Assembly (NCBI GenBank): GCA_002898575.1
Contig: BEHT01000003.1
Span: 1-64,000 of the forward strand
Source: a bacterium HR17
GTDB lineage: Bacteria > Armatimonadota > Fervidibacteria > Fervidibacterales > Fervidibacteraceae
Direction of reading: 5' to 3'
Length of the DNA stretch: 64,000 nucleotides
A program made the translations under genes and the position numbers. Below, piece by piece: positions 1-64,000 of this stretch (position 1 is its first letter; each line of letters starts with the position of its first letter). Under the pieces are notes generated by a model. It saw only the letters and a program-made list of their open reading frames with translations, ran no database searches and was not told where the DNA came from.

Positions 1-97
1 CCTCATCCACGACCAACTCCAACCTGTCGCCGGGCTTTAGCCCCAGCGCTTTGATGAGCCGTTTTGGCAGTTTGACTTTTGGCAGCGTTTGAGCCAT
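1..97 (-). CDS. AbrB/MazE-like (SpoVT-AbrB) DNA-binding protein, partial
   Basis: Only the first 32 codons lie in the window; the gene runs off the left edge. The start ATG is at 97-95. The translated start reads as a basic strand-turn followed by LGLKPGDRLELVVDE, the swapped-hairpin signature of SpoVT-AbrB domains, which in small proteins are usually antitoxins (MazE/VapB type) or transition-state regulators. A partner toxin gene would lie further left and cannot be seen. It sits 16 bases downstream of the pyrC stop on the same strand. Family assignment is fair; function as antitoxin is inference. Confidence 0.6.
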   Translation of the reverse strand, partial: MAQTLPKVKLPKRLIKALGLKPGDRLELVVDE

Positions 98-113
98 CTT
101 CGTTCACCATCCT

Positions 114-1424
114 TCACAAATCACGGAACACGATTTGCCCGTCGCAAATCGTTAGCATGACCTTCCCTTTCAGCGTCCAACCTGCGTAAGGCGTATTTCT
201 CCCTTTGCTCCTGAACTTCTCTGGCTGGACAGTCCATTCGGCGTTCGGGTCAATGACAGTCACATCGGCGCGGCTACCCTCTTTGGGCGCCCCGCCATCA
301 AGCCCCAATATTTGACAAGGTTTGGTGCTCATCGCTTCAACCAACCGCATGACCGAAAAGCCCGACTTGTGCACCAACTCCGTCCACAGAACGCCAACGG
401 CTGTTTCCAAACCGACGATGCCGAATGGCGCTTCATCAAAAGTCGTCTCTTTTTCCTCAACGGCGTGAGGGGCGTGGTCAGTGGCGATGCAATCAATCAC
501 GCCTTCCGCCAACGCATCACGAAGCGCAGCGACATCTTCAGCAGTTCGAAGCGGCGGGTTCATCTTAGCGTTGGTGTCGTATTCGCCGACGGCTTCTTCC
601 GTAAGTGTCAAGTGGTGTGGCGTCACTTCGGCAGTCACTTGCACACCTTGCTCTTTCGCTCGTCGGATAACTTCAACGGCTTCTTTCGTTGAGACATGGG
701 CTATATGCACTTTCGCTCCTGTCAATTTCGCCAATTCAACGGCTCGCTGAACGGAAGCTACCTCAGCAGCCCTCGGCATACCTCTCAAACCGAGCCTCAA
801 AGATGTCAAGCCTTCGTTCATAACGCCACCAGCGGTCAAAGATTTATCTTCGCAGTGCAAAATCACGACAGCGTCACAAACTTTCGCGTAAGCGAGGGCT
901 TTACGGAGGAAACCGCTATCTTGGACAGGTTCGCCGTCGTCGGAGAAGGCGACTGCACCTGCTTCTTTCATCGCTGCCATTTCTGTCAGTTGTTCGTGCT
1001 TGAGCCCGACGCTAATTGCGCCGATGGGTAAGACACGACACAACCCTGCCTCTTCTGCACGGCGCAACATAAATTCAACAGCAGCGACACTGTCAAGGGG
1101 CGGTTTCGTGTTGGGCATGCAGCAAACGGTCGTGAAGCCGCCTGCGACAGCAGCAGCACTCCCCGTCGCAATCGTTTCCTTGTGCTCTTCACCTGGTTCG
1201 CGGAAATGGACATGAATGTCAACCAATCCGGGCACAACCAACTTACCCGTGCAATCAATCACTTCCGCATCTTCTGCGACAATGTTTTCTGCCACAGCCA
1301 CAATCCTTCCCGCGTCCCTCGTCCCGTGTCCCCCGTCCCGTTCAATCAACACATCTCGTTTTGCCATCAAGTTTTGTGTCGGATCAACGACCGTGCCATT
1401 TTTGAGAAGCAATCGTTTTGCCAT
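114..1424 (-). CDS. pyrC: Dihydroorotase (class I), pyrimidine biosynthesis
   Basis: Catalyses cyclisation of carbamoyl-aspartate to dihydroorotate, third step of de novo pyrimidine synthesis. The 436-residue product carries the metal-binding DIHVHFREPG motif (His71, His73), CMPNT, HCED, HIAHVST, TPHHL and the late DCIATDHAPH motif, so the amidohydrolase site looks complete. The open frame continues upstream but the start at 1424 is preferred because GAGGTG lies 8 bases before it and the family begins with a beta-strand like KRLLLKNGTVVDP. A glycine- and arginine-rich loop near residues 28-41 (ERDGGHGTRDAGR) comes from a near-repeat of TCCCG units in the DNA and is longer than usual. pyrB lies about 2.8 kb upstream, separated by three unrelated genes. 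Confidence 0.95.
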   Translation of the reverse strand: MAKRLLLKNGTVVDPTQNLMAKRDVLIERDGGHGTRDAGRIVAVAENIVAEDAEVIDCTGKLVVPGLVDIHVHFREPGEEHKETIATGSAAAVAGGFTTVCCMPNTKPPLDSVAAVEFMLRRAEEAGLCRVLPIGAISVGLKHEQLTEMAAMKEAGAVAFSDDGEPVQDSGFLRKALAYAKVCDAVVILHCEDKSLTAGGVMNEGLTSLRLGLRGMPRAAEVASVQRAVELAKLTGAKVHIAHVSTKEAVEVIRRAKEQGVQVTAEVTPHHLTLTEEAVGEYDTNAKMNPPLRTAEDVAALRDALAEGVIDCIATDHAPHAVEEKETTFDEAPFGIVGLETAVGVLWTELVHKSGFSVMRLVEAMSTKPCQILGLDGGAPKEGSRADVTVIDPNAEWTVQPEKFRSKGRNTPYAGWTLKGKVMLTICDGQIVFRDL

Positions 1425-1450
1425 GCCGAGACACCTCGTTTCATTGGCTT

Positions 1451-2323
1451 TCACAAAACCGCCTCCAAATCCGCCAACAAATGCGCTTGTGCTTGGCGAA
1501 GGTTGTAGATGTTGGGCAGGATGACGAAGGCATCCTTTAGGGATTGGCGCATGTCGCGGTAACCTTTGCCGTCCGTTACCCAAATCAAGTCAACGCCGAT
1601 GCTTTGCAGACCTCGCAGCACTTCAGCGTAACTTCTCTTGATTTCCGTGGGCTTAGAACCAGCGACAGTGTAATAGTTCACCTCTATGCCGAAGCGTGGT
1701 CGTCCCTCGTGGTGGATAGCAAAGTCCACCCTCTTGGCAAGTTCCCTTCCGTAGCGAAGAGTTTCTTCGCTTCTCAATTCAACTTGGTGACCTCGTTGCT
1801 TTAGAGCGTTTACGATGCTGTCAAGCAGTTTACGGACTTCCCGTTGAAACACCTTGACGCCGATGTTTTTCCTCCGATGGGTTTCCAGACCGATTTGGAC
1901 GCCCAAAAGCAAATCTTCAAGGTCGTCACGGAACAAGATTTTCAAAAAGCCCAAGTCTTTCAGCAGCATGGCGAAATACTCCGCTCTTTTCTCATTGCCG
2001 GAGGTGATGTCTGCGGCTAACTTGGAAAGGCTGAAGTCGTCTTCTCGCGAAACAAAATTGCTTCCTGTGTGCCCTAACAACTCAAAGGCGCATTCAATGA
2101 GCGGCAATGGGTCATCGCTCGCCAACAACGAATCCGCCAACTCTCTCACAAAATCACACCCCATCCGCACCCTGCACGCAAGTTCACGGTAGAAGGCAAC
2201 GAATGGCAACAAGGCTTCCTTTCTTGCCCTGACAATACAGGGCGTTAGGGTGAGAAGGAACTCGTTAACGAAATCGTCGGGCGTCGTGTATCTTCGGCTC
2301 GGCAAAGCCGTCAACACCTCCAT
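1451..2323 (-). CDS. DpnII/MboI-family type II restriction endonuclease-like protein
   Basis: The 290-residue product resembles the DpnII restriction endonuclease family (PF04556). Its C-terminal half has KRVDFAI then FGIEVNYYTVAGSKPTE. In DpnII relatives the Asp (here D200) and the Glu of E-x-N (E214, with N216 in the place of the usual Lys) form the PD-(D/E)XK-type site, followed by a G-S-K-x-x-E loop. Characterised members cut GATC; specificity here is unproven. The start at 2323 is chosen for GGAGGTGAC just upstream; the longer frame has no ribosome site. No DNA methyltransferase is adjacent. The only one in the window is 28 kb away and looks unrelated to Dam. It lies between pyrC and the EVE-like nuclease gene, all on minus. 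Confidence 0.75.
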   Translation of the reverse strand: MEVLTALPSRRYTTPDDFVNEFLLTLTPCIVRARKEALLPFVAFYRELACRVRMGCDFVRELADSLLASDDPLPLIECAFELLGHTGSNFVSREDDFSLSKLAADITSGNEKRAEYFAMLLKDLGFLKILFRDDLEDLLLGVQIGLETHRRKNIGVKVFQREVRKLLDSIVNALKQRGHQVELRSEETLRYGRELAKRVDFAIHHEGRPRFGIEVNYYTVAGSKPTEIKRSYAEVLRGLQSIGVDLIWVTDGKGYRDMRQSLKDAFVILPNIYNLRQAQAHLLADLEAVL

Positions 2324-2375
2324 TGCAGTCACCTCCGATCCGATCATGGCACACTTGCACCAGAATTTGCATGGA

Positions 2376-3356
2376 TCATGGCAATGCTTCCATCCTCAGT
2401 CCTGCCAGAATTTCCGAGAACTTTTTGGGTGATCGCCAGTCAAGGCGGAGTTCGTAGCGAACTAAGCGGATGTTTCGCTTTGGGGCTTCACGGATGACGG
2501 ATTTGGAGAAGGAATTAGCAATCAAAACGCCACCAATACATTCACTTCCTAACTCATCTATGTAGCCCCTCAATTGCCTTAAGTCCCTTGGCTGTGCATG
2601 TTCCCTCTTGACTTCAACGGCGATTTTTCGCGCTTGAGCGATTGGAACTCTGTCCTTGATCAGGATGTCAACATGTCCGTAAGACAGAGCCTTTTCGCCA
2701 AGCACTTCAAGTTCGTCAGGCGAGAGGTCTTCAAAGCCAATCATTGACAAAAATTTGGTAAAGTTGCCTCGGTCAGACAACCAGCGCTTGATTGCTGCTT
2801 GCAGTATGCTCTCTTGAAAATGGCAGACGAACGGCACCCGCTCCATCTTTTTGTCGGGTGTGAATTTCGGTTCAAAAGTTGTGTGAGGGGGCGTCTCCAA
2901 AGGTTGAATGTCTCCGTTCCATAACGAACCCATTTGTGAAACATTTTGCAGAGTCGTTTGGTCGGCTTGAAAGTGAGTTTTGCGATAACCTGCTCGCAAG
3001 AGCAAGTTCTCTGCGACATAAGCGAACTCTGGGCGAACTAACGGTTCACAGAATTCACGAATGGGACGCAGGTAGAGTCGGAAAGGGAACAAATACGGCT
3101 TCCTTGAGTCTCGGAACGCAACAGATGGCCAAGGCGGCATTTTTTCAAACTCAACAATTGCCTCTTTACGCGTGACCTCATACAGGTTAAAAGCGCGGGC
3201 TGCGTGAAGGAAGGAAACAAAATCACCCTCTTGAATTTCAACGAATGTCCATGCCCCTGCAACGGAGTTGGAAAAGCCCGCTATCGCATATTTCAAACAC
3301 AGTTCCAAGTGCTGGCAAGTTGAGACAGCAACGAGGAAGTAGTTAGGCTTGGACAT
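2376..3356 (-). CDS. EVE/PUA-like domain fused to RecB-like (DUF91/NucS-type) nuclease
   Basis: A 326-residue protein with two parts. Residues ~5-110 (NYFLVAVS..., AWTFVEIQEGDFVSF, PFRLYLRPI) look like an EVE/YTH PUA-like fold, which in other proteins binds modified bases. Residues ~180-300 form a RecB-like nuclease core: Glu182 on the first helix, D230 (HVDILI), E248-V-K250 and Q261-x3-Y265 (QLRGY), as in NucS/DUF91 enzymes. All expected catalytic residues are present. The start is preceded by a G-rich ribosome site. By analogy with EVE-nuclease fusions it may be a modification-dependent nuclease in defence, but the EVE call is by pattern only. Neighbours (DpnII-like, MNT-HEPN) support a conflict role. 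Confidence 0.6.
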   Translation of the reverse strand: MSKPNYFLVAVSTCQHLELCLKYAIAGFSNSVAGAWTFVEIQEGDFVSFLHAARAFNLYEVTRKEAIVEFEKMPPWPSVAFRDSRKPYLFPFRLYLRPIREFCEPLVRPEFAYVAENLLLRAGYRKTHFQADQTTLQNVSQMGSLWNGDIQPLETPPHTTFEPKFTPDKKMERVPFVCHFQESILQAAIKRWLSDRGNFTKFLSMIGFEDLSPDELEVLGEKALSYGHVDILIKDRVPIAQARKIAVEVKREHAQPRDLRQLRGYIDELGSECIGGVLIANSFSKSVIREAPKRNIRLVRYELRLDWRSPKKFSEILAGLRMEALP

Positions 3357-3416
3357 GCATCGTTCCCCCCTGCCACTTCACTTCCCTCATGTTGACAATT
3401 TGGCGGGTTGCTTTGC

Positions 3417-4199
3417 TCATGTTGAACCACCTTGCCTAAGTTGCTGAATGACCCAATCTCGGATTTGTTGGGCTTGAGCGATGCGCTCTTGAGCCGTTGC
3501 AGCGTCAAAAACCTCATGTGGGATGCCGCCAGCAATGTCGGGATAACGAGCACGCATGTAGTCTTCGGTCAACGGTCGCCCGATGGATGCAAGTTCAGGC
3601 GGAGCGCCTAAAGCATCAGCCAGCATCGCAAGGTCATGAGTTCGTGGCGGTGTCGCTTGAAAACGAACGATGTAAAGGGCTTTGAGAAACTTCTCAGCAG
3701 CCTGTTGAGCGATGGCTACGGCCCATTCGTAACTGTCATTTTCGTAAGCGATGCGGGCAAGGTTCAAGTCATGATCTCCCTGCGCTATCCACCTTTGGGC
3801 TTGTTCTTCAGGTGTCATCACACCACTCATCTCTTCATCTGGGAGCAAGTCACCTTTGATGAGCCACAAACCTTCTCGACAAGCATCAGCAACTATCCCG
3901 ACTTGCCGTCGTAACCTTTCAAATTCCTTGACAGTGTAGCACCATGCATCCACTCGCAAGTGCCAAGGAATTTGCTCGTTGAACCTGCGAGAACGCTCCA
4001 AAAACGGAATGCCTTCAAAGGCATCAGAAACGACAATCAAGTCAATATCGCTGTCTGGTCTTGCCGAGCCATCAACCCGAGAGCCAAAGGCAATCAAATG
4101 CTGAGGTGCAAACAATTCCAGAATGCGTTTCCAATTTGCTTCCATGTATCGGCGCAGTTCCGTGTCTGCGATTTGAATTTGCTGTTTGGTCATCAGCAT
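3417..4199 (-). CDS. MNT nucleotidyltransferase-HEPN fusion protein
   Basis: Residues ~10-100 form a minimal nucleotidyltransferase domain with GSRVDGSARPDSDIDL (Gly-Ser at 39-40, Asp51, Asp53) and a third acidic residue in LRVDAW (Asp84), so the catalytic triad is intact. Residues ~125-255 form a helical HEPN domain with AAEKFLKALY and RTHDL. In many genomes MNT and HEPN are separate genes of a toxin-antitoxin pair; here they are one 260-residue protein. The start at 4199 has AAGGTG seven bases upstream and lies 15 bases past the pyrB stop; the longer frame would overlap pyrB. Likely translationally coupled to pyrB and the nuclease genes. Function as a defence or stress module is inference. 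Confidence 0.8.
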   Translation of the reverse strand: MLMTKQQIQIADTELRRYMEANWKRILELFAPQHLIAFGSRVDGSARPDSDIDLIVVSDAFEGIPFLERSRRFNEQIPWHLRVDAWCYTVKEFERLRRQVGIVADACREGLWLIKGDLLPDEEMSGVMTPEEQAQRWIAQGDHDLNLARIAYENDSYEWAVAIAQQAAEKFLKALYIVRFQATPPRTHDLAMLADALGAPPELASIGRPLTEDYMRARYPDIAGGIPHEVFDAATAQERIAQAQQIRDWVIQQLRQGGST

Positions 4200-4213
4200 T
4201 ACGAACACCTTCC

Positions 4214-5209
4214 CTAATGTTCGCTCAAAAGCAGCCACAAAACTGCCATTCTGACGGCGACGCCGTTGGTGACTTGGTCAAGGATGCGGGCTTTTTCGCT
4301 GTCGGCAAGGTCGGATGCGATTTCCACGCCTCGGTTCATCGGTCCAGGGTGCATCACCAACGCTTGCGGGCAAAGGTCGTGAAGTTTGCGCAAATCCATC
4401 CCGAACAATCGGTGATACTCGTTGACGCTTGGGAACAAACCGGCTTGCTGTCGCTCAAGTTGAAGGCGAAGCAGGTAGACGACATCAACATCGCTAACGG
4501 CTTCGGGCAAAGTTTTGCAGATGCGGACGCCGAAAGCGGCAAATTCTTCAGGCACCATTGTCGGCGGACCGACGAACCGCACTTCAGCACCCAACTTCAA
4601 CAACGCCCACATCCCTGACCGAGCGACACGGCTGTGCAAAATGTCGCCGACAAAAGCCACCTTCAAGCCCTCAATGCGCCCAAAAACTTCCCACATGGTC
4701 AGCAAATCCAGAAGGGCTTGAGTTGGATGTTCGTGCATCCCGTCACCTGCGTTGAGCACTGACGGGGTTTTGCCGTTGGTTTGGTGCGCTCTCTCTTCCA
4801 AAACACGGGCGACGAAGTGGGGTGCGCCTGAGTGAGAGTGGCGGATGACAAAGGCATCGTAGCCGAGAGCGTAAAATGTCAGCACGGTGTCTTTCAAACT
4901 TTCGCCCTTGGCAACACTCGCCGCTGCAACGGCGATATGAGTGACGCCCATGCCCAACTTTCTGGCTGCCATTTCAAAAGAGGTTCGTGTCCGAGTGCTC
5001 GGTTCGTAAAAGAGGGTAACGAGGGATTTGCTTTGAAGTTGTGGGATGGAGACTAAAGGTTGACTGGCTTGAAGGTGGGTTTTGAAGAAGGCGGCAGCGT
5101 GAAGGAAAGACCAAATCTCCCACGCTTCCAGCGGTTCAATTCCAAGCAAGTGGCGGAAGCGCGGTTTCGGCAACTCCACGAGTGACGATAGCGTTTTCGG
5201 TTCGGTCAT
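4214..5209 (-). CDS. pyrB: Aspartate carbamoyltransferase, catalytic subunit
   Basis: Joins carbamoyl phosphate and aspartate in the second step of pyrimidine synthesis. The 331-residue product has the carbamoyl-phosphate motif FYEPSTRTRTSFE near residues 65-77, HPTQALLDLLT, and VMHPGPMNRGVEI near the end, all typical of PyrB. GGAGG lies 8 bases before the ATG at 5209; eight further in-frame upstream codons are not needed. It is the first gene of a minus-strand group that continues through three conflict-type genes to pyrC. No pyrI regulatory gene or pyrR is seen nearby. The 219 bases between it and the divergent isomerase gene should hold the promoter, but I could not pick one with confidence. 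Confidence 0.95.
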   Translation of the reverse strand: MTEPKTLSSLVELPKPRFRHLLGIEPLEAWEIWSFLHAAAFFKTHLQASQPLVSIPQLQSKSLVTLFYEPSTRTRTSFEMAARKLGMGVTHIAVAAASVAKGESLKDTVLTFYALGYDAFVIRHSHSGAPHFVARVLEERAHQTNGKTPSVLNAGDGMHEHPTQALLDLLTMWEVFGRIEGLKVAFVGDILHSRVARSGMWALLKLGAEVRFVGPPTMVPEEFAAFGVRICKTLPEAVSDVDVVYLLRLQLERQQAGLFPSVNEYHRLFGMDLRKLHDLCPQALVMHPGPMNRGVEIASDLADSEKARILDQVTNGVAVRMAVLWLLLSEH

Positions 5210-5428
5210 CCATGCCCCCTCCGTTAGGCACACACTTAGCCCCGTCAGTTTGGCACAATGGCGGGACCGATATGGGGGCAGACAAAACCCTTTATGAGTT
5301 TAACGAGGGTGCCAGTGCATGTAAAGGGGGGGAGTTGAAGGCTGCAATTGCTGTCTGGCAGCGAGTCGCCACAAAGCGTGCGGCAAAATCTTGCCTGCCG
5401 ACCGGCAATAAAGCGAGGTGCACAAGGC

Positions 5429-6268
5429 GTGAGCCCGACAATCGGATGGAGCCCAGTGCGGCTGCTGGCGCCCATGCTGGAGACAGGGCAGCCCAGTTTG
5501 ATGACGGTGTTGGCGATGGCAAAAGAGTTTGGCGTTGCCGCTGTCGAATTTCATCACGCTATGTTGCCCCGTTACGACCGGCGGACGCTGGACGCCGTTG
5601 CGGCGATGCTGCACAAGCATGGGCTCAAACTCTCCATGCTCACTTGCGCCCCTGATTTTACGCATCCCGATGCTGACGAACGGGAACGGCAGTTGGACGA
5701 GATGAAGACGAAGGTGATCGCAGCGTGGGTTTTGGGCGCAGAAGGGGTGCGGGTGACAGTAGGGTGCGCTCATCCTGAAGTGACGCAGGCGCAAGGGGTT
5801 GCGTGGGGGACAGAGATGCTCAAACGCTTAGCCGACTTCGCGCATCAGCGGGGCATCAAATTGGGCTTGGAAAACCACTACAAGGACCGCTTGTGGGCGT
5901 TGCCCGATTTCGCCCTTGACCCCGATGTGTTTTTGGAAGTTGTGGAGCGGTTGCGGGATACCCCTGTGGGCATCAACTTTGATTGCGCCAACCCGTTAAT
6001 GGTCGGGCGCGACCCCGTCGCGTTGCTGCGGGCGGTTGCCGACCGGGTGTGGCATGTCCATGTCTCCGATCGCAAAGCAGGCGATTACGCCCACCAGGTT
6101 TTGGGCGATGGCGATGTGCCCTTGCCTGCGATCTTCCGCGAACTGGCAACGGTTCAATTTCGTGGCGTCTTGAGTTTGGAAGACGGGCAAACGCAGGGCG
6201 ATGAAGGGACGCGACGGTCGCTGGCTTACTTGACCACTTTGGTGCGCCAGTATTGGCAAGTGCCCTGA
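5429..6268 (+). CDS. Sugar phosphate isomerase/epimerase (xylose isomerase-like TIM barrel)
   Basis: A 279-residue member of the AP endonuclease 2/xylose isomerase-like barrel family. Metal-binding positions are visible in GLENHY (Glu), NFDCAN (Asp), HVHVSD (His) and LSLEDG (Glu). The chosen start is a GTG at 5429 because GAGGTG lies 8 bases upstream and the first strand (IGWSP) then falls near the N-terminus; the frame is open further left without a ribosome site. It is followed 21 bases later by panC, so the two may be co-transcribed. The substrate cannot be told from sequence. Confidence 0.8.
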   Translation: MSPTIGWSPVRLLAPMLETGQPSLMTVLAMAKEFGVAAVEFHHAMLPRYDRRTLDAVAAMLHKHGLKLSMLTCAPDFTHPDADERERQLDEMKTKVIAAWVLGAEGVRVTVGCAHPEVTQAQGVAWGTEMLKRLADFAHQRGIKLGLENHYKDRLWALPDFALDPDVFLEVVERLRDTPVGINFDCANPLMVGRDPVALLRAVADRVWHVHVSDRKAGDYAHQVLGDGDVPLPAIFRELATVQFRGVLSLEDGQTQGDEGTRRSLAYLTTLVRQYWQVP

Positions 6269-6289
6269 CTTTGCTAAGGAGGTGGGACG

Positions 6290-7135
6290 ATGGAAGTCAT
6301 TGAGCGCCCCGATGAAATGCAGCGACGGGCGTTGCAATGGCGCAGGGAAGGCAAAGACATCGGGTTCGTCCCGACGATGGGCTACTTCCACGAGGGGCAT
6401 CTGGCGCTGATGCGCCGGGCGCGTCAAGAGTGCGATGTCGTTGTCGTCAGCATTTATGTCAACCCGCTGCAGTTTGGACCGCGCGAAGATTTTCAACGCT
6501 ACCCGCGCGATTTGCCCCGTGACCTGCGGATGGCGGAAGCCGTTGGCGTGGATGTGGCGTTTGTCCCAAAGGATGAGGACATGTATCCTGACGGCTTCCA
6601 GACCTTCGTGGAGGTGACGGAATTAGCCCGCAGTTTGGAGGGCTTCTATCGCCCCAACCATTTTCGGGGTGTGGCGACGGTTGTCGTCAAACTGCTCAAC
6701 ATCGTTTTGCCCAATAAAGCCTACTTTGGTGAAAAGGACTTCCAGCAACTGCGGGTCGTCCAACGGATGGTGCGGGATTTGAACATGCCCGTTGAGATTG
6801 TCCCATGCCCGACGGTGCGTGAACCCGATGGTCTAGCGATGAGCAGTCGCAACACTTACCTGAGCCCGGCTGAGCGGCAGGCGGCGACGGTGCTTTACCG
6901 CGCGCTGCAGAGCGCTGACGCACTGTTCCGAAACGGTGAACGCAATACGGTGAAACTGAAGGCGCAGGTGTGGGCGGTGCTTAGCGAAGAGCCGACAGTG
7001 TTCCCGCAATATGTGGAAATCGTGGACGCTGAGACGCTACAACCCGTCGCGCACATAGAGCGTCCGGCAGTCGTCTTGCTGGCGGCGTTCGTCGGTGCAG
7101 CGCGGTTGATTGATGAATGGCTGTTAGTTCCGTGA
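6290..7135 (+). CDS. panC: Pantothenate synthetase
   Basis: Condenses pantoate and beta-alanine with ATP to form pantothenate, on the way to coenzyme A. The 281-residue product has FVPTMGYFHEGHLALM (the H-x-G-H nucleotidyl-transferase signature), NPLQFGPREDFQRYPRD, KAYFGEKDFQQL and GLAMSSRN, all hallmarks of PanC. AAGGAGGTG precedes the ATG by 6-7 bases. coaBC, acting later in the same pathway, is present in this window at 42.3-43.5 kb, but not linked. panB and panD are not seen. Confidence 0.96.
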   Translation: MEVIERPDEMQRRALQWRREGKDIGFVPTMGYFHEGHLALMRRARQECDVVVVSIYVNPLQFGPREDFQRYPRDLPRDLRMAEAVGVDVAFVPKDEDMYPDGFQTFVEVTELARSLEGFYRPNHFRGVATVVVKLLNIVLPNKAYFGEKDFQQLRVVQRMVRDLNMPVEIVPCPTVREPDGLAMSSRNTYLSPAERQAATVLYRALQSADALFRNGERNTVKLKAQVWAVLSEEPTVFPQYVEIVDAETLQPVAHIERPAVVLLAAFVGAARLIDEWLLVP

Positions 7136-7140
7136 CGGGC

Positions 7141-8248
7141 TCAGCGGCGGGCTTTGGCGTGCTGCTTGAGAGCGGCGTAGATGAAGGCGTCCAAGTCGCC
7201 GTCTAACACGCTTTCCACATCGCTCGTCTCCACATCGGTGCGTAGGTCTTTGACGAGTTTGTAAGGGTGCAAGACATAACTGCGGATTTGGCTGCCGAAA
7301 CTGATTTCAGGCAGTTCGCCGCGTAACTGCGCCAATTCCTCTTCCCGCTTGCGTCGCTCCAACTCGTAGAGGCGTGCCTTAAGGATTTGCAGGGCGACTT
7401 CCTTGTTGCGGTGCTGGCTGCGTTCCGACTGGCAGGTCACGACGATGCCGGTCGGCTTGTGCAAGATGCGGACAGCAGTCTCGTTCTTTTGCATGTGCTG
7501 CCCGCCCGGTCCTGACGAGCGGAAGGTCTCAATCTCCAAGTCCTCCTCGCGGATGTCCACCTTGATGTTCTCGCCGATTTCAGGGATGACATCCACCGCC
7601 GCGAAAGAAGTGTGGCGGCTTTTGCTGGCATCAAAGGGCGAGATACGCACCAGGCGATGAACACCCCGTTCCGTCTTGAGCAAGCCGTAGGCGTAATCGC
7701 CTTTGACCAACGCCGTAAAACTTTTGATACCCGCTTCTTTGCCCTCGGTGTAATCCAGGACTTCAAAGTCAAAGCCGTGCCGTTCCGCCCAACGGCGATA
7801 CATGCGCGCCAACATTTCCGCCCAATCTTGGGCATCTGTTCCCCCTGCGCCGGGCGTGATGGACAAAATGGCATTGCTGCGGTCGTGCTCATCGGAGAGC
7901 AATGCGGTGATTTCCAGATCGCGGAACTCCCGTTCGGCAGTCGCCAACTCTTTTGCCAATTCAGGCTCAACGCTTTCGTCGTCGCTAGCCATCGCCAGTT
8001 CCGCCAACTCAACGACAGTTTGCAACCGCTGCTGCAAGCGCTCCCAGCGTTCCACCTCGTCGCGCAACTGTCCGAGTTCACGGGTCAGTTGCGCCGCGCG
8101 GGGCGGGTCGTTCCAAAGGTTGGGGTCGTTGACCATCTGCTCTAACTCGGCGATGCGACGGCGCTTTGCTGCCAAGTCAAAGGGCATCACCTAACTCTTG
8201 GAGGCGTTGCAACAGTTCACGGGCTTTTTCCGCGATTGTTCCCAACAT
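7141..8248 (-). CDS. prfB: Peptide chain release factor 2, with programmed +1 frameshift
   Basis: Recognises UGA/UAA stops and releases the nascent chain. The main frame has the SSGPGGQHMQKNETAVRI motif with the catalytic GGQ. The true start is an ATG at 8248 with GGAGG upstream; its frame reads 23 codons and then meets CTT TGA C at 8182-8176, the classic RF2 autoregulatory slip site, preceded by an internal SD-like AGGTGA. Slipping +1 at CTT joins it to the main frame (GAC at 8178), giving about 368 residues, close to E. coli RF2. The continuous frame alone would lack the N-terminal helix. Downstream product continues to 7141, ending five bases from the panC stop (convergent). Confidence 0.93.
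8168..8189 (-). promoter_or_regulatory. RF2 programmed frameshift site (CTT TGA C with internal SD)
   Basis: Reading the minus strand: an SD-like AGGTGA, a short spacer, then CTT TGA C, where the in-frame UGA is 23 codons after the start. This is the known RF2 feedback device: low RF2 lets the ribosome pause at UGA and slip +1. The match to the canonical heptamer is exact; the SD is weaker than the AGGGGG of E. coli. Confidence 0.88.
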
Positions 8249-8274
8249 CGCGCAATCCCTCCGTCACAGTGCAA

Positions 8275-8958
8275 CTAACGGCGCTGAACGGCTTCTAGAT
8301 GCTGGCGCAATTTGATGACCGAACGAGGCGGGTAGTAACCCCGCAACGAGGTCAACGGATACGCCAAACAACCCCGCCCGACAAGCGTGCCGGGGTTGAT
8401 AACGGCGTTGCAGCCGATTTCTGATTCATCGCCCAAGATGACGCCGAACTTTTGTAGCCCCGTCGGATATTCGGTGTCACCGAGGCGCACGACAATTTCG
8501 TCGCGAGAAATTTTCAAGTTAGAGACGATGACGCCTGCACCGAGGTGGCTGCGCCTGCCCAAGATGGAGTCGCCGACATAGTTGAAGTGGGGACATTGGG
8601 CGCCGTCCATCAGGACACAGTTTTTGAACTCGCTGGCATGTCCCAGCACAACACCGTCGCCCGTCACCACATCACCCCGAACATATGCCCCCGACCGTAC
8701 GGTGCAGTTTTTGCCGATGTAAGCGGGACCGAAAATGCACGCTCCTGGCTCAACGACTGTCCCTTCGCCGACAAACACTTGCCCGCTTACAAACGCGCCG
8801 TCCATCACCGTGCCCCGAATGTCGGGCGTGACGATGGCACGCACATAGTCGCCAATGCGCGGGATGACCTCCCACACCCTCTGCACACCAGCAAACAGGT
8901 CCCGATGGGCAAATTCGCTCAGGTCAAAGTAATGCTGTGGCGTTAAGCGTTCGTCCAT
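8275..8958 (-). CDS. Left-handed beta-helix (hexapeptide) protein, GlmU C-terminus-like
   Basis: The 227-residue product is mostly hexapeptide repeats (for example VSGQVFVGEGTVVEPGACI, IGKNCTVRSGAYVRGDVVTGDGVVLGH) folding as a left-handed beta-helix, like the acetyltransferase half of GlmU. There is no nucleotidyltransferase domain. A late AVINPGTLVGRGCLAYP-LTS-LRGYYPPRSVIK segment matches the end of such helices. Possible acyl/acetyltransferase or a stand-alone subunit acting with a sugar-1-phosphate nucleotidyltransferase. GAGAAGGGA precedes the ATG. The substrate is unknown. It sits between prfB and an IMPase-family gene, same strand. Confidence 0.75.
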   Translation of the reverse strand: MDERLTPQHYFDLSEFAHRDLFAGVQRVWEVIPRIGDYVRAIVTPDIRGTVMDGAFVSGQVFVGEGTVVEPGACIFGPAYIGKNCTVRSGAYVRGDVVTGDGVVLGHASEFKNCVLMDGAQCPHFNYVGDSILGRRSHLGAGVIVSNLKISRDEIVVRLGDTEYPTGLQKFGVILGDESEIGCNAVINPGTLVGRGCLAYPLTSLRGYYPPRSVIKLRQHLEAVQRR

Positions 8959-9018
8959 CCCGCATCCCTTCTCAAGCAGGCAAACGGGGCGGATCGCCGT
9001 CCGCCGACGAACTGTCCA

Positions 9019-9858
9019 CTACTTGAGCAGTGCCAAAACCTGCTGATGCAGTTCGGGTGTGCAGGCGCACACTAAATCATAGCGGCGTCGGATGTCAGGG
9101 TCAAAGGGGACAGGGTTGCCCTCAAAGTCCGTGACGACACAGCCTGCCCGCAAAGCAATAGGCAAACCTGTGAACACTTCAGTCATCGGTTGGCGAACAG
9201 CGAGGTAAATGTCCACGCGCCCTGCGGCGACATCAGTGAACCCACACGGTCCGCCGTTGGGCACGACGAACTTGACCGCAGAAAGCAAGGCTTTGAACCG
9301 CTCCACTGTCGGGTAGAGAAAGTGCGGCTTCATCAGGTAAGTGGCGAGGTAAGCGTCGTTCAACTGCGTAAGGCGGTTGGGGCGCAACGGTTGGCGGGTA
9401 GCCAAATTGCCGACGGACGCCGCAAATACACCATCTGCATCACAAAACTCTACGCGGTTGTTCAACAAATCGCCGACAGCGGCAGCCAGCGGATTACCGT
9501 CAGCGCCGTAGAGCGCAAAAGCCGTGAACCAAAAGGCGCGGATGCCCCGCCGATACAGAGCACTACCGTCAAACGGGTCACAGACAGCGAACAGCGGCTC
9601 GCCCTCGCCAGGCAGTTCCACTTGCTGCACCTCTTCGCTCAGCAGCGTGACCCGCCAGCCCGTCTGTTGCAGTGCGGACAGGTAGATGTTCTCCAACTCA
9701 CGGTCGATGCGGATGACCTCTGGGTCCCATTCACGGTAACCCGCTTGGCGGGTCGCGATGACATCGGTCGCTTTTTCACCTAACGCATGGGCGTGGCGCA
9801 CCGCTGCGACGACCGCTCGCACGACAAACTCGGCAGCAGTTGCCTGCGTGCGTTCCAT
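9019..9858 (-). CDS. Inositol monophosphatase-family phosphatase
   Basis: The 279-residue product shows the Li+-sensitive phosphatase fold: SEE (metal Glu), CDPFDGSALY (the D-P-x-D-G-S motif) and, near the end, FTGLPIALRAGCVVTDFEGNP in place of the usual WD-x-A-A-G...G-x-V-T-D. There the metal-binding Asp of WDxAAG is Glu (TEVFTG) and AAG is TGL, so the third metal position is altered. GGAGGAACG precedes the chosen ATG at 9858; twelve upstream codons are open but unsupported. The substrate (inositol phosphate, fructose bisphosphate or other) is unknown. It lies downstream of a strong terminator that closes the SLH gene. Confidence 0.75.
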   Translation of the reverse strand: MERTQATAAEFVVRAVVAAVRHAHALGEKATDVIATRQAGYREWDPEVIRIDRELENIYLSALQQTGWRVTLLSEEVQQVELPGEGEPLFAVCDPFDGSALYRRGIRAFWFTAFALYGADGNPLAAAVGDLLNNRVEFCDADGVFAASVGNLATRQPLRPNRLTQLNDAYLATYLMKPHFLYPTVERFKALLSAVKFVVPNGGPCGFTDVAAGRVDIYLAVRQPMTEVFTGLPIALRAGCVVTDFEGNPVPFDPDIRRRYDLVCACTPELHQQVLALLK

Positions 9859-9889
9859 CGGTCGTTCCTCCACAAACGCTGATACTGAA

Positions 9890-9941
9890 CCCACACAAAC
9901 GAAACCGCCCCGACACTGCGTTGAAGAAAGTGTCGGGGCGG
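9890..9941 (-). terminator. Intrinsic terminator of the SLH/collagen/porin gene
   Basis: A perfect 13-bp inverted repeat (CCGCCCCGACACT at 9905-9917 with its complement at 9929-9941) and an 11-base loop. On minus it is followed by TTTCGTTTGTGTG. It starts 24 bases beyond the stop of the SLH gene, so it most likely ends that transcript. Confidence 0.75.
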
Positions 9942-9965
9942 CACATTGCTCAACCCGTTTGGGGC

Positions 9966-11693
9966 TTAAAAACTGGCGGTGGCGGCGACGCCGACATATT
10001 GCTGCTTGGTGCCGACATCACCGCGGCTCTTATTGCCGTAAAGGATATCCAGGCTGATTTTGTCCGCCAGTTTCCAGCCGCGGAAGCCGACAGTGTAGGT
10101 GTCGCCGAAGCTTTGTCCGCCAGCTGAGTCACCCGTGAACCACCGGACATAGAGCGGCGACTCGCCGAAGAGTTTCAGTTCCAGCCGGACATCAAAGACC
10201 TTGTCCAGCAACACATTCCCGTTGGTATCCACAGCACCGAAGGCGACGGGGCGGCGGAAGAGTTGCTCCGCAGCCGTCAGATAGAAGGGGTTGTAGATCG
10301 CGATGGAGTGGGGTCTGAAATTGCTGGTCGTATCGGTCCAACTCGCAGCCAGTGTGAGCCGGTTGGTCTTCAAGATATCAGCGTCCACAAAATAGAGGTT
10401 GCCGCGATTCCTTCCATTACCCATGTCGCGGTAGTTGCGAACCCACTCAGCGCGAATCTCGGGCAGGATGTTGCCGCCAAACAACCGTAGCGCCAAGTCC
10501 GCGCCGTAGGCTTTGTAATCGTTGGCTCCCGTGTAGAGCCAACTGGCACCCAACTTGAGCCGGTCGCCACCGAGGAAACCGCGCGAGATGCGCACAGCAA
10601 ACAAGCCATCGTTGTCAACGATATTGGGCAAAGGCGCCGCCGCCAGAGCGTTCAGGGGTGAGAGATTGTAGTCGTTGAACCCGCTGTTCGGCACATCAGC
10701 GCCGACGAAGGTCCAATCCAAACCCAGTTGGTGAGCGTCCACGCGCAAGCCATCAACGGCTCCAAAGTTCGTGTCCAGCAGGAAACCTTGCCCCAGTTTG
10801 ACATATTGCCGACCAGCGGTAACCGTTGACTCGCCAAGCAAAGGCAGGCTGCTTTTACCCTGCAAGTAGAGTTCGGTGATATCAACGCCTGTCGTGTCAC
10901 GGGTGAAAAGAGGGACACCTCCGCGCAACACTTGCGTGCCGTTCACCCAAGTCAGCCGCAGGGCGCCCTTCCAGTTCTCATCAATTTGCTTCTCCGTGGA
11001 GATGTCCACGCGGTGGTAGCCGAGGCGGTCGCGCGGCCAACTAAGTTCGTCGGCGTCGGCGGCGCGGGTGCTGTCAATGTCTTGGACATAAGACAGGGTG
11101 ATGTTGAGCGGCAGTCCGGCGACACCGACGCCACGACCCGCCTTCTCTTCCAGTTCCTTGACCCGCGCTTCCAGTTCGTCCACACGGGCGCCGAGGCGTT
11201 TGAGTTCAGGTTCAAACTCCCGGATCAAATCGCGCACAATTGCCCGAACGCGCTCAGGATCCACTTGTCCCCCAGCGGGACCAGGCGGACCGGCAGGACC
11301 CTGCGGGCCAGCGGGACCTTGCGGACCTTGTGGACCAGGCGGACCAGGAGGACCAGGCGGACCGGCAGGACCCTGCGGGCCAGCGGGACCTTGCGGACCG
11401 GCAGGACCACGCAACAGTTCGCGAATTTCAGGCTTTTCCCGAATGGCGTCCAGCAACCGCTTGACTGCTTGGGCGAACTCGTAACGGGTCATCGGTTGCC
11501 GTCCCTTGAAAGTGCCATCGGGGTAACCTTCCAAGATGCCGAGGCGATACAGTTCGCGCACGGCATCATACGCCCAGTGGGTAACAGGGACATCTTTGGG
11601 CGGCTCTTGTGCGGTGAGCCCCTTGGGCAACCCCAAGGCGCTTACCGTCACCGTCGCGCCCACGAGGAGGCGAAACCACGCTGCCTTCCTCAT
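9966..11693 (-). CDS. SLH-domain, collagen-like, beta-barrel outer-membrane protein (OmpM/SlpA type)
   Basis: A 575-residue exported protein. Residues 1-29 are a signal peptide (cleavage near LTAQE). Residues ~35-82 form one SLH domain ([22 protein letters not shown]), which in this group tethers the outer membrane to cell-wall polymer. Residues 96-143 are 15 G-P-X triplets plus GGQ, a collagen-like stalk. Residues ~144-190 are a charged coiled coil. The remainder alternates beta-strands ending in a Phe (VAATASF), as in a porin barrel. The SLH/coiled-coil/barrel order matches OmpM/SlpA proteins of diderm Terrabacteria; the collagen insert is the odd part. AAGGAGGGG precedes the ATG; a strong terminator follows. 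Confidence 0.85.
11265..11408 (-). repeat. Collagen-like G-P-X coding repeat with internal 72-base direct duplication
   Basis: Encodes residues 96-143 of the SLH protein. A 49-base block beginning at 11279 recurs almost exactly at 11351, an offset of 72 bases (24 codons, eight triplets). The repeat keeps frame and would allow length change by slippage. Confidence 0.85.
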
Positions 11694-11881
11694 TGGTGCA
11701 ACCCCTCCTTGCTCTTGCCGCCGAAGCGGCGTTTTTTGCTCTCAAACACGCACCGCCACCGTCATCAACCTCAGCGCGGTGCGCTAACGGTGTTGAGGCG
11801 TGGCAGTGATGGTTTCCCACGCCGCCACTGTTTTAGACTTTTACGCAGCATGAAAGTTTCGCACCTATTTGCCCCAGCGGG

Positions 11882-12958
11882 CTAAAATGGCTGGACAATG
11901 CCGACAGCGAATGTCGTTTGCCGCCGCTTCGCCCCTCCGTCGAAGACAGCCGCATCGCTCCAATCGTGTCGTATCTCCAACCGCAAAAACGCACTTCGCA
12001 GCCAAAACGCGGGCAGTTCGTAAGTCAGCGTCAACTCCTTGACTGTTTGAGTTGTGCCTGTCGCAAAGCCATTCGCATCCCGAAACCATTCCGCCCGTAA
12101 GGTCAAAAAGTGTCCGTCCTTTAACTGCCGTCGCCAATAGGCAGCGACGCCATACCAACTGGCGCTCGCAGCATTGTCCCTTGCCCAGTCCACATTCAGC
12201 ATCAGCGTGTCCTTTGCGTTCAAGGGCTTGACGAAAACGACATCAACGAGATGGCGCAGCCGACTGCTGTTAGGCAGTTCCGCTCCGCCCGTGTAGTTGA
12301 GCGTCAGTGAGTAAGTGTCTGTCGCACGAGTCCACAACACGCCCACACTTTTGCTGCCATTGTTGTCCTCCACGCAATTCCAACCTTGATACAGGTGCAA
12401 GCACAGTTTGTCAGTCTTGTTCATTGGCAGCCAATAGCGGATGCCCGTGTGGTAGTAAGGGATTGCCCACGCAAACAGCAGTGAGCGGCTGTAGTTCCAG
12501 TTGTCTTTGGTCTCAATGACTTCCGCTCCGTGATGGGTGACGAACTTGCCCGCATCCAAGTAGCCTTTGCCCAACGGAACGGAAACGAATGCTTGTTGGA
12601 TGTAACTCCACGACCGTCCCGCCGGTTCGTTGCTGCCGACCCATTCCGCTGTCCGTCCCGCATTCAAATCCAATCGCAAGCCCCATCCCTTGTCGCTCAT
12701 TGGTCGCTCAATGACCACTTCCATCAATTGCAGGGACGGGCGACGGTTGCGAAAATCAAAGTTGTGCAAAGTGTTGTCCACCTTGAAGGTGAAATGCGCT
12801 GACGGCACAAGCGCCGTCGCTGGGTTGACAGTGTTGTAGGTGTAGTAAGCATCCACGAACCCGCTGATGCGCCATTGCGCTTTGCCGTTCTCCTCGGCAA
12901 CTGCCACGCTGACCATCATCAACGCCACCAAACTGCACATCGTCCGACGCATTGACAT
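11882..12958 (-). CDS. Putative beta-barrel porin (OmpL/bbp2-like)
   Basis: The 358-residue product starts with a short signal peptide (CSLVALMMVSVAVAEE). It then has GFVDAYYTYN, NFDFRNRRPSLQLMEVVIE, GYLDAGKFVTHHGAEVIE and alternating strands ending in Phe. This pattern is characteristic of the bbp2 family of putative outer-membrane porins. AAGGAGGGA precedes the ATG. It lies just downstream of the amt genes on the same strand but is separated from them by a hairpin that looks like a terminator. A role in passing ammonium or other small solutes through the outer membrane would fit the neighbourhood but is inference. Confidence 0.75.
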   Translation of the reverse strand: MSMRRTMCSLVALMMVSVAVAEENGKAQWRISGFVDAYYTYNTVNPATALVPSAHFTFKVDNTLHNFDFRNRRPSLQLMEVVIERPMSDKGWGLRLDLNAGRTAEWVGSNEPAGRSWSYIQQAFVSVPLGKGYLDAGKFVTHHGAEVIETKDNWNYSRSLLFAWAIPYYHTGIRYWLPMNKTDKLCLHLYQGWNCVEDNNGSKSVGVLWTRATDTYSLTLNYTGGAELPNSSRLRHLVDVVFVKPLNAKDTLMLNVDWARDNAASASWYGVAAYWRRQLKDGHFLTLRAEWFRDANGFATGTTQTVKELTLTYELPAFWLRSAFLRLEIRHDWSDAAVFDGGAKRRQTTFAVGIVQPF

Positions 12959-13033
12959 CGTTCATCCCTCCTTGCTGAGTTTTTCTGTGCATGCGAGCGT
13001 GCGAGCGTTGGAATTCCAAACGCCCGCACCGCC

Positions 13034-13083
13034 AAAAACAAAACGCCCCGATAAGCGCCGTTGCTTTGGCACTCATCGGGACG
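13034..13083 (-). terminator. Long-stem intrinsic terminator after the first amt gene
   Basis: Near-palindrome 13044-13083 (CGCCCCGATAAGCGCC against GGCACTCATCGGGACG, with a few wobble or mismatched pairs). On minus it is followed by TTTTGTTTTTG. It stands between the amt stop at 13198 and the porin start at 12958. It belongs to the same hairpin family as those at 19.3, 20.8 and 23.6 kb. Confidence 0.65.
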
Positions 13084-13197
13084 CCTTTGTCCCATGATAA
13101 TGGCAGGTGGCTTTCATCCACTCCGCCACTCGTCACAACCGTCCCATCGTCAGGGCACATGCGAATGAGCCGACAATGGGCAGACCTTTGCCTGCTT

Positions 13198-14823
13198 CTA
13201 CGCTTCAACGGTCACTGTTGCCCCAACACCCAAGTAACCCTCAAACAACCGTTCTACTGCCCGCTTCATCTGCTCAGGGTCACCGCCCCGAAACACAAAC
13301 TCGCGACCGTCAAAACTGACCAGATGGCGATAGACTTCGTGGAACTCAGGAGGCGCTTGGTGAGGTTCGTGGCACAACCGTTCCCATCGGCGTTTGGCTC
13401 GTTCGGTGTTGGCGTTCTCCAAGATAACGCTGTAAAGCCGACGCTCAGGGGAAGTTGGGGGCAAGGTTGAAACAACGGTAGAGGACACCGAAGGCAACGC
13501 GGGCATCGCCGTCGCGGTTATTGGTCGTTCAGCGACCACCGGTCGCTTTTCTAACTGCGTCTCAATGACGGGACGCCCACCAAAGATCGTTGCTTCAGGG
13601 TAGGCTTCCATCCCCGTTTCGTGGATGTCCAACCCTTCCACTTCCTGTTCTTGCGTCACCCGTAACCCGCCCATCAGCAACTCTACGATACGCAAAATCA
13701 CTGCCGTTGCGATACCTGAATAAAGCAGCGTTGCCCCGATGCCCGCCAATTGGTAAAGCATCTGCACTCCGTTGCCTTCAATCCAACCTGAGGCGCCGCC
13801 GATGGCTTTTTGAGCAAAAATGCCCGTCGCCAATGCGCCCCATATTCCGCCAACTCCGTGAATGCCGAACACATCCAAGGCATCGTCAAAGTGCAGTGCC
13901 TCTTTCAACCGCACTGCATAGCAACACAACCACCCTGCGATAAACCCGATGACGATGCTGGACAGTGGGCTGACGAAGCCTGCTGCAGGCGTGATGGCAA
14001 CTAACCCGGCGACAGCGCCTGAAGCGATACCCAAAGCCGTCGGTTTGCTGCGTTGCAGCCATTCACCGAACGCCCATCCCAACATCGCTGCTGCTGTGGC
14101 TGTGTGCGTGTTGGTGAAAGCGAACGCGGCACTGGCGTTGGCAGCGACCGAACTTCCTGCGTTGAACCCAAACCAACCGAACCACAGCAACGCAGTGCCC
14201 AACAAAATGAGGGGGACATTGTGCGGGGGCATCGGCTCACGCCCGTAACCCAATCGCCTGCCGACCATGATGGCGGCGACCAAGCCAGCGACCCCGCTGT
14301 TGATATGCACGACCGTCCCACCCGCAAAATCCAACGCCCCCAATTCTCGCAACCATCCGCCCTTTGCCCAAACCCAATGGGCGATGGGGTCGTAGACGAA
14401 AGTCGCCCACAACAACACAAACAACGCGAAAGCACTCAGGCGCATCCGTTCCGCCACTGCACCCGCAATCAATGCGGGTGTGATGACGGCGAACATGCCT
14501 TGAAACATCGCATAGACGGCATGCGGGATAGTGGCAGCGTAGTCGGGGTTGGGCTCGCCTCCAACGCCGCGAAAACCCAGCCACGCCAAATCGCCAATCA
14601 GACCGTTCTGGGTGGGGCTGAAGGATAAACTGTAGCCGAACAACACCCACTGCACCGAAATCAGCGCCAGCACCAGCAAGCACTTCATCACCGTTGCCAA
14701 CACATTTTTGCTACGCACCATCCCGCCGTAAAACAGCCCTAACCCCGGCGTCATCAGCATCACCAATGCTGTGCTGACCAGCAACCATGCAGTATCGCCT
14801 GCGTTGATGGACGCTTGTGCCAT
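13198..14823 (-). CDS. amt: Ammonium transporter with extra C-terminal domain (Amt 1)
   Basis: A 541-residue Amt/Rh family channel of the inner membrane. Family marks: GLFYGGMVRSKN in TM1, AERMRLSAF, DFAGGTVVHINSG (Asp and first pore His), WFGWFGFNAGS and FGIHGVGG (second pore His). It has no signal-peptide extension, unlike Amt 2. After the last helix a Pro/Thr/Ser-rich linker (~395-460) leads to an 81-residue tail that begins RRLYSVILENAN and ends GVGATVTVEA. This tail matches that of Amt 2 at 74 of 81 positions, far more than the channel cores match. GGAGGTGATTAAGG precedes the ATG. Likely regulated by the nearby P-II protein. Confidence 0.93.
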   Translation of the reverse strand: MAQASINAGDTAWLLVSTALVMLMTPGLGLFYGGMVRSKNVLATVMKCLLVLALISVQWVLFGYSLSFSPTQNGLIGDLAWLGFRGVGGEPNPDYAATIPHAVYAMFQGMFAVITPALIAGAVAERMRLSAFALFVLLWATFVYDPIAHWVWAKGGWLRELGALDFAGGTVVHINSGVAGLVAAIMVGRRLGYGREPMPPHNVPLILLGTALLWFGWFGFNAGSSVAANASAAFAFTNTHTATAAAMLGWAFGEWLQRSKPTALGIASGAVAGLVAITPAAGFVSPLSSIVIGFIAGWLCCYAVRLKEALHFDDALDVFGIHGVGGIWGALATGIFAQKAIGGASGWIEGNGVQMLYQLAGIGATLLYSGIATAVILRIVELLMGGLRVTQEQEVEGLDIHETGMEAYPEATIFGGRPVIETQLEKRPVVAERPITATAMPALPSVSSTVVSTLPPTSPERRLYSVILENANTERAKRRWERLCHEPHQAPPEFHEVYRHLVSFDGREFVFRGGDPEQMKRAVERLFEGYLGVGATVTVEA

Positions 14824-14912
14824 CCTTAATCACCTCCGACCTTTGATTTGCAAAATCGCCCGTTCCGACACTATCGGGGCATCAACGAATTGCGTCTCCA
14901 TGCGCCCGATTG

Positions 14913-16565
14913 TCACGACGCGTTGGTCGTCAGGGTTTGCTCGGACGAAACGCCGATGCGTTCTGCCAAGGCGTTGACAAGTTTTTGCGGGTCAGTTCCA
15001 GCAAACCGCAAAAGTTCACGCAGGATAGGTAGCACAGCGCCTGAACTCAAAATCGCCGACAAAACTCGCTCTATCGTCCCCGCTCCAGCACCGCCGTTGC
15101 CCACAGCGCCTAAGCCTTGAACATCCAAGATTCGGATGCTCTCAATCTTTTCAGCGGGGGTCATCAGTTCTTTGGCGATGGCAGGTGCTTGTTCAATCAG
15201 TTGAAGCAGGACTTCTTTCCAGACGAGTTTATCGGCGATGGCGCTTTGCGCTTCCACCATCTTGCGATGGGCTTCTGCTTTCGCTTCGCCTTCAAAGCGG
15301 GTCGCTTGTGCCAACCGTTCAATTGCTTCCGCTTTTTGTTGAGCGACTTCCAATTCTGTCAAGACACGAATGAGCGCCACTTGCCGTTCCCTTTCGGCTG
15401 CTGCCATTTCTGCAGCCGTTTGCACTTCTTGCTCTGCTCGCTTGACTTCCGCTTCAGCCTTCAATCTTGCCGCTTGCTTTTGGAAGACCATCATTTCGTG
15501 CTCACTGAGTTCCACGCTTGTCAATCGCCGCGCAGCGTTGATGGCTCGCTCTCGTTCTTGCTCAGCGATACGGACGGTTTTCTCCCGTTCAATTTGAGCC
15601 AGTTCGGCTTCCCGCTCAATTTCAATCAGGTTGATTTGCTCGCGCAACTGTCGCTCGCGAATTTGTCGCTCCATCTCAATTTCGGCTTCGCGAATTCGCC
15701 GTTGCTTTTCAATCTCCGACAGCCGCACCAACTCTTCCTGAGTGAAGCGGAAGCGTTCCGTTTCGGCACGCTGCTCTGCTTGATGCGTTTCAATAGCGCG
15801 CCGTTGGGCATGTTCGGCAAAAGCCCGTTCTTGTTCCAAAGTGAGCAGCGTCTTGTGCGTTTCCACATCTTTCTGCTTGATAGCGATTTCGGCGTTTCGT
15901 TCGTGCTCGTTTTTCAGGACACGAGCGCGAGAAGTGAGCGCTGCAATTTGCTCCAACCCTGCAGCGTCAAAGACATTGCTGGGGTCATACTGCTCCGCAT
16001 CGGTTTGGTCAAGGGCGAAGATGGAAACGCTTTCCAGCACCAGGCCTTTTTGCGCCAGCGATTCTCGCACCTGTTCGGAGACCTCACGGGCAAATCCTTG
16101 TCGGTCTTCGTGCAACTCCATCAGGTTGCGTTTAGCAGCGACGGCGCGCAGTGCGAAAGTCAGTTCGTCCTCCAGCAACTCACGCAAGGCGTCTGGGTCA
16201 GTCGTGCGGGCACCTAAACTTTGTGCTGCCTGCAAGACGCTTTCTTCGTCAGATGGCACGCGGACATAAAAATCCGCTCCGACATCAACGCGGAACTTAT
16301 CGCGGGTGATCAAAGCATCACGGTTGGCTTTAATGACCCGAAGTTTTGTTGACGCCAGCGAGACCCAAGTGATGTTGTGCCACCAAGGCAAGACGAAAGC
16401 ACCGCCACCGATGACAACTTTCGGCTTCCCGCCACCTGTTCGGACGAAAGCGCGGTCAGCCGTCGCTCGGACGAAATATAGGCGGGCAAAAACCCACCAG
16501 ACAAAGTAGACTGCCGCCGCTATGGCAGCAGCAATTATCAACACCGCAGCAACGATACTACCCAT
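14913..16565 (-). CDS. Flotillin-like SPFH/band-7 membrane protein
   Basis: The 550-residue product has one N-terminal membrane segment (VAAVLIIAAAIAAAVYFVWWVFA), an SPFH/band-7 domain at ~45-200 (RTGGGKPKVVIGGGAFVLP), and a very long charged coiled coil rich in EA, QE and ER (~230-450), then a C-terminal oligomerisation part. This is the flotillin/FloT layout; such proteins organise membrane microdomains. AAGGAGGGATGACGC precedes the ATG. It lies between two ammonium transporter genes on the same strand, with 48-90 base gaps, so co-transcription with them is likely. A role in organising the Amt complexes is speculative. Confidence 0.88.
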   Translation of the reverse strand: MGSIVAAVLIIAAAIAAAVYFVWWVFARLYFVRATADRAFVRTGGGKPKVVIGGGAFVLPWWHNITWVSLASTKLRVIKANRDALITRDKFRVDVGADFYVRVPSDEESVLQAAQSLGARTTDPDALRELLEDELTFALRAVAAKRNLMELHEDRQGFAREVSEQVRESLAQKGLVLESVSIFALDQTDAEQYDPSNVFDAAGLEQIAALTSRARVLKNEHERNAEIAIKQKDVETHKTLLTLEQERAFAEHAQRRAIETHQAEQRAETERFRFTQEELVRLSEIEKQRRIREAEIEMERQIRERQLREQINLIEIEREAELAQIEREKTVRIAEQERERAINAARRLTSVELSEHEMMVFQKQAARLKAEAEVKRAEQEVQTAAEMAAAERERQVALIRVLTELEVAQQKAEAIERLAQATRFEGEAKAEAHRKMVEAQSAIADKLVWKEVLLQLIEQAPAIAKELMTPAEKIESIRILDVQGLGAVGNGGAGAGTIERVLSAILSSGAVLPILRELLRFAGTDPQKLVNALAERIGVSSEQTLTTNAS

Positions 16566-16614
16566 GCGTCATCCCTCCTTCATCGTTTGCGTTTTGGTGT
16601 TTTTTCGTTTGCCT

Positions 16615-18597
16615 TTACACTTCAACAGTCACTGTTGCTCCAACGCCCAGATAACCTTCAAACAGCCGTTCAACGGCTTTCCGCATCCGCTCAGGGTCAC
16701 CGCCACGAAACACGAACTCGCGACCGTCAAAACTGACTAGATGGCGATAAACCTCGTGGAACTCGGGTGGCGCTTGATGGGGTTCGTGACACAACCGTTC
16801 CCAACGACGCTTGGCTCGTTCGGAGTTAGCGTTCTCCAAAACGACGCTGTAAAGGCGAGCGGATGGGCGCTCTTCAATGACGGTGCTGGTTTGCGGTTCG
16901 TGATCGGTCGGTGACGGTTTGCGGAGCATCGTCTCTACCAGTTGAGGGATGCGAGCACTGGGAATCCATTCAGGTGGTGTGACGACGACGGGTTCTTCAG
17001 GTTCTCGGACAAACCCGTGATAAGCCAAAACGCCCGTTTCCGCCAAGTCCAACCCTTCCAGTTCCACCTCAGGTGACACGCGCAAGCCCATCACGCGGTC
17101 CAGCACTTTAAAGAACACCCACGACATACCGAACGCCCAAACAATCAGGGTCGCAACGCCAATCAGTTGTGCTGCCAATTGCCCCCAATCGCCATACAGG
17201 CAACCCTTGACCGCTCCTGCCACGCCGTTCCAACCGACGCCGAAAGTGCCATCCGCAAAAATGCCGACGCTCAACACGCCAAACAAACCACAAGTCCCGT
17301 GCACCGAAATTGCACCCACGGGGTCATCCACATGCCACTTGTCTAACAGTTGCACGCTCACGCACACCAACACGCCTGCGATAGCGCCGATGATGATGGC
17401 AGCGTTAGCGCCGACAAATCCCGAAGGCGCCGTGATGGCAACTAACCCTGCCAACATCCCGTTGCACGCCATCGTTGGGTCGGGTTTGCCTGTGCGCCAC
17501 CAAGTGTAAAGCCCCGCTGCCAATGCTCCGCTGGCGCTGGCGAGCATCGTCACCGTTGCGATGACCCCGATGCGCAAATTGCCCCCGCCCGATGCGCCCA
17601 AAGTGCTGCCGGGGTTGAACCCGAACCATCCGAACGCCAAAATGAGCGTGCCCAAAATCGCCATCGGGATGTTATGCCCCGCGATGACATTGGGCGAACC
17701 GTCGCGGTTGTATTTGCCGATGCGCGGTCCGAGCACCATCGCCCCTGCCAAGCCGCACAATCCGCCAATTGAATGGACGACACCGCTTCCCGCAAAGTCC
17801 ACATAGCCATGCCCCAACCCGAAGTTAGCGCCCAAATTCGCCAACCATCCGCCGCCCCACGCCCAGTTGCCAAACAGGGGGTAAAGCAGCATCGTCATGA
17901 AGAAGCCGTAAATGACGAAGGCACTGAGTTTCCAACGCTCCGCCATCGCGCCCGTCGGAATGGTCGCTGCTGTGTCCATGAAGACGAGTTGGAACAAAAA
18001 CAGCGTGAAGATGGTCGTGTCGTAGGCGATGCCCGAAAGCAGCCACCCTTTTGTGCCCCACAAGCCGAAATCTTTGCCGAAGAGCGAAATCGTGAACTCT
18101 TTGCCGAAACCTTGCGCCATCAACCCACCGAAGTTGGCAACCGTCGCCGCACCGCCAAACATCAGAGCGAAACCTACCAGCCAGAAGCCGACGATGCCGA
18201 TGGGGTAGATGAAGAAGTTCATGAACATCGTGTGGGCAGCGTTTTTGGCGCGACAGAACCCCGTTTCCACCAGCGCAAAACCCGCTTGCATGAACATGAC
18301 CAGAAAACCCGTCAGCAGCGTCCACATCAAATTGATGGCGACGCGGTTTTGCCCGACCGCATCTGCCAACTTCATCGCCAACGGTTCGCGCTTCGCTTGT
18401 GCTTGGAAGGCTTGATACGCCTTGACTTCCGCAGGTTTTGCGCCCTTTGGCGGTTCAGGCACGACGAACTTGTTGCCTTCCGCATCCATCACATCCGCAG
18501 CGTTGCCCGTTTTGTAACCGCCAGCGTCACCTGCTGCCATCCCTTTGCTTGCGATGCCGACGACCAACAGCGCTAAAGCAACCAACAACCAACGCAT
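16615..18597 (-). CDS. amt: Ammonium transporter with signal peptide and extra C-terminal domain (Amt 2)
   Basis: A 660-residue Amt. Residues 1-22 form a signal peptide (WLLVALALLVVGIASKGMAAG), followed by ~60 polar residues before TM1, a layout known in some Amts. Channel marks: GFALVETGFCRAKN, DFAGSGVVHSIGG (Asp, first His), FGWFGFNPGS, ISVHGTCGLFG (second His). After the last helix come a linker and the 81-residue tail (ARLYSVVLENAN ... GATVTVEV), shared with Amt 1. The start at 18597 has GGAGGGGAC upstream; the longer frame is not supported. The glnB gene is 88 bases upstream on the same strand, the usual glnK-amt pairing. Confidence 0.93.
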   Translation of the reverse strand: MRWLLVALALLVVGIASKGMAAGDAGGYKTGNAADVMDAEGNKFVVPEPPKGAKPAEVKAYQAFQAQAKREPLAMKLADAVGQNRVAINLMWTLLTGFLVMFMQAGFALVETGFCRAKNAAHTMFMNFFIYPIGIVGFWLVGFALMFGGAATVANFGGLMAQGFGKEFTISLFGKDFGLWGTKGWLLSGIAYDTTIFTLFLFQLVFMDTAATIPTGAMAERWKLSAFVIYGFFMTMLLYPLFGNWAWGGGWLANLGANFGLGHGYVDFAGSGVVHSIGGLCGLAGAMVLGPRIGKYNRDGSPNVIAGHNIPMAILGTLILAFGWFGFNPGSTLGASGGGNLRIGVIATVTMLASASGALAAGLYTWWRTGKPDPTMACNGMLAGLVAITAPSGFVGANAAIIIGAIAGVLVCVSVQLLDKWHVDDPVGAISVHGTCGLFGVLSVGIFADGTFGVGWNGVAGAVKGCLYGDWGQLAAQLIGVATLIVWAFGMSWVFFKVLDRVMGLRVSPEVELEGLDLAETGVLAYHGFVREPEEPVVVTPPEWIPSARIPQLVETMLRKPSPTDHEPQTSTVIEERPSARLYSVVLENANSERAKRRWERLCHEPHQAPPEFHEVYRHLVSFDGREFVFRGGDPERMRKAVERLFEGYLGVGATVTVEV

Positions 18598-18644
18598 AGC
18601 ATGTCCCCTCCGTGCGATTTTGGAGGGGCACCCTTGCCCTGTAT

Positions 18645-18668
18645 GCGCAAAGCACCGTTGCTTTGCGC
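18645..18668 (-). other. Perfect hairpin between glnB and amt 2
   Basis: A 10-bp stem (GCGCAAAGCA with its complement) around a CCGT loop, 16 bases after the glnB stop and 48 bases before the amt start. No T-run follows on minus, so it is more likely an mRNA-stability or processing structure than a terminator. Confidence 0.5.
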
Positions 18669-18684
18669 TCATTCCGTTTCATCA

Positions 18685-19023
18685 TCACAGTGCGTCTTCA
18701 CCTCGGTCGCCCGTTCGGACGCGAACGCAATCTTCCAGCGACAAAACGAACACTTTGCCGTCGCCGATTTCACCTGTCCGCGCCGATTGAACGATAGCAG
18801 CGACGACCTCTTGCACCTGGTCATCAGGGACGGCAATTTCCACCTTGACCTTCGGCAGCAAATCCACGACATACTCGGCGCCACGATAGCGCTCCACTTG
18901 TCCTCGCTGTCGCCCGTGCCCGCGAACTTCCGAAACCGTCATGCCGACGATGCCGATTTGCGCCAAGGCGTTGCGAACTTCAGCGAGTTTGTGCGGTCTT
19001 ATGACCGCCATCACCATCTTCAC
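18685..19023 (-). CDS. glnB: P-II nitrogen regulatory protein
   Basis: Trimeric sensor of 2-oxoglutarate and ATP/ADP that controls ammonium transport and glutamine synthetase. The 112-residue product has the family length and layout: KMVMAVIRPHKLAEVRNAL, GMTVSEVRGHGRQRGQ, the T-loop with the modifiable Tyr in RYRGAEYVVDLLPKVKVEI, and the B-loop TGEIGDGKVFV. The start is a GTG at 19023 with GGAGGTGATT seven bases before it; the upstream open frame runs through repeats and is not coding. Placed directly before amt 2, as glnK often is. Whether it is uridylylated here is not known. Confidence 0.95.
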   Translation of the reverse strand: MKMVMAVIRPHKLAEVRNALAQIGIVGMTVSEVRGHGRQRGQVERYRGAEYVVDLLPKVKVEIAVPDDQVQEVVAAIVQSARTGEIGDGKVFVLSLEDCVRVRTGDRGEDAL

Positions 19024-19057
19024 GGCAATCACCTCCATGTCAACCCTTGTATCGTCG

Positions 19058-19240
19058 GGACTTTGTCCCCGACGATTGTTTTCGTTCCTCAACGACCGTC
19101 GCCCACAAGGTGTCATCGTCTTTCGGTAGCGTCGAGGCTTGTCCCCGACGGTCACTAAACTGCCGTCGCTCACAAGGGGCGACGCTACAGCGATTTCGGT
19201 AATTTCAACGACCGTCATCCGCAAGGGGCGACGCTACCAG
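19058..19240. repeat. Cluster of REP-like imperfect inverted repeats upstream of glnB
   Basis: Several copies of a unit GTAGCGTCG...CTTGT...CGACGG occur in both orientations between 19058 and 19240. The clearest pair is 19127-19154 facing 19160-19190, which would fold into a stem of about 27 nt with mismatches. It lies in the 408-base stretch between glnB and hemD, which has no gene of its own. Confidence 0.6.
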
Positions 19241-19246
19241 GCGGTT

Positions 19247-19308
19247 ACAAAAACGAAACGGCGCCCCGACAGACCGCTGCTTTGCGGTCAAATCCGTCGG
19301 GACGCCGT
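19247..19308 (-). terminator. Long two-tier hairpin terminator after hemD
   Basis: Outer stem CGGCGCCCCGAC (19259-19270) with GTCGGGACGCCG (19297-19308), inner ACCGC/GCGGT stem, then on minus TTTCGTTTTTGT. It is 124 bases past the hemD stop. The same design recurs at 20.8 and 23.6 kb. Confidence 0.65.
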
Positions 19309-19431
19309 TGTCCCGTTGTGACATCCATTAGTCTAATGCTACTGTCCCGTCGTGTCAATACCTGTTCTGTTAGGCTCTTTTGCGACCAAAAGGTTGCACT
19401 TGCGCGAGTGACGCGAAAGTCTTATGGCATC

Positions 19432-20259
19432 TCACAACTCATCTTTTCGCTTACAGCGTTCAAAGTAATTCGCCAATGCCACGATGGCAGCGCCGATACG
19501 CTCCTCATCAGGCATCACGATATTGGCAACGCCGTAACCTTTTAGTGTTCCTGCTGTTACATGCCCGACAGCGGCGGCAACGACTTGATGATTAAAAGCG
19601 GCGCACAACTTTTGATCGGCAGAGTGTTGGCGAGCGAAGTTAAACAGAAAGCGCACTTGCGGCGGGCTGGTGAAAAGCACGGCATCTACTTGCTCTTGCA
19701 CGATTTCGTTGAGGAGAGTGTTCAAGGCTTCAGGTAGCGCAGGGATGTGACGATACAGCAGCAATTCAATGACTGCAGCCCCTTTCTTCTCCAACCACGC
19801 AGTCAATGATGGAATGGGTTCGCCGTAGGCTTGAACAGCAACTTTTGTCCCCGAAAAGTTCGCAGCATTAAGTGCACTCATTAAACTTTCCGTTGTCCCG
19901 TCTCGGTCACGGATAAACGAAGTCAAGCCGAGAGACCGAATGGCTTGCGCAGTTTTGTAGCCACGCACTGCTAATTGCGCATTACGCAATACATCAATCA
20001 GTGCTTCTTTACACCCCACTAATTCTGCTGCTTCCATTGTTGCCTGCACGCCGACACCTGTTGTGAAGATGAACCAATCAACACCGTCGCGCACAATTTG
20101 CAGTAGCACCGCCTGCACTTCAGGGTCGTCGCTGACAGAAAGAGTTTGCATTGTGGGACGCCACAAAGGCACACCACCAAACTTTTCAACTAACCGAGTA
20201 ATTTCTTTGACGCGTCGCTGACAGGCTAAAGCGATGCGTTTGCCTACCAATGCCCGCAT
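19432..20259 (-). CDS. hemD: Uroporphyrinogen-III synthase
   Basis: Closes and inverts ring D of hydroxymethylbilane to give uroporphyrinogen III, the branch point for haem and siroheme. The 275-residue product shows the two-lobed HemD pattern: GKRIALACQRR at the start, DWFIFTTGVGVQATMEAA, GTTESLMSAL, LLLYRHIP, VDAVLFTSPPQVRFLFNFA, and a late AAAVGHVTAGTLKGYG. GAGGTGTGA precedes the ATG at 20259, and that site overlaps the stop of the truncated nirA copy just upstream. Nearness to nirA makes sense because nitrite reductase needs siroheme made from this product. Confidence 0.9.
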   Translation of the reverse strand: MRALVGKRIALACQRRVKEITRLVEKFGGVPLWRPTMQTLSVSDDPEVQAVLLQIVRDGVDWFIFTTGVGVQATMEAAELVGCKEALIDVLRNAQLAVRGYKTAQAIRSLGLTSFIRDRDGTTESLMSALNAANFSGTKVAVQAYGEPIPSLTAWLEKKGAAVIELLLYRHIPALPEALNTLLNEIVQEQVDAVLFTSPPQVRFLFNFARQHSADQKLCAAFNHQVVAAAVGHVTAGTLKGYGVANIVMPDEERIGAAIVALANYFERCKRKDEL

Positions 20260-20264
20260 CGTTA

Positions 20265-20702
20265 TCACACCTCGGCGTCCAATCCTACGACAGGGCAACC
20301 AGTGACATTGCGGAAGTTGTCCATGCCTGTCTGACGATGGTCAATAGCAACCCGCCTAAGCCGCTCAAAGATCTCAGGCACATCTTTGATTTCAATCCAA
20401 CGCAACTGAATGTTTTGGCGTGTCGTCAAATCAGCAGCACCACGACCAAACTCGTTGGCAATGCGTCCAATGGCTTTGATCTGATGAGCGCGCAATTTAC
20501 CGTTGGGGATGCGCAAGCGGAGCATGAAAAAGCCTGGCGTCTGCTTGCGATGGAACAAACCCCACCATTTCCAGCGATGGAAATCGTCTTCGGTCGCTCC
20601 GTCTAAGTTGCCCTGTCGCGCAAAGCGCATGATGTCGTCCAGTGCATCCAACCCATCTTTGAACGCCTTTAAGCGCTCAAACTGGTTCAATGTTTTCTCC
20701 AT
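20265..20702 (-). pseudogene. Truncated duplicate of nirA (first 140 residues)
   Basis: A 145-codon frame starting MEKTLNQFERL with the same AAGGAGG site as the full nirA at 23.5 kb. It matches that gene to within a few bases through CPVxGLDA, then ends EV-stop. It covers only the N-terminal ferredoxin-like half-domain and lacks all Fe-S and siroheme Cys residues, so it cannot be a reductase. In about 410 shared coding bases I found four clear differences, all silent, which suggests recent copying, gene conversion or continued constraint. Its stop overlaps the hemD ribosome site, so it may now serve as a leader translationally coupled to hemD. Confidence 0.85.
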
Positions 20703-20753
20703 CGCTTTCGCCTCCTTCGGGTGGGGTTCACATATGCTGAGTGTTTGCAAGTC

Positions 20754-20815
20754 TTAAAAACGAAACGGCGTCCCGACAGACCGCCGTCACTGCGGTCAAA
20801 TCCGTCGGGACGCCG
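20754..20815 (-). terminator. Long two-tier hairpin, duplicate copy upstream of truncated nirA
   Basis: Outer stem CGGCGTCCCGAC (20766-20777) with GTCGGGACGCCG (20804-20815), inner CCGC/GCGG stem, then TTTCGTTTTTAAG on minus. Nearly identical to the copy at 23615-23676, being part of the same duplicated block. It may terminate read-through from the nitrite transporter gene. Confidence 0.6.
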
Positions 20816-20917
20816 TCGTCCCGTTATCGTTTGTCGCTTTTTATTGTCACACGACTTTGCCTTTCGCTACACTCACTCAGTTAGACTGAGAAACTGCGTT
20901 TTTTGCCGCCTCACAAT

Positions 20918-21067
20918 TCAGGACAACATCGCCTTCACACAGCACATACCCCAACCTCACGATGATCAACGCTCTGTGCAGCGATTGACCTTGAAGTTAG
21001 CAATTCATTTTAGCAGTGATGGACGCAACATAGGCTAAAGCAGCACGCTCGTCATAGGAGCATGCCA
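20918..21067 (-). pseudogene. Remnants of a second DUF433/DUF5615 toxin-antitoxin pair
   Basis: On minus, 21067-21004 encodes the tail of a DUF433 antitoxin (DERAALAYVASITA, compare DIRAALAYAASIIA in the intact gene). 20997-20918 resembles the tail of the DUF5615 toxin (LQGQSLHRALIIVRLG, compare LQGQPLHGALVIVELG). The roughly 330 bases that should lie between them are missing. This is the continuation of the block duplicated with the truncated nirA. It fills the gene-free stretch 20703-21138 together with the hairpin. Confidence 0.7.
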
Positions 21068-21138
21068 TGCTAACCCACTCAGCATCAGCGGTAAACCGAC
21101 ATAACTCAACTCGGACGCCGATACCGTGAGCACATAAG

Positions 21139-21975
21139 TTAGGTATGTTCGCTGTGTTGCGATTCCTGCCAGTTGATACTTCCCCGAATATGCTCCGCAA
21201 CAGGATAAGTCCAGTAGAGCAGCCCTGCGGTAAAAAGTGCGCCGCCGGCAATGTTGCCTATAGTCACTGGAATTTGGTTCCACATCCACCAGTCGCTTAC
21301 GGAGACAGACGCACCTGCTAATATGCCTGCAGGAATCAGAAACAGGTTTACCACTGAGTGTTCGAACCCTAATGCAAAGAAGGTGAAGATAGGCAGCCAC
21401 ATCGCTACGATTTTGCCTGTAGTGTCCTTTGAAGTTAGCCCTAAAAATGAGGCTAAAGTCACCATCCAATTGCATAGGGCTGCCTTGACGAAAGCAATCC
21501 ACACTCCGTGTGCGCCCAGCGCAGCGTAGGCGAGGGTCTTCTTCTCTGTGACCTCCACCAAGCGTTGCACCCACGGATCGCTGAGTTTCTGCCCGTCATG
21601 CGTCCATGCTACATAGATCATGTAGGCGAGTGTGAGTCCGCCAACAATGTGTGCGAGGTAGACTATGAACCAGTTGCGCAGCACAGAACCCCAACCGATG
21701 CGCTTTTGAAATAGCGGCAGCAGCAGTAGGGCAAAGTTGCCCGTGACCAGTTCCAACCCCAGTAGGTTGAGCATTACGAATCCGACGGGGAACACCAGTG
21801 CACCCACCAAAGGCGAGTGGGTCACGGCAGAAGCGTAGAACGCCAGCGCGGTTGCGTAGCCCAGTAGTGCAGAGGAAAGAAAACCTCGCACTGCCATGTC
21901 TTTCACACTAAGCGTTGCTTTCTTCGCACCTAACTGAGTCGCTTGCTCCAGCACTTCTCCGGGAGGAACATACAT
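21139..21975 (-). CDS. Formate/nitrite transporter family protein (probable nitrite channel)
   Basis: A 278-residue FNT-family inner-membrane channel (pentamer in known members). Motifs: VFPVGFVMLNLLGLELVTGNFALL, a core FNT signature; KAALCNWMVTLASFLG; FFALGFEHSVVNLFLIPAG with the conserved pore His region; and GNIAGGALFTAGLLYW. The start at 21975 follows GGAGGTGACC, whose start is 10 bases inside the gap after the nirA stop. Direct placement after nirA argues for nitrite rather than formate transport (NirC-like). Confidence 0.92.
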   Translation of the reverse strand: MYVPPGEVLEQATQLGAKKATLSVKDMAVRGFLSSALLGYATALAFYASAVTHSPLVGALVFPVGFVMLNLLGLELVTGNFALLLLPLFQKRIGWGSVLRNWFIVYLAHIVGGLTLAYMIYVAWTHDGQKLSDPWVQRLVEVTEKKTLAYAALGAHGVWIAFVKAALCNWMVTLASFLGLTSKDTTGKIVAMWLPIFTFFALGFEHSVVNLFLIPAGILAGASVSVSDWWMWNQIPVTIGNIAGGALFTAGLLYWTYPVAEHIRGSINWQESQHSEHT

Positions 21976-21995
21976 TGCGGCGGTCACCTCCCATA

Positions 21996-23561
21996 TCACT
22001 CACCGTCACTGTCATCATCGTTGTCATTGCCATTAAAGCATACTCGGTTGAGTAGTTGCATCACCGTTGGAGCCAGTAGGGCACAAGGGACTTTTTCCGC
22101 GACTTCTTGAGCGATTTTAGGTTTATCACCCAACCTACCGCCGACAAACACCGTTGTCCCTTCCGCAATTTGTCCGTCATGGGTCCGCACTTTGACACCG
22201 AGGAAACCTATATCAGCAATTTGATGTTGACCACAGGAGTGGGGGCAGCCACTCCAGTGGATGCGTAGTTTCCGCCCGACAAAACCTTCACCTGTCTTCA
22301 ACGGATGGTCAGCAGGCAAAAGTGCTTCCAGTTCCTGCACGAACTCTATCGCTCGCGCCTTGACTTCAATTTGTGAAAAGTGGCAGTAGTCTATGCCCGT
22401 GCAAGTGACCAATCCGCGCACCAATGGTGAAGGGAATGGAGAGAAAGTTTGCAAGAGAGGTTCGTCTAACAGCGCGTTTAACTTGTCGCGGGGCACATTG
22501 ACGATGATGATGTTTTGATCAATGGTCAAGCGTAATTCACCGTTGCCGTAAGTTTCTGCCAACCGTCCAAACTCAATGAGTTGGTCACCCGTAATCCTGC
22601 CTGTCGGGACACAACATCCGACATAGTAAAGTCCGTTCTTCTGCCGATGGACACCCAAGTGGTCACCACCCCAACAAGTTACTTCGTCATCACCTTCAGG
22701 CTCCAAAGGTGCACCGAAACGCCTTTCCAATTCCGACAAAAATCGTTCTAACCCCCATTCCATTAGCAGGAATTTGAGCCTCGCTTGGTGACGATGTTCA
22801 CGGTTGCCGTGTTCACGATAGATATCCAAGATGAGTCGCGTGATGATGCCTACCTCTTCGGGTCGGACGAAAATGCCCAACCGTTGCGCCAGCATAGGCG
22901 GTTTGCTCCCCAACGCCCCACCAATCCAAACATGGAAACCGACGATTCGCTTGCCATTGACGACCTTCGTTGCAGGTGTGAAGGCAAGATCGTTGACTTG
23001 AGCATTGGCGCAATCCTGTCGGCAACCTGTGATGGACGGGTTGAACTTGCGGGGCAAATTGCTATATCGTTTGAAACCGACAATCGCATCGGTCATCAGT
23101 TTGGCAAACGGCGACGCGTCAATGACTTCGTTGGCATCCAAGCCAGCCACAGGGCAACCAGTGACATTGCGGAAGTTATCCATGCCTGTCTGACGATGGT
23201 CAATAGCAACCCGCCTAAGCCGCTCAAAAATCTCAGGCACATCTTTGATCTCAATCCAACGCAATTGAATGTTTTGGCGTGTCGTCAAATCAGCAGCACC
23301 ACGACCAAACTCGTTGGCAATGCGTCCAATGGCTTTGATCTGATGAGCGCGCAATTTACCGTTGGGGATGCGCAAGCGGAGCATGAAAAAGCCTGGCGTC
23401 TGCTTGCGATGGAACAAACCCCACCATTTCCAGCGATGGAAATCGTCTTCGGTCGCTCCGTCTAAGTTGCCCTGTCGCGCAAAGCGCATGATGTCGTCCA
23501 GTGCATCCAACCCATCTTTGAACGCCTTTAAGCGCTCAAACTGGTTCAATGTTTTCTCCAT
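21996..23561 (-). CDS. nirA: Ferredoxin-dependent nitrite (or sulfite) reductase
   Basis: A 521-residue siroheme/4Fe-4S assimilatory reductase. It has two ferredoxin-like half-domains (~45-115 and ~270-340) and the cofactor Cys pattern CTGIDYC and, ~45 residues later, GCPHSCGQHQ. Arg/Lys-rich siroheme contacts are present (TTRQNIQLRW, LTIDQNIIIVNV). The neighbouring FNT channel, glnA, glnB and amt genes favour nitrite as substrate. AAGGAGGCGAAAGCG precedes the ATG at 23561. The C-terminus ends in an acidic run (NDNDDDSDGE). No nitrate reductase is visible, so nitrite may be the external source or nitrate reductase is elsewhere. Confidence 0.92.
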   Translation of the reverse strand: MEKTLNQFERLKAFKDGLDALDDIMRFARQGNLDGATEDDFHRWKWWGLFHRKQTPGFFMLRLRIPNGKLRAHQIKAIGRIANEFGRGAADLTTRQNIQLRWIEIKDVPEIFERLRRVAIDHRQTGMDNFRNVTGCPVAGLDANEVIDASPFAKLMTDAIVGFKRYSNLPRKFNPSITGCRQDCANAQVNDLAFTPATKVVNGKRIVGFHVWIGGALGSKPPMLAQRLGIFVRPEEVGIITRLILDIYREHGNREHRHQARLKFLLMEWGLERFLSELERRFGAPLEPEGDDEVTCWGGDHLGVHRQKNGLYYVGCCVPTGRITGDQLIEFGRLAETYGNGELRLTIDQNIIIVNVPRDKLNALLDEPLLQTFSPFPSPLVRGLVTCTGIDYCHFSQIEVKARAIEFVQELEALLPADHPLKTGEGFVGRKLRIHWSGCPHSCGQHQIADIGFLGVKVRTHDGQIAEGTTVFVGGRLGDKPKIAQEVAEKVPCALLAPTVMQLLNRVCFNGNDNDDDSDGE

Positions 23562-23614
23562 CGCTTTCGCCTCCTTCGGGTGGGGTTCACATATGCTTTG
23601 AGTGTTTGCAAGTC

Positions 23615-23676
23615 TTAAAAACGAGACGGCGTCCCGACAGACCGCCGTCACTGCGGTCAAATCCGTCGGGACGCCG
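23615..23676 (-). terminator. Long two-tier hairpin between DUF5615 toxin gene and nirA
   Basis: Outer stem CGGCGTCCCGAC (23627-23638) with GTCGGGACGCCG (23665-23676), inner CCGC/GCGG stem, then TCTCGTTTTTAAG on minus. It separates the toxin gene from nirA, so nirA probably has its own promoter in the 50 bases between this hairpin and its ribosome site. Confidence 0.6.
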
Positions 23677-23772
23677 TCGTCCCGTTATCGTTTGTCGCTT
23701 TTTATTGTCGCACGACTTTGCCTTTCGCTACGCTCACTCAGTTAGACTGAGAAACTGCGTTTTCGTGTCGCC

Positions 23773-24150
23773 TCACAATTCAGGACAACTTTGCCTTCGC
23801 ACCCTCACGCGCCCCAACTCCACGATGACCAATGCGCCGTGTAGCGGTTGACCTTGAAGTTGCTGTAGCGCTTTCAACAATTCAGCGTTCACGATCCATG
23901 TCGGGAGCACATCTGGCACTCGCACCACAACGATGCCGTAATGAGCACCTAACGGAAAGCGACGAATGTCTTCAAAATCTCGGTCAGCAGTGACTAAAGT
24001 CGCTTGTTGAGTTTGGGCATAATGGAACACTGTGTCATCGTCGGCGCCCCGCAAACTCACTTCACGCACATCCTCTGCCCAGTAGCCGACTCGTCGCAAT
24101 TCCAACACCGTTGAACGGGGCATGCTTTCATCCACAATAAATCGCCACAT
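23773..24150 (-). CDS. DUF5615 (PIN-like) toxin
   Basis: The 125-residue product starts WRFIVDESMP and has TADRDFEDIRRFPLGAHYGIVVVR, the pattern of DUF5615/Mut7-C-like PIN-related proteins. Acidic residues D8, E9 and D59 could bind metal as in PIN ribonucleases. ATG directly follows the antitoxin stop (TGAATG), with GGAGG inside the antitoxin end, so the two are translationally coupled. In the family this is the toxin of type II pairs with DUF433. A decayed copy of its tail is found at 20.9 kb. Confidence 0.82.
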   Translation of the reverse strand: MWRFIVDESMPRSTVLELRRVGYWAEDVREVSLRGADDDTVFHYAQTQQATLVTADRDFEDIRRFPLGAHYGIVVVRVPDVLPTWIVNAELLKALQQLQGQPLHGALVIVELGRVRVRRQSCPEL

Positions 24151-24399
24151 TCATCGCTGTTCCTCCGTTGGGATGGGCAATATAGTCTCATTGGCAATAA
24201 TGGATGCAGCATAGGCTAAAGCGGCGCGGATGTCGTCCAGTGTGATGCCATACTCCTCAGCAACTTGTTCCATTGTCATGCCACCTGCCAACTTCGCCAA
24301 GACAATGTGAATAGGCACTCTCGTTCCCTTGATGACGGGTTTTCCAAAGCAAACTTTCTCGTCCACGACGATGCGAGGTGCAATCTCTACAGCTGCCAT
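24151..24399 (-). CDS. DUF433 antitoxin
   Basis: The 82-residue product has the DUF433 helix-turn-helix pattern: RIVVDEKVCFGKPVIKGTRVPI, LAGGMTMEQVAEEYGITLDDIRAALAYA. Pairs with the DUF5615 gene directly after it, by the usual antitoxin-first order, and would repress their shared promoter. It stands 47 bases downstream of the glnA stop. Confidence 0.85.
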   Translation of the reverse strand: MAAVEIAPRIVVDEKVCFGKPVIKGTRVPIHIVLAKLAGGMTMEQVAEEYGITLDDIRAALAYAASIIANETILPIPTEEQR

Positions 24400-24446
24400 T
24401 CGCCATCACCGTCCAAAATTATGCGACGCTTCAATGTCAGTTTCTG

Positions 24447-25877
24447 TCAAGCGTCAAAGTAAAGGTAGAACTCGTAAGGGTGCGGGCGAATGTTGACTTC
24501 GTCGGCTTCCTTGCGCTTCATCTCCAGCCAAGTCTCCAACACATCGCGGGTGAAGACATCGCCGCGAAGCAAAAATTGGTGGTCTTGCTCCAAAGCGTCC
24601 AAAACGGCATGAAGCGAACCGGGAAGCGATTTGATTGCCCGCCGTTCCTCTGGCGGCAAATCGTAAAGGTTCTTGTCCATCGGTTCGCCTGGGTCAATGC
24701 GGTTGATAATTCCGTCAAGACCCGCCATCAGCATTGCGGCGAAAGCCAGATATGGGTTGCAAGATGGGTCGGGCGGTCGGAACTCTATCCGCTTCGCTTT
24801 CGGGCTGCGGGAGTAAACGGGGATGCGGACGCAAGCGGAACGGTTGCGTTGAGAGTAAGCGATGTTGACAGGCGCTTCATAGCCGGGCACCAACCGCCGA
24901 TAGGAGTTAGTCGTCGGCGCACAGAACGCCAACAGCGCTGGGGCATGGCGCAAGAGACCGCCGATGTAGTAGCGGGCGGTTTCCGACAGTTGCGCGTAAC
25001 CTCGCTCGTCGTAGAAGATGTTTGTCTCTCCTTTCCACAAGCTTTGGTGCGTATGCATGCCCGAACCGTTGTCGCCAAACAGCGGTTTGGGCATGAAGGT
25101 AGCGACTAAACCGTGCTGCCTTGCGACCATCTTGACGATGTATTTGTAGACCTGCAGTTTGTCCGCCATCCGCACCAAGACATCGTAGCGCAGGTCAATT
25201 TCGCCCTGTCCTGCCGTCGCCACTTCGTGGTGATGAACTTCAACAGTGACACCTGCTTTTTCCAACGCCAGAACAATTTTTGACCGCACATCTTGCAGAG
25301 TGTCGGAAGGTGGCACGGGGAAGTAGCCCTCTTTGTGGCGGATTTTGTAGCCCAAGTTGGGCTGCTCATCGCGCCCGCTGTTCCAAATGCCCTCGCGGCT
25401 GTCAATGCGGAAAAAGCCCTCGTGGGCTTTGTAGTCGTAGCGGACATCGTTGAACAGGAAAAATTCCGCCTCCGGTCCCCAGTAACTGCGGTCAGCGATA
25501 CCTGACGCGATGAGAAACTGTTCGGCTTTCTTGGCGATGTAGCGCGGGTCACGGCTGTAAGGCTCGCGGGTAATGGGGTCGTAGACATCGCAGATGAGCA
25601 CCAGCGTCGGCACTTCCAAAGTGGGGTCAACGAAGGCTGTGTCGGGGTCAGGCACCAAAATCATGTCGCTCTCGTGGATTTCCTGAAAACCCCGAATGGA
25701 CGAACCGTCAAAGCCGATGCCCTCTTCAAACAGTTCGTCCGTCAGTTCGCGAGCGGGAACGCTGAAGTGCTGCCAAGTGCCGGGCAAATCAGTGAACCGC
25801 AAATCCACGATTTGCACCCCGGCTTCTTTCGCCATGCGGATGACATCCTGCGGTGAACGCACATTGCGTCGTGCCAC
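24447..25877 (-). CDS. glnA: Glutamine synthetase, type I
   Basis: Forms glutamine from glutamate, ammonia and ATP; dodecamer in the cytoplasm. The 476-residue product has [59 protein letters not shown] and NRSACVRIP, all active-site segments of GS-I. The NLYDLPPEE segment keeps the Tyr adenylylated in enteric GS, so adenylylation control is possible. The start is a GTG at 25877 with AAAGGAGGG before it; the 46 further open codons upstream lack support. It follows the degenerate amt gene by 76 bases, same strand, within the nitrogen cluster. Confidence 0.96.
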
Positions 25878-25953
25878 GACAATCCCTCCTTTGGGTGAAT
25901 TGGGTTTCGTTCTCCGTCCGAAGACCTTTGCGGTCATCGGTTCGTTGCCCTTG

Positions 25954-27012
25954 TCACGCTTCGCGCAACTCAAACTCAGGGTAAGCGGCGATGCCGTAAA
26001 GGCGCTGGTCAACACCCGCTAGTTCGTCAGCCGGAGCGGGGCGCAACGCACCTAACCACCACAACAATCGTCCGACCAATCGTGCAACAGCGAAGCCGAC
26101 ACCAAACGCTCCTGCCCAACAAACTAATCCGCTACCCAACGGTGCTGTTCGCCACACCCATTGCGCTATCAACCCCAACAGCGGCGCAACCCCTTCGGCA
26201 GCGACGACGCCGACAGGGTCGTCCACAAATCGTTTGTCTAAACGCAGCGAAACGGCGACTGCGACGACACCTGCCAACGCGCCCGTCACAATGGATGCCG
26301 CCAATGGCACAGAGCTGGCAAGCCCTGCAACTGACCCCGCCCAAAATGCGGTGAAGGCGAAAGACGGGTCAGTTTTGCCAAAGCGCCATCGCGTCCAAAG
26401 CAAGGCTGCCAGCAGCGCGCTGAAAGCGCTGTAACTGGCAGCCCACCACAGTGGCGCCGAGAAGGCTTGCAACCCCGCCCAAAGCGCGACGGTGCCCATG
26501 CCCGCCATCGGCAAGTTGTGCGCGGGCATCGCAGCAGGTGCGCCGTTGCGGGTGTAACGCCCGATACGCGGACCCACCGCCATCAGCGCTCCCAACGCAG
26601 CACCGCCTGCAAGCGCATGCACCGACCAAACGCCGCCGTAGTCCATCAGCCAATTGCTTGCCAACCATCGTTGCATTCCTTGCAACGCTGTCAACGGTTC
26701 AGGTAGCGCCATCGTTGCACCGATGAAGCGGTCAAAGGTAGCGAACATCCGATGAACGATAGCGATGCCCACTGCCAGAGCGGCGGCGGCGCTCAAGGTG
26801 ACGCGGTCGCCCAACCCAATCGTCGCCAGCGTAGCGGTGGCGCCCGTCAGCAACGCACCACGCAAGTCGTTGCCGACCGCACCGATGAGGGCACCGACCG
26901 CGAAAGTGACCAAGCCTTTGACGAAGCAATGGGTCGCACCTTTTGCACGCCCCATGCCTGCCTCCATCAACACGATGCCCAAAACAAACATTGGCAACCA
27001 TTCCGTCATCAT
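25954..27012 (-). CDS. Divergent Amt paralogue with a pore histidine replaced
   Basis: A 352-residue membrane protein that aligns with Amt 2 over its second half: [34 protein letters not shown] and [14 protein letters not shown]. The first pore His (SVHALAG) and its Asp are kept. The second pore His is Glu: [18 protein letters not shown], against VDDPVGAISVHGTCGLFG in Amt 2. The N-terminus begins inside the usual TM1 ([15 protein letters not shown]) and the aromatic gate region is poorly kept. It lacks the shared tail domain. AAAGGTGTG precedes the start. Located directly before glnA. It may be a sensor, an altered channel or a decaying copy. Confidence 0.75.
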
Positions 27013-27063
27013 CGCTTCACACCTTTGTCGTGTTTGCTCCTTCCGATCGCTTCAAAAGCGGAA

Positions 27064-27115
27064 AGCCCTTTGACCGCGCCCGTGCCGGAAAAAACACGCG
27101 ACGGGTCAAAGGGCT
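27064..27115 (-). other. Hairpin in the leader of the divergent amt gene
   Basis: A 12-bp perfect inverted repeat (AGCCCTTTGACC at 27064-27075, complement at 27104-27115) about 50 bases upstream of the start at 27012. The 28-base loop contains TTTTTT on minus. It lies in the 236-base divergent gap shared with the oxidoreductase gene. Could be a leader structure or an operator-like site. Confidence 0.4.
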
Positions 27116-27248
27116 CCCTTGCCCAGAAAGCGCCAGCGCCTTTGCTGGCAGCGTTTGAAAGTATGTCCCATCAAACGGGCGCCGTCAATACCTGCTGACG
27201 CCCGCAAAATTTTGCTGACGACACAACTTTGGCACGGGGTGATTGGCG

Positions 27249-28508
27249 ATGGCAGAGCGCTTGCGAATTGGCTTTGTCGGCAGCGGGTTTGTCGCCCGCT
27301 TCCACGCCCAAGCGTTTGCTGGCGTCCGCGATGCGGACATCACCGCCATCTGCAGTCGTAATGAAAAGACGGCGGGCGAACTTGTCGCGCTGTGTCGGGA
27401 ATTGGGCGTCGGAGCGCCAAAAGTTTATCGCGATGTCCGCGAGATGGTGCGCGACCCCGAAGTGGATGCGGTTTGGCTGCTGGCGCCCAACCATGTCCGC
27501 GTGGAGTTGGTGGAAGCGATTGCGGACGAAGTGAAGAGTGGACGGGCGCAACTACAAGGGCTCGCCGTTGAAAAACCCATGGCGCGCAACCTTGCCGAAG
27601 CCCGGCGCATCGTGGAAGTCGTCACCGATGCGGGCATCCCGCACGGCTACTTGGAAAACCAACTGTTTGCCCCTGCTGTGACAAAGGGCAAAGACATCTT
27701 GTGGCGACGGGGCGCTGCCATTGCGGGTGAACCTTACCTGGCGCGGTGTGCCGAAGAGCACAGCGGCCCGCATCGGGCGTGGTTTTGGCGGGGTGACTTA
27801 CAAGGCGGGGGTGTCCTCAACGATATGCTCTGCCACAGCGTCGCTGCGGGTTGGTTTTTGCTGACGCCGCCTGACCGACGCTTGGATGCGCTGACACCTA
27901 AAGCCGTGACAGCCCAAATCGCCTCTCTCAAATGGACACGCCCGGCATACGCCCAACGGTTGCGCCAAATGTGGGCGAACGAAATGGAAGTGGACTACAC
28001 CAAGCACCCCGCTGAAGACTACGCTGCCGCGCGCATCGTGTTTGAGACACCCGACGGCAACTTGGTGTTGGTGGAGGCGACGACTTCGTGGAGTTTCGTC
28101 GGGGCAGGGTTGCGGTTGACCTTTGAAGTGCTCGGTCCCGAATACTCCCTGCAAATCAACACTTTGGCGGGCGAAGGGCAAATCTTTTTCAGCCGCCATG
28201 TAACAGGACCAACAGGCGAAGACTTGGTGGAAAAGCAAAACGCTGAGCAGGGATTGATGCCTTACATCGCCGATGAAGCCCACACCTACGGTTACATCGC
28301 CGAGAACCGCCACATGGTGCGCTGCTTTCTGCAGGGCGAACGCCCCTTCAGCACGCTGGACGAAGGCATGCGGGTGACGGAATTGCTAATGGCGGCTTAT
28401 CGCAGCGCCGAAGAAGGACGCACCATCGCCCTGCCTGCCCCCGATTTGGTCACTTTCGTCCCTGCCGTCGCACAGGGCACTTGGAACCCACGCGCTGTCG
28501 GAATTTAA
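27249..28508 (+). CDS. Gfo/Idh/MocA-family oxidoreductase
   Basis: A 419-residue NAD(P)-dependent dehydrogenase. The Rossmann motif is RIGFVGSGFVARFHAQAF at the N-terminus, the EKP motif appears as LAVEKPMARN near 115, and GGGVLNDMLCHSVAAGWFL near 200 holds the catalytic-site region. Family members oxidise or epimerise sugars, inositols and related compounds; the substrate is not evident. GGGGTGATT precedes the ATG. Convergent with the dgt-like gene, with only 31 bases between stops. Confidence 0.85.
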   Translation: MAERLRIGFVGSGFVARFHAQAFAGVRDADITAICSRNEKTAGELVALCRELGVGAPKVYRDVREMVRDPEVDAVWLLAPNHVRVELVEAIADEVKSGRAQLQGLAVEKPMARNLAEARRIVEVVTDAGIPHGYLENQLFAPAVTKGKDILWRRGAAIAGEPYLARCAEEHSGPHRAWFWRGDLQGGGVLNDMLCHSVAAGWFLLTPPDRRLDALTPKAVTAQIASLKWTRPAYAQRLRQMWANEMEVDYTKHPAEDYAAARIVFETPDGNLVLVEATTSWSFVGAGLRLTFEVLGPEYSLQINTLAGEGQIFFSRHVTGPTGEDLVEKQNAEQGLMPYIADEAHTYGYIAENRHMVRCFLQGERPFSTLDEGMRVTELLMAAYRSAEEGRTIALPAPDLVTFVPAVAQGTWNPRAVGI

Positions 28509-28539
28509 ATCGTGCCCGCCACGACAAGACGAAAAGGTC

Positions 28540-29604
28540 TCACGCCACTTGCCAACCTTGCGGGACAAACAGGCGGGTGAATAGGTCAATGGCGTAGCGG
28601 TCGGTCATGCCGGCGATGTAGTCGCAGACCAGCCGCGCTAACTCTTTTCGCGTCAACCCGCTTTTGTCGGGCGGACTGATGGGCAACTCGCTTGGATGCG
28701 CCATGTAGTAGTCAAACAGTTGCTCAATGACGAGCCGACACTTGTTAGTTTCCGCCTTGACCTGTTTGGCGTTCAGGTAAACACGCTCAAACAAAAAGTC
28801 TTTCAGGTCGTTCAGCGCTTGCAGCACCTTTGGGCTCATCTTGAGCCGACCGTCCTCGATGCCCTGTTGAATGATGTCCCAGACGAGCGTCGTGATGCGT
28901 TGTGAGTGGGTGCGTCCCAGCACATCTAAGATGGAAGCGGGCACATCGTCTAGCGTCAGAATGCCCGCGCGAATGGCGTCGTCCAAATCGTGGTTGACAT
29001 AAGCGATGCGGTCGGCGACGCGGACGACTTGTCCTTCTAAGGTGGACGGCAAAGGCTCATCGTCATCGGGTTGGAGCACCAAGTCCTTTTGCCCTTTGGA
29101 GTGGTAGCCGATCCCGTCCAACACCTCATAGGTCAAATTCAGCCCTTGCCCGTCCCGCTCCAAAATTTCCACGACCCGCAAACTTTGTTCGTAGTGACGA
29201 AAGCGCGCCTCAGGGTCGTATTTGCGGTAGGCAGCGTCCAACGCTTCTTCGCCCTCATGCCCAAAAGGCGGATGCCCTAAGTCGTGTCCGAGGGCAATGG
29301 CTTCTACCAAATCCTCGTTGAGCCGCAAAGCACGGCAGATTGTGCGGGCGATTTGGGCGACTTCTAAGGTGTGGGTCAAACGGGTGCGGTAGTGGTCACC
29401 GCGCGGGGCGATGAACACCTGAGTCTTGTGCATCAACCGGCGAAAGGCTTTGCTGTGCAAGATGCGGTCACGGTCGCGCTGAAACTCAGTGCGGATAGGA
29501 CATTTGGGCTCGGGAACCTTCCGCCCCTTGCTCAAAGCGCTTTTCGCTGCATGTGGCGAAAGCCATTGCAACTCCCACTGCTCCGTCACTTCCCGAGGGC
29601 ACAT
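28540..29604 (-). CDS. dgt: dGTP triphosphohydrolase-like HD protein
   Basis: The 354-residue product shows the HD-domain metal motif RLTHTLEVAQIA ... GHDLGHPPFGHEGEEAL ... ADRIAYVNHDLDDA, standard for bacterial dGTPase-like proteins that remove triphosphate from dNTPs. N-terminal RTEFQRDRDRILHSKAFRRL is also typical. AAAGGAG lies 8 bases before the ATG at 29604; three upstream codons are possible. dGTPase homologues can deplete nucleotides in phage defence, and here it stands beside a probable restriction-modification pair, but a housekeeping role is at least as likely. Confidence 0.9.
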   Translation of the reverse strand: MCPREVTEQWELQWLSPHAAKSALSKGRKVPEPKCPIRTEFQRDRDRILHSKAFRRLMHKTQVFIAPRGDHYRTRLTHTLEVAQIARTICRALRLNEDLVEAIALGHDLGHPPFGHEGEEALDAAYRKYDPEARFRHYEQSLRVVEILERDGQGLNLTYEVLDGIGYHSKGQKDLVLQPDDDEPLPSTLEGQVVRVADRIAYVNHDLDDAIRAGILTLDDVPASILDVLGRTHSQRITTLVWDIIQQGIEDGRLKMSPKVLQALNDLKDFLFERVYLNAKQVKAETNKCRLVIEQLFDYYMAHPSELPISPPDKSGLTRKELARLVCDYIAGMTDRYAIDLFTRLFVPQGWQVA

Positions 29605-29731
29605 AAGCATCACTCCTTTCGCTAAACGCTACAACTTGACAGGATGCATCATCCATGCTTTTACTCTCCTGCGATGTTCTCTCTTTCACTTGAACTGACA
29701 AGTTGTCAAGGACACTTTCTTTCTGCGTCGT

Positions 29732-30394
29732 TTATGGGTCTCGCAGCAGTGGAATCTCTCTCAGCAATTTCACCATGTCATCTTTGTGGCGTTTTGATGC
29801 GATAGCGAACGCTTGCACCAGCACTTTTAAAACTTCCATCGGCGGCGACCAGAGGGCATGTTCGTTCCGCTCTGCCGTTCTACCGATTAGGTTGGGTGGC
29901 TCACAATAACACAAAGGCACGAGCAAAAACACCATCGCTTGAAACCCGACAGCCTTCTGGCGATGGCGCACTTCAATTTCAATGATTGCTGCATCGTCAA
30001 CTTCGCGATGCAAGACTGGATGCTTGCGCCACCAGACCTCAAAACCCACAAACTCCTCTGGTGTTGGCTCATCCTGAACGCGGAACACTTCCTCGCAAAA
30101 CCTTGTTTGGGTTTCAACGAGCGACTGCAGGTGTCTCATGTCATCCACTCCAAGTAACCCGTGTTTAAATGCTAACTGGAGCATTTCGCCCAATTCTGCA
30201 GGTTTACCAGTATCGTCCTTGTAGGCAATTTGCCATTCCAGCACATCATTGGGTTGGAGATGAACCCGCCTGACAGGAACGGGTTGACCATTACGCTTCA
30301 CCCGGCATCTCCCTGTCGGCTTTGTAAGTGGTAAGTAGCAAACAATGCGCTTAGCGTTTTCGTCCCAATCCACTCTAACGAATTCACGCGGCAT
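29732..30394 (-). CDS. Unknown protein paired with N6-adenine methyltransferase
   Basis: A 220-residue protein I do not recognise. It starts MPREFVRVDWDENAKRIVCYLPL and has a beta-rich N-terminal part, a central helix (DDMRHLQSLVETQTRFCEEVF), then FEVWWRKHPVLH-REVDDAAIIEIEVRHRQKAVGF and a C-terminal helix with KRHKDDMVKLL. The D-D-x4-E-I-E-V-R stretch could be a degenerate PD-(D/E)XK core, but this is weak. The start overlaps the methyltransferase stop by 11 bases, so the two are tightly coupled. By position it could be the endonuclease or a specificity/auxiliary subunit of a restriction-modification system. Confidence 0.6.
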   Translation of the reverse strand: MPREFVRVDWDENAKRIVCYLPLTKPTGRCRVKRNGQPVPVRRVHLQPNDVLEWQIAYKDDTGKPAELGEMLQLAFKHGLLGVDDMRHLQSLVETQTRFCEEVFRVQDEPTPEEFVGFEVWWRKHPVLHREVDDAAIIEIEVRHRQKAVGFQAMVFLLVPLCYCEPPNLIGRTAERNEHALWSPPMEVLKVLVQAFAIASKRHKDDMVKLLREIPLLRDP

Positions 30395-31817
30395 CTTTAT
30401 CACCCATTAAAATGTGCTCCAAACGAGTAACTAACGCTTCAAGTTCATCAACGCTTGCTGTGCCATTGCGGTAGCGGTCGTGGAGTTGACGATAGGCGAT
30501 AGCAAATTGCTGTTGAACATCCATTGGTGGAACGGGCACTAAAATTTCGTGCAACAACCGTTGTGGCACGGTCACCGTTCCCGTCCCGCGCTTAATGCGC
30601 TCCAACTGCTGCTGGAACATGCGAGTCTGAGCAAACAAGGCGAAAAATTCCGGCAATAACAAGTCGGTGCGAAACCTGAGGATGTAAAGGTAGTCGTCAG
30701 CAACACCCGTTTCGTCATCGTGCAAAACGGCAGCGGTGCGCCCAATGCAACCAACGCCAACCCTCACGAACACGACATCTCCTACTTTCGTTCGCGCCTG
30801 TGGTTTGTCCATCGGACTACCCTTTGCTACAAACCGCCCATCTCGTCGCAGATCTATCCCGAAAGGCGTCACCGTTTTAGCGGAAATGAACGGGATACCG
30901 TGGTCAGTAAATCGGCGCTTCGCTCCATACTCTGTGCTACCGCTCCTCATATCCCAAATCAGCGCTTTCAGAGGAAGTAGCGGGAAAACACTTCGCAACT
31001 TCGGCACATTCAAGTGATGTAAAGGTGACATGTCGTTCAGTAACTCCTTGACAGGTTTGAGCAATCCACTCTGGCAACGAATTTGTTGTGCGATGTTCGC
31101 TAAATCAGTTTCGTTTTCTGCATGAGCAAGCAGCACAAGGTTATCGGGGTTAGCAGGTTGCTTGCGAGCAAACAGCACACAACTTTTGGCTGCGAAAAAA
31201 GCACGGGATAGACTGACAATGGCAAGTGGCGTAGCATGACGGCAAAGCCATTGGCGCACCCGTTCTTGTGTCAAGTTAGCGAAGATGCCTTCAGGCAACA
31301 CGATGGCAAGTACGCCATTAGGGCGCAGACTGCGAACGCACAACTCCAAAAACAGTGACTCAATTGCTTCGCTGCTACGCCCATGCCCCAACTCAAAACG
31401 GCGCAGCAGGGATGGCTCACTCACCCGTCCATACTTTGCCGAAAACGGTGGGTTAGTTGCCACAAGGTCAAAACGCTCACTCAATTCGTTCAGCAACCAC
31501 AAAGCATCACTGCAGCGCAAATGCAAGCGTTTTTCATCGTTGAGTTGCTGAGCGCAAACTTTCAAAACCGCTGCATCCACATCAATGCCGACGACCGTTT
31601 CAAAATTGTGCTGGAGCATCTGACGCAGAAAAACACCGTCGCCGCAAGCGGGATCCAAAGCAGAGTGAAAACTGGTGAGCATTGAAGTTGCAATTTCAAC
31701 CACCCAAGCCGCCAATGCTGGTGAAGTGAAAAATTGCCCCAACACTTTCTCGCGGCGAGCAAAATGTCGGCTGCGTTGTCGCTTATCCATTAGTGGCAGC
31801 AGCGGCAATTGTCCCAT
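30384..31817 (-). CDS. N6-adenine DNA methyltransferase with fused target-recognition domain
   Basis: The 477-residue product has motif I DPACGDGVFL, motif IV NPPF and a type I/IIG-like layout. Residues ~30-250 are the catalytic domain (VLGQFFTSPALAAW, VVGIDVD, ATNPPFSAKYG). Residues ~290-470 resemble a type I specificity (HsdS) target-recognition half, with a late VPQRLLHEILVPVPPMDVQQQFA and coiled end. One such recognition domain implies an asymmetric or dimer-read target. The start at 31817 follows GGGTGATC. Coupled to the unknown 220-residue gene. The nuclease moiety typical of type IIG enzymes is absent. Confidence 0.88.
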   Translation of the reverse strand: MGQLPLLPLMDKRQRSRHFARREKVLGQFFTSPALAAWVVEIATSMLTSFHSALDPACGDGVFLRQMLQHNFETVVGIDVDAAVLKVCAQQLNDEKRLHLRCSDALWLLNELSERFDLVATNPPFSAKYGRVSEPSLLRRFELGHGRSSEAIESLFLELCVRSLRPNGVLAIVLPEGIFANLTQERVRQWLCRHATPLAIVSLSRAFFAAKSCVLFARKQPANPDNLVLLAHAENETDLANIAQQIRCQSGLLKPVKELLNDMSPLHHLNVPKLRSVFPLLPLKALIWDMRSGSTEYGAKRRFTDHGIPFISAKTVTPFGIDLRRDGRFVAKGSPMDKPQARTKVGDVVFVRVGVGCIGRTAAVLHDDETGVADDYLYILRFRTDLLLPEFFALFAQTRMFQQQLERIKRGTGTVTVPQRLLHEILVPVPPMDVQQQFAIAYRQLHDRYRNGTASVDELEALVTRLEHILMGDKDAA

Positions 31818-32103
31818 GTTGTGATCACCCGAGATTGTAAATGCCCGAACGACGCTTGGGCTTGCAAACAACCCGCTTCAGTGATTTTAGCGGGGTTGCA
31901 GGACAATGCCAGATGTCAAGATGTTCCGAGCAACTGTGAGACTACCCCTGCCGAACAAATTGTCAATCTTTCATCCCTATTCGCTTAAAACGAGCCGACG
32001 ACTTTTCCGCCTGTGTCAAAAAGCCACTTTGTCGTCACAATGTAAGGCGGGGACTTTGCCACCCACCGATTGTCGTTCTCTGCTTGAAAGGAGTGTGACG
32101 GCG

Positions 32104-32350
32104 ATGAGGTTAGCGTTAATGACTTGGGCGTGTCCGAGTTGGACGGTAGAGCGAATTGTTGAAGCAGCAAAGCGCTACGGTTACGGGGGTGTGGAGTCGC
32201 GCCTTTCGGTCAACCCCGCACATGGCGCGGAAATCGTCCGTGAAACGCATCTTCAGAGACAACGGCTTAACAGTTACTTACCTCTCCAGCGGTGGCAGGT
32301 TCTCATCGGCGGATAAGAATAAGCGTCGGAAAATAGTTGAGCAGGCAAAG
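32104..32350 (+). pseudogene. Broken sugar phosphate isomerase/epimerase gene
   Basis: Starts with a good site (AAAGGAGTG, ATG at 32104) and reads MRLALMTWACPSWTVERIVEAA, the first strand and helix of a TIM-barrel isomerase. Around 32235-32245 the homology shifts by +1 into a frame reading KRIFRDNGLTVTYLSSGGRF and SADKNKRRKIVEQAK, then is lost near 32340 where transposase-like sequence begins on the other strand. So there is one frameshift and loss of about three quarters of the gene. Confidence 0.75.
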
Positions 32351-32700
32351 CCCCGTGAACCCTGATGTAGCCTTGCCTCTTTTTTCTCATCCCTTCCCTC
32401 GCTTGGTGACCTTTACTCCTGTGCTGTCAACACCAATCAAACCTCCTATCCACTGACCCTGTGACCAAGTTCTGGGGCAATGTCTACCCTTCAACATGCA
32501 CAGCGGCGTAAAGGTGCAAGCCAAAAGACCGTCGCTTGAAACCTGACGACTTTTTGTCGGTGGCACATTTCAATCCCGCACAAACACATTATCACCCACT
32601 GTCGCCCGCGCTTGCGGTAGTTGTGGCGATGCTTTTTAACCGATGACAACAATTGGCGCACGGTAGGGTCACTTAACCGCAGCTAGGAACATTTTCGTGC
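32335..32700 (-). mobile_element. Decayed DDE transposase remnant
   Basis: Fills the stretch between the broken isomerase and the next gene. On minus, about 32450-32380 encodes GLIGVDSTGVKVTKRGKG, and 32375-32340 in another frame KRQGYIRVHGAL. These resemble the DDE core of IS5-like transposases (a first Asp in G-V-D-S-T-G, followed by a K-R-x-G-Y-I-R-V-H segment). Several stops and frame changes interrupt it. No terminal inverted repeats or target duplication were identified. Confidence 0.5.
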
Positions 32701-32722
32701 GCGCATTGCGCTTGTTTGTCCC

Positions 32723-33544
32723 CTACCCTTCCACGACGGCGCGCATTTTCTCTAAGCCGATTCGGGCGACTTCGTAGGGGTCTTGCTGCCAATAGGTGCG
32801 GTTGAACAACTCCAGCGAGATGACGCCTTCGTAGCCGCGCCGCTTGATTTCGGCGATAAGTTCTTTCAGCGGCAGGTGCCCGTCGCCGGGCATGACCCGC
32901 ACTTCGTCGCCTGCAAACTCGCGCGGCACGCCGGCAGGCACATCGTTGAAGTGCAAGATTCCGATGCGTTCTCCCGTCAAATCCGGCACATCGTTGAGCG
33001 ATGAACCACCCCGCCACAGGTGGAAGGGGTCAAGGACGATGGCGGCTTCGGGGTCGCCCGTGCGCTTGACGATCTCCCACGCTTGATCAACCCGCGAGAC
33101 TTTTGGCGAGAAGCCCAAAAATTCCATCATCGGTAGTGCGCCGACCTCTCGCCCGATTTTGAGCAGTTCGCTGAACCGGCGGGCAGTATCGTCCACATCC
33201 AACGGCGCCGCTTCCAACCGCATGGACGGTGAGGCGACGACTCGCTTGCAGCCCAACTTCGCTGCCAGTGCCAGCAACTCCTTACACTCCTCCATCGCCC
33301 GCACATACGCGTCACCGTGCGCGTCCATCCAACCGTGCAGGGCAATCATGCTGGGCACCTGCAGCCCCGCATCTTGCAGCATCTTGACCACATCGTCCAG
33401 CGACCCTCCCGTGTTTTGGTAGTTACGGATGTCAGCAAACCACAACTCAATCGCCTGATACCCTGCTTTGGCGGCGATTTGGATTTTATCGGGCAACGAC
33501 GCGGGTTGAATGGTGCTGGTGTTCAGGCAATAAATCCACGCCAT
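32723..33544 (-). CDS. Sugar phosphate isomerase/epimerase (TIM barrel)
   Basis: A 273-residue xylose-isomerase-like barrel: KIQIAAKAGYQAIELWFADI, then metal-site segments MEFLGFSP (Glu), IVLDPFHLWRG (Asp, His), ILHFNDVPAG (His) and GVISLELFNR (Glu). GGAGGTGG precedes the ATG at 33544. It stands alone on minus, divergent from queG. Several paralogues occur in this window (5.4, 32.1 broken, 48.6 kb), suggesting wide sugar or cyclitol metabolism. Substrate unknown. Confidence 0.82.
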   Translation of the reverse strand: MAWIYCLNTSTIQPASLPDKIQIAAKAGYQAIELWFADIRNYQNTGGSLDDVVKMLQDAGLQVPSMIALHGWMDAHGDAYVRAMEECKELLALAAKLGCKRVVASPSMRLEAAPLDVDDTARRFSELLKIGREVGALPMMEFLGFSPKVSRVDQAWEIVKRTGDPEAAIVLDPFHLWRGGSSLNDVPDLTGERIGILHFNDVPAGVPREFAGDEVRVMPGDGHLPLKELIAEIKRRGYEGVISLELFNRTYWQQDPYEVARIGLEKMRAVVEG

Positions 33545-33674
33545 CGCAAAAGCCACCTCCGTTCGCTGTCGCAATGTTGTGTGACCGCAATGACTTTGCC
33601 ACAGTTTTTAAGGTGTGGTGCGTCGTGTCTTTACTAACCGTCGCCGACAGCGTTCGCTACAATCTTGCGGGGTG

Positions 33675-34859
33675 ATGGGCGTGGCTTCTTTGACGCCTCA
33701 GCAATTGGCGTTGATGGTCAAACAGCGGGGCAGGGAATTGGGGTTTGACCTCATCGGCATTGCGCCCGTCCAATCGCCGCCGACCTATCCGCACTATGAG
33801 CAATGGCTGGCCCAGGGCTTTCACGGCGCGATGGCTTACATGGAACGGGGTAAGGAGAAACGCAAGGACTTACGGCTCATTTTACCTGACGCTAAATCGG
33901 TCATCGTCGGCGCTATCAACTACTTTGCACCCGATGAGCAATTGCCCGTGAGGGGCGAACCGCACGGGCTGGTGTCGCGCTACGCGTGGGGGGCAGATTA
34001 CCACGATGTCGTCTTGTGTAAGCTGGAAGCGCTGTTGGATTACCTACGGGCGTTGCTCGGCGACAGCGTGCGGGGCAAAGCGTATGTGGACACAGGTCCG
34101 ATTTTGGAGCGGGACGCAGCGGTGCAAGCGGGGTTGGGTTGGATCGGCAAAAACACTTGCCTCATTAACCCGCATAAGGGGTCGTGGCTATTTCTGGGCG
34201 AATTGATCGTCAATGTGGAATTGGCGCCCGATGCCCCTTTTGTCCGTAACCACTGCGGCAAATGCACCCGTTGCCTGACAGCGTGCCCCACGGGCGCGTT
34301 TGTCGGTCCCTACCGACTGGATGCCCGCCGCTGCATCTCTTACCTGACGATTGAGCTGCGGGGCAGCATCCCGCGCGAGTTGCGCCCGCTGATGGGCACA
34401 TGGATTTTCGGCTGCGACATTTGCCAAGAGGTTTGTCCTTGGAACCGCAAGGCGACGCCGACCCATGAGGACGCCTTCAAACCCCGTCCTTGGGCGGCAC
34501 CAGAATTGCTGGACCTTTTGACGCTGACCGAGGAAGAGTTCCGCGAGCGGTTCAAAGGTAGCCCCCTGAAGCGAGCGAAACGGTCAGGGTTGGTGCGCAA
34601 CGCGAGCGTCGCGGTCGGCAACCTGCGGGAGGTGCGGGCGGTGCCGTTGCTCATCCGCCTGTTAGAGCGTGACCCCGACCCTGTCGTGCGGGAACACGCG
34701 GCGTGGGCGTTGGGACGAATCGGAACGAGCGCGGCGTTGGCAGCACTGCAAGACGCCTTGACGGTGGAAGCGAACGAACGAGTGCGGACGGAAATTGTTC
34801 TGAGCCTGCAGGAAGCGGGTGCCGCTGTCGTTGCCCCGTCCAGCTCGGTGCCCCTTTGA
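33675..34859 (+). CDS. queG: Epoxyqueuosine reductase
   Basis: Cobalamin- and Fe-S-dependent enzyme that performs the last step of queuosine synthesis in tRNA. The 394-residue product has two ferredoxin-type clusters: CGKCTRCLTACPTG and CDICQEVCPWNRKA. Other marks are GWIGKNTCLINPHKGSW, typical of QueG, and a C-terminal HEAT-like repeat (VREHAAWALGRIGTSAAL). The start is ATG at 33675 or GTG at 33681; the G-rich ribosome site GGGGTGAT fits the GTG slightly better. It leads a plus-strand group with the AAA ATPase and htpX. Confidence 0.93.
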   Translation: MGVASLTPQQLALMVKQRGRELGFDLIGIAPVQSPPTYPHYEQWLAQGFHGAMAYMERGKEKRKDLRLILPDAKSVIVGAINYFAPDEQLPVRGEPHGLVSRYAWGADYHDVVLCKLEALLDYLRALLGDSVRGKAYVDTGPILERDAAVQAGLGWIGKNTCLINPHKGSWLFLGELIVNVELAPDAPFVRNHCGKCTRCLTACPTGAFVGPYRLDARRCISYLTIELRGSIPRELRPLMGTWIFGCDICQEVCPWNRKATPTHEDAFKPRPWAAPELLDLLTLTEEEFRERFKGSPLKRAKRSGLVRNASVAVGNLREVRAVPLLIRLLERDPDPVVREHAAWALGRIGTSAALAALQDALTVEANERVRTEIVLSLQEAGAAVVAPSSSVPL

Positions 34860-34943
34860 ATTTGAAGGTTCGTCGGCAGCGTGCCGATTGTTGTTTGTGG
34901 CACTGCCACAACAACGGTTGCGCCGCCAAGGAGGGTACGGGCA

Positions 34944-36245
34944 ATGACAGCCACGAAGGAGAAGGCAGGCATCAAAGTCGGCGACGGGCTTCCTGAACTC
35001 CCGCCCGCGCCCGAGAGCGTGGAAGAGACGGGGCTCAATTTAGACTTCATCGCCGATTTGATGCTTAAGACGCTGTATGTGCGGGGCACGCTGCTGGGCA
35101 ACGAGTTAGCAGACCAACTCAAACTGCCCTTCTTCAATGTGCTAGACCAAGTGCTGCGTTTTCTGCGGGACGAAGAGTTGCTGGAAGTGCGCCGAGGGTT
35201 GAGCCAGTTTGCGACCCAGTGGATTTACGCATTGACGGGCAAAGGCATTACCCGTGCCAAAGAGTTGATGGAGCAAAGCGCGTATGTCGGTCCCGCACCG
35301 GTGCCTATTCGCGTCTACACCGACTACATTGAGCGCTACCAAGTGCCTTGGGAAGGGTTAACGGAACAAGTCCTGCGGGACGCGCTGAGCGATTTGGTCG
35401 TCAACGAGCGGTTGATCCGCAAACTGGGACCAGCCTTCAACTCAGGCAAATCCATGTTCCTGTATGGCAACGCCGGCAACGGCAAAACCTCCATCGCCGA
35501 ACGGTTTGCGCGGGCGCTGCGGGGGGGTGTGTTGGTGCCCTACGCGCTGGAGGTCGGCGGACAAATCATCCGTTTCTTTGACTCCGCCTACCACGAACCC
35601 ATCCCGGTAGACGAGGGCGCTGTCCAGCAATCCGACCGGCGGTGGGTGTTGTGTAAGCGCCCCTTCATTGTCGTCGGCGGGGAATTGCGGATGGAAAACT
35701 TGGAACTGGCGTATGACCCTGTCGTCAAGTTCTACAACGCCCCGTTGCAGTTGAAAGCCAACGGTGGCGTCTTCATGATTGACGACTTCGGGCGGCAACG
35801 GGTGCACCCTAAGGACTTACTGAACCGCTGGATCGTCCCGCTGGAGAAAAGCGTTGACTTTTACACACTGCAGACAGGCGAACAAATCGTCGTGCCTTTC
35901 AAAGTGCTTATCATCTTCTCCACCAACCTTGCCCCGCGCGATTTGGTGGAAGAGGCGTTCTTGCGGCGCATCCGCTACAAGATTGAAATCGGCGACCCCA
36001 GCGAAGGGGAGTTCCGCGAAATCTTTCGGCGGGTCGCCGCAGCGATGGGCTTTGAGTATGACCCCGAAATTTTGGACTACCTGATTGACCGCCACTACAA
36101 GCAAGCGGGACGAGGCTTTCGGGCGGTGCACCCGCGCGACTTGCTTTTGCAAGCCCGCGATTACTGCAACTACCTCGGCTGGCAGTACAAACTGACCCGT
36201 GAACTCATTGACATCGCCGTTGAGACCTACTTCGTGCAGTTGTAA
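34944..36245 (+). CDS. AAA-family ATPase with N-terminal winged-helix-like region
   Basis: A 433-residue ATPase. Residues ~25-110 ([24 protein letters not shown] ... [13 protein letters not shown]) look like a winged-helix region. The Walker A is [20 protein letters not shown] near 173-190, Walker B is [12 protein letters not shown] near 275, and sensor 1 is IIFSTNLAP. The C-terminal lid includes [25 protein letters not shown] precedes the ATG at 34944. Family function is not established to my knowledge; a membrane or signalling role is sometimes guessed. It lies between queG and htpX, 84 and 113 bases apart. Confidence 0.8.
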
Positions 36246-36358
36246 CGGTAACTTTTTCCGCTCGGCATCGCAGCCGCCGATGTCTCGGCAGGGTAAAGCA
36301 TTGTTTGCTACCGTGTGCTAAAATGTCGGTGGCGCTCGGAGGGAGCGCTGGTGATGCG

Positions 36359-37246
36359 ATGAACCAACTCAAGACGCTGCTGCTGCTAAGTGTTCTGACC
36401 GTGTTGTTCGTGCTGTTTGGCAAGATGGTCGGTGGGCAGCACGGGATGCTCATCGCCCTGCTTTTGGCAGGCATGATGAACTTTGTCGCCTATTTCTTCA
36501 GTGACCGCATCGTGTTGGCGATGCACGGGGCGCGCGAGTTGGCGGAATGGGAAGCCCCGGAATTGCACGAAATCGTAGAGCGCCTGGCGAGACGGGCGGG
36601 CATCCCTAAGCCTCGCGTTTACCTGATTCCGACGGAAACGCCCAACGCCTTCGCGACAGGGCGCGACCCCCATCACGCTGCCGTCGCCGTCACGGAAGGC
36701 ATTGTGCGGCTGCTCAACCGTGACGAGTTGGAAGGCGTGATCGCCCATGAACTCGCTCACATCAAGCACCGCGACACGCTCGTCATGGTCGTCGCTGCGA
36801 CGCTGGCGGGCGCAATCGCCGTGCTGGCAGACTTTGCCCGCTTCTTCCTGTGGTTTGGCGCGTGGGGTGGCGATGACCGTGAACGCGGTAACAACCCGCT
36901 GGTGCTGGTAGGGTTGCTTGTCGGCGTTATCGTTCTACCGTTGGCGGCGATGCTCATTCAACTGGCGATTTCGCGCGCCCGCGAGTTCCTCGCAGACGAA
37001 GGGGGCGCTTACATTAGCGGCAAGCCGTTAGCGCTGGCGTCAGCACTGGCAAAACTGGAGCGGGGTGTGCAACTCGTCCCGATGGAGACGAGCCCCGCGA
37101 CGGCACACCTGTTCATCGTCAGCCCGCTGGCAGGGGGGCAGTCTGCTTGGGGTGCGCTTGCGAACCTGTTCCGCACCCATCCGCCGACGGAAGAGCGCAT
37201 CGCCCGCTTACAGGCTCTCGCAGAACAGATGACCGTGCGGGCATAA
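36359..37246 (+). CDS. htpX: HtpX-like membrane zinc metalloprotease
   Basis: Inner-membrane quality-control M48 protease. The 295-residue product has two N-terminal membrane segments ([39 protein letters not shown]), the zinc motif HELAH with the downstream Glu in REFLADEGG, and [20 protein letters not shown], typical of HtpX. Two more membrane segments flank the glycine-rich [12 protein letters not shown] loop. GGTGATGCG stands before the ATG. Usually heat- or envelope-stress-induced. Confidence 0.93.
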
Positions 37247-37330
37247 TTCAAACACCCGCCACAAAGGAGCCAACGACGGCAGGAGCGGTCGGGGTCACCG
37301 ACGAACATCGGGAATGCGCCCAAGAGCGCA

Positions 37331-38071
37331 TCAGTGCCGAAAGGGCACCGACGAAAAGCGTGTGACCCGACGCTCCTGCCCCTCCCTTTGAGCGCCCCAC
37401 CACGCCGTCAAAGTTTCCGCCAACACGATTGCCGCTCGCTCGCGGAACTGTGGGTTGCGCAATTTCTGTGCATCCTGCGGGTTGGACAAAAAGCCCAACT
37501 CCACCAACACAGCGGGCATCGCTGCCGTGACCAAAACGGTGAATGTCCCTCGTTCAATGCCCCGATCACGCAACCCCAATCGTTGGCTCAACTGCGTTTG
37601 CAACAACGCCGCCAACGGCTGGCTTTGCGGTGACCAGTAAAACACGGTAACGCCGTGCGGTTGCGGCGACGGGTAACTGTTTAAGTGTAGCGAGACGAAC
37701 ACATCGGCATTGATGCGCTCCGCTAACGCCGTCCGTTCCGCAAGGGTGAAGGGCGTGACAGCGGTGTCGCGGGTCAAGACAGCGACCCAGCCGCGCCGCT
37801 CCAAGTGGCTTTGACAGCGGTAAGCGATGTCCAAGACGACATCGGCTTCGCGCAATCCGTAACGGATGGCGCCTGTGTCCCAAATTCCGGAGGGCAAAAT
37901 GGCTCCGTGCCCGGCATCCACGACAGCGATCGGGCGCAGTTTTGTCGGCGGCGGTCGGTGATCGTAGGTGATGCGCCAGCAAAGCCAAAGCGCCATGCCG
38001 ATGAGTGCCAATAGCAACCCGAACCGCAAAGAGTGGTGGCGCGCCCGTTTTGCCTGCTTGTGTCTCGCCAT
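37331..38071 (-). CDS. N-acetylmuramoyl-L-alanine amidase (Amidase_3)
   Basis: Cleaves the lactyl-amide bond of peptidoglycan. The 246-residue product has an N-terminal signal anchor (LRFGLLLALIGMALWLCWRIT) and the amidase_3 zinc site: VVDAGHG (His), the Glu in READVVLDIA, SLHLNS (His), and catalytic Glu in VELGFLSN. No ribosome site is clear for the ATG at 38071; a shorter start inside the anchor is possible. Its 5' end overlaps, on the opposite strand, the start of a candidate lipoprotein gene. Convergent with htpX. Confidence 0.88.
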   Translation of the reverse strand: MARHKQAKRARHHSLRFGLLLALIGMALWLCWRITYDHRPPPTKLRPIAVVDAGHGAILPSGIWDTGAIRYGLREADVVLDIAYRCQSHLERRGWVAVLTRDTAVTPFTLAERTALAERINADVFVSLHLNSYPSPQPHGVTVFYWSPQSQPLAALLQTQLSQRLGLRDRGIERGTFTVLVTAAMPAVLVELGFLSNPQDAQKLRNPQFRERAAIVLAETLTAWWGAQREGQERRVTRFSSVPFRH

Positions 38072-38579
38072 CGCTGCGTTGGCGGGTTGCAAATGGGCAC
38101 CCCCTTCCGCGCAATTAGCGCAGCGCGCAGCCGTGTGGTGTAAGGTCGCCCAACAGTGGCAGCGGATGGCTGCCGAGGATGATGTTGACCGCGCTTTCGC
38201 CTATTTGCCCGACGATGACGGCAGACAAATTTTGCGCACTTTTTGGCAGGCGACGCAAAACGCCCCTCACTGCCACCAGTGGCTCGTCGGGCGGATGCGG
38301 CTGTGGGCGGCGCAGGGTTACTTGCAGGCAGCGACAGCGGCGATGCAGGAGCGTCGCCCCGATGACGCCCGTCAATATTGCCGGCAAGCAGCCCGTTGCC
38401 TCACGGCAGCGGCACCCGCGTTGCCGGCGTGGGAACGCGCCAACGCCCGCCAGTGGGCGACGCAGGTGCAACGCATCGTGCCCCGCCTTGACGATGCCCC
38501 TTTTGCGACGGCACACTTGACGGCGTTGCAAACGAAAATTGTTGCGCAAGTGCGGTTCGTGCCTCAGCGGGCGCGTTGA
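38001..38579 (+). CDS. Candidate Cys-rich lipoprotein, unknown function
   Basis: A 192-residue frame with an N-terminal hydrophobic segment ending in a lipobox-like LAGC (WWRARFACLCLAIAALAGCKW), then an Ala/Gln/Arg-rich helical body with several Cys (VWCKVAQQW, HCHQWL, QYCRQAARC). No other plausible gene occupies 38.1-38.6 kb. The start is uncertain (ATG 37995 or 38001, or later); no ribosome site is clear. The 5' end overlaps the divergent amidase by about 70 bases. The frame could be chance. Confidence 0.45.
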   Translation: MSANSNPNRKEWWRARFACLCLAIAALAGCKWAPPSAQLAQRAAVWCKVAQQWQRMAAEDDVDRAFAYLPDDDGRQILRTFWQATQNAPHCHQWLVGRMRLWAAQGYLQAATAAMQERRPDDARQYCRQAARCLTAAAPALPAWERANARQWATQVQRIVPRLDDAPFATAHLTALQTKIVAQVRFVPQRAR

Positions 38580-38668
38580 CATGCGCGCCGATGGTCGCAA
38601 AGGCAGGTCGCAATCGCGTAGGGTCAGACGATCCCTGTCCGACAATAAGTGCAACGAGGTGAACACTG

Positions 38669-39253
38669 GTGGGCGAGCGAGAGGAACGCTTGCCGCCGCG
38701 TCAGCGGGTTGTCCGCACTTTTCCCGTCATGCTGTCCAACGGCGTGCCCGTCGTGGATATTGCCCAGTGGCGGTTGCGCTTGTTCGGGCTGGTGGAGCGG
38801 GAAGTGGCGTTGACCTTTGAGCAAGTGCGGGCGCTGCCGGTCGTGCGGCGCGTCTGCGATTTTCACTGCGTCACAGGGTGGAGCCGCTTGGGCGACGAAT
38901 GGGAAGGCGTTTGGGTGCGGGAAGTGTTAGCGCTGGCGCGCCCCAAACCTGAAGCCCGTTTCGTTATGGCGCACAGTTGTGACGGCTACATGACCAACTT
39001 GGATTTGCAAGTCGTGCTGGACGACGGCATGTTGGTCTGGGCAGTCAACGGCGAACCGTTGTCGCCTGAACACGGTTACCCGCTGCGGTTGCTCGTGCCC
39101 AGCCGCTACGGGTGGAAAAGCGCCAAGTGGTTGTGTGGGTTGGAATTGATGGCGGAAGACCGCCCTGGCTACTGGGAGCAACGCGGCTATCACATGCGGG
39201 GCGATGTCTGGGCGGAGGAGCGTTACAGCGTGCCCTTTGCGCGACGCCGATAA
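38669..39253 (+). CDS. Sulfite-oxidase-type molybdopterin-domain protein
   Basis: The 194-residue product covers the Mo-cofactor fold of the sulfite oxidase family: RLRLFGLVEREVALTFEQVRALP, the Mo-ligand Cys in VCDFHCVTGWSRLG, AHSCDGYMTNLDL, GEPLSPEHGYPLRLLVPSRYGWKSAKWL. It is close to YedY/MsrP-like catalytic proteins but has no Tat signal peptide or partner membrane subunit nearby, so it may be cytoplasmic. GAGGTGAAC precedes the GTG start. Its electron acceptor and substrate are unknown. Confidence 0.85.
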   Translation: MGEREERLPPRQRVVRTFPVMLSNGVPVVDIAQWRLRLFGLVEREVALTFEQVRALPVVRRVCDFHCVTGWSRLGDEWEGVWVREVLALARPKPEARFVMAHSCDGYMTNLDLQVVLDDGMLVWAVNGEPLSPEHGYPLRLLVPSRYGWKSAKWLCGLELMAEDRPGYWEQRGYHMRGDVWAEERYSVPFARRR

Positions 39254-39335
39254 ATAACGCGTTGGGTACACCGAACATCTGCGCAAGCGGATGGAAGTGC
39301 TCAGACGGCTGGCAGCGGAGAACCTCGCTGCGTTG

Positions 39336-40976
39336 TCATGCGTTTTGTAGCAGCAACTCCCGCACCAACGCTATCGGTAGCCCGCCTGCTTGCAGCAAGC
39401 GGTCGTGAAACGCTCGCAGCAGGAAGGTGGCGCCTTGTCGCCTCTGCATTTCCGCACGCAACCGCAAAATTGCCATCTTGCCCGTCAGGTAGGAAAGCGG
39501 TTGCGTCGGCGACGCGGTGTAACGGCGGACTTCTGCTTCAGCGTTGGCGCGCTCCAAGTGGGCTTCTTGCACCAGCCATTGCACCGCTTCCACGAAACTC
39601 ATGTCCTTGCAGTGCAAGCCGATGTCCACGATGACCCGCACTGCTCGCCAGACCAAATCCTTGAGTTGGAACAACCGCACCCGCACATCGTCGGTGTAGC
39701 CTTGTTCCCACATCAACTCCTCACAGTAGAGCGCCCACCCTTCCACGAACAGGTTGTTGCCGAACACCTTGCGGACTTTGGAGGGCAACCGAGCGGCGAC
39801 GGACAGTTGCAAATGGTGCCCTGGGTAGGCTTCGTGGATGACGGTGATGGGTAAGGCGAACAGGCAATGCCCCCGCAAGCGGTCTTCCTGCACCTCGCGC
39901 GGCTCCTTGGGGTCAACGGGCGTGACATAGAACAAGCCCTCGCTGTTGGGGTCAAAAGGGGCAGGGGGCATGTAAGCGGCGTAAGGGGTCGTCGCCCGCT
40001 CAAAAGGTGGTGTCTCCACGACCCGCAACCGTTCGCCTTCAGGCAGCGTGGCGAGGTTTTTGTCCGCGACGAACTGGCGGGCTTTGGCGACTTCCTCGGT
40101 GTAAGTTTCCACGATGCGATCGCGGGGCGGGTGATGGGCTTTCAGCCGCTCCACCAACTCAAACCAAGGCAGGTCAGGGTCAATCTGGCGGGCAACCTTT
40201 GCCAACTCCGCCTGCGTTTGCGTCAGCACTTCCCGAGCCATCGCTTCCAACTCGTCGGGCGTTTCGGACAACAAATGCTCGTCCCGCAGTTTGGCGACAA
40301 AGAAATCGGTGCCGATGGCGTAATTGCCCCGTGCGCGGGGCGCGACGCGTTCTTGTAGCCAGCGCTCAAAATCTGTCAGCGCTAATCCCGCTTCGTCCAC
40401 CGCCCGCAACACTTCGCGACGCAATGCGGCGTCCGTCAATTGCTCAGCGACCTGCGGGACCGTCGTGCTCAAAAAACTTTTTGCACCGTCCAGCGTTTCC
40501 ACCGCCGTCTCAAGGTAAACAGCGGGAACGCTATCGGGCATGATGTTCCCTTGCGCTTCGGTGAGCACGCGCCGCAACTCTCGCAACCGCTTGGCGAGGT
40601 TTTCCATCCGCTGGGGCAACGGCGCGAAAGCGCGGGCGATGAGCAAGTAGGCGCCATAAAGGGCATGGTCAAGGTAAAGGGCGGGCTCTTTGGTGTGCCA
40701 GCGAATGTGCTCCCAATCCAGCACGCTGTCTTTGAGTTTTGCCAACAGCGCTTTGCGGTCGGCATCCTCGTCGGGCGTCAAAGCGTCGTCCCATTGCTCC
40801 AGTTCGCGGATGAAGCGCTTGAGCGTAGCGACATGTTGCTCAATGGCATCAGGGCTCATGGACGCCAAACGGTCGTCGTAATCGTGCACGCCACACGCTG
40901 TGGCAAACACGGGGTCGTCTTGCCAAAAGGTGAGCAAAATGTTGTCCACCAACTGCTCCCAGCGTTCGTTCGCCAT
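39336..40976 (-). CDS. DUF885 family protein, putative metallopeptidase
   Basis: The 546-residue product matches the DUF885 family: PFDPNSEGLFYVTP, the HEAYPGHH zinc motif, FVEGWALYCEELM with a downstream Glu, and a C-terminal PTQPLSYLTGKMAILRLR. The H-E-x3-H...E pattern suggests a metallopeptidase related to carboxypeptidase-like clans. No signal peptide is seen, so it is probably cytoplasmic. GGAGGTGTGATGCG precedes the ATG at 40976. Substrate not known. Confidence 0.87.
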   Translation of the reverse strand: MANERWEQLVDNILLTFWQDDPVFATACGVHDYDDRLASMSPDAIEQHVATLKRFIRELEQWDDALTPDEDADRKALLAKLKDSVLDWEHIRWHTKEPALYLDHALYGAYLLIARAFAPLPQRMENLAKRLRELRRVLTEAQGNIMPDSVPAVYLETAVETLDGAKSFLSTTVPQVAEQLTDAALRREVLRAVDEAGLALTDFERWLQERVAPRARGNYAIGTDFFVAKLRDEHLLSETPDELEAMAREVLTQTQAELAKVARQIDPDLPWFELVERLKAHHPPRDRIVETYTEEVAKARQFVADKNLATLPEGERLRVVETPPFERATTPYAAYMPPAPFDPNSEGLFYVTPVDPKEPREVQEDRLRGHCLFALPITVIHEAYPGHHLQLSVAARLPSKVRKVFGNNLFVEGWALYCEELMWEQGYTDDVRVRLFQLKDLVWRAVRVIVDIGLHCKDMSFVEAVQWLVQEAHLERANAEAEVRRYTASPTQPLSYLTGKMAILRLRAEMQRRQGATFLLRAFHDRLLQAGGLPIALVRELLLQNA

Positions 40977-41057
40977 CGCATCACACCTCCGCCCTCTGGG
41001 CACAGCACGCTGCGCCCTGACCGTTGGGGCGTTTGCGCGTTGTCCCCACGGTTGGGT

Positions 41058-42017
41058 TCATTGCCCTTTGGTCCGAGCGCGCCAGTAGTCCAGCATATCG
41101 CGGAGCGTTTGCTCGTAAGGGATTTGAGGTTGCCAGCCCACTTGCTGGCGGAACTTGGTGCTATCGCCGACCAGCACGGGCACATCGGACGGGCGCATCC
41201 GCGCAGGGTCTTGACGCACTTCCACGGGCACCTTTGCCATGCTTAACAACAAATCCAGCACCTCACGGATGCGCCACGCCTTACCGCTGGCGATGTTGTA
41301 AACCTCGCCAGGCACGCCCTTTTCCAGCGCCAGCCAATAGGCGCGCACGATGTCGCGGACATCGGTGAAGTCGCGTTGCGCTTCCAAGTTGCCGACCCAA
41401 ATGACGGGCTCTTGCAGTCCTGCTTCAATGCGGGCGATTTGCCACGCGAACCCCGAATCCACGAAGGCTTCAGGGCGGCGCGGACCGCTGTGGTTGAACG
41501 CCCTTGTCCGGACGATGAACATGCCGTAACTGCGGTGATATTGAAAGCCCAGCAAGTCTTGAGCGACTTTGCTGACGGCGTAAGGCGACAGCGGGCGCAA
41601 CGGGTTCGTTTCCTTGATGGGCAATTCGTGCTCAAACTGCAAGCCATATTCCTCGCTGCTCCCAGCGACTTGGATGCGACAGTCCAAGTCCAACTGGCGC
41701 ACAGCTTCAAACAGGTGGATGGTGCCGATGACATTGATGTGCATCGTGTCAGCGGGCGCCGTCCAACTCGTCGGGACATAACTTTGCGCCGCCAAGTGGA
41801 AAATCCAATCGGGCATGGCTTCCTTGACGGCGTTGCGGACGGAGGTGGCGTCGCGCAAGTCGCACTCAAGGAGCCGAATATGCGACAGCAGATGCTGAAC
41901 ATTGTCCATGCGCGACCGCCAGCGGTAAGTCCCAAACACTTCTGCGCCCTGCTCTAATGCAAACTCCGCCATATGCGACCCGACAAACCCCGTGATGCCT
42001 GTGATCAAAATCCGCAT
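41058..42017 (-). CDS. GDP-mannose 4,6-dehydratase-like sugar-nucleotide SDR
   Basis: The 319-residue product has the extended-SDR NAD(P) motif TGITGFVGSHMAE, GTYRWRSRMDNVQHL, the catalytic Y-x3-K in SPYAVSK, SSEEYG, and RNFD-like QRDFTDVRDIVRAYW. These fit GDP-mannose 4,6-dehydratase or the related GDP-6-deoxy-mannose reductase. Its product would feed GDP-deoxysugars for envelope glycans. AAGGAG lies 12 bases before the ATG. About 180 open bases upstream are not supported. It stands between coaBC and the DUF885 gene, same strand. Confidence 0.85.
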   Translation of the reverse strand: MRILITGITGFVGSHMAEFALEQGAEVFGTYRWRSRMDNVQHLLSHIRLLECDLRDATSVRNAVKEAMPDWIFHLAAQSYVPTSWTAPADTMHINVIGTIHLFEAVRQLDLDCRIQVAGSSEEYGLQFEHELPIKETNPLRPLSPYAVSKVAQDLLGFQYHRSYGMFIVRTRAFNHSGPRRPEAFVDSGFAWQIARIEAGLQEPVIWVGNLEAQRDFTDVRDIVRAYWLALEKGVPGEVYNIASGKAWRIREVLDLLLSMAKVPVEVRQDPARMRPSDVPVLVGDSTKFRQQVGWQPQIPYEQTLRDMLDYWRARTKGQ

Positions 42018-42281
42018 CGGCGCTGTCCACTCCTTCCACCAGCGAACGACGGCAGGATGCGTGCGGCAGTAGGCAAACAGCCAATTTGCCCCCACGCGGT
42101 GAACGAACACTGACACCGACAATTTTGCGCCCGTTTGGCGCGGGGCGTTACGACGCTGAACTTTCCGGTGGCATCGCTTTCTTCCCGGTCCCACCTGCAG
42201 GGCACGTCATAGCCTGCAGCGCCGTGGGCCAACTCGTTCGGGTTAGTCGGTGTAGCGGATGATTGCCGCGATGGCGCCTTT

Positions 42282-43496
42282 TCAACCCATCATACCCCTG
42301 CGCAAGCGAACGACGGCATCCCAAATGTAATGTGCCACTTCCCACTTGCTCATCAGCGGTAGCGCTTCTACTTTCCCATCTTGGGTAACCAGCACGCAAC
42401 GATTGGTGTCAGCGCCAAACCCCGCGTCGGGCTGACTGACATCGTTGGCGACAATTAAGTCCAACCCCTTGCGTTGCAGTTTTTCGCGCGCGCTCGCTGT
42501 CGGGTCGCCGATTTCCGCTGCAAACCCGACCAAAAACGCATCCGGGCGACGCTGTCGCACTGCCGTCAGGACATCGGGAGTCGGCACCAATTCCAGCAGC
42601 AGCGTTTCCGTCGCTGAACGGCGCAGTTTTTCCGCTGCGACCTGCTTGGGTGTGAAATCAGCGATGGCAGCGGCGCTCACCAGCACTTCCAACCAATCGG
42701 CGTAACGCAGGACGGCTTCCAACATCTCGTCGGCAGTGCGCGCTGGCACGACTTCAACGCCGTCGGGGGGCGGCACTTCCATGTGCCCTGCGATGAGCAC
42801 GACTTGGGCGCCCCGCATTTTTGCCGCTTGCGCGATAGCGACGCCCATTTTGCCCGATGAGGGGTTAGAGATGAAGCGAACGGGGTCAAAAAATTCGCGC
42901 GTGGCACCCGCTGTGACGACGACGCGCCAGCCTGCGAGGTCGTTACCCCGCTGCCAGCGCAATGCTCGCTGCAAAGTGGCGATGATGCGCTCCACGCTCG
43001 CCAACCGCCCGACCCCTTTTTTGCCCGACGCCAACCAACCCTCTTCGGGCGGCACGATAAACGCACCCCGACTTTGCAGCGTTTTGATGTGCTGCTGCGT
43101 GGTAGGGTGCTGCCACATGTGCGTCTCCATCGCGGGTGCGATGACTAACGGGGCAGAACACGCCAACGCCGTCGTCGTCACGGCGTCGTCAGCGATGCCC
43201 AACGCTAACTTCGCCAGCGCGTTAGCGGTGGCGGGGGCAATGACAAACCCGTCGGCGCGTTCGGCTAAAGCGACATGTTGAACGGCGTGTGTCTCCGCGA
43301 CGAACAGATCGCTAACGACGGGGTTGCCCGAAAGGGCGTGAAAAGTTAAGGGCGCGATGAGCCGAGCGGCACGAGGCGTCATGAGCACGTGCACCGCAGC
43401 GCCCTTCTGTCGCAGTTGACTGACCAACTCGCACGCCTTGTAGATAGCGATGCTGCCTGTCACGCCGACCAAAAGGACTTTGCCGTCCAACTCCAT
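42282..43496 (-). CDS. coaBC: Bifunctional phosphopantothenoylcysteine decarboxylase/synthetase
   Basis: Couples phosphopantothenate to Cys and decarboxylates it on the way to coenzyme A. The 404-residue product has the CoaC flavoprotein part (VGVTGSIAIYKACELVSQLR, the catalytic His in ALSGNPV...HAVQHVAL, APATANALAKLALGIADD, PAMETHMWQHP) and the CoaB part (VVVTAGATREFFDPVRFISNPSSGKMG, GFAAEIGD, DLIVANDVS). It starts 38 bases after the PilB stop on the same strand. panC is in this window but unlinked. Confidence 0.96.
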   Translation of the reverse strand: MELDGKVLLVGVTGSIAIYKACELVSQLRQKGAAVHVLMTPRAARLIAPLTFHALSGNPVVSDLFVAETHAVQHVALAERADGFVIAPATANALAKLALGIADDAVTTTALACSAPLVIAPAMETHMWQHPTTQQHIKTLQSRGAFIVPPEEGWLASGKKGVGRLASVERIIATLQRALRWQRGNDLAGWRVVVTAGATREFFDPVRFISNPSSGKMGVAIAQAAKMRGAQVVLIAGHMEVPPPDGVEVVPARTADEMLEAVLRYADWLEVLVSAAAIADFTPKQVAAEKLRRSATETLLLELVPTPDVLTAVRQRRPDAFLVGFAAEIGDPTASAREKLQRKGLDLIVANDVSQPDAGFGADTNRCVLVTQDGKVEALPLMSKWEVAHYIWDAVVRLRRGMMG

Positions 43497-43533
43497 CGGG
43501 GGTCACCCAGCCGTTATTTTGCGTCACCGCGTG

Positions 43534-45255
43534 TCAATCGGCTTCAGCGGCGTGGGTGACCCGCTCCACTTCCTCCACCGTCGTGATGCCCAGCGCCGTT
43601 TTGAGCATGCCGTCTTGGTAAAGGGTGCGCATGCCCTTCTCCATCGCGGCTTGGCGGATCTCATGGGATGACGCCTTGCGCAAGACCAAATCGCGCAAGT
43701 CATCGTCCATGACAAGGACTTCAAAGATGCCAGTCCGCCCGCTGTAACCAGAGAAACGACATTCGGGGCAGCCGCGCCCCCGCCACAGCACGGGTTCGTC
43801 CGATTGCACGAACCCTTGAGCGACGAGATACTCCCACACTGCATCGGACGGGCGATAAGGCTCCTTGCAGCGTTGGCAGATGCGCCGCACCAACCGCTGC
43901 GCCAACACACCTTCAACGGACGACGCCACCAAAAAGGGCTCAATGCCCATCTCAATCAAACGGGTGATGGCGCCAGGCGCATCGTTGGTGTGCAGCGTGC
44001 TGAAGACCAGGTGCCCTGTCAGCGCAGAGTGGATAGCAATTTCCGCTGTCTCGTGGTCGCGGATTTCACCGACCATGACGACATCGGGGTCGTGCCGCAG
44101 GATAGACCGCAGCCCCGTCGCAAAAGTCAAACCGACAGCGGGATTGACCTGAATTTGCGTGACTCCCTCCAGTTGATACTCAACGGGGTCTTCAATCGTG
44201 ATGATTTTGCGTTCAGGCGAGTAGATGCGTTTAAGGGCAGCGTGTAAGGTCGTCGTTTTGCCGCTGCCCGTCGGACCTGTCGCCAAGATGATGCCGTAGG
44301 GGATTTTGATGAGCCCCTCAAACTTCGCCAAATCGTCGGGCAACATGCCCAAGTCTTTGAGGGTGAAGTTCATCGCCGCCTTGTCCAGCAACCGCATGAC
44401 GACGCTTTCACCGAAGACCGTCGGGAGGATGGAGACGCGGATGTCCACCTCGCGCCCCAAGATGCGGACCTTGATGCGCCCGTCCTGCGGTTTGCGCCGT
44501 TCGGTGATGTCTAAGTTCGCCATGATTTTGATGCGGCTGACGATGGCGGGATGCAGCCGCTTGGCAGGGGCGGGCACTTCATGCAAGACGCCGTCCACGC
44601 GGTAACGCACCCGCAGTTCGCGTTCTAACGGCTCAATGTGGATGTCGCTGGCGCGCTCGCGGACGGCGTTGCGGATAAGCATGTTGACGAGCCGAATGAC
44701 CAACGCCTCGCGAGCGAGGCGCGTCGGGTCGCCGATGTCCTCTTCCGCCTCCCGAATGACCTCAATGTCTTCGGTCTCCGCTTCAGCGATGACGCGGCGC
44801 ATGTAGTGCTGCTCCAACTGTGTCCGCACTTCCGACGGCTTCGCCAACACGATGCGCACAGACAGCCCCGTGACGAACCGCAGCAAACTTTCAGCTTCTA
44901 CATTGAGCGGGTCGGCAACGGCGACGATAAGCACGCCGTTCTCTTTGCGCAGCGGGAGCACCTGATGCCGAAACGCCATTTCCGCTGGGACCAACGCTAA
45001 GGCGTCGGGGTCAATCGGCTCCTCCCGCAGGTTGACAAGGGGCAATTGCAGGACAGCGCTGAGGGCGTGCAAAACATCGTCCTCGGAGCAATAGCCCAAC
45101 TCCACCAACGCTTCCGTCCACTGTTTGCCGCCGTTGACACGCGCCGTTGAGGCGATAGCTTCTCGCCACTGCTCAGGGGTCAATTTACCCTGCTGTATCA
45201 ACCATTCTCCGACCGCTTGACTCAACGGGTCAGTCACCAAGGACGCTGCCGCCAT
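43534..45255 (-). CDS. pilB: PilB/GspE-type secretion/pilus assembly ATPase
   Basis: Drives type IV pilus or type II secretion pseudopilus assembly. The 573-residue product has an N-terminal GspE-II-like domain (~20-150), then Walker A GPTGSGKTTTLH, the Asp box IITIEDPVEYQLEGVTQIQVN, Walker B DVVMVGEIRDHETAEIA and the His box STLHTNDAPGAITRLIEMG. A tetracysteine zinc motif is present (CQRCKEPY ... CPECRFSGYSGR). AAGGAGGGA precedes the ATG. Pilin, PilC and PilT are not in the window. It follows the rseB-like gene by 42 bases, so it may be read from the sigma factor operon. Confidence 0.92.
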   Translation of the reverse strand: MAAASLVTDPLSQAVGEWLIQQGKLTPEQWREAIASTARVNGGKQWTEALVELGYCSEDDVLHALSAVLQLPLVNLREEPIDPDALALVPAEMAFRHQVLPLRKENGVLIVAVADPLNVEAESLLRFVTGLSVRIVLAKPSEVRTQLEQHYMRRVIAEAETEDIEVIREAEEDIGDPTRLAREALVIRLVNMLIRNAVRERASDIHIEPLERELRVRYRVDGVLHEVPAPAKRLHPAIVSRIKIMANLDITERRKPQDGRIKVRILGREVDIRVSILPTVFGESVVMRLLDKAAMNFTLKDLGMLPDDLAKFEGLIKIPYGIILATGPTGSGKTTTLHAALKRIYSPERKIITIEDPVEYQLEGVTQIQVNPAVGLTFATGLRSILRHDPDVVMVGEIRDHETAEIAIHSALTGHLVFSTLHTNDAPGAITRLIEMGIEPFLVASSVEGVLAQRLVRRICQRCKEPYRPSDAVWEYLVAQGFVQSDEPVLWRGRGCPECRFSGYSGRTGIFEVLVMDDDLRDLVLRKASSHEIRQAAMEKGMRTLYQDGMLKTALGITTVEEVERVTHAAEAD

Positions 45256-45297
45256 TGGGCGATCCCTCCTTGTCCATGCGCTAACCGATGCGACAGG

Positions 45298-46344
45298 TCA
45301 GCGTTCGGTCGCCACTCTGTCCTGCAGGCTATCTGCCATGCGTTCCAACCACTCGCGAGTCGTCTCGGCGACGAGCACGACCTGCAACTGTCCGATTTCG
45401 CGGCGCAGCCATTGCTGGGGGAACATGCGCATTGCTGGAGGGGGTGGTGCTTCTCCACCATGCCGTCGTTTGGGCGGACCGAACCGCTGTTCCCGCGAAG
45501 GGGCGGGATGCTCAAAGACGGAGATCACACTGATGCCGTCGGTGTAAAGGATGTGGGCAACTTTCCATCGCCGGTCCTGAATCACAAAGGCACCGTCTAA
45601 CACATAGCCTGGTGGCACCCACGCGGGCATCAAGAGAGGGAAACCTAAAACCGCTTCGGCGTTGGCGAGGGGTAATGGGCTTCGGCGCACCGGAGCATCC
45701 ACTTGCTGCCAATCCGACGGCAAACTTGTGTCAAAGATGAGCAGCGGTAGAGGCTGATTGATTTTGATGTCCGTGAAAGCGACGCGAATTTCTAATTTAC
45801 CGTCAGGCGAGTAGCGCTCCAACTGCAATGGCAAACGGGTGGGAGGATGGACCCAAAGGCGCCGTATCGGGTTGCCCCGAAATTTGGGGATAAGTTCCAA
45901 CACCAAGCACGGCAAGCCTGCGACCGATTCGCGTTTAAGTATCCGCAGGGTATAGTTGCGTTGTGCCAAGTCCAATTTGTCTGACCGAAATCCCCACAGG
46001 TCGCGCCATGACGGCAGGGTGATGCCCGTCCGCCGAATAGCGCGCTTGGCAAAGGGTAAAAGGATCCACACTGCGTCGGTCGTCGTGATCGTGATGATTT
46101 GGCGGCTTCCTTCAGGGTGCGGTAGGGTGACCTGCGTTCGGCTCCGCTGTTCGTCCGCCCAAATCTCCATCGTCCACACACGGTCACCCCGTCGCTCGGC
46201 AAAGACGCTGACTTGAACCGTGCCCTGCAGGGTGCGGAAGCGCGGCGGTTGCAACAAACGCCACACCCCCACCGCCCTTTGCTCATCGCCCCACGCCACC
46301 ACTACGACGGCGAGGGTTAGCGGAACGACCATCCATCGGTTCAT
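45298..46344 (-). CDS. RseB/MucB-like envelope regulator (LolA-like fold)
   Basis: The 348-residue exported product (signal MVVPLTLAVVVVAWG) has a LolA-like first domain (LLQPPRFRTLQGTVQVSVFAERRG..., PSWRDLWG) and a second domain with MPAWVPPGYVLDGAFVI, matching MucB/RseB sigma-E regulatory proteins that bind the anti-sigma factor and lipoproteins in the periplasm. Start overlaps the anti-sigma stop by 4 bases (ATGA). Together with the ECF sigma and anti-sigma genes upstream, it forms an envelope-stress module. Confidence 0.8.
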   Translation of the reverse strand: MNRWMVVPLTLAVVVVAWGDEQRAVGVWRLLQPPRFRTLQGTVQVSVFAERRGDRVWTMEIWADEQRSRTQVTLPHPEGSRQIITITTTDAVWILLPFAKRAIRRTGITLPSWRDLWGFRSDKLDLAQRNYTLRILKRESVAGLPCLVLELIPKFRGNPIRRLWVHPPTRLPLQLERYSPDGKLEIRVAFTDIKINQPLPLLIFDTSLPSDWQQVDAPVRRSPLPLANAEAVLGFPLLMPAWVPPGYVLDGAFVIQDRRWKVAHILYTDGISVISVFEHPAPSREQRFGPPKRRHGGEAPPPPAMRMFPQQWLRREIGQLQVVLVAETTREWLERMADSLQDRVATER

Positions 46345-46826
46345 GGTTCTTCATCACCGGCGGCAAATTGGACGCTGGACAATGCCAACGAAATAGGGGC
46401 GAACGCAGGAGCCGCCGTTGTGCGAGCGGCATTGACGACATGGGCGCTCAGGTAAAAATTGTCGGGCAAACGGTGGGTGTCGTGACGCCAACGCAAGCCC
46501 CACAGGGTGATGCATACCACCAGCGGCAGCGCCGTAGCCATTACCCAGCGCCAATAACGCCCTCCCATCCAGCGGCTCAGCCCTGAGGTGCGTGGCTGCT
46601 CCCGTCGCAACGCCCGCACCCGTTCCATGACGATCGGCACAAGGTCATAAGGCATCGGCGCAGGCGGCGTCGTCACCATCGCCTTTTGCACCATCCGCAA
46701 CAACCGCCACTCTGCCCGACACCCGACACACTCCGTCAGGTGTCGGCGCAAGTGTGCCATTTGCTCGTCGGTCAACAAATTGTCCAGCGCCAATGACATC
46801 CAGCGACGACTTTGTTCGCAACGCAT
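46341..46826 (-). CDS. Zinc-finger anti-sigma factor
   Basis: The 161-residue product has the ZAS motif (Cys3; HLRRHLTECVGC) near the N-terminus, a single membrane segment at ~93-112 (WVMATALPLVVCITLWGLRW) and a short C-terminal part outside. It would hold the upstream ECF sigma factor at the membrane until released. AAGGAGG precedes the ATG at 10 bases. Overlaps the RseB-like gene by 4 bases. Confidence 0.85.
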   Translation of the reverse strand: MRCEQSRRWMSLALDNLLTDEQMAHLRRHLTECVGCRAEWRLLRMVQKAMVTTPPAPMPYDLVPIVMERVRALRREQPRTSGLSRWMGGRYWRWVMATALPLVVCITLWGLRWRHDTHRLPDNFYLSAHVVNAARTTAAPAFAPISLALSSVQFAAGDEEP

Positions 46827-46856
46827 TGAACATGAGCCTCCTTGCCCGACAGGTTC

Positions 46857-47537
46857 TCAAAGACCTTCGTCAAAGTAAGCCGCCAGCAACCGCTTGAGGT
46901 GTTGGCGGGCTTGATACAAGCGCGATTTGACCGTCCCCACGTTCGTGCGGACGATTTTGGCGATCTCTTGCAGCGACAGCCCTTCATATTCCCGCAGCAA
47001 AATCACTTGTTTGAGCGGCGGCGGCAACTGCTGCACGGCTTCCCAGACCTTTTGGCGCATCTCCCGCCGCAAGACTTCGGCTTCCGGCTCGCTGGCGTCA
47101 GGTTCGTCCCACCACGCTTCATCTTCGTCGCCCTCGTCTAATTGGCGCCGTTCCACCACCAAATCGTCCAGACTGACCTTTTGCGGTTCGCCCCGCGCCA
47201 GCGCCCGCCGATGGCGGTCAATGCACAGGTTCATGGCGATGCGATAGAGCCAAGTGTAGAAGTTGGCGTCGCCCCGAAACTTGGGCAACATCTGCCACGC
47301 CCGCACAAAGGCGTCCTGCGCCACATCCATCGCCGCTTCCGCATCGTTGGTGTAGCGCAGTGCCAAGTTGAAAATCTTGGACTGGTAGCGCTGCACCAAC
47401 ACGCCGAACGCCTCTTCGTTGCCCTTTTGCGCGGCTTCCACCAACCGCTCATCGCTCCACTGGCTCAGCGGTAAAAACCATTCGCTGGCGCGAGCCGACT
47501 GAGGGTCCACCTGCCTCTTGGAGATGCGCCGCCGCAT
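46857..47537 (-). CDS. ECF sigma factor (RpoE-like)
   Basis: The 226-residue product has sigma region 2 (EEAFGVLVQRYQSKIFNLALRYTNDAEAAMDVAQDAFVRAW) and region 4 (QLPPPLKQVILLREYEGLSLQEIAKIVRTNVGTVKSRLYQARQHLKRLL). An acidic linker (DEGDEDEAWWDEPDASEPEAE) separates them. GGAGGAACAAAGG precedes the ATG. It heads an operon with anti-sigma, RseB-like and possibly PilB and CoaBC genes. Confidence 0.93.
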   Translation of the reverse strand: MRRRISKRQVDPQSARASEWFLPLSQWSDERLVEAAQKGNEEAFGVLVQRYQSKIFNLALRYTNDAEAAMDVAQDAFVRAWQMLPKFRGDANFYTWLYRIAMNLCIDRHRRALARGEPQKVSLDDLVVERRQLDEGDEDEAWWDEPDASEPEAEVLRREMRQKVWEAVQQLPPPLKQVILLREYEGLSLQEIAKIVRTNVGTVKSRLYQARQHLKRLLAAYFDEGL

Positions 47538-47652
47538 AACCTTTGTTCCTCCTTGTTATCCCTGCAGCGTTGCCAAAGGATTAGACGAACGCGTTTCTGC
47601 CAGGTTGATGGACGGGCAACCTGCCGAGCACCTTGACAAACAATTTACGCGA

Positions 47653-48546
47653 CTATGCCCCCTGCCCATCTAACAGCAGCCTTTTCAACCGCGCCACCAC
47701 GCGGTCGGGCTGCACATCCACCGCGACTTGACAGTTGGGGGGTCCATCCGCTTTGCGGGTGCGCCCTTCCCCATCCACGACGATGCGCATCGGTTGCAGC
47801 GTGACCGCATCGGGTTCCGCGACGACCAACGCCGCCAACGGGTCATGCAAAATGGGCATGGGCACCGTCCCATCAGGACGGCGATGCGCTGTTTGCCATG
47901 CGCGCGTTAACGCCATCAACCGCTGCACCAACACCTTGTCGCTGTTCGCAAACGCATCCAAATCGCTTTGGCTCAGTCGGCACCGCAGCGTCACATCCAG
48001 CCCGACCATCGTTAGCGGCTTGCCGCTCTCAAACAGGATGCGCGTCGCTGTCGCGTCCACTTTGGCGTTGTATTCCGGTTGTGGGTGGTCAGGCAGCAGC
48101 GTGCCGACCATCGCGACGATGCGCGCAATCTTGCGGGCAGCATCGGGGTGCTCCACTAGCAACTTCGCCGCGTTCGTCAGCGGTCCGACGGTCAGCAACA
48201 CCAAATCTTCACCGCGATACGCCCGCGCCGTTTCCGCCAGAAACGCCACGCCATCGGTGCGGTCGGGGCGCAGCCGTTGTTCGTCTTCTGCGCTCAACGC
48301 CGCCATCTGATTGGGGCGGTCGGTGGGCGCAGAACGCCCGATAGGCGCGCCTTCGCCTGCCACCACTGGCACCGTTTTGCCCGTCGCTTCTATCAGCCAC
48401 CGCGCCAGCACCGCGCGGGCAACCGTGTCACCGTAAACCGTTGTCACACCCAGCAACCGCACCTGCGGATGGGTCAGACACAGCGCCAACGCCCACGCGT
48501 CGTCTATGTCGTCGCCGATGTCCGTGTCCAGCAACACCGCCGGCAT
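47653..48546 (-). CDS. Nucleoside hydrolase (IU-type)
   Basis: Cleaves the N-glycosidic bond of ribonucleosides. The 297-residue product has the family Asp cluster near the start (LLDTDIGDDIDDAWALALCL), VGPLTNAAKLL, PEYNAKVDATATRILFESG, and the late Asp in ILHDPLAALVV. GGAGGGCACGAAG precedes the ATG at 48546. It follows an isomerase gene by 53 bases; the pair may salvage nucleoside-derived sugars. Substrate preference not evident. Confidence 0.9.
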   Translation of the reverse strand: MPAVLLDTDIGDDIDDAWALALCLTHPQVRLLGVTTVYGDTVARAVLARWLIEATGKTVPVVAGEGAPIGRSAPTDRPNQMAALSAEDEQRLRPDRTDGVAFLAETARAYRGEDLVLLTVGPLTNAAKLLVEHPDAARKIARIVAMVGTLLPDHPQPEYNAKVDATATRILFESGKPLTMVGLDVTLRCRLSQSDLDAFANSDKVLVQRLMALTRAWQTAHRRPDGTVPMPILHDPLAALVVAEPDAVTLQPMRIVVDGEGRTRKADGPPNCQVAVDVQPDRVVARLKRLLLDGQGA

Positions 48547-48599
48547 CTTCGTGCCCTCCTCAAAGCGGGTGCGCGACCGCCATCTGTGCAGTAAGGGCG

Positions 48600-49442
48600 T
48601 TACGCCGAAACGCGTTCGCCGGGTTTCAGGTGCTCTACGAGCCAAAGGTAGTTGTTGGCGTTGCCGATGCGAGGCGTTAAGGGCGTGCTGTCTAGTTCGG
48701 CGCAAATCCAGCCGTCGTAGTTGATTTCGCGCAACACATCCAGCACGCCGACCAACACCCGTTCGCCCAGTGCCCCGCGCCCCAACTCCCAAAAGACATG
48801 CTTGACCCGTCCGACCTGGTAGCGCTGCTCCAAAGTCAAGCCCGCCAGTTGCGGGTTCAGGTCCTTGATGTGCAGGTAGCCGATGCGGTCTTTGTATTTG
48901 CGCAGGGTAGTGACAGGGTCAGCGCCACCGTACGCCAACTGCGCCGTATCAAACCCTGCCCACACCGACTGCGGATCAGTGTTCGCCATCAGAAAGTCAA
49001 TCTCTTCAGGCGATTCAATGAGCGTCCACGCGTGGTTGTGGAAGACAATTTTGACCCCGAACCTCTTCGCCCGCTCGGCGATGGCGTTGATCGTCTCGCA
49101 GAAGCGCTGCAAATGGCGCTTGGGCGCGTTACCGGGACGCGGTTGGTAACCGCTGGACGCCAAGATGAGGATGTGGCAGCCGACTTTGGGCAGCGCTTCA
49201 GCGATTTGCACGGCGCGTTCCGCTTCCTCGTTCCAGCCCTTCCAAAACTGCCCCGCAAAGTAAGTCGCTGAGCATGCCAATTTGTGCTGTTCCAGCAACG
49301 CCTTGAGTTCGTCCAGTCGGTCCAAGTAAGCGCCGACAGGGGCTTCCACGCCGTCGTAACCGATTTCCGCGATATCACGCACCGCTTCCTCAAAGTTGCG
49401 CCAAGTCAGGGGTTGGCACGCCAAACGCACCCGCATCCCCAC
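48600..49442 (-). CDS. Sugar phosphate isomerase/epimerase (TIM barrel)
   Basis: A 280-residue xylose-isomerase-like barrel: LACQPLTWRNFEEAVRDIAEIGYDGVEAP, FHNHAWTLIE (metal His region), WAGFDTAQLAYGG (Asp), IGYLHIKDLNP (His) and GWICAELDSTP (Glu). The pattern resembles IolE/inosose-dehydratase-type relatives, but this is not firm. The start is a GTG at 49442 because AAAGGAGGT lies 9 bases before it; ATG two codons later would be too far. Likely one transcript with the nucleoside hydrolase. Confidence 0.83.
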   Translation of the reverse strand: MGMRVRLACQPLTWRNFEEAVRDIAEIGYDGVEAPVGAYLDRLDELKALLEQHKLACSATYFAGQFWKGWNEEAERAVQIAEALPKVGCHILILASSGYQPRPGNAPKRHLQRFCETINAIAERAKRFGVKIVFHNHAWTLIESPEEIDFLMANTDPQSVWAGFDTAQLAYGGADPVTTLRKYKDRIGYLHIKDLNPQLAGLTLEQRYQVGRVKHVFWELGRGALGERVLVGVLDVLREINYDGWICAELDSTPLTPRIGNANNYLWLVEHLKPGERVSA

Positions 49443-49537
49443 AACGGACGACCTCCTTTCGCACACAAGTGTGTGGCGCAACCAGCACACCACCGCTCAC
49501 AACGGCACGGGCGCACCGTGTCGCGCCCCGCAAAATC

Positions 49538-52500
49538 TTAGCGAACCGCTGCCGTTGTGGGTCGGGGCGGCAACGCTTTCAACAGTTCCCTGACCGCTGC
49601 TTCCAACTGCCGGTCAACCCCCTTAGCGTTATCGTCGGGTGTGTGCTCCACAACGATGTCGGGCTTAACGCCGTAGTTTTCCAAGTTCACGCCGTCCAAA
49701 GTCCGCCAACCCGTCACGGGAACGCGGAAGAAAGTCGTCCCGTCAATCAGCGAGACATTGTAGGTGCCGATGACGCCGCCGTAGGTCGGCACGCCCGCTA
49801 ACTTGCCCAAGCCCAAGTCGCGGAACGCCTTCGGGAAAATTTCCGCGTCGGACGCCGAGAACTCGTTGATAAGCACGACCGTCGGTTTCTGCCAGACTTG
49901 GAACGGTTGCGTGAAGGGCGGGGCACCGCGATATTGTTCCAACGCGTAGAGCCGTCGTTGCAAAAGGCTCAGCAGTTCGTCATGGATACGCCCGCCACCG
50001 TTGAACCGCACATCAATGATGAGCGCTTCCTTTTTGCCGACGACCTCTGCGTAAAACTCCCGCTCAAACTTGCGCAGTTCGTCTTGGTTCATCGCCCGAA
50101 TGTGGATGTAGCCGATACGCCCGCCTGACCATTCGTCCACCATCCGCTTGCGCTTTTCCACCCAATCGCCGTAAACCAAGTCCGCCCATTGCTCGCGATT
50201 GACGGGCTTGATCTTGACGGTGCGGGCGCCGTCCTTTGTCGGCTTATCGTTGACGAGCAACTCCACAACCCGTCCCGCTTTGTCCGCCAACGCTTCCCAC
50301 AGTTGCTCGTTATTGGCGACTTCCACGCCATCAATTGCCAAGATGAATTCGCCGACCCTCAGCCGACTCTCGTCTTTGTCCGCTGGCGAATTTTTCAACA
50401 CTGCCGTCACTTTCACGCCCGGACCGCGATAGTTGGGGTCAAACTCCACGCCCAAATACGCCGTCTCAGGGCCGCTGACAGTGGAACCGCCGATTCCCAA
50501 GTGCGACGCGTTCAGTTCGCCCAGCATCAGGCTGACCAGCGCGTAAAAGTCCTCTTTGGCAGCGATGTGCTCCATTAACGGGCGATACTTGTCGCGCACC
50601 GCGTTCCAGTCAACGCCGTGCATCCTCTCGTCGTAAAACTGCTCTTTGAGCAAACGCCAGCCTTCGTCAAACATGTGTTGCAGTTCCACGAAGCGGTCAA
50701 CGACCATGCGTGCCGTGAAGTTAACCGCGCCCAGCGTGTTGGCGGGACGGGTCAGGTATCGGATGCTGCCGTTCGTTGACAGAAAGTAAAGCCGATCGCC
50801 GTCCGGCGAAAACTGCAGTTGCGAGGCTGAAACGCCTGCCACCAACCGCGTCAGCGAGCCGCCTTCCAGCGGCACCGACCAAATTTCAGGTTGGTCAACG
50901 GACACTGCGGTGAAAACGACTGTTTTGCTGTCGGGCGTCACGACGAAAGTCCCTTCGTCAAATGCCGTCGCCGTCAAACGGCGAAGGCGTTTGTGGATGT
51001 CGGTAAAGTCAATGCGCACTTCGGGCAACTTCTTTTCGCCCTCTTTGTCTTGCTTCTCGTCCTTTGCTCTGCGTTCGCTTTGCCCTTCCTCGTCCAGTTG
51101 CTCTTTGGGGCGTTCCAGCGACAGCACGAAGATGTCTGTGTTGTTGTCCGTGCGGCGGCTACGGAAGACGAGATGCTTGCCGTCCCTCGCCCAAACGATG
51201 TTGCCGTTCCAATAGGGCTGGCGTGTCACATTGACGGGTTCGCCGCCGTTCCACGCGACGATGTGAAGGTCGGTGACATTGTTGGCGTTGTCGCGGCGGC
51301 TGAAGCAAATCCAACGCCCATCCGGGCTCCACGCGAATTCGCCGATGAACGGTCCTTCAGCAATCACCTTTTCCTCGCCCGTGTTGACATTGACCCAACA
51401 TAACTGTCGCCCAAACGGTCCGCGCACGAAGGCGACATAGTTGCCCGTCGGGGACCATTTGGGGTTGCTCTCGGCGGCGTCGGGTGTGTTCGTCAATCGT
51501 TTCAAGGCGCGTGTCCGCACATCCACGATGTAAACCTCGTGGTTGCCGTCCCGTTCAGAAACGAACGCCAATTTGCGGCTATCGGGTGACCAATCAAGGT
51601 CAAAGTCGCGGTAAGGGTGGTCAGTGACGCGCCGCGCTTCACCACCTTTGTCAGCGTTGACGACGAAGATGTCACCCCGCACGACGAAGGCAATTTGTTT
51701 GCCGTCGGGTGAAAGGGCAAACTCCGTCGCTTGGCTCGTCAGCGTCAGTCGCTGCTGCCGATTTTGCGCTTCATCGCTGGGCGCGTAAATCGTCAGTTGC
51801 TTCGGCTCACCGCCCTGCACCGGCAACACCCACAGCGCGAAACCGTGCTCGTAAACGATGAACCGCCCATCGCGGCTCATGCTGGGGTAGAGCACGCGGT
51901 CAGCGTGGCGGGTCACTTTCACAGCTTTGGCGTCCGCTTTGCGCCCTGTGTCGCCTGCCCCAACGAACGGCATCCGCCACAAGTTAAAAGCACCGTCGCG
52001 GTCGCTGACAAAGTAAAGCATGCCGTCGGGTGCGACCGTCGGAAACCAATCGTTGCCGTCATAGTGCGTCAGGCGTTCTACCTGCCCGACCGTGATACGG
52101 TCGCCGTCAATGTGGATGGGCAACCGCCAAATTTCGCTGTTGGCGCTACCGCGATACCCTTTGCGCCACCAACTCGTCCCACCCCGACAAAACACGATGA
52201 AGCGCCCGTCCGGCGAAAAGGCGGGCGAATGTAAATGCGTTTCGTCGTCCGTCAAGCGGCGCACATAACCCGTCGCCACTTCCAGCAGGTAAAGTTGCGC
52301 GAAGCGCCGCTCGCGGTTGCTGCTGAACACAATCCACCTGCCATCGGGGGACCAATCGCCCAAGATGTCGTCGGCACTGTGGAAGGTCAAGCGCCTCGGC
52401 TTCCCGCCAACGGTGGGCATCAAGTAAATGTCGTAGTTGCCTTCGCGATTGGAGTTGAACGCAATCCATTTGCCGTCCGGCGAAAAGCGCGGGCGAATGT

Positions 52501-52702
52501 CGTGAGCGGCGTGAACGGTCAACCGTGTCGCCATCCCGCCGTCTGCCGGCGCAACCCAAATATCGCCGAGATAACTGAAAGCGATTTTGCTACCGTCGGG
52601 CGAAAGAGCGGGAAAACGCAAAAAGCGCGCCGGCTCCAGCGGTTGCCCGACCGCCACCGCCATCACCGCGCACAACCACATCAAGACACTGCAACGGCGC
52701 AT
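49538..52702 (-). CDS. Tricorn-type protease (beta-propeller, PDZ, S41 peptidase)
   Basis: A 1054-residue exported protein (signal MWLCAVMAVAVGQP). Residues ~25-330 form TolB-like propeller repeats (ALSPDGSKIAFSYLGDIWVAP, RFSPDGKWIAFNSNREGNYDIYLMP). Residues ~330-690 form a second propeller with a charged insert (EEGQSERRAKDEKQDKE). A helical part, a PDZ domain (VGEFILAIDGVEVANNEQLW) and an S41 catalytic domain follow. The catalytic Ser-His is seen in NASHLGIGG and the nucleophile Ser in NEFSASDAEIFPKAFRDLGLG, then GVKPDIVVEHTPDD. This is the tricorn layout; peptides would be degraded in the periplasm or outside, since a signal peptide is present. Confidence 0.9.
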   Translation of the reverse strand: MRRCSVLMWLCAVMAVAVGQPLEPARFLRFPALSPDGSKIAFSYLGDIWVAPADGGMATRLTVHAAHDIRPRFSPDGKWIAFNSNREGNYDIYLMPTVGGKPRRLTFHSADDILGDWSPDGRWIVFSSNRERRFAQLYLLEVATGYVRRLTDDETHLHSPAFSPDGRFIVFCRGGTSWWRKGYRGSANSEIWRLPIHIDGDRITVGQVERLTHYDGNDWFPTVAPDGMLYFVSDRDGAFNLWRMPFVGAGDTGRKADAKAVKVTRHADRVLYPSMSRDGRFIVYEHGFALWVLPVQGGEPKQLTIYAPSDEAQNRQQRLTLTSQATEFALSPDGKQIAFVVRGDIFVVNADKGGEARRVTDHPYRDFDLDWSPDSRKLAFVSERDGNHEVYIVDVRTRALKRLTNTPDAAESNPKWSPTGNYVAFVRGPFGRQLCWVNVNTGEEKVIAEGPFIGEFAWSPDGRWICFSRRDNANNVTDLHIVAWNGGEPVNVTRQPYWNGNIVWARDGKHLVFRSRRTDNNTDIFVLSLERPKEQLDEEGQSERRAKDEKQDKEGEKKLPEVRIDFTDIHKRLRRLTATAFDEGTFVVTPDSKTVVFTAVSVDQPEIWSVPLEGGSLTRLVAGVSASQLQFSPDGDRLYFLSTNGSIRYLTRPANTLGAVNFTARMVVDRFVELQHMFDEGWRLLKEQFYDERMHGVDWNAVRDKYRPLMEHIAAKEDFYALVSLMLGELNASHLGIGGSTVSGPETAYLGVEFDPNYRGPGVKVTAVLKNSPADKDESRLRVGEFILAIDGVEVANNEQLWEALADKAGRVVELLVNDKPTKDGARTVKIKPVNREQWADLVYGDWVEKRKRMVDEWSGGRIGYIHIRAMNQDELRKFEREFYAEVVGKKEALIIDVRFNGGGRIHDELLSLLQRRLYALEQYRGAPPFTQPFQVWQKPTVVLINEFSASDAEIFPKAFRDLGLGKLAGVPTYGGVIGTYNVSLIDGTTFFRVPVTGWRTLDGVNLENYGVKPDIVVEHTPDDNAKGVDRQLEAAVRELLKALPPRPTTAAVR

Positions 52703-52866
52703 CCCTTTTCAGCCTCCTCTCCCGCAATGCGTTGACCCGCTTCATTTTGGCGCACTTGTGTTTTAGCGGCATTCGGTTGAGCAGGTAATTGCCCGCCCTA
52801 AACTTGTTGCGTAATGCTTCGGATGTTGACTGCTGCGGCACTGCCGCAATGCAGGGGTGATGTGGG

Positions 52867-53826
52867 ATGCCGACGCCGCAAGTCGTTACTTTGGGCGAAG
52901 CGATGCTGCGGTTGTCGCCACCCGACCATCAGCGGTTGGACACGACGCCCGTGTTGGAAGTGCACATCGGCGGCGCCGAGTTGAACGTCGCCGTCGCACT
53001 GGCGCAATTGGGTGTGCCCGTCGCATGGGTCTCCAAATTGCCTAACAACCCGCTGGGTTGGCGCATCGCCCGCGATGCCCAGCGCTTCGGTGTAGATGTC
53101 TCACGAATTGTGTGGACGAACGAAGGGCGCGTCGGTCTTTACTTTTACGAGCGGAGCGTTCCGCCCCGTCCCAGCACCGTCCTTTATGACCGCCGTCACT
53201 CTGCCATCAACGCGCTGCGCGCAGAGGAGTTGGATTGGGACTTCATCGGCACGGCGAAAATTTTGCACCTGACGGGCATCACGCCCGCCCTCAGCGATAA
53301 CTGCCGCCAACTCGTCGCGAACGCGATCGTGCGGGCAAAGCAAAGGGGCATGACCGTCAGTTTTGATGTCAACTACCGTGCCCGTTTGTGGGCACCGCAG
53401 CAGGCTCAAGCGGTGCTCAGCGCTTTGTTGCGTTCGGGCGTGGACATCCTCATTTGCACGAAGGACGACGCAGCGACGCTGTTTGGCTTGGCGGGCGACG
53501 CGGAAACGAGTGCCCGCCAGTTGCAGGCAACTTTGCGCGTCCCGCATGTCGTCGTCACGCACGGCGACCGCGCTGTCGTCGCGACGCCGCAAGGCGGTTT
53601 CACCGCCGTCGGCTACGCGCTGACAGAGGTTGACCGCTTGGGAGCCGGCGATGCGTTTGTGGCAGGCTTGCTCTGCGGCGTTTTGCAAGGCAATTGGGAG
53701 TTGGGGTTGCGTTACGGCTTGGCAATGGCAGCGCTCAAACACACCGTCCCCGGCGACTGGTTTCTGGGCACAAAAGCCGAAGTGGATGCACTGGTGCAGG
53801 CGCAAACCCGCAGCGTCGTGCGTTGA
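52867..53826 (+). CDS. PfkB-family sugar kinase (2-keto-3-deoxygluconate kinase-like)
   Basis: The 319-residue product has the PfkB pattern: VVTLGEAMLRLSPP at the start, GGAELNVAVALAQLG, and the C-terminal VDRLGAGDAFVAGLL with the catalytic Asp and anion hole. The overall layout is closest to KdgK. GGGGTGATGTGGG precedes the ATG. The MFS gene follows after 47 bases. Substrate is inferred from resemblance only. Confidence 0.87.
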   Translation: MPTPQVVTLGEAMLRLSPPDHQRLDTTPVLEVHIGGAELNVAVALAQLGVPVAWVSKLPNNPLGWRIARDAQRFGVDVSRIVWTNEGRVGLYFYERSVPPRPSTVLYDRRHSAINALRAEELDWDFIGTAKILHLTGITPALSDNCRQLVANAIVRAKQRGMTVSFDVNYRARLWAPQQAQAVLSALLRSGVDILICTKDDAATLFGLAGDAETSARQLQATLRVPHVVVTHGDRAVVATPQGGFTAVGYALTEVDRLGAGDAFVAGLLCGVLQGNWELGLRYGLAMAALKHTVPGDWFLGTKAEVDALVQAQTRSVVR

Positions 53827-53873
53827 CGCTGCCTCGGCGTCGTGTCATCTTTTGCCCATCGGTGACGACCGAG

Positions 53874-55124
53874 ATGGACGACGAGCGCCGTTTGCCGGCA
53901 CCGTTGCGCCCGCTGGCGTTTCGCAACTATCGGCTGTTCTTTTTCGGGCAACTCATTTCGTTGATGGGCACATGGATGCAATCGGTCGCCCAACAGTGGC
54001 TTGTCTATCGGCTGACAGGCTCGCCGGCGTTGCTTGGTCTCGTCGGTTTCCTCGGTCAAATCCCCGTCTTCTTATTCGCGCCCATCGGCGGTGTCATTGC
54101 CGACCGCTTTCCCAAACGCAAGGTCGTTATCGTCACGCAAACGCTGTTCATGGTGCTGGCGTTCCTCTTTGCGCTGCTGACGCTGACGCGCCACATCCGT
54201 GTCTGGCACATCCCCCTTTTGGCGTTCCTGTTCGGTTTGGTCAACGCAGCCGATGTCCCCGCGCGGCAAGCCTTTGTGCCGGAGATGGTGCCGCGGAGCG
54301 TGTTGCTCAACGCGATTGCCCTCAACTCGGCGATGTTCAACATCGCCCGCATCATCGGACCGGCGGTGGCGGGCGTAACGGTGGCGGCGGTCGGTGAAGG
54401 CTGGTGCTTTTTCGCCAACGCCGTCAGTTACATCGCTGTCATCGCAGGGTTGCTGCTGATGGATGTGCCCGACGCAGCGACGCCGTCGGCGAACGCTTCA
54501 CCGTTAGCGCACTTGCTGGAAGGTTTGCGGTTCGTGGCTCAAACGCGCCCCATTTGCGCCATCCTGTTGGTGCTGGGCGTCGTCAGTTTAACGGGGATGC
54601 CGTATGTCGTTTTGATGCCGATTTTCGCCGACCGCATTTTGCACGCAGGCGCCAAAGGGCTGGGCGTTCTGATGACCGCGTCGGGCATCGGGGCGTTGTG
54701 CGGGGCGCTGTTGTTGGCGATGCGGGAAGGTCTTCGCGGGTTAGGCGTTCGCGTGGCGTTCGGTGCTATCGGGTTTGGCACCAGCCTCATCGCGTTTTCG
54801 TTGTCGCGCTCTTTTTGGCTTTCGGTCTTGCTGATGGTGCCGGCGGGCTTTTGCATGATCACGCAGATGGCATCCGCCAACACCTTGGTGCAAACCCTTG
54901 CCCCCGACGAACTGCGCGGACGGGTCATGTCCGTTTACGCGATGATGTTCATGGGCATGGCGCCCTTTGGGTCGCTGATGGCGGGCACGCTCGCCACTTG
55001 GCTCGGTGTCCCGATGACGGTCGCCCTCGGCGGCGCTCTGTGTATCGTCGCCGGCGCGTTGTTTGCACATCGGCTACCGCTGCTGCGCACCGAAGCCCGA
55101 AAATTGCTGGCGGCATCGCGATGA
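53874..55124 (+). CDS. MFS transporter, EntS/DUF894-like
   Basis: A 416-residue 12-helix permease. It shows FRNYRLFFFGQLISLMGTWMQSVAQQWLVYRLTGS, GVIADRFPKRKVVIVTQT (MFS motif A), NALALNS-like NAIALNSAMFNIARIIGPAVAG and DELRGRVMSVYAMMFMGMAPFGSLMAG, a recurrent set in the enterobactin-exporter-like MFS group. The start at 53874 is preceded by GGTGACG. Probably in one transcript with the sugar kinase. Substrate unknown; likely an exporter. Confidence 0.9.
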   Translation: MDDERRLPAPLRPLAFRNYRLFFFGQLISLMGTWMQSVAQQWLVYRLTGSPALLGLVGFLGQIPVFLFAPIGGVIADRFPKRKVVIVTQTLFMVLAFLFALLTLTRHIRVWHIPLLAFLFGLVNAADVPARQAFVPEMVPRSVLLNAIALNSAMFNIARIIGPAVAGVTVAAVGEGWCFFANAVSYIAVIAGLLLMDVPDAATPSANASPLAHLLEGLRFVAQTRPICAILLVLGVVSLTGMPYVVLMPIFADRILHAGAKGLGVLMTASGIGALCGALLLAMREGLRGLGVRVAFGAIGFGTSLIAFSLSRSFWLSVLLMVPAGFCMITQMASANTLVQTLAPDELRGRVMSVYAMMFMGMAPFGSLMAGTLATWLGVPMTVALGGALCIVAGALFAHRLPLLRTEARKLLAASR

Positions 55125-55484
55125 AACCGGTTTTAACCGCGATAAAGCGTGGACATCAACATCGTGCCCTTAACCGAGTTGCGTTGGGCTTGTCGCGACG
55201 AACGCACAAAACTTGCAGGTGTGGGAAAAGTGCCCTGAAGTTGATGGTGCAAAGACTTGCGGTGTAGTGCCCGATAGCGTGTGGGTGCGACGGAACGACG
55301 CCGCGGCGAACTCGCCATTTGCCTGACCGCACGAGCGCACTGCGGCGCCTTGCGGGTCAAGACGGTGGCGATCGGTTTTTACCCCTCACTGTTCCGAACG
55401 CGGGATGTGGGCGTTCTCGGCGTCGCTGTGCGTTTCCTTGCTTGAAGCGGCGCAATTGCCATAATTGACGGTGGGGTGTTAACG
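55125..55484. other. Gene-free stretch between MFS gene and CoA-binding protein
   Basis: About 360 bases without a supported gene. I see short GC-rich inverted segments near 55300-55350 but no convincing RNA gene, terminator or repeat shared with the rest of the window. Only the promoter-like pair near its right end stands out. Confidence 0.4.
55438..55465 (+). promoter_or_regulatory. Sigma-70-like promoter before the CoA-binding protein gene
   Basis: TTGCTT at 55438-55443 and CATAAT at 55460-55465 with 16 bases between, about 20 bases before the ATG at 55485. A plausible but short-leader promoter, not tested. Confidence 0.35.
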
Positions 55485-55919
55485 ATGAGCGAAGCGCCGC
55501 GTATCAACGCCACCGACGAAGAGATTGAGCGGTTGCTCAAAGAGGCAAAAGTTGTCGCAGTCGTTGGGGTTTCGCGGGACCCGACCAAGGCGAGCCACAT
55601 CGTCGCTCAATACTTGCGCCAGCACTACCGCACCTACTTTGTCAACCCCAACGCGGACGAAATCATGGGCGAGAAGTGTTACCCGTCGCTGAAGGCGTTG
55701 CCAGAAGTGCCCGACATCGTAGATGTGTTCCGTCCGCCGAACGCAGTGCCACCTGTCGTGGACGACGCCATTGAGGTCGGGGCGAAAGCCGTTTGGTTGC
55801 AACTGGGCATCGTCAACGACGCGGCGGCACAAAAAGCCCGCGACGCAGGGTTGACCGTCGTCCAAGATCGCTGTCTGATGGTGGAGCACCAACGGCTCCG
55901 GAGCGCGGGCAAGTTGTGA
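55485..55919 (+). CDS. CoA-binding domain protein (YccU-like)
   Basis: The 144-residue product is a lone CoA-binding Rossmann domain: VVAVVGVSRDPTKASHIVAQYLRQHYRTYFVNPN, PDIVDVFRPPNAVPPVVDDAIEVGAKAVWLQLGIVND, and VVQDRCLMVEH. Family members bind CoA but their role is unclear. The start at 55485 has GGTGGGG before it. The YhaM-like gene follows after 36 bases with a GGGAGGTG site. Confidence 0.9.
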   Translation: MSEAPRINATDEEIERLLKEAKVVAVVGVSRDPTKASHIVAQYLRQHYRTYFVNPNADEIMGEKCYPSLKALPEVPDIVDVFRPPNAVPPVVDDAIEVGAKAVWLQLGIVNDAAAQKARDAGLTVVQDRCLMVEHQRLRSAGKL

Positions 55920-55955
55920 CCGTGGGGCAACGCACCACGCGGGAGGTGCTTGGCG

Positions 55956-57179
55956 ATGGCGAAGGCGCAATATCTCGCCGATCTGCGGGTCGGCGACTAT
56001 GTGGACACCATCGTGTTGGTCAAGAGCAAACGGCTTATCCCCTACCGCACCCGTCCCGGCTGCTACTTGGTGCTGACGCTTAAAGACCGGTCGGGGACAG
56101 TGGAAGGACGGGTCTGGGACGACGCCGAACGCATCGACCGCGAGATCGGTGACTGTAAAGTCGTGCGGGTGCGAGGGTTAGTGGAACTTTTCCAGCAAAT
56201 TCCGCAAGTGCGGGTCGTCAGCGTAGAGCCCGTCGCCGAGGGTGAATACGACTGGGCGGATTTACTGCCCCGCACCGAGAAAGAGGTGGAAGCGCTCTGG
56301 GCACGGGTGCAAAGCGCGGTTGACAGCGTGGTCAACCCGCACCTACAAGCGTTGCTGCGGGCGTTCTTTGACGACCCGGTTTTCGCCGAGGCGTTCCAAA
56401 ACGCCCCAGCGTCCCTTTACCTGCACCACAGTTGGGTCGGCGGCTTACTGGAACACACCTGCACCGTGCTGGACTTGGCAGAAGCGCTGTGTCGGCATTA
56501 CCCCGAAATTGACCGCGACCTACTGATCACGGGCGTGCTGTTGCACGATGTCGGGAAGGTGCGCGAATACACTTGGCAACCGGACATTGACCGCACGGAC
56601 GAAGGGCGGTTGTTAGGGCATCTGGTGCTGGGCGACGAAATGGTGGCGGAACGCCTCAAGGGCATCCCCAACTTTCCGGCGGAGCTGGCGATGCGGGTGC
56701 GACACATGCTCATCAGCCATCATGGGACAGGCGAGTGGGGATCACCCCGTCCACCGATGACGCTGGAGGCAGCCGCGTTGCACTTTTTGGAATTCGCCGA
56801 CGCACAACTGCGCAAATTTGCGACGCTTTTGAAAGACCGCCGCGAGCCCGAAAGGGCTTGGACAGGCTATGACCGTGTGTTGGGGCGACGGCTGTTTGCC
56901 GGCTACGGGACAGCGGAAACAGCATCCTCGGCACCGATCCCGATGGAGTCGCAACAGGAAGACGCTCCCATCGCGTTGGCGGAACCAACCGATGCGCCTT
57001 TGCCTGTTCCTGAACCAGTGGCGCTTGATGCCGATGAGTTAGTCGCTGAGGTGCCTGAGATGCCGTCGGACCTTTTGCAGGAGAAAGCGGACATCGTCGC
57101 GGAACCGGAGGAACCGACACGGCGGCGCCGGTTGCGCCGCGCGGAAGCAACGGACGAAGAAGGCAAGTTGCCCTTGTAA
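55956..57179 (+). CDS. YhaM-like 3'-5' exoribonuclease (OB fold plus HD domain)
   Basis: The 407-residue product has an N-terminal OB-fold nucleic-acid-binding part (~15-95; YLVLTLKDRSGTVEGRVWDDAE) and an HD phosphohydrolase domain: HHSWVGGLLEHTCTVLDLAEAL, VLLHDVGKVREY, MLISHHGTGEWGSPRPPMTLEAAALHFLEFADAQLRKF. This is the YhaM/CBF1 layout. It carries an extra ~90-residue acidic and proline-rich tail ending in RRRRLRRAEATDEEGK, which may bind partners or RNA. GGGAGGTGC precedes the ATG. The bpsA leader begins soon after its stop. Confidence 0.87.
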   Translation: MAKAQYLADLRVGDYVDTIVLVKSKRLIPYRTRPGCYLVLTLKDRSGTVEGRVWDDAERIDREIGDCKVVRVRGLVELFQQIPQVRVVSVEPVAEGEYDWADLLPRTEKEVEALWARVQSAVDSVVNPHLQALLRAFFDDPVFAEAFQNAPASLYLHHSWVGGLLEHTCTVLDLAEALCRHYPEIDRDLLITGVLLHDVGKVREYTWQPDIDRTDEGRLLGHLVLGDEMVAERLKGIPNFPAELAMRVRHMLISHHGTGEWGSPRPPMTLEAAALHFLEFADAQLRKFATLLKDRREPERAWTGYDRVLGRRLFAGYGTAETASSAPIPMESQQEDAPIALAEPTDAPLPVPEPVALDADELVAEVPEMPSDLLQEKADIVAEPEEPTRRRRLRRAEATDEEGKLPL

Positions 57180-57226
57180 CGACCTTGACAAGCCCAGTGC
57201 AGCCTGCCCGAGGTGCGCCTTGGAAC

Positions 57227-57255
57227 TTGACGGCGGGGACGGGCTGTGTTAACTT
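57227..57255 (+). promoter_or_regulatory. Sigma-70-like promoter of the polyamine operon leader
   Basis: TTGACG at 57227-57232, a 17-base spacer, then TAACTT at 57250-57255. Transcription would begin near 57262, just before the folded leader. The -35 matches at five of six positions and the -10 at four of six. Confidence 0.5.
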
Positions 57256-57277
57256 GTATGCGGACAAACCGGACAAA

Positions 57278-57378
57278 CCGCTTCGCTTTCAGCCGCTCAT
57301 TTCGGCGCGCGAGCGCCTAAGGCTCGTCGGAGCATCTGAGGGTCCCTCGGATGCGAGCCGCCAGTGAAAGCGAAGCGG
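57278..57378 (+). promoter_or_regulatory. Structured leader RNA upstream of bpsA (candidate riboswitch-like element)
   Basis: A closing 14-bp perfect stem pairs CCGCTTCGCTTTCA (57278-57291) with 57365-57378. Inside lie a GGCGC/GCGCC hairpin with a GCGA tetraloop (57304-57317), and an arm formed by GGCTCG (57321-57326) with CGAGCC (57354-57359) topped by an ~10-bp stem GCATCTGAGG...CCTCGGATGC (57332-57354). Together they form a three-way-junction-like fold of about 100 nt between a promoter and a terminator. I match it to no known riboswitch class. Confidence 0.6.
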
Positions 57379-57391
57379 CACGATGGCTGGT

Positions 57392-57427
57392 CGCTCCCCT
57401 GAGCGGCGGGAGCGGGCGGTTTTTTTT
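57392..57427 (+). terminator. Intrinsic terminator/attenuator before bpsA
   Basis: A 7-bp stem CGCTCCC (57392-57398) with GGGAGCG (57408-57414), a 9-base loop, then GGCGG and eight T (57420-57427). It is 53 bases before the bpsA start, too close for another full promoter to be obvious, so read-through must be regulated or partial. Confidence 0.75.
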
Positions 57428-57479
57428 GAGTTTGCACGACGCCAATGGCTAAAACGGAACGCCGTAGAGGAGGACAACC

Positions 57480-58556
57480 ATGGAACGAACCGAAGCCGAA
57501 CGCCGTTTGACGACATTGGTGGACGCTGCTGCCCGCGCGGCGGCGATTCCGTTTTCGCCGCGCGATGTGGAGCGGGCATTAGCGGCGGTCGCGGCGACCG
57601 ATGACCTTTGGGAAGCCGTGCGGTTGAGCCATGTGCCGTTGCGGTTTTTGTGCGCTCTTTGGAACCAGATGCTGAGGGAGGGGCTATTGTCCGCTGAAAA
57701 CGGCCGGCTGCGGTTGACCCAAACGGGTCAGGCGTTCGTGAAGGCGTTGGGGGTCGCCCCTATCCGAGAAGCCGCCTGCGCCTCTTGCGAGGGGCGCGGT
57801 GTGGATTTTCGGCAAATGTTCGGTGCAGCCGCCGACCGTTTTGTAACTATTTGCCAAAATCGCCCCGAAGCCATCCAAGATTACGACCAAGGTTATGTGA
57901 CGGAAACGACGACCTTAGCGCGCATCGCTTTCGCGTGGCAACGCGGGGATTTAGAAGGCAAAGAGATCATCGTGCTCGGCGACGACGATTTGATGAGCGT
58001 TGCCGCGGCGCTGACCGGCGCTCCCAAGCGCGTCGTCGCACTGGACATCGATGAACGGTTGGTCGCCTTCATCAACACCGTCGCAGAACGCGAAGGCTTA
58101 ACGAATTTGCGAGCGGTGCGCCACGACTTGCGGGAACCGTTGCGAGACGAGTGGCTGGGTGCCTTTGACACCTTTCTGTGTGACCCGACAGAAAGTTTCG
58201 TCGGATTCAAAGCCTTTGTGGAGCGCGGGTTACTCTGTTTGAAAGGGGTCGGCAGCGCCGGCTATTTCGGGTTGACCCATGTGGAATCCAGTCTGGACAA
58301 GTGGGCGCGCATTCAACGGCTCCTGTTGGACAGCGGCGCTGTCATCACCGACTTGCGAGACGATTTCAGCGGCTATGTCAACTGGGGCTACATTGAGACG
58401 ATGCGGGGCTGGGCGTGGTTGCCGACGAAAGTCGTGCCGCAACGGGTGTGGTATTGCTCCGCCCTTTACCGCATTGAGTTGTTGATGAAACCGCACTTGG
58501 AAAACCGTCGGTTGGAGGGCAACATCTTTGAGGACGAAGAGGCTGCCACGACCTGA
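57480..58556 (+). CDS. bpsA: N4-bis(aminopropyl)spermidine synthase (branched-chain polyamine synthase)
   Basis: Transfers aminopropyl groups from decarboxylated S-adenosylmethionine to spermidine to give branched polyamines, which stabilise nucleic acids in thermophiles. The 358-residue product has a winged-helix-like N-terminus (~1-95), CASCEGRG (C100, C103) and DQGYVTETTTLAR. The catalytic loop is GDDDLMS (167-173), followed by ALDIDERLV and CDPTES (near 235), matching BpsA/DUF43. TAGAGGAGG precedes the ATG. It is the first gene of the five-gene polyamine operon, 19 bases before pdaD. Confidence 0.92.
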   Translation: MERTEAERRLTTLVDAAARAAAIPFSPRDVERALAAVAATDDLWEAVRLSHVPLRFLCALWNQMLREGLLSAENGRLRLTQTGQAFVKALGVAPIREAACASCEGRGVDFRQMFGAAADRFVTICQNRPEAIQDYDQGYVTETTTLARIAFAWQRGDLEGKEIIVLGDDDLMSVAAALTGAPKRVVALDIDERLVAFINTVAEREGLTNLRAVRHDLREPLRDEWLGAFDTFLCDPTESFVGFKAFVERGLLCLKGVGSAGYFGLTHVESSLDKWARIQRLLLDSGAVITDLRDDFSGYVNWGYIETMRGWAWLPTKVVPQRVWYCSALYRIELLMKPHLENRRLEGNIFEDEEAATT

Positions 58557-58574
58557 ACACGGAGGTGCCCTCGG

Positions 58575-59033
58575 TTGTTGGAAGTGCGCCGTTTGTATTT
58601 GGTCGCCGGTAAAGCCGAAGGAAACACGCCGTTGAACGCCTTTGATAACGCCTTGCTCGCAGCGGGCATCGGCGATGTGAACCTTATCAAAGTGTCCAGT
58701 ATCGTCCCGCCGGGCGCAGAAATTGTGTCGGACAAGCCCCGCTTGCCGCGCGGCGCACTGGTGCCGTGCGTTTACAGCGAACGCGTCAGCACGACGCCCG
58801 GCGAGCGCATCGCTGTCGCGTTGGCGGTCGGGTTGGCGGACGACGGTTTCGGCGTCGTGATGGAAAGCGAAGGGGAAAGCGCTGAAGAAGCCTGCAAACG
58901 GGCGCTCAGCATGGTGGCGGACGCCTTTCAAGTGCGCGCTCTCCGATTGGCGCGCACTTTATACATCGCAGTGGAGCACCGTGTGGAACGATGTGGCAGC
59001 GTCGTCGCTGCTTGCGTTTACTGGCAACAATAG
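58575..59033 (+). CDS. pdaD: Pyruvoyl-dependent arginine decarboxylase
   Basis: Makes agmatine from arginine. The 152-residue product self-cleaves at the Ser-Ser pair in VSSIVPPGAE (S41-S42), creating the pyruvoyl group. DNALLAAGIGDVNLIK, SERVSTTPGERIAVALAVGL and VMESEGESAEEA are family marks. The start is a TTG at 58575, with GGAGGTG 7 bases before it. Co-transcribed with bpsA and speD. Confidence 0.92.
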   Translation: MLEVRRLYLVAGKAEGNTPLNAFDNALLAAGIGDVNLIKVSSIVPPGAEIVSDKPRLPRGALVPCVYSERVSTTPGERIAVALAVGLADDGFGVVMESEGESAEEACKRALSMVADAFQVRALRLARTLYIAVEHRVERCGSVVAACVYWQQ

Positions 59034-59138
59034 CGCAACTTTAGGGGCATTGCGGAGTCTGAGATTTAGGCTCGGTGTGCACTGACGCACACAGCAGCGG
59101 GCATCGCCCGCATCAATCCCAAGAAGGAGGTGTTGGCG

Positions 59139-59558
59139 ATGCGCATGACGCAGGAGGTGACCATGGGGCGCACCAACGACGAGATGGAAAGCGCGATGGT
59201 CGCCCCCGCCCTGCGCCGGGGCGTGGGGAAACACTTGATCGCCGAGTGCTGGGAATGCAACGACCGCATCTTTTCCGCGACGGCAGTAAGGGAAGCCTTG
59301 GAGGAAGCAGTGCAAGCGAGCGGCGCGACGCTTCTTCGGCTCATCGTCCACACCTTTGAACCTTACGGCGTCAGCGCCGTCGCCATCGTCTCCGAAAGCC
59401 ACCTGTTTATCCACACTTGGCCGGAGATGCGCTACATCGCTGTAGATGTGTTCACCTGCGGTGACACTTTTCCCGAGCGCGCGCTAGAGGTCATTCGGGA
59501 GCATTTTGAACCTCGGCGCCTCAAGGTGCTGGAGTTGGAACGCGGCATTTGGCCGTGA
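59139..59558 (+). CDS. speD: S-adenosylmethionine decarboxylase (pyruvoyl, prokaryotic type)
   Basis: Makes the aminopropyl donor for SpeE and BpsA. The 139-residue proenzyme has the cleavage motif SESHLFIHTWPE (cut before Ser87), GKHLIAECWEC and VFTCGD with the catalytic Cys107. AAGGAGGTG stands before ATG at 59139; a second ATG at 59163 also has GGAGGTGACC, so two starts are possible, giving a polar N-terminal extension of eight residues or not. About 105 bases separate it from pdaD, with no clear terminator. Confidence 0.94.
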   Translation: MRMTQEVTMGRTNDEMESAMVAPALRRGVGKHLIAECWECNDRIFSATAVREALEEAVQASGATLLRLIVHTFEPYGVSAVAIVSESHLFIHTWPEMRYIAVDVFTCGDTFPERALEVIREHFEPRRLKVLELERGIWP

Positions 59559-59614
59559 GACGCTGACTCTCCCGAACGCACCACTCTCCGCGGTGAACCT
59601 TGGGGTGTCTAACG

Positions 59615-60463
59615 GTGAGCGACGAGTTCTTCACGGAAGAGCAAACCGAAGGCGTCCACTTGCGTCTGCGGGTGCGGCAATGGCTGCTGCGGCGGCGCAC
59701 CGCCTATCAGGACCTCGTCATCGCTGAAACGACCGAGCTGGGGCGGCTGCTGGCGCTGGACGGCAAGGTCATGCTGACGGAAGCCGACGAGGCGTTTTAC
59801 CACGAAATGCTCGTCCATCCAGCCCTCATCAGTCTGGACGAACCCCGCACGGTTGCTGTCATCGGTGGCGGCGACGGGGGAACGGTGCGGGAAGTGCTGC
59901 GCCACCCCAGCGTCCGAGAAGTTTTTTGGGTGGAGATTGACGCGGAAGTGATGGCGGCATGCCGTCAATGGCTGCCGTCGGTGCACCGAGGCGTTTTTGA
60001 CGACCCAAGGGTTCGCATTGTCGTCGCGCCCGGCGAAGAATGGTTACCGCGGTTCTCGGCGACTTTTGACGCGATTATCGTGGACGGCACCGACCCGATC
60101 GGTCCAGCGCTGCCCCTTTTTGAGCCGCCTTTTTTCCGCACCTGTCAACGGTCGCTCACCTCGCATGGCATTCTGGCGTTGCAATGCGGCACGCCTTTCT
60201 ACTTCCGCGACGAGGTGCGCCGGGTATGGGACAACCTGCGCCAAGTGTTCGCGGAAGTTCGCCTCTACCTCGGTTTCGTGCCGACTTACCCCTCAGGGTT
60301 GTGGACATACGCGATGGCGGGTGCCCGACTGCCTGCGTTGGATGCGACCGAGTTGAGCCGTCGCTGTCAGGAAAGGCAATTGTCCGGATGCCGTTACTAT
60401 GCCCCCCACATTCACCTCGCCAGTTTCGCCCTTCCCCCATTTGTGCAGGAATTGCTCGCATAG
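59615..60463 (+). CDS. speE: Aminopropyltransferase (spermidine synthase family)
   Basis: Transfers the aminopropyl group to an amine acceptor. The 282-residue product has the N-terminal beta domain (YQDLVIAETTELGRLLALDGKVMLTEADEAFYHEML), the GGGDGGTVREVLRH motif and DAIIVDGTDPIGPALPLFEPPFF with the catalytic Asp. Because agmatine is made by the neighbouring PdaD and an agmatinase-like gene follows, the acceptor is probably agmatine, giving N1-aminopropylagmatine as in Thermus. The GTG start at 59615 has TTGGGG upstream. Confidence 0.92.
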   Translation: MSDEFFTEEQTEGVHLRLRVRQWLLRRRTAYQDLVIAETTELGRLLALDGKVMLTEADEAFYHEMLVHPALISLDEPRTVAVIGGGDGGTVREVLRHPSVREVFWVEIDAEVMAACRQWLPSVHRGVFDDPRVRIVVAPGEEWLPRFSATFDAIIVDGTDPIGPALPLFEPPFFRTCQRSLTSHGILALQCGTPFYFRDEVRRVWDNLRQVFAEVRLYLGFVPTYPSGLWTYAMAGARLPALDATELSRRCQERQLSGCRYYAPHIHLASFALPPFVQELLA

Positions 60464-60536
60464 CGTGAGCGCACCTTAGACTAAACGCAATTCCTCCGCG
60501 GTCGCAAAGTTCTTTAACGGCAAAGGGTGATGTGGG

Positions 60537-61340
60537 ATGCGGTTTTTAGAAGCCGGCGATGTCGCCACCGCACAAGTGGTCATTATCGGCGCACCCTTTG
60601 AGGGAGCGTCCAGTTATCGCAAGGGGAGCGCGCTCGGTCCGCTCGCTATCCGCCGAGCGTCGCAAAGCATTGAGAGTTTCAGCGCTGTTTTTCGCACTGA
60701 CCTGCGGGATGTGGCGTTGGGTGACGCTGGCGATATGGCGCTCAGCGACCGTGTAGAAGATGCCCTCGCCCAGATCGCTGACGCGGTAGAAACTCACCTG
60801 CAAGCGGGGCGCCGCACCGTTTTGTTGGGCGGCGACCACAGCGTTACCATCGGCGCCGTTGCCGGTGTGCGGCGTCTGTTTCCGGACATTCAAGTGGTGG
60901 TCTTGGACGCCCATTCCGACTGGCGGGACAGTTACGACGGCAGCCGCTATTCGCACGCCTGCACGGTGCGGCGCCTCTGGGAGATGACCGACGGGCGCGT
61001 GTGGGTCGTCGGGGCACGATCGTTTGTCGGCAACGAAGACTGGAGCCGGTATGTCGGTCTCGAGGAGGTGCTGCAAAAGTTAGACCCGCACCGTCCCACT
61101 TACTTGAGCGTTGACTTGGACGCCTTTGACCCCAGCCTGTGCCCCGGCGTGGGCAACCCGGAGCCGGGCGGGTTGCGCTACGAGCAAGCCATCGCGTTGT
61201 TGTGCGGGCTGCGAGCGGTGTCGGTCATCGGGGTAGATGTTGTTGAACTGCACCCGCCTTACGACCCCTCTGAAACCACCGCAATCACCGCCGCCAAGTT
61301 GGTGCAGGAGAGCATTTTGGCTTTTTGGGCGCCACGATAA
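60537..61340 (+). CDS. speB: Agmatinase / N1-aminopropylagmatine ureohydrolase
   Basis: Binuclear manganese enzyme of the arginase fold. The 267-residue product has GGDHSVTIG (His101), LDAHSDWRD (D124, H126, D128), a further His in SHACTVRR, and LSVDLDAFDPSLCPG with two more Asp ligands. Next to speE it would release urea from aminopropylagmatine to give spermidine, which BpsA then branches. GGGTGATGTGGG precedes the ATG. Last gene of the operon. Confidence 0.92.
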   Translation: MRFLEAGDVATAQVVIIGAPFEGASSYRKGSALGPLAIRRASQSIESFSAVFRTDLRDVALGDAGDMALSDRVEDALAQIADAVETHLQAGRRTVLLGGDHSVTIGAVAGVRRLFPDIQVVVLDAHSDWRDSYDGSRYSHACTVRRLWEMTDGRVWVVGARSFVGNEDWSRYVGLEEVLQKLDPHRPTYLSVDLDAFDPSLCPGVGNPEPGGLRYEQAIALLCGLRAVSVIGVDVVELHPPYDPSETTAITAAKLVQESILAFWAPR

Positions 61341-61403
61341 AAAAACGAAGGTGATGCGATATGGTCGTCCCTCGGTCGTCTACGACGCCGTAGAGTTGTA
61401 GGC

Positions 61404-61409
61404 TATAAT
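61404..61409 (+). promoter_or_regulatory. Perfect TATAAT -10 box before cimA
   Basis: A consensus TATAAT with a weak -35 region. It is about 78 bases before the cimA start and after the speB stop, so cimA probably has its own promoter. Confidence 0.45.
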
Positions 61410-61486
61410 TTCCGCCAGCCCACGGCGCCCGCTGACAGGCAAGGCAGTATGTGAGAAGCCGTTTGCGTTACAGGAGGCGATGTCGC

Positions 61487-63100
61487 TTGCCACGCCCAGA
61501 ACGCGTTTTCCTTTACGACACGACATTGCGTGACGGGGCTCAAGCCGAAGGCGTTAATTTCTCGCTGGAGGACAAGATGAAAATCGCCCGCAAACTGGAC
61601 GAGTTTGGCGTTCACTACATTGAGGCAGGTTGGCCGGGAAGCAACCCCAAAGACGAAGAGTTTTTCCGCTGGGCGCGGGACGCAGAATGGCAGCAGGCGA
61701 AATTGGTCGCTTTTTCCATGACCCGGCGCAAAGGCATTTTGGCGGAGGACGACACCAACATCCGCACGCTATTGGAATGCGGCACGCCGGTCGTCGCCAT
61801 TGTCGGCAAAAGTTGGGATTTGCATGTCACCGAAGCGTTGAACGCCTCGCTGGACGAAAACCTGCGCATGATTGAAGACACTGTTCGGCTCGCCAAACGC
61901 GTCGGCAAAGAGGTCGTTTACGACGCCGAACATTTTTTTGACGGCTACAAGCACAACCCCACTTATGCGGTGGAGACCATTTTGGCGGCGCAAGAGGCAG
62001 GGGCGGATTGGATCGTCTTTTGCGACACCAACGGGGGGAGCCTGCCCCACGAGGTGGAACGCGTCCTCGCCGAGGTCGCACCCCGATTGCGGGTGCCGTT
62101 CGGCATCCACACGCACAACGACAGCGACGCGGCTGTCGCTAACGCCCTTGTGGCAGTTTTGCAAGGCGCGACGCAGGTGCAAGGCACCATCAACGGCATC
62201 GGCGAGCGGGCTGGCAATTGCAATTTGATCTCGGTCATTGCTAACTTGGAACTGAAGTTGGGCGTCCATTGCGTCGGACGGGAGCGATTGCAACGGTTGG
62301 CGGAACTCAGTTACTTCGTCAGCGAGGTCGCTAACCTTGTCCCCAACGACAAACAACCCTTCGTCGGCAAGAGCGTGTTCGCCCACAAAGGCGGCATGCA
62401 CAGCGACGCCGTGATGAAGCGACCGGAAACTTACGAACACATTCCGCCCGATTGGGTCGGCAATAAACGGCGCATTTTGGTCTCCGAATTGGCGGGGCGT
62501 GCCGCCGTCGTCGCCAAAGCCGCTGAGTTCGGCATCCACTTGGACAAACGCTCGCCTGAGGTCACCCACATCATCAACGAGATCAAACGCAAAGAACGAA
62601 CAGGTTACGAATATGAAGGTGCCGACGCGTCGTTGGAGTTGCTCATCCGCAAGCACCTGGGCTTGCGCCGCAAGTTTTTTGAGTTGGTCAATTTCACCGT
62701 GCTCGTCACGCACCGCAACGGAGACATCACCGCAGAGGCGAAAGTCAAGGTGCGAGTGGGCGATGAGGAATTGGTGACGGCGGCGGAGGGAAACGGTCCT
62801 GTCCACGCTTTGGATCTGGCGTTGCGCAAAGCCTTGGAAAGCGTCTATCCCGAACTGAAAAGTGTGCGCTTAACCGATTACAAGGTGCGGGTCGTTAACA
62901 GCGATGCCGCGACCGGGGCACGGGTGCGAGTGCTCATTGAATCCCGCGACGAAACAGGGGCGTGGACAACGATCGGCGTTTCCCCGAACATCATTGAGGC
63001 AAGCCTGATCGCTTTGCTGGACAGTCTGGAGTATGGACTGTTGCGAAAACTGGGCGCTCCGGTTTTGTCTATGCCTGCGGCGACACCCGCATCCCAATAA
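61487..63100 (+). CDS. cimA: (R)-citramalate synthase (or 2-isopropylmalate synthase-like)
   Basis: Condenses pyruvate and acetyl-CoA in the threonine-independent isoleucine route. The 537-residue product starts with YDTTLRDGAQAEGVNFS and has GWPGSNPKDEEFF, FCDTNGGSLPHEV, HTHNDSDAAVANALVAV (metal His), GIGERAGNCNLISVIANLELK, HKGGMHSDAVMK, and a C-terminal LeuA dimer/allosteric domain. These fit CimA better than LeuA. The start is probably TTG at 61487, because AGGAGG lies 9 bases before it; no ATG is near. 30 bases to the next gene. Confidence 0.9.
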   Translation: MPRPERVFLYDTTLRDGAQAEGVNFSLEDKMKIARKLDEFGVHYIEAGWPGSNPKDEEFFRWARDAEWQQAKLVAFSMTRRKGILAEDDTNIRTLLECGTPVVAIVGKSWDLHVTEALNASLDENLRMIEDTVRLAKRVGKEVVYDAEHFFDGYKHNPTYAVETILAAQEAGADWIVFCDTNGGSLPHEVERVLAEVAPRLRVPFGIHTHNDSDAAVANALVAVLQGATQVQGTINGIGERAGNCNLISVIANLELKLGVHCVGRERLQRLAELSYFVSEVANLVPNDKQPFVGKSVFAHKGGMHSDAVMKRPETYEHIPPDWVGNKRRILVSELAGRAAVVAKAAEFGIHLDKRSPEVTHIINEIKRKERTGYEYEGADASLELLIRKHLGLRRKFFELVNFTVLVTHRNGDITAEAKVKVRVGDEELVTAAEGNGPVHALDLALRKALESVYPELKSVRLTDYKVRVVNSDAATGARVRVLIESRDETGAWTTIGVSPNIIEASLIALLDSLEYGLLRKLGAPVLSMPAATPASQ

Positions 63101-63130
63101 CCCGTTCGCCTATGGGGAGGTGTGACAAGC

Positions 63131-64000
63131 GTGGCGCAGAGAGCGACGCCAGGTGTGACACGCATCGGATGGATTGGCACGGGGGTCATGGGACGGTGGA
63201 TGTGTTGGCATGTGCTCCGCAGCGGTTACTCCGTCACCCTTTACAACCGCACCAAAGAAAAAGCCCAACCGTTGCTGGACGAAGGTGCCCGCTGGGCTGA
63301 CTCACCGCAGGAAGTCGCAGAACGCTCCGATATCGTTTTCACGATGGTCGGCTTTCCGTCCGATGTGCGCGAGGTTTACTTCAGCCCAAAGGGCATTTTG
63401 GCGGGGACGCGAGCGGGCATGATTTTGGTGGATATGACGACGACCGAACCGTCGCTGGCAAAAGAAATTTACGAAGCCGCCAAAGCCAAAGGGGCAACCG
63501 CCTTGGACGCCCCAGTTTCAGGCGGCGATGTCGGTGCCCGTGAAGCCCGTCTGTCCATCATGGTCGGCGGCGACCGTGACGCTTTTGAAGCCGTTTTGCC
63601 GCTCTTTGAGGTGATGGGCAAGAACATCGTCTATCAGGGTGGCGCTGGCGCCGGACAGCACACGAAAATGTGCAATCAAATCGTCATCGCCGGGACGATG
63701 ATCGGTGTCTGTGAGGCGCTCCTTTACGGCTACAAAGCGGGGCTGGACTTGGAAACGGTGCTCCAGTCTATCAGCAAAGGGGCGGCGGCGTGTTGGACGC
63801 TGGACAATCTCGCGCCCCGCATCCTGCGGCGCAATTTTGACCCCGGCTTTTTCGTGGAGCACTTCGTCAAAGACATGGAAATCGCCCTCAAAGAAGCGGC
63901 GGCGATGAACTTGTGCCTGCCGGGGCTGGCGCTGGTGCACCAACTCTATGTCGCCTTAAAAGCCAACGGGCACGGCAAAAAGGGCACACATGCCCTGATG
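63131..64000 (+). CDS. 3-hydroxyisobutyrate dehydrogenase-like NAD-binding protein, partial
   Basis: The first 290 codons are present; the gene runs off the right edge. It shows [22 protein letters not shown] (NAD motif G-x-G-x2-G), [31 protein letters not shown] (substrate loop), and [20 protein letters not shown] with the catalytic Lys. Family members act on 3-hydroxyisobutyrate, tartronate semialdehyde or glyoxylate/succinic semialdehyde. The GTG start at 63131 follows GGGGAGGTGTGACAAGC. Confidence 0.9.

What the first reader, a model, noticed from the sequence alone, without database searches (positions are those of the whole stretch)
57227..57479. Promoter, folded RNA and terminator ahead of the polyamine operon: candidate new riboswitch or attenuator
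A 14-bp perfect closing stem, a GNRA-capped hairpin and a long second arm form a compact ~100-nt fold placed between a sigma-70-like promoter and a strong terminator, 53 bases before bpsA. This is the standard layout of a ligand-controlled attenuator. Polyamine, agmatine or S-adenosylmethionine derivatives are natural ligands given the genes controlled. I match it to no known class.
Basis: partly seen in the sequence, partly recalled or inferred. Interest (0 to 1): 0.65.

Follow-up and report, generated by a model that had tools for sequence, protein, structure and literature searches.

The report
Conserved RNA attenuator before polyamine operon
Ahead of genes that make heat-protecting branched polyamines, a small group of Armatimonadota bacteria carries a conserved RNA element that can probably stop transcription early; it fits no described RNA family, and what it senses is still unknown.

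Summary
Between a promoter-like site and bpsA (57480) lies a 14-bp closing stem (P1, 57278-57291 / 57365-57378), inner hairpins and a U-tract terminator (57392-57427). The leader recurs before bpsA in both other genomes of the order that have bpsA (G003/SKYB36, G004/SKYB128; BpsA 57-60% identical). There 10 of 14 P1 pairs change on both sides, while GCCGCTCA (8/8) and the terminator hairpin (20/22) stay fixed. In G004 the upstream gene is divergent, so the terminator acts on this operon's own transcript. No Rfam family matches; the element occurs once per genome, is not a mobile repeat, and was not found elsewhere (about 85,000 species, exact pattern; 291 phylum genomes, covariance model). Best reading: a transcription attenuator in which the bulged GCCGCTCA competes for the terminator loop, probably reporting polyamine status. 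Ligand and sign are not shown. The inner domain, where a classical aptamer would sit, is not conserved. The pseudoknot itself is invariant, so it rests on complementarity, not covariation.

The parts
57227..57255 (+). promoter-like site TTGACG-17-TAACTT
   Evidence: Weak alone (8/12) and not listed by the scan; same place and spacing in G004 (TTAACA-17-TATAAT) and G003 (TTGACA-17-TAAACT)
57278..57291 (+). P1 5' strand (a)
   Evidence: 14/14 pairs with 57365-57378; 10 of 14 pairs show two-sided changes across three genomes
57292..57299 (+). bulge element b GCCGCTCA, invariant in three genomes, complementary to the terminator loop
57304..57317 (+). GNRA-capped hairpin GGCGC-GCGA-GCGCC (present only in this genome)
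57321..57359 (+). P2 (GGCTC/GAGCC) with long apical hairpin 57332-57354; P2 has counterparts in G003 (same sequence) and G004 (different sequence)
57365..57378 (+). P1 3' strand (a')
57392..57398 (+). terminator stem 5' arm (c) CGCTCCC
57400..57407 (+). terminator loop b' TGAGCGGC, complementary to b
57408..57414 (+). terminator stem 3' arm (c') GGGAGCG
57420..57427 (+). U-tract of the terminator (T8)
57480..58556 (+). bpsA, branched-chain polyamine synthase
   Evidence: Pfam PF01861 BpsA_C E 4e-92
58575..59033 (+). pdaD, pyruvoyl-dependent arginine decarboxylase
   Evidence: TIGR00286 above cutoff
59130..59558 (+). speD/speH, S-adenosylmethionine decarboxylase
   Evidence: TIGR03330 above cutoff
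59600..60463 (+). speE, spermidine synthase
   Evidence: TIGR00417 above cutoff
60537..61340 (+). speB, agmatinase
   Evidence: TIGR01230 above cutoff

Best explanation
This is the 5' leader of the bpsA-pdaD-speD-speE(-speB) polyamine operon and works as a cis-acting transcription attenuator. RNA polymerase starts about 16-20 nt before P1 and makes a long hairpin (P1, P2 and apical arms) with GCCGCTCA held open in a bulge next to P1. The polymerase then makes the left arm and loop of a terminator hairpin. The loop TGAGCGGC can pair with the waiting bulge (8 bp), which would block or remodel the terminator and allow read-through. If the loop does not pair, the hairpin closes and transcription stops at the U-tract before bpsA. 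The choice is most likely set by a polyamine-pathway metabolite (product feedback, more polyamine giving more termination) that acts on the pseudoknot/terminator core. Shown here: the parts, their conservation, P1 covariation, and that the terminator acts on this operon's transcript. Inferred: mutually exclusive pairing, the signal, and its sign.
For: Orthologous leaders lie before bpsA in G003 and G004, with the same operon downstream. P1: 14/14, 13/14 and 11/14 pairs at matching positions, with 10 of 14 pairs changed on both sides. All five measures exceed 500 of 500 shuffles and every slid register. P1 strands of one genome do not pair well with those of another (4-9 of 14). b is invariant 8/8 and c-b'-c' 20/22, against 7/59 in a, a', linker and leader start. 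The terminator loop is as conserved as its stem, which a plain terminator does not need. The b:b' duplex (-14.5 kcal/mol) and the terminator hairpin (-9.6 to -12.5) are close in energy. In G004 the upstream gene is divergent, so the terminator is not that gene's. The operon encodes arginine decarboxylase, agmatinase, SAM decarboxylase, spermidine synthase and BpsA.
Against: b:b' never varies, so it has no covariation support. An 8-bp pairing inside a 9-nt loop could also form as a loop-bulge kiss with the terminator stem intact, which would reverse the logic. Only three sequences exist. The inner domain is poorly conserved, unlike a classical aptamer. No ligand, termination or expression data.
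Confidence: 0.55

Rival explanations
1. A protein (an RNA-binding antiterminator or repressor) recognises the conserved b / terminator-hairpin sequence and decides between termination and read-through. The RNA itself senses nothing.
For: Sequence, not only structure, is conserved in c-b'-c' (20/22), as expected of a binding site. The inner fold is free to vary.
Against: No obvious regulator gene was recognised beside the operon in the stretch examined. The site occurs once per genome.
Confidence: 0.17
2. The leader is a physical sensor without a specific pocket: temperature or bulk polyamine concentration shifts the balance between the P1/terminator and b:b' states.
For: The bacteria are probably thermophiles (inferred from the presence of BpsA and GC-rich stems), and branched polyamines serve heat adaptation (PMC12979288). 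In this genome the two states are nearly equal in computed energy at 37 and 70 C. No conserved aptamer lies within P1.
Against: Exact sequence conservation of b and the terminator hairpin exceeds what a melting device needs. The balance differs among the three genomes (0.6, 4.1 and 8.2 kcal/mol at 37 C, nested model).
Confidence: 0.15
3. It is just a partial terminator that lowers operon expression constitutively; the b/b' complementarity is accidental.
For: No regulation has been measured. Leader terminators can be leaky.
Against: b and the loop are conserved 8/8 in three genera where P1 sequence has turned over almost completely yet kept its pairing. An 8-nt match to a loop in a leader of about 130 nt is expected about 0.002 times by chance (own estimate).
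Confidence: 0.1
4. Leader-peptide attenuation: translation of a short Arg-rich ORF (57258-57320, MRTNRTNRFAFSRSFRRASA) senses arginine, the substrate of PdaD.
For: 6 of 20 codons are Arg in this genome.
Against: The ATG lies 3 nt after the -10 box, before the expected start of transcription, and has no evident ribosome site. Neither G003 nor G004 has a counterpart.
Confidence: 0.02

Closest known systems
HMP-PP (thiS motif) riboswitch, terminator-embedded aptamer (PMC6478431)
   Same: Terminator hairpin with an unusually conserved loop; an alternative pseudoknotted state excludes the full terminator; sits before biosynthesis genes.
   Different: No Rfam match. Here the partner is a bulge in a long separate upstream hairpin about 100 nt away, with a covarying P1; genes are for polyamines, not thiamin.
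Spermidine riboswitch, a SAM-I variant (PMC10853860)
   Same: Transcription-terminating leader before polyamine biosynthesis genes.
   Different: That class has the SAM-I four-stem aptamer and 13 known Gram-positive members. No SAM-family match here, and the architecture is different.
odc1 motif (PMC8632094)
   Same: Leader RNA with a pseudoknot into a hairpin loop, before a polyamine gene.
   Different: Alphaproteobacterial and includes a uORF; its pseudoknot strand lies near the 5' terminus, outside the stem. Here there is no conserved uORF and a terminator is part of the pairing.
H-type pseudoknot or kissing-loop riboswitches with terminator platforms (preQ1, SAM-II, fluoride, guanidine-IV; from own knowledge)
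   Same: Pairing of an upstream loop with a downstream segment that overlaps the terminator.
   Different: No Rfam match to any of them; conserved nucleotides differ.

Membership tests
Transcription attenuator (cis-acting leader with intrinsic terminator) | Promoter, structured leader and U-tract terminator upstream of the operon's first gene, terminator acting on the operon's own transcript | tested here: met
   Same order of parts in three genomes; upstream gene divergent in G004
Transcription attenuator (cis-acting leader with intrinsic terminator) | Alternative structure that competes with the terminator | tested here: inconclusive
   8-bp b:b' complementarity, invariant, energies comparable; exclusivity not provable by sequence
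Riboswitch (metabolite-binding) | Conserved aptamer that binds a small molecule | not testable with these tools
   Inner domain not conserved; conserved core is b plus terminator hairpin; no binding data
Spermidine riboswitch (SAM-I variant) | SAM-I four-stem architecture and core sequence | tested here: not met
   No Rfam SAM match even at E up to 10; covarying P1 with bulge and P2 instead
HMP-PP riboswitch | Match to a described family model / association with thiamin genes | tested here: not met
   No Rfam match; polyamine genes
HMP-PP riboswitch | Terminator loop abnormally conserved, with alternative pseudoknot | tested here: met
   Loop invariant in three genomes and complementary to an upstream bulge
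Leader-peptide attenuator | Conserved translated leader ORF rich in a regulatory codon | tested here: not met
   Only in this genome, ATG before the expected start of transcription
Mobile palindromic repeat | Many copies scattered in the genome | tested here: not met
   Single copy in G000, G003 and G004

The most novel reading that the evidence does not exclude
A new riboswitch class in one order of Armatimonadota: the bulge-terminator-loop pseudoknot itself forms the pocket for a polyamine-pathway metabolite (spermidine, N4-bis(aminopropyl)spermidine, decarboxylated SAM or agmatine) and controls branched-chain polyamine synthesis.
Probability: 0.33. Interest if true: 0.75.

Novelty: new variant of a known kind. 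Interest (0 to 1): 0.52.

Why it matters
The only natural polyamine riboswitch class my literature search found as well supported is a rare SAM-I variant (PMC10853860), and the 2026 review of branched-chain polyamines does not mention riboswitches in its main text (PMC12979288). A conserved attenuator before bpsA gives a direct, testable handle on how such bacteria control these heat-protecting molecules. Its conservation lies in a terminator loop and a matching bulge, an arrangement that aptamer-centred searches can easily file as a plain terminator.

Tried and rejected
Rfam: no family at gathering threshold in the window; near the three leaders only two weak chance matches. Pattern scan of about 85,000 species: 23 hits, of which only two (L026 = G004, L038 = G003) have the matching stem and terminator; the rest look like chance matches, judged by eye. 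Viral contigs: two chance hits. In the phylum pattern search, G008 hits are an unrelated palindromic repeat. Covariance model over 291 genomes: beyond the three, only weak hits (E 0.004-0.06 per genome, about what 291 genomes give) with no matching layout. An extended antiterminator (P1 5' strand with the terminator 3' arm) looks good in the window genome (p 0.017) but not in G004 or G003 (p 0.57, 0.88), so it is not taken as conserved. Leader peptide rejected. Terminator of the upstream gene rejected, because that gene is divergent in G004. Same-genus genomes G001 and G002 are 61-63% complete and lack bpsA and pdaD, so they neither support nor refute.

Full report
What is there. The reported stretch lies in a 300-bp gap between an HD/OB-fold gene (55950-57179) and bpsA (57480-58556). 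Downstream, on the same strand, follow pdaD, speD, speE and speB, then a citramalate synthase gene; Pfam and NCBIfam support each name. The leader has a promoter-like site (57227-57255), a perfect 14-bp stem P1 (57278-57291 / 57365-57378), inner hairpins, and a hairpin with T8 (57392-57427) 52 bases before the ATG. The expected transcript folds better than all 200 shuffles (z -3.19).

Relatives. BpsA is found in 7 of 61 related genomes, counting one weak match in G022; in the order it is in G000, G003 and G004. Both G003 and G004 carry the leader in front of bpsA, followed by pdaD, speD and speE, and in G003 also speB. By matching contig lengths and titles they appear to be SKYB36 and SKYB128, Armatimonadetes MAGs. 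Their BpsA proteins are 57-60% identical to the window's. The other two genomes of the order are about 60% complete and lack bpsA and pdaD. More distant bpsA genes of the phylum (G017, G030, G043) do not have this leader.

Covariation. Taking the 14 bases before GCCGCTCA and the best-matching 14 bases downstream, the pairs number 14/14, 13/14 and 11/14. The downstream strand always lies 11-15 nt before the terminator. In an in-register alignment from which the inner loop was cut out, 10 of 14 P1 pairs change on both sides. No shuffle out of 500 reached any of the five measures, and sliding the register by 1-3 columns destroys the pairing. That alignment was laid out around P1, so it leans towards it; the cross-pairing control does not (4-9 of 14 between genomes). 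P1 is therefore very probably an RNA stem under selection.

The conserved core. While P1 turned over, two sequences did not: GCCGCTCA directly inside P1 (8/8) and the terminator hairpin CTYCCCTGAGCGGCGGGAGCRG (20/22). The other leader segments (a, a', linker, leader start) keep only 7 of 59 positions. The hairpin's loop TGAGCGGC is the exact complement of GCCGCTCA. A plain terminator does not need a conserved loop; the HMP-PP riboswitch was recognised in part by this oddity (PMC6478431). P2 next to the bulge is present in all three computed folds with the bulge left open, GGCTC/GAGCC in G000 and G003 and a different sequence in G004. Everything above P2 varies, and the GNRA hairpin is unique to this genome.

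Mechanism. In G004 the neighbouring upstream gene points away, so the terminator can only act on the transcript that leads into bpsA. The favoured model is co-transcriptional competition. The bulge waits in the finished upstream hairpin; once the terminator loop emerges, either it pairs with the bulge (read-through) or the terminator closes (stop). Computed energies are close: b:b' duplex -14.5, terminator hairpin -9.6 to -12.5 kcal/mol at 37 C (nested models only, no pseudoknot energy). The opposite sign cannot be excluded: a 9-nt loop may pair with the bulge while its stem stays closed, which would stabilise termination. Product feedback by polyamines is assumed from the operon's function, not shown.

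What it is not. No Rfam family, SAM-I included, matches. The known spermidine riboswitch is a SAM-I variant with four stems in Gram-positive bacteria (PMC10853860). Leader-peptide control fails in the relatives. The element is single-copy. A search of open-access papers for polyamine, spermidine or agmatine riboswitches found only the SAM-I variant as a class, and the terms 'riboswitch', 'Armatimonad' and 'Fervidibact' do not occur in the main text of the 2026 branched-polyamine review.

Limits.

Noticed in passing
L012 about 1414-1440, L013 about 1410-1437, L014 (reverse strand, upstream of bpsA): In another family of the phylum (G043, G017, G030) the bpsA gene has no such RNA but a near-identical palindrome AGGGATACCCCTNTGGGGTATCCCT just after the -10 box. 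It resembles a CsoR-type operator (from memory), so a protein repressor may control the same gene there.
   Followed up: partly
window 57258-57320: Arg-rich short ORF MRTNRTNRFAFSRSFRRASA overlapping the leader; not conserved and starts before the expected transcription start.
   Followed up: yes
G008:C1:14121-14232 and G008:C19:29312-29426: A palindromic repeat with GCCGCTCA...TGAGCGGC ends, matching on both strands, in an unrelated genome of the phylum; looks like a repeat family of its own.
   Followed up: no
window 61451-63100: A citramalate synthase gene (TIGR00977) follows speB on the same strand here and in G003, so it may belong to the same transcription unit.
   Followed up: partly
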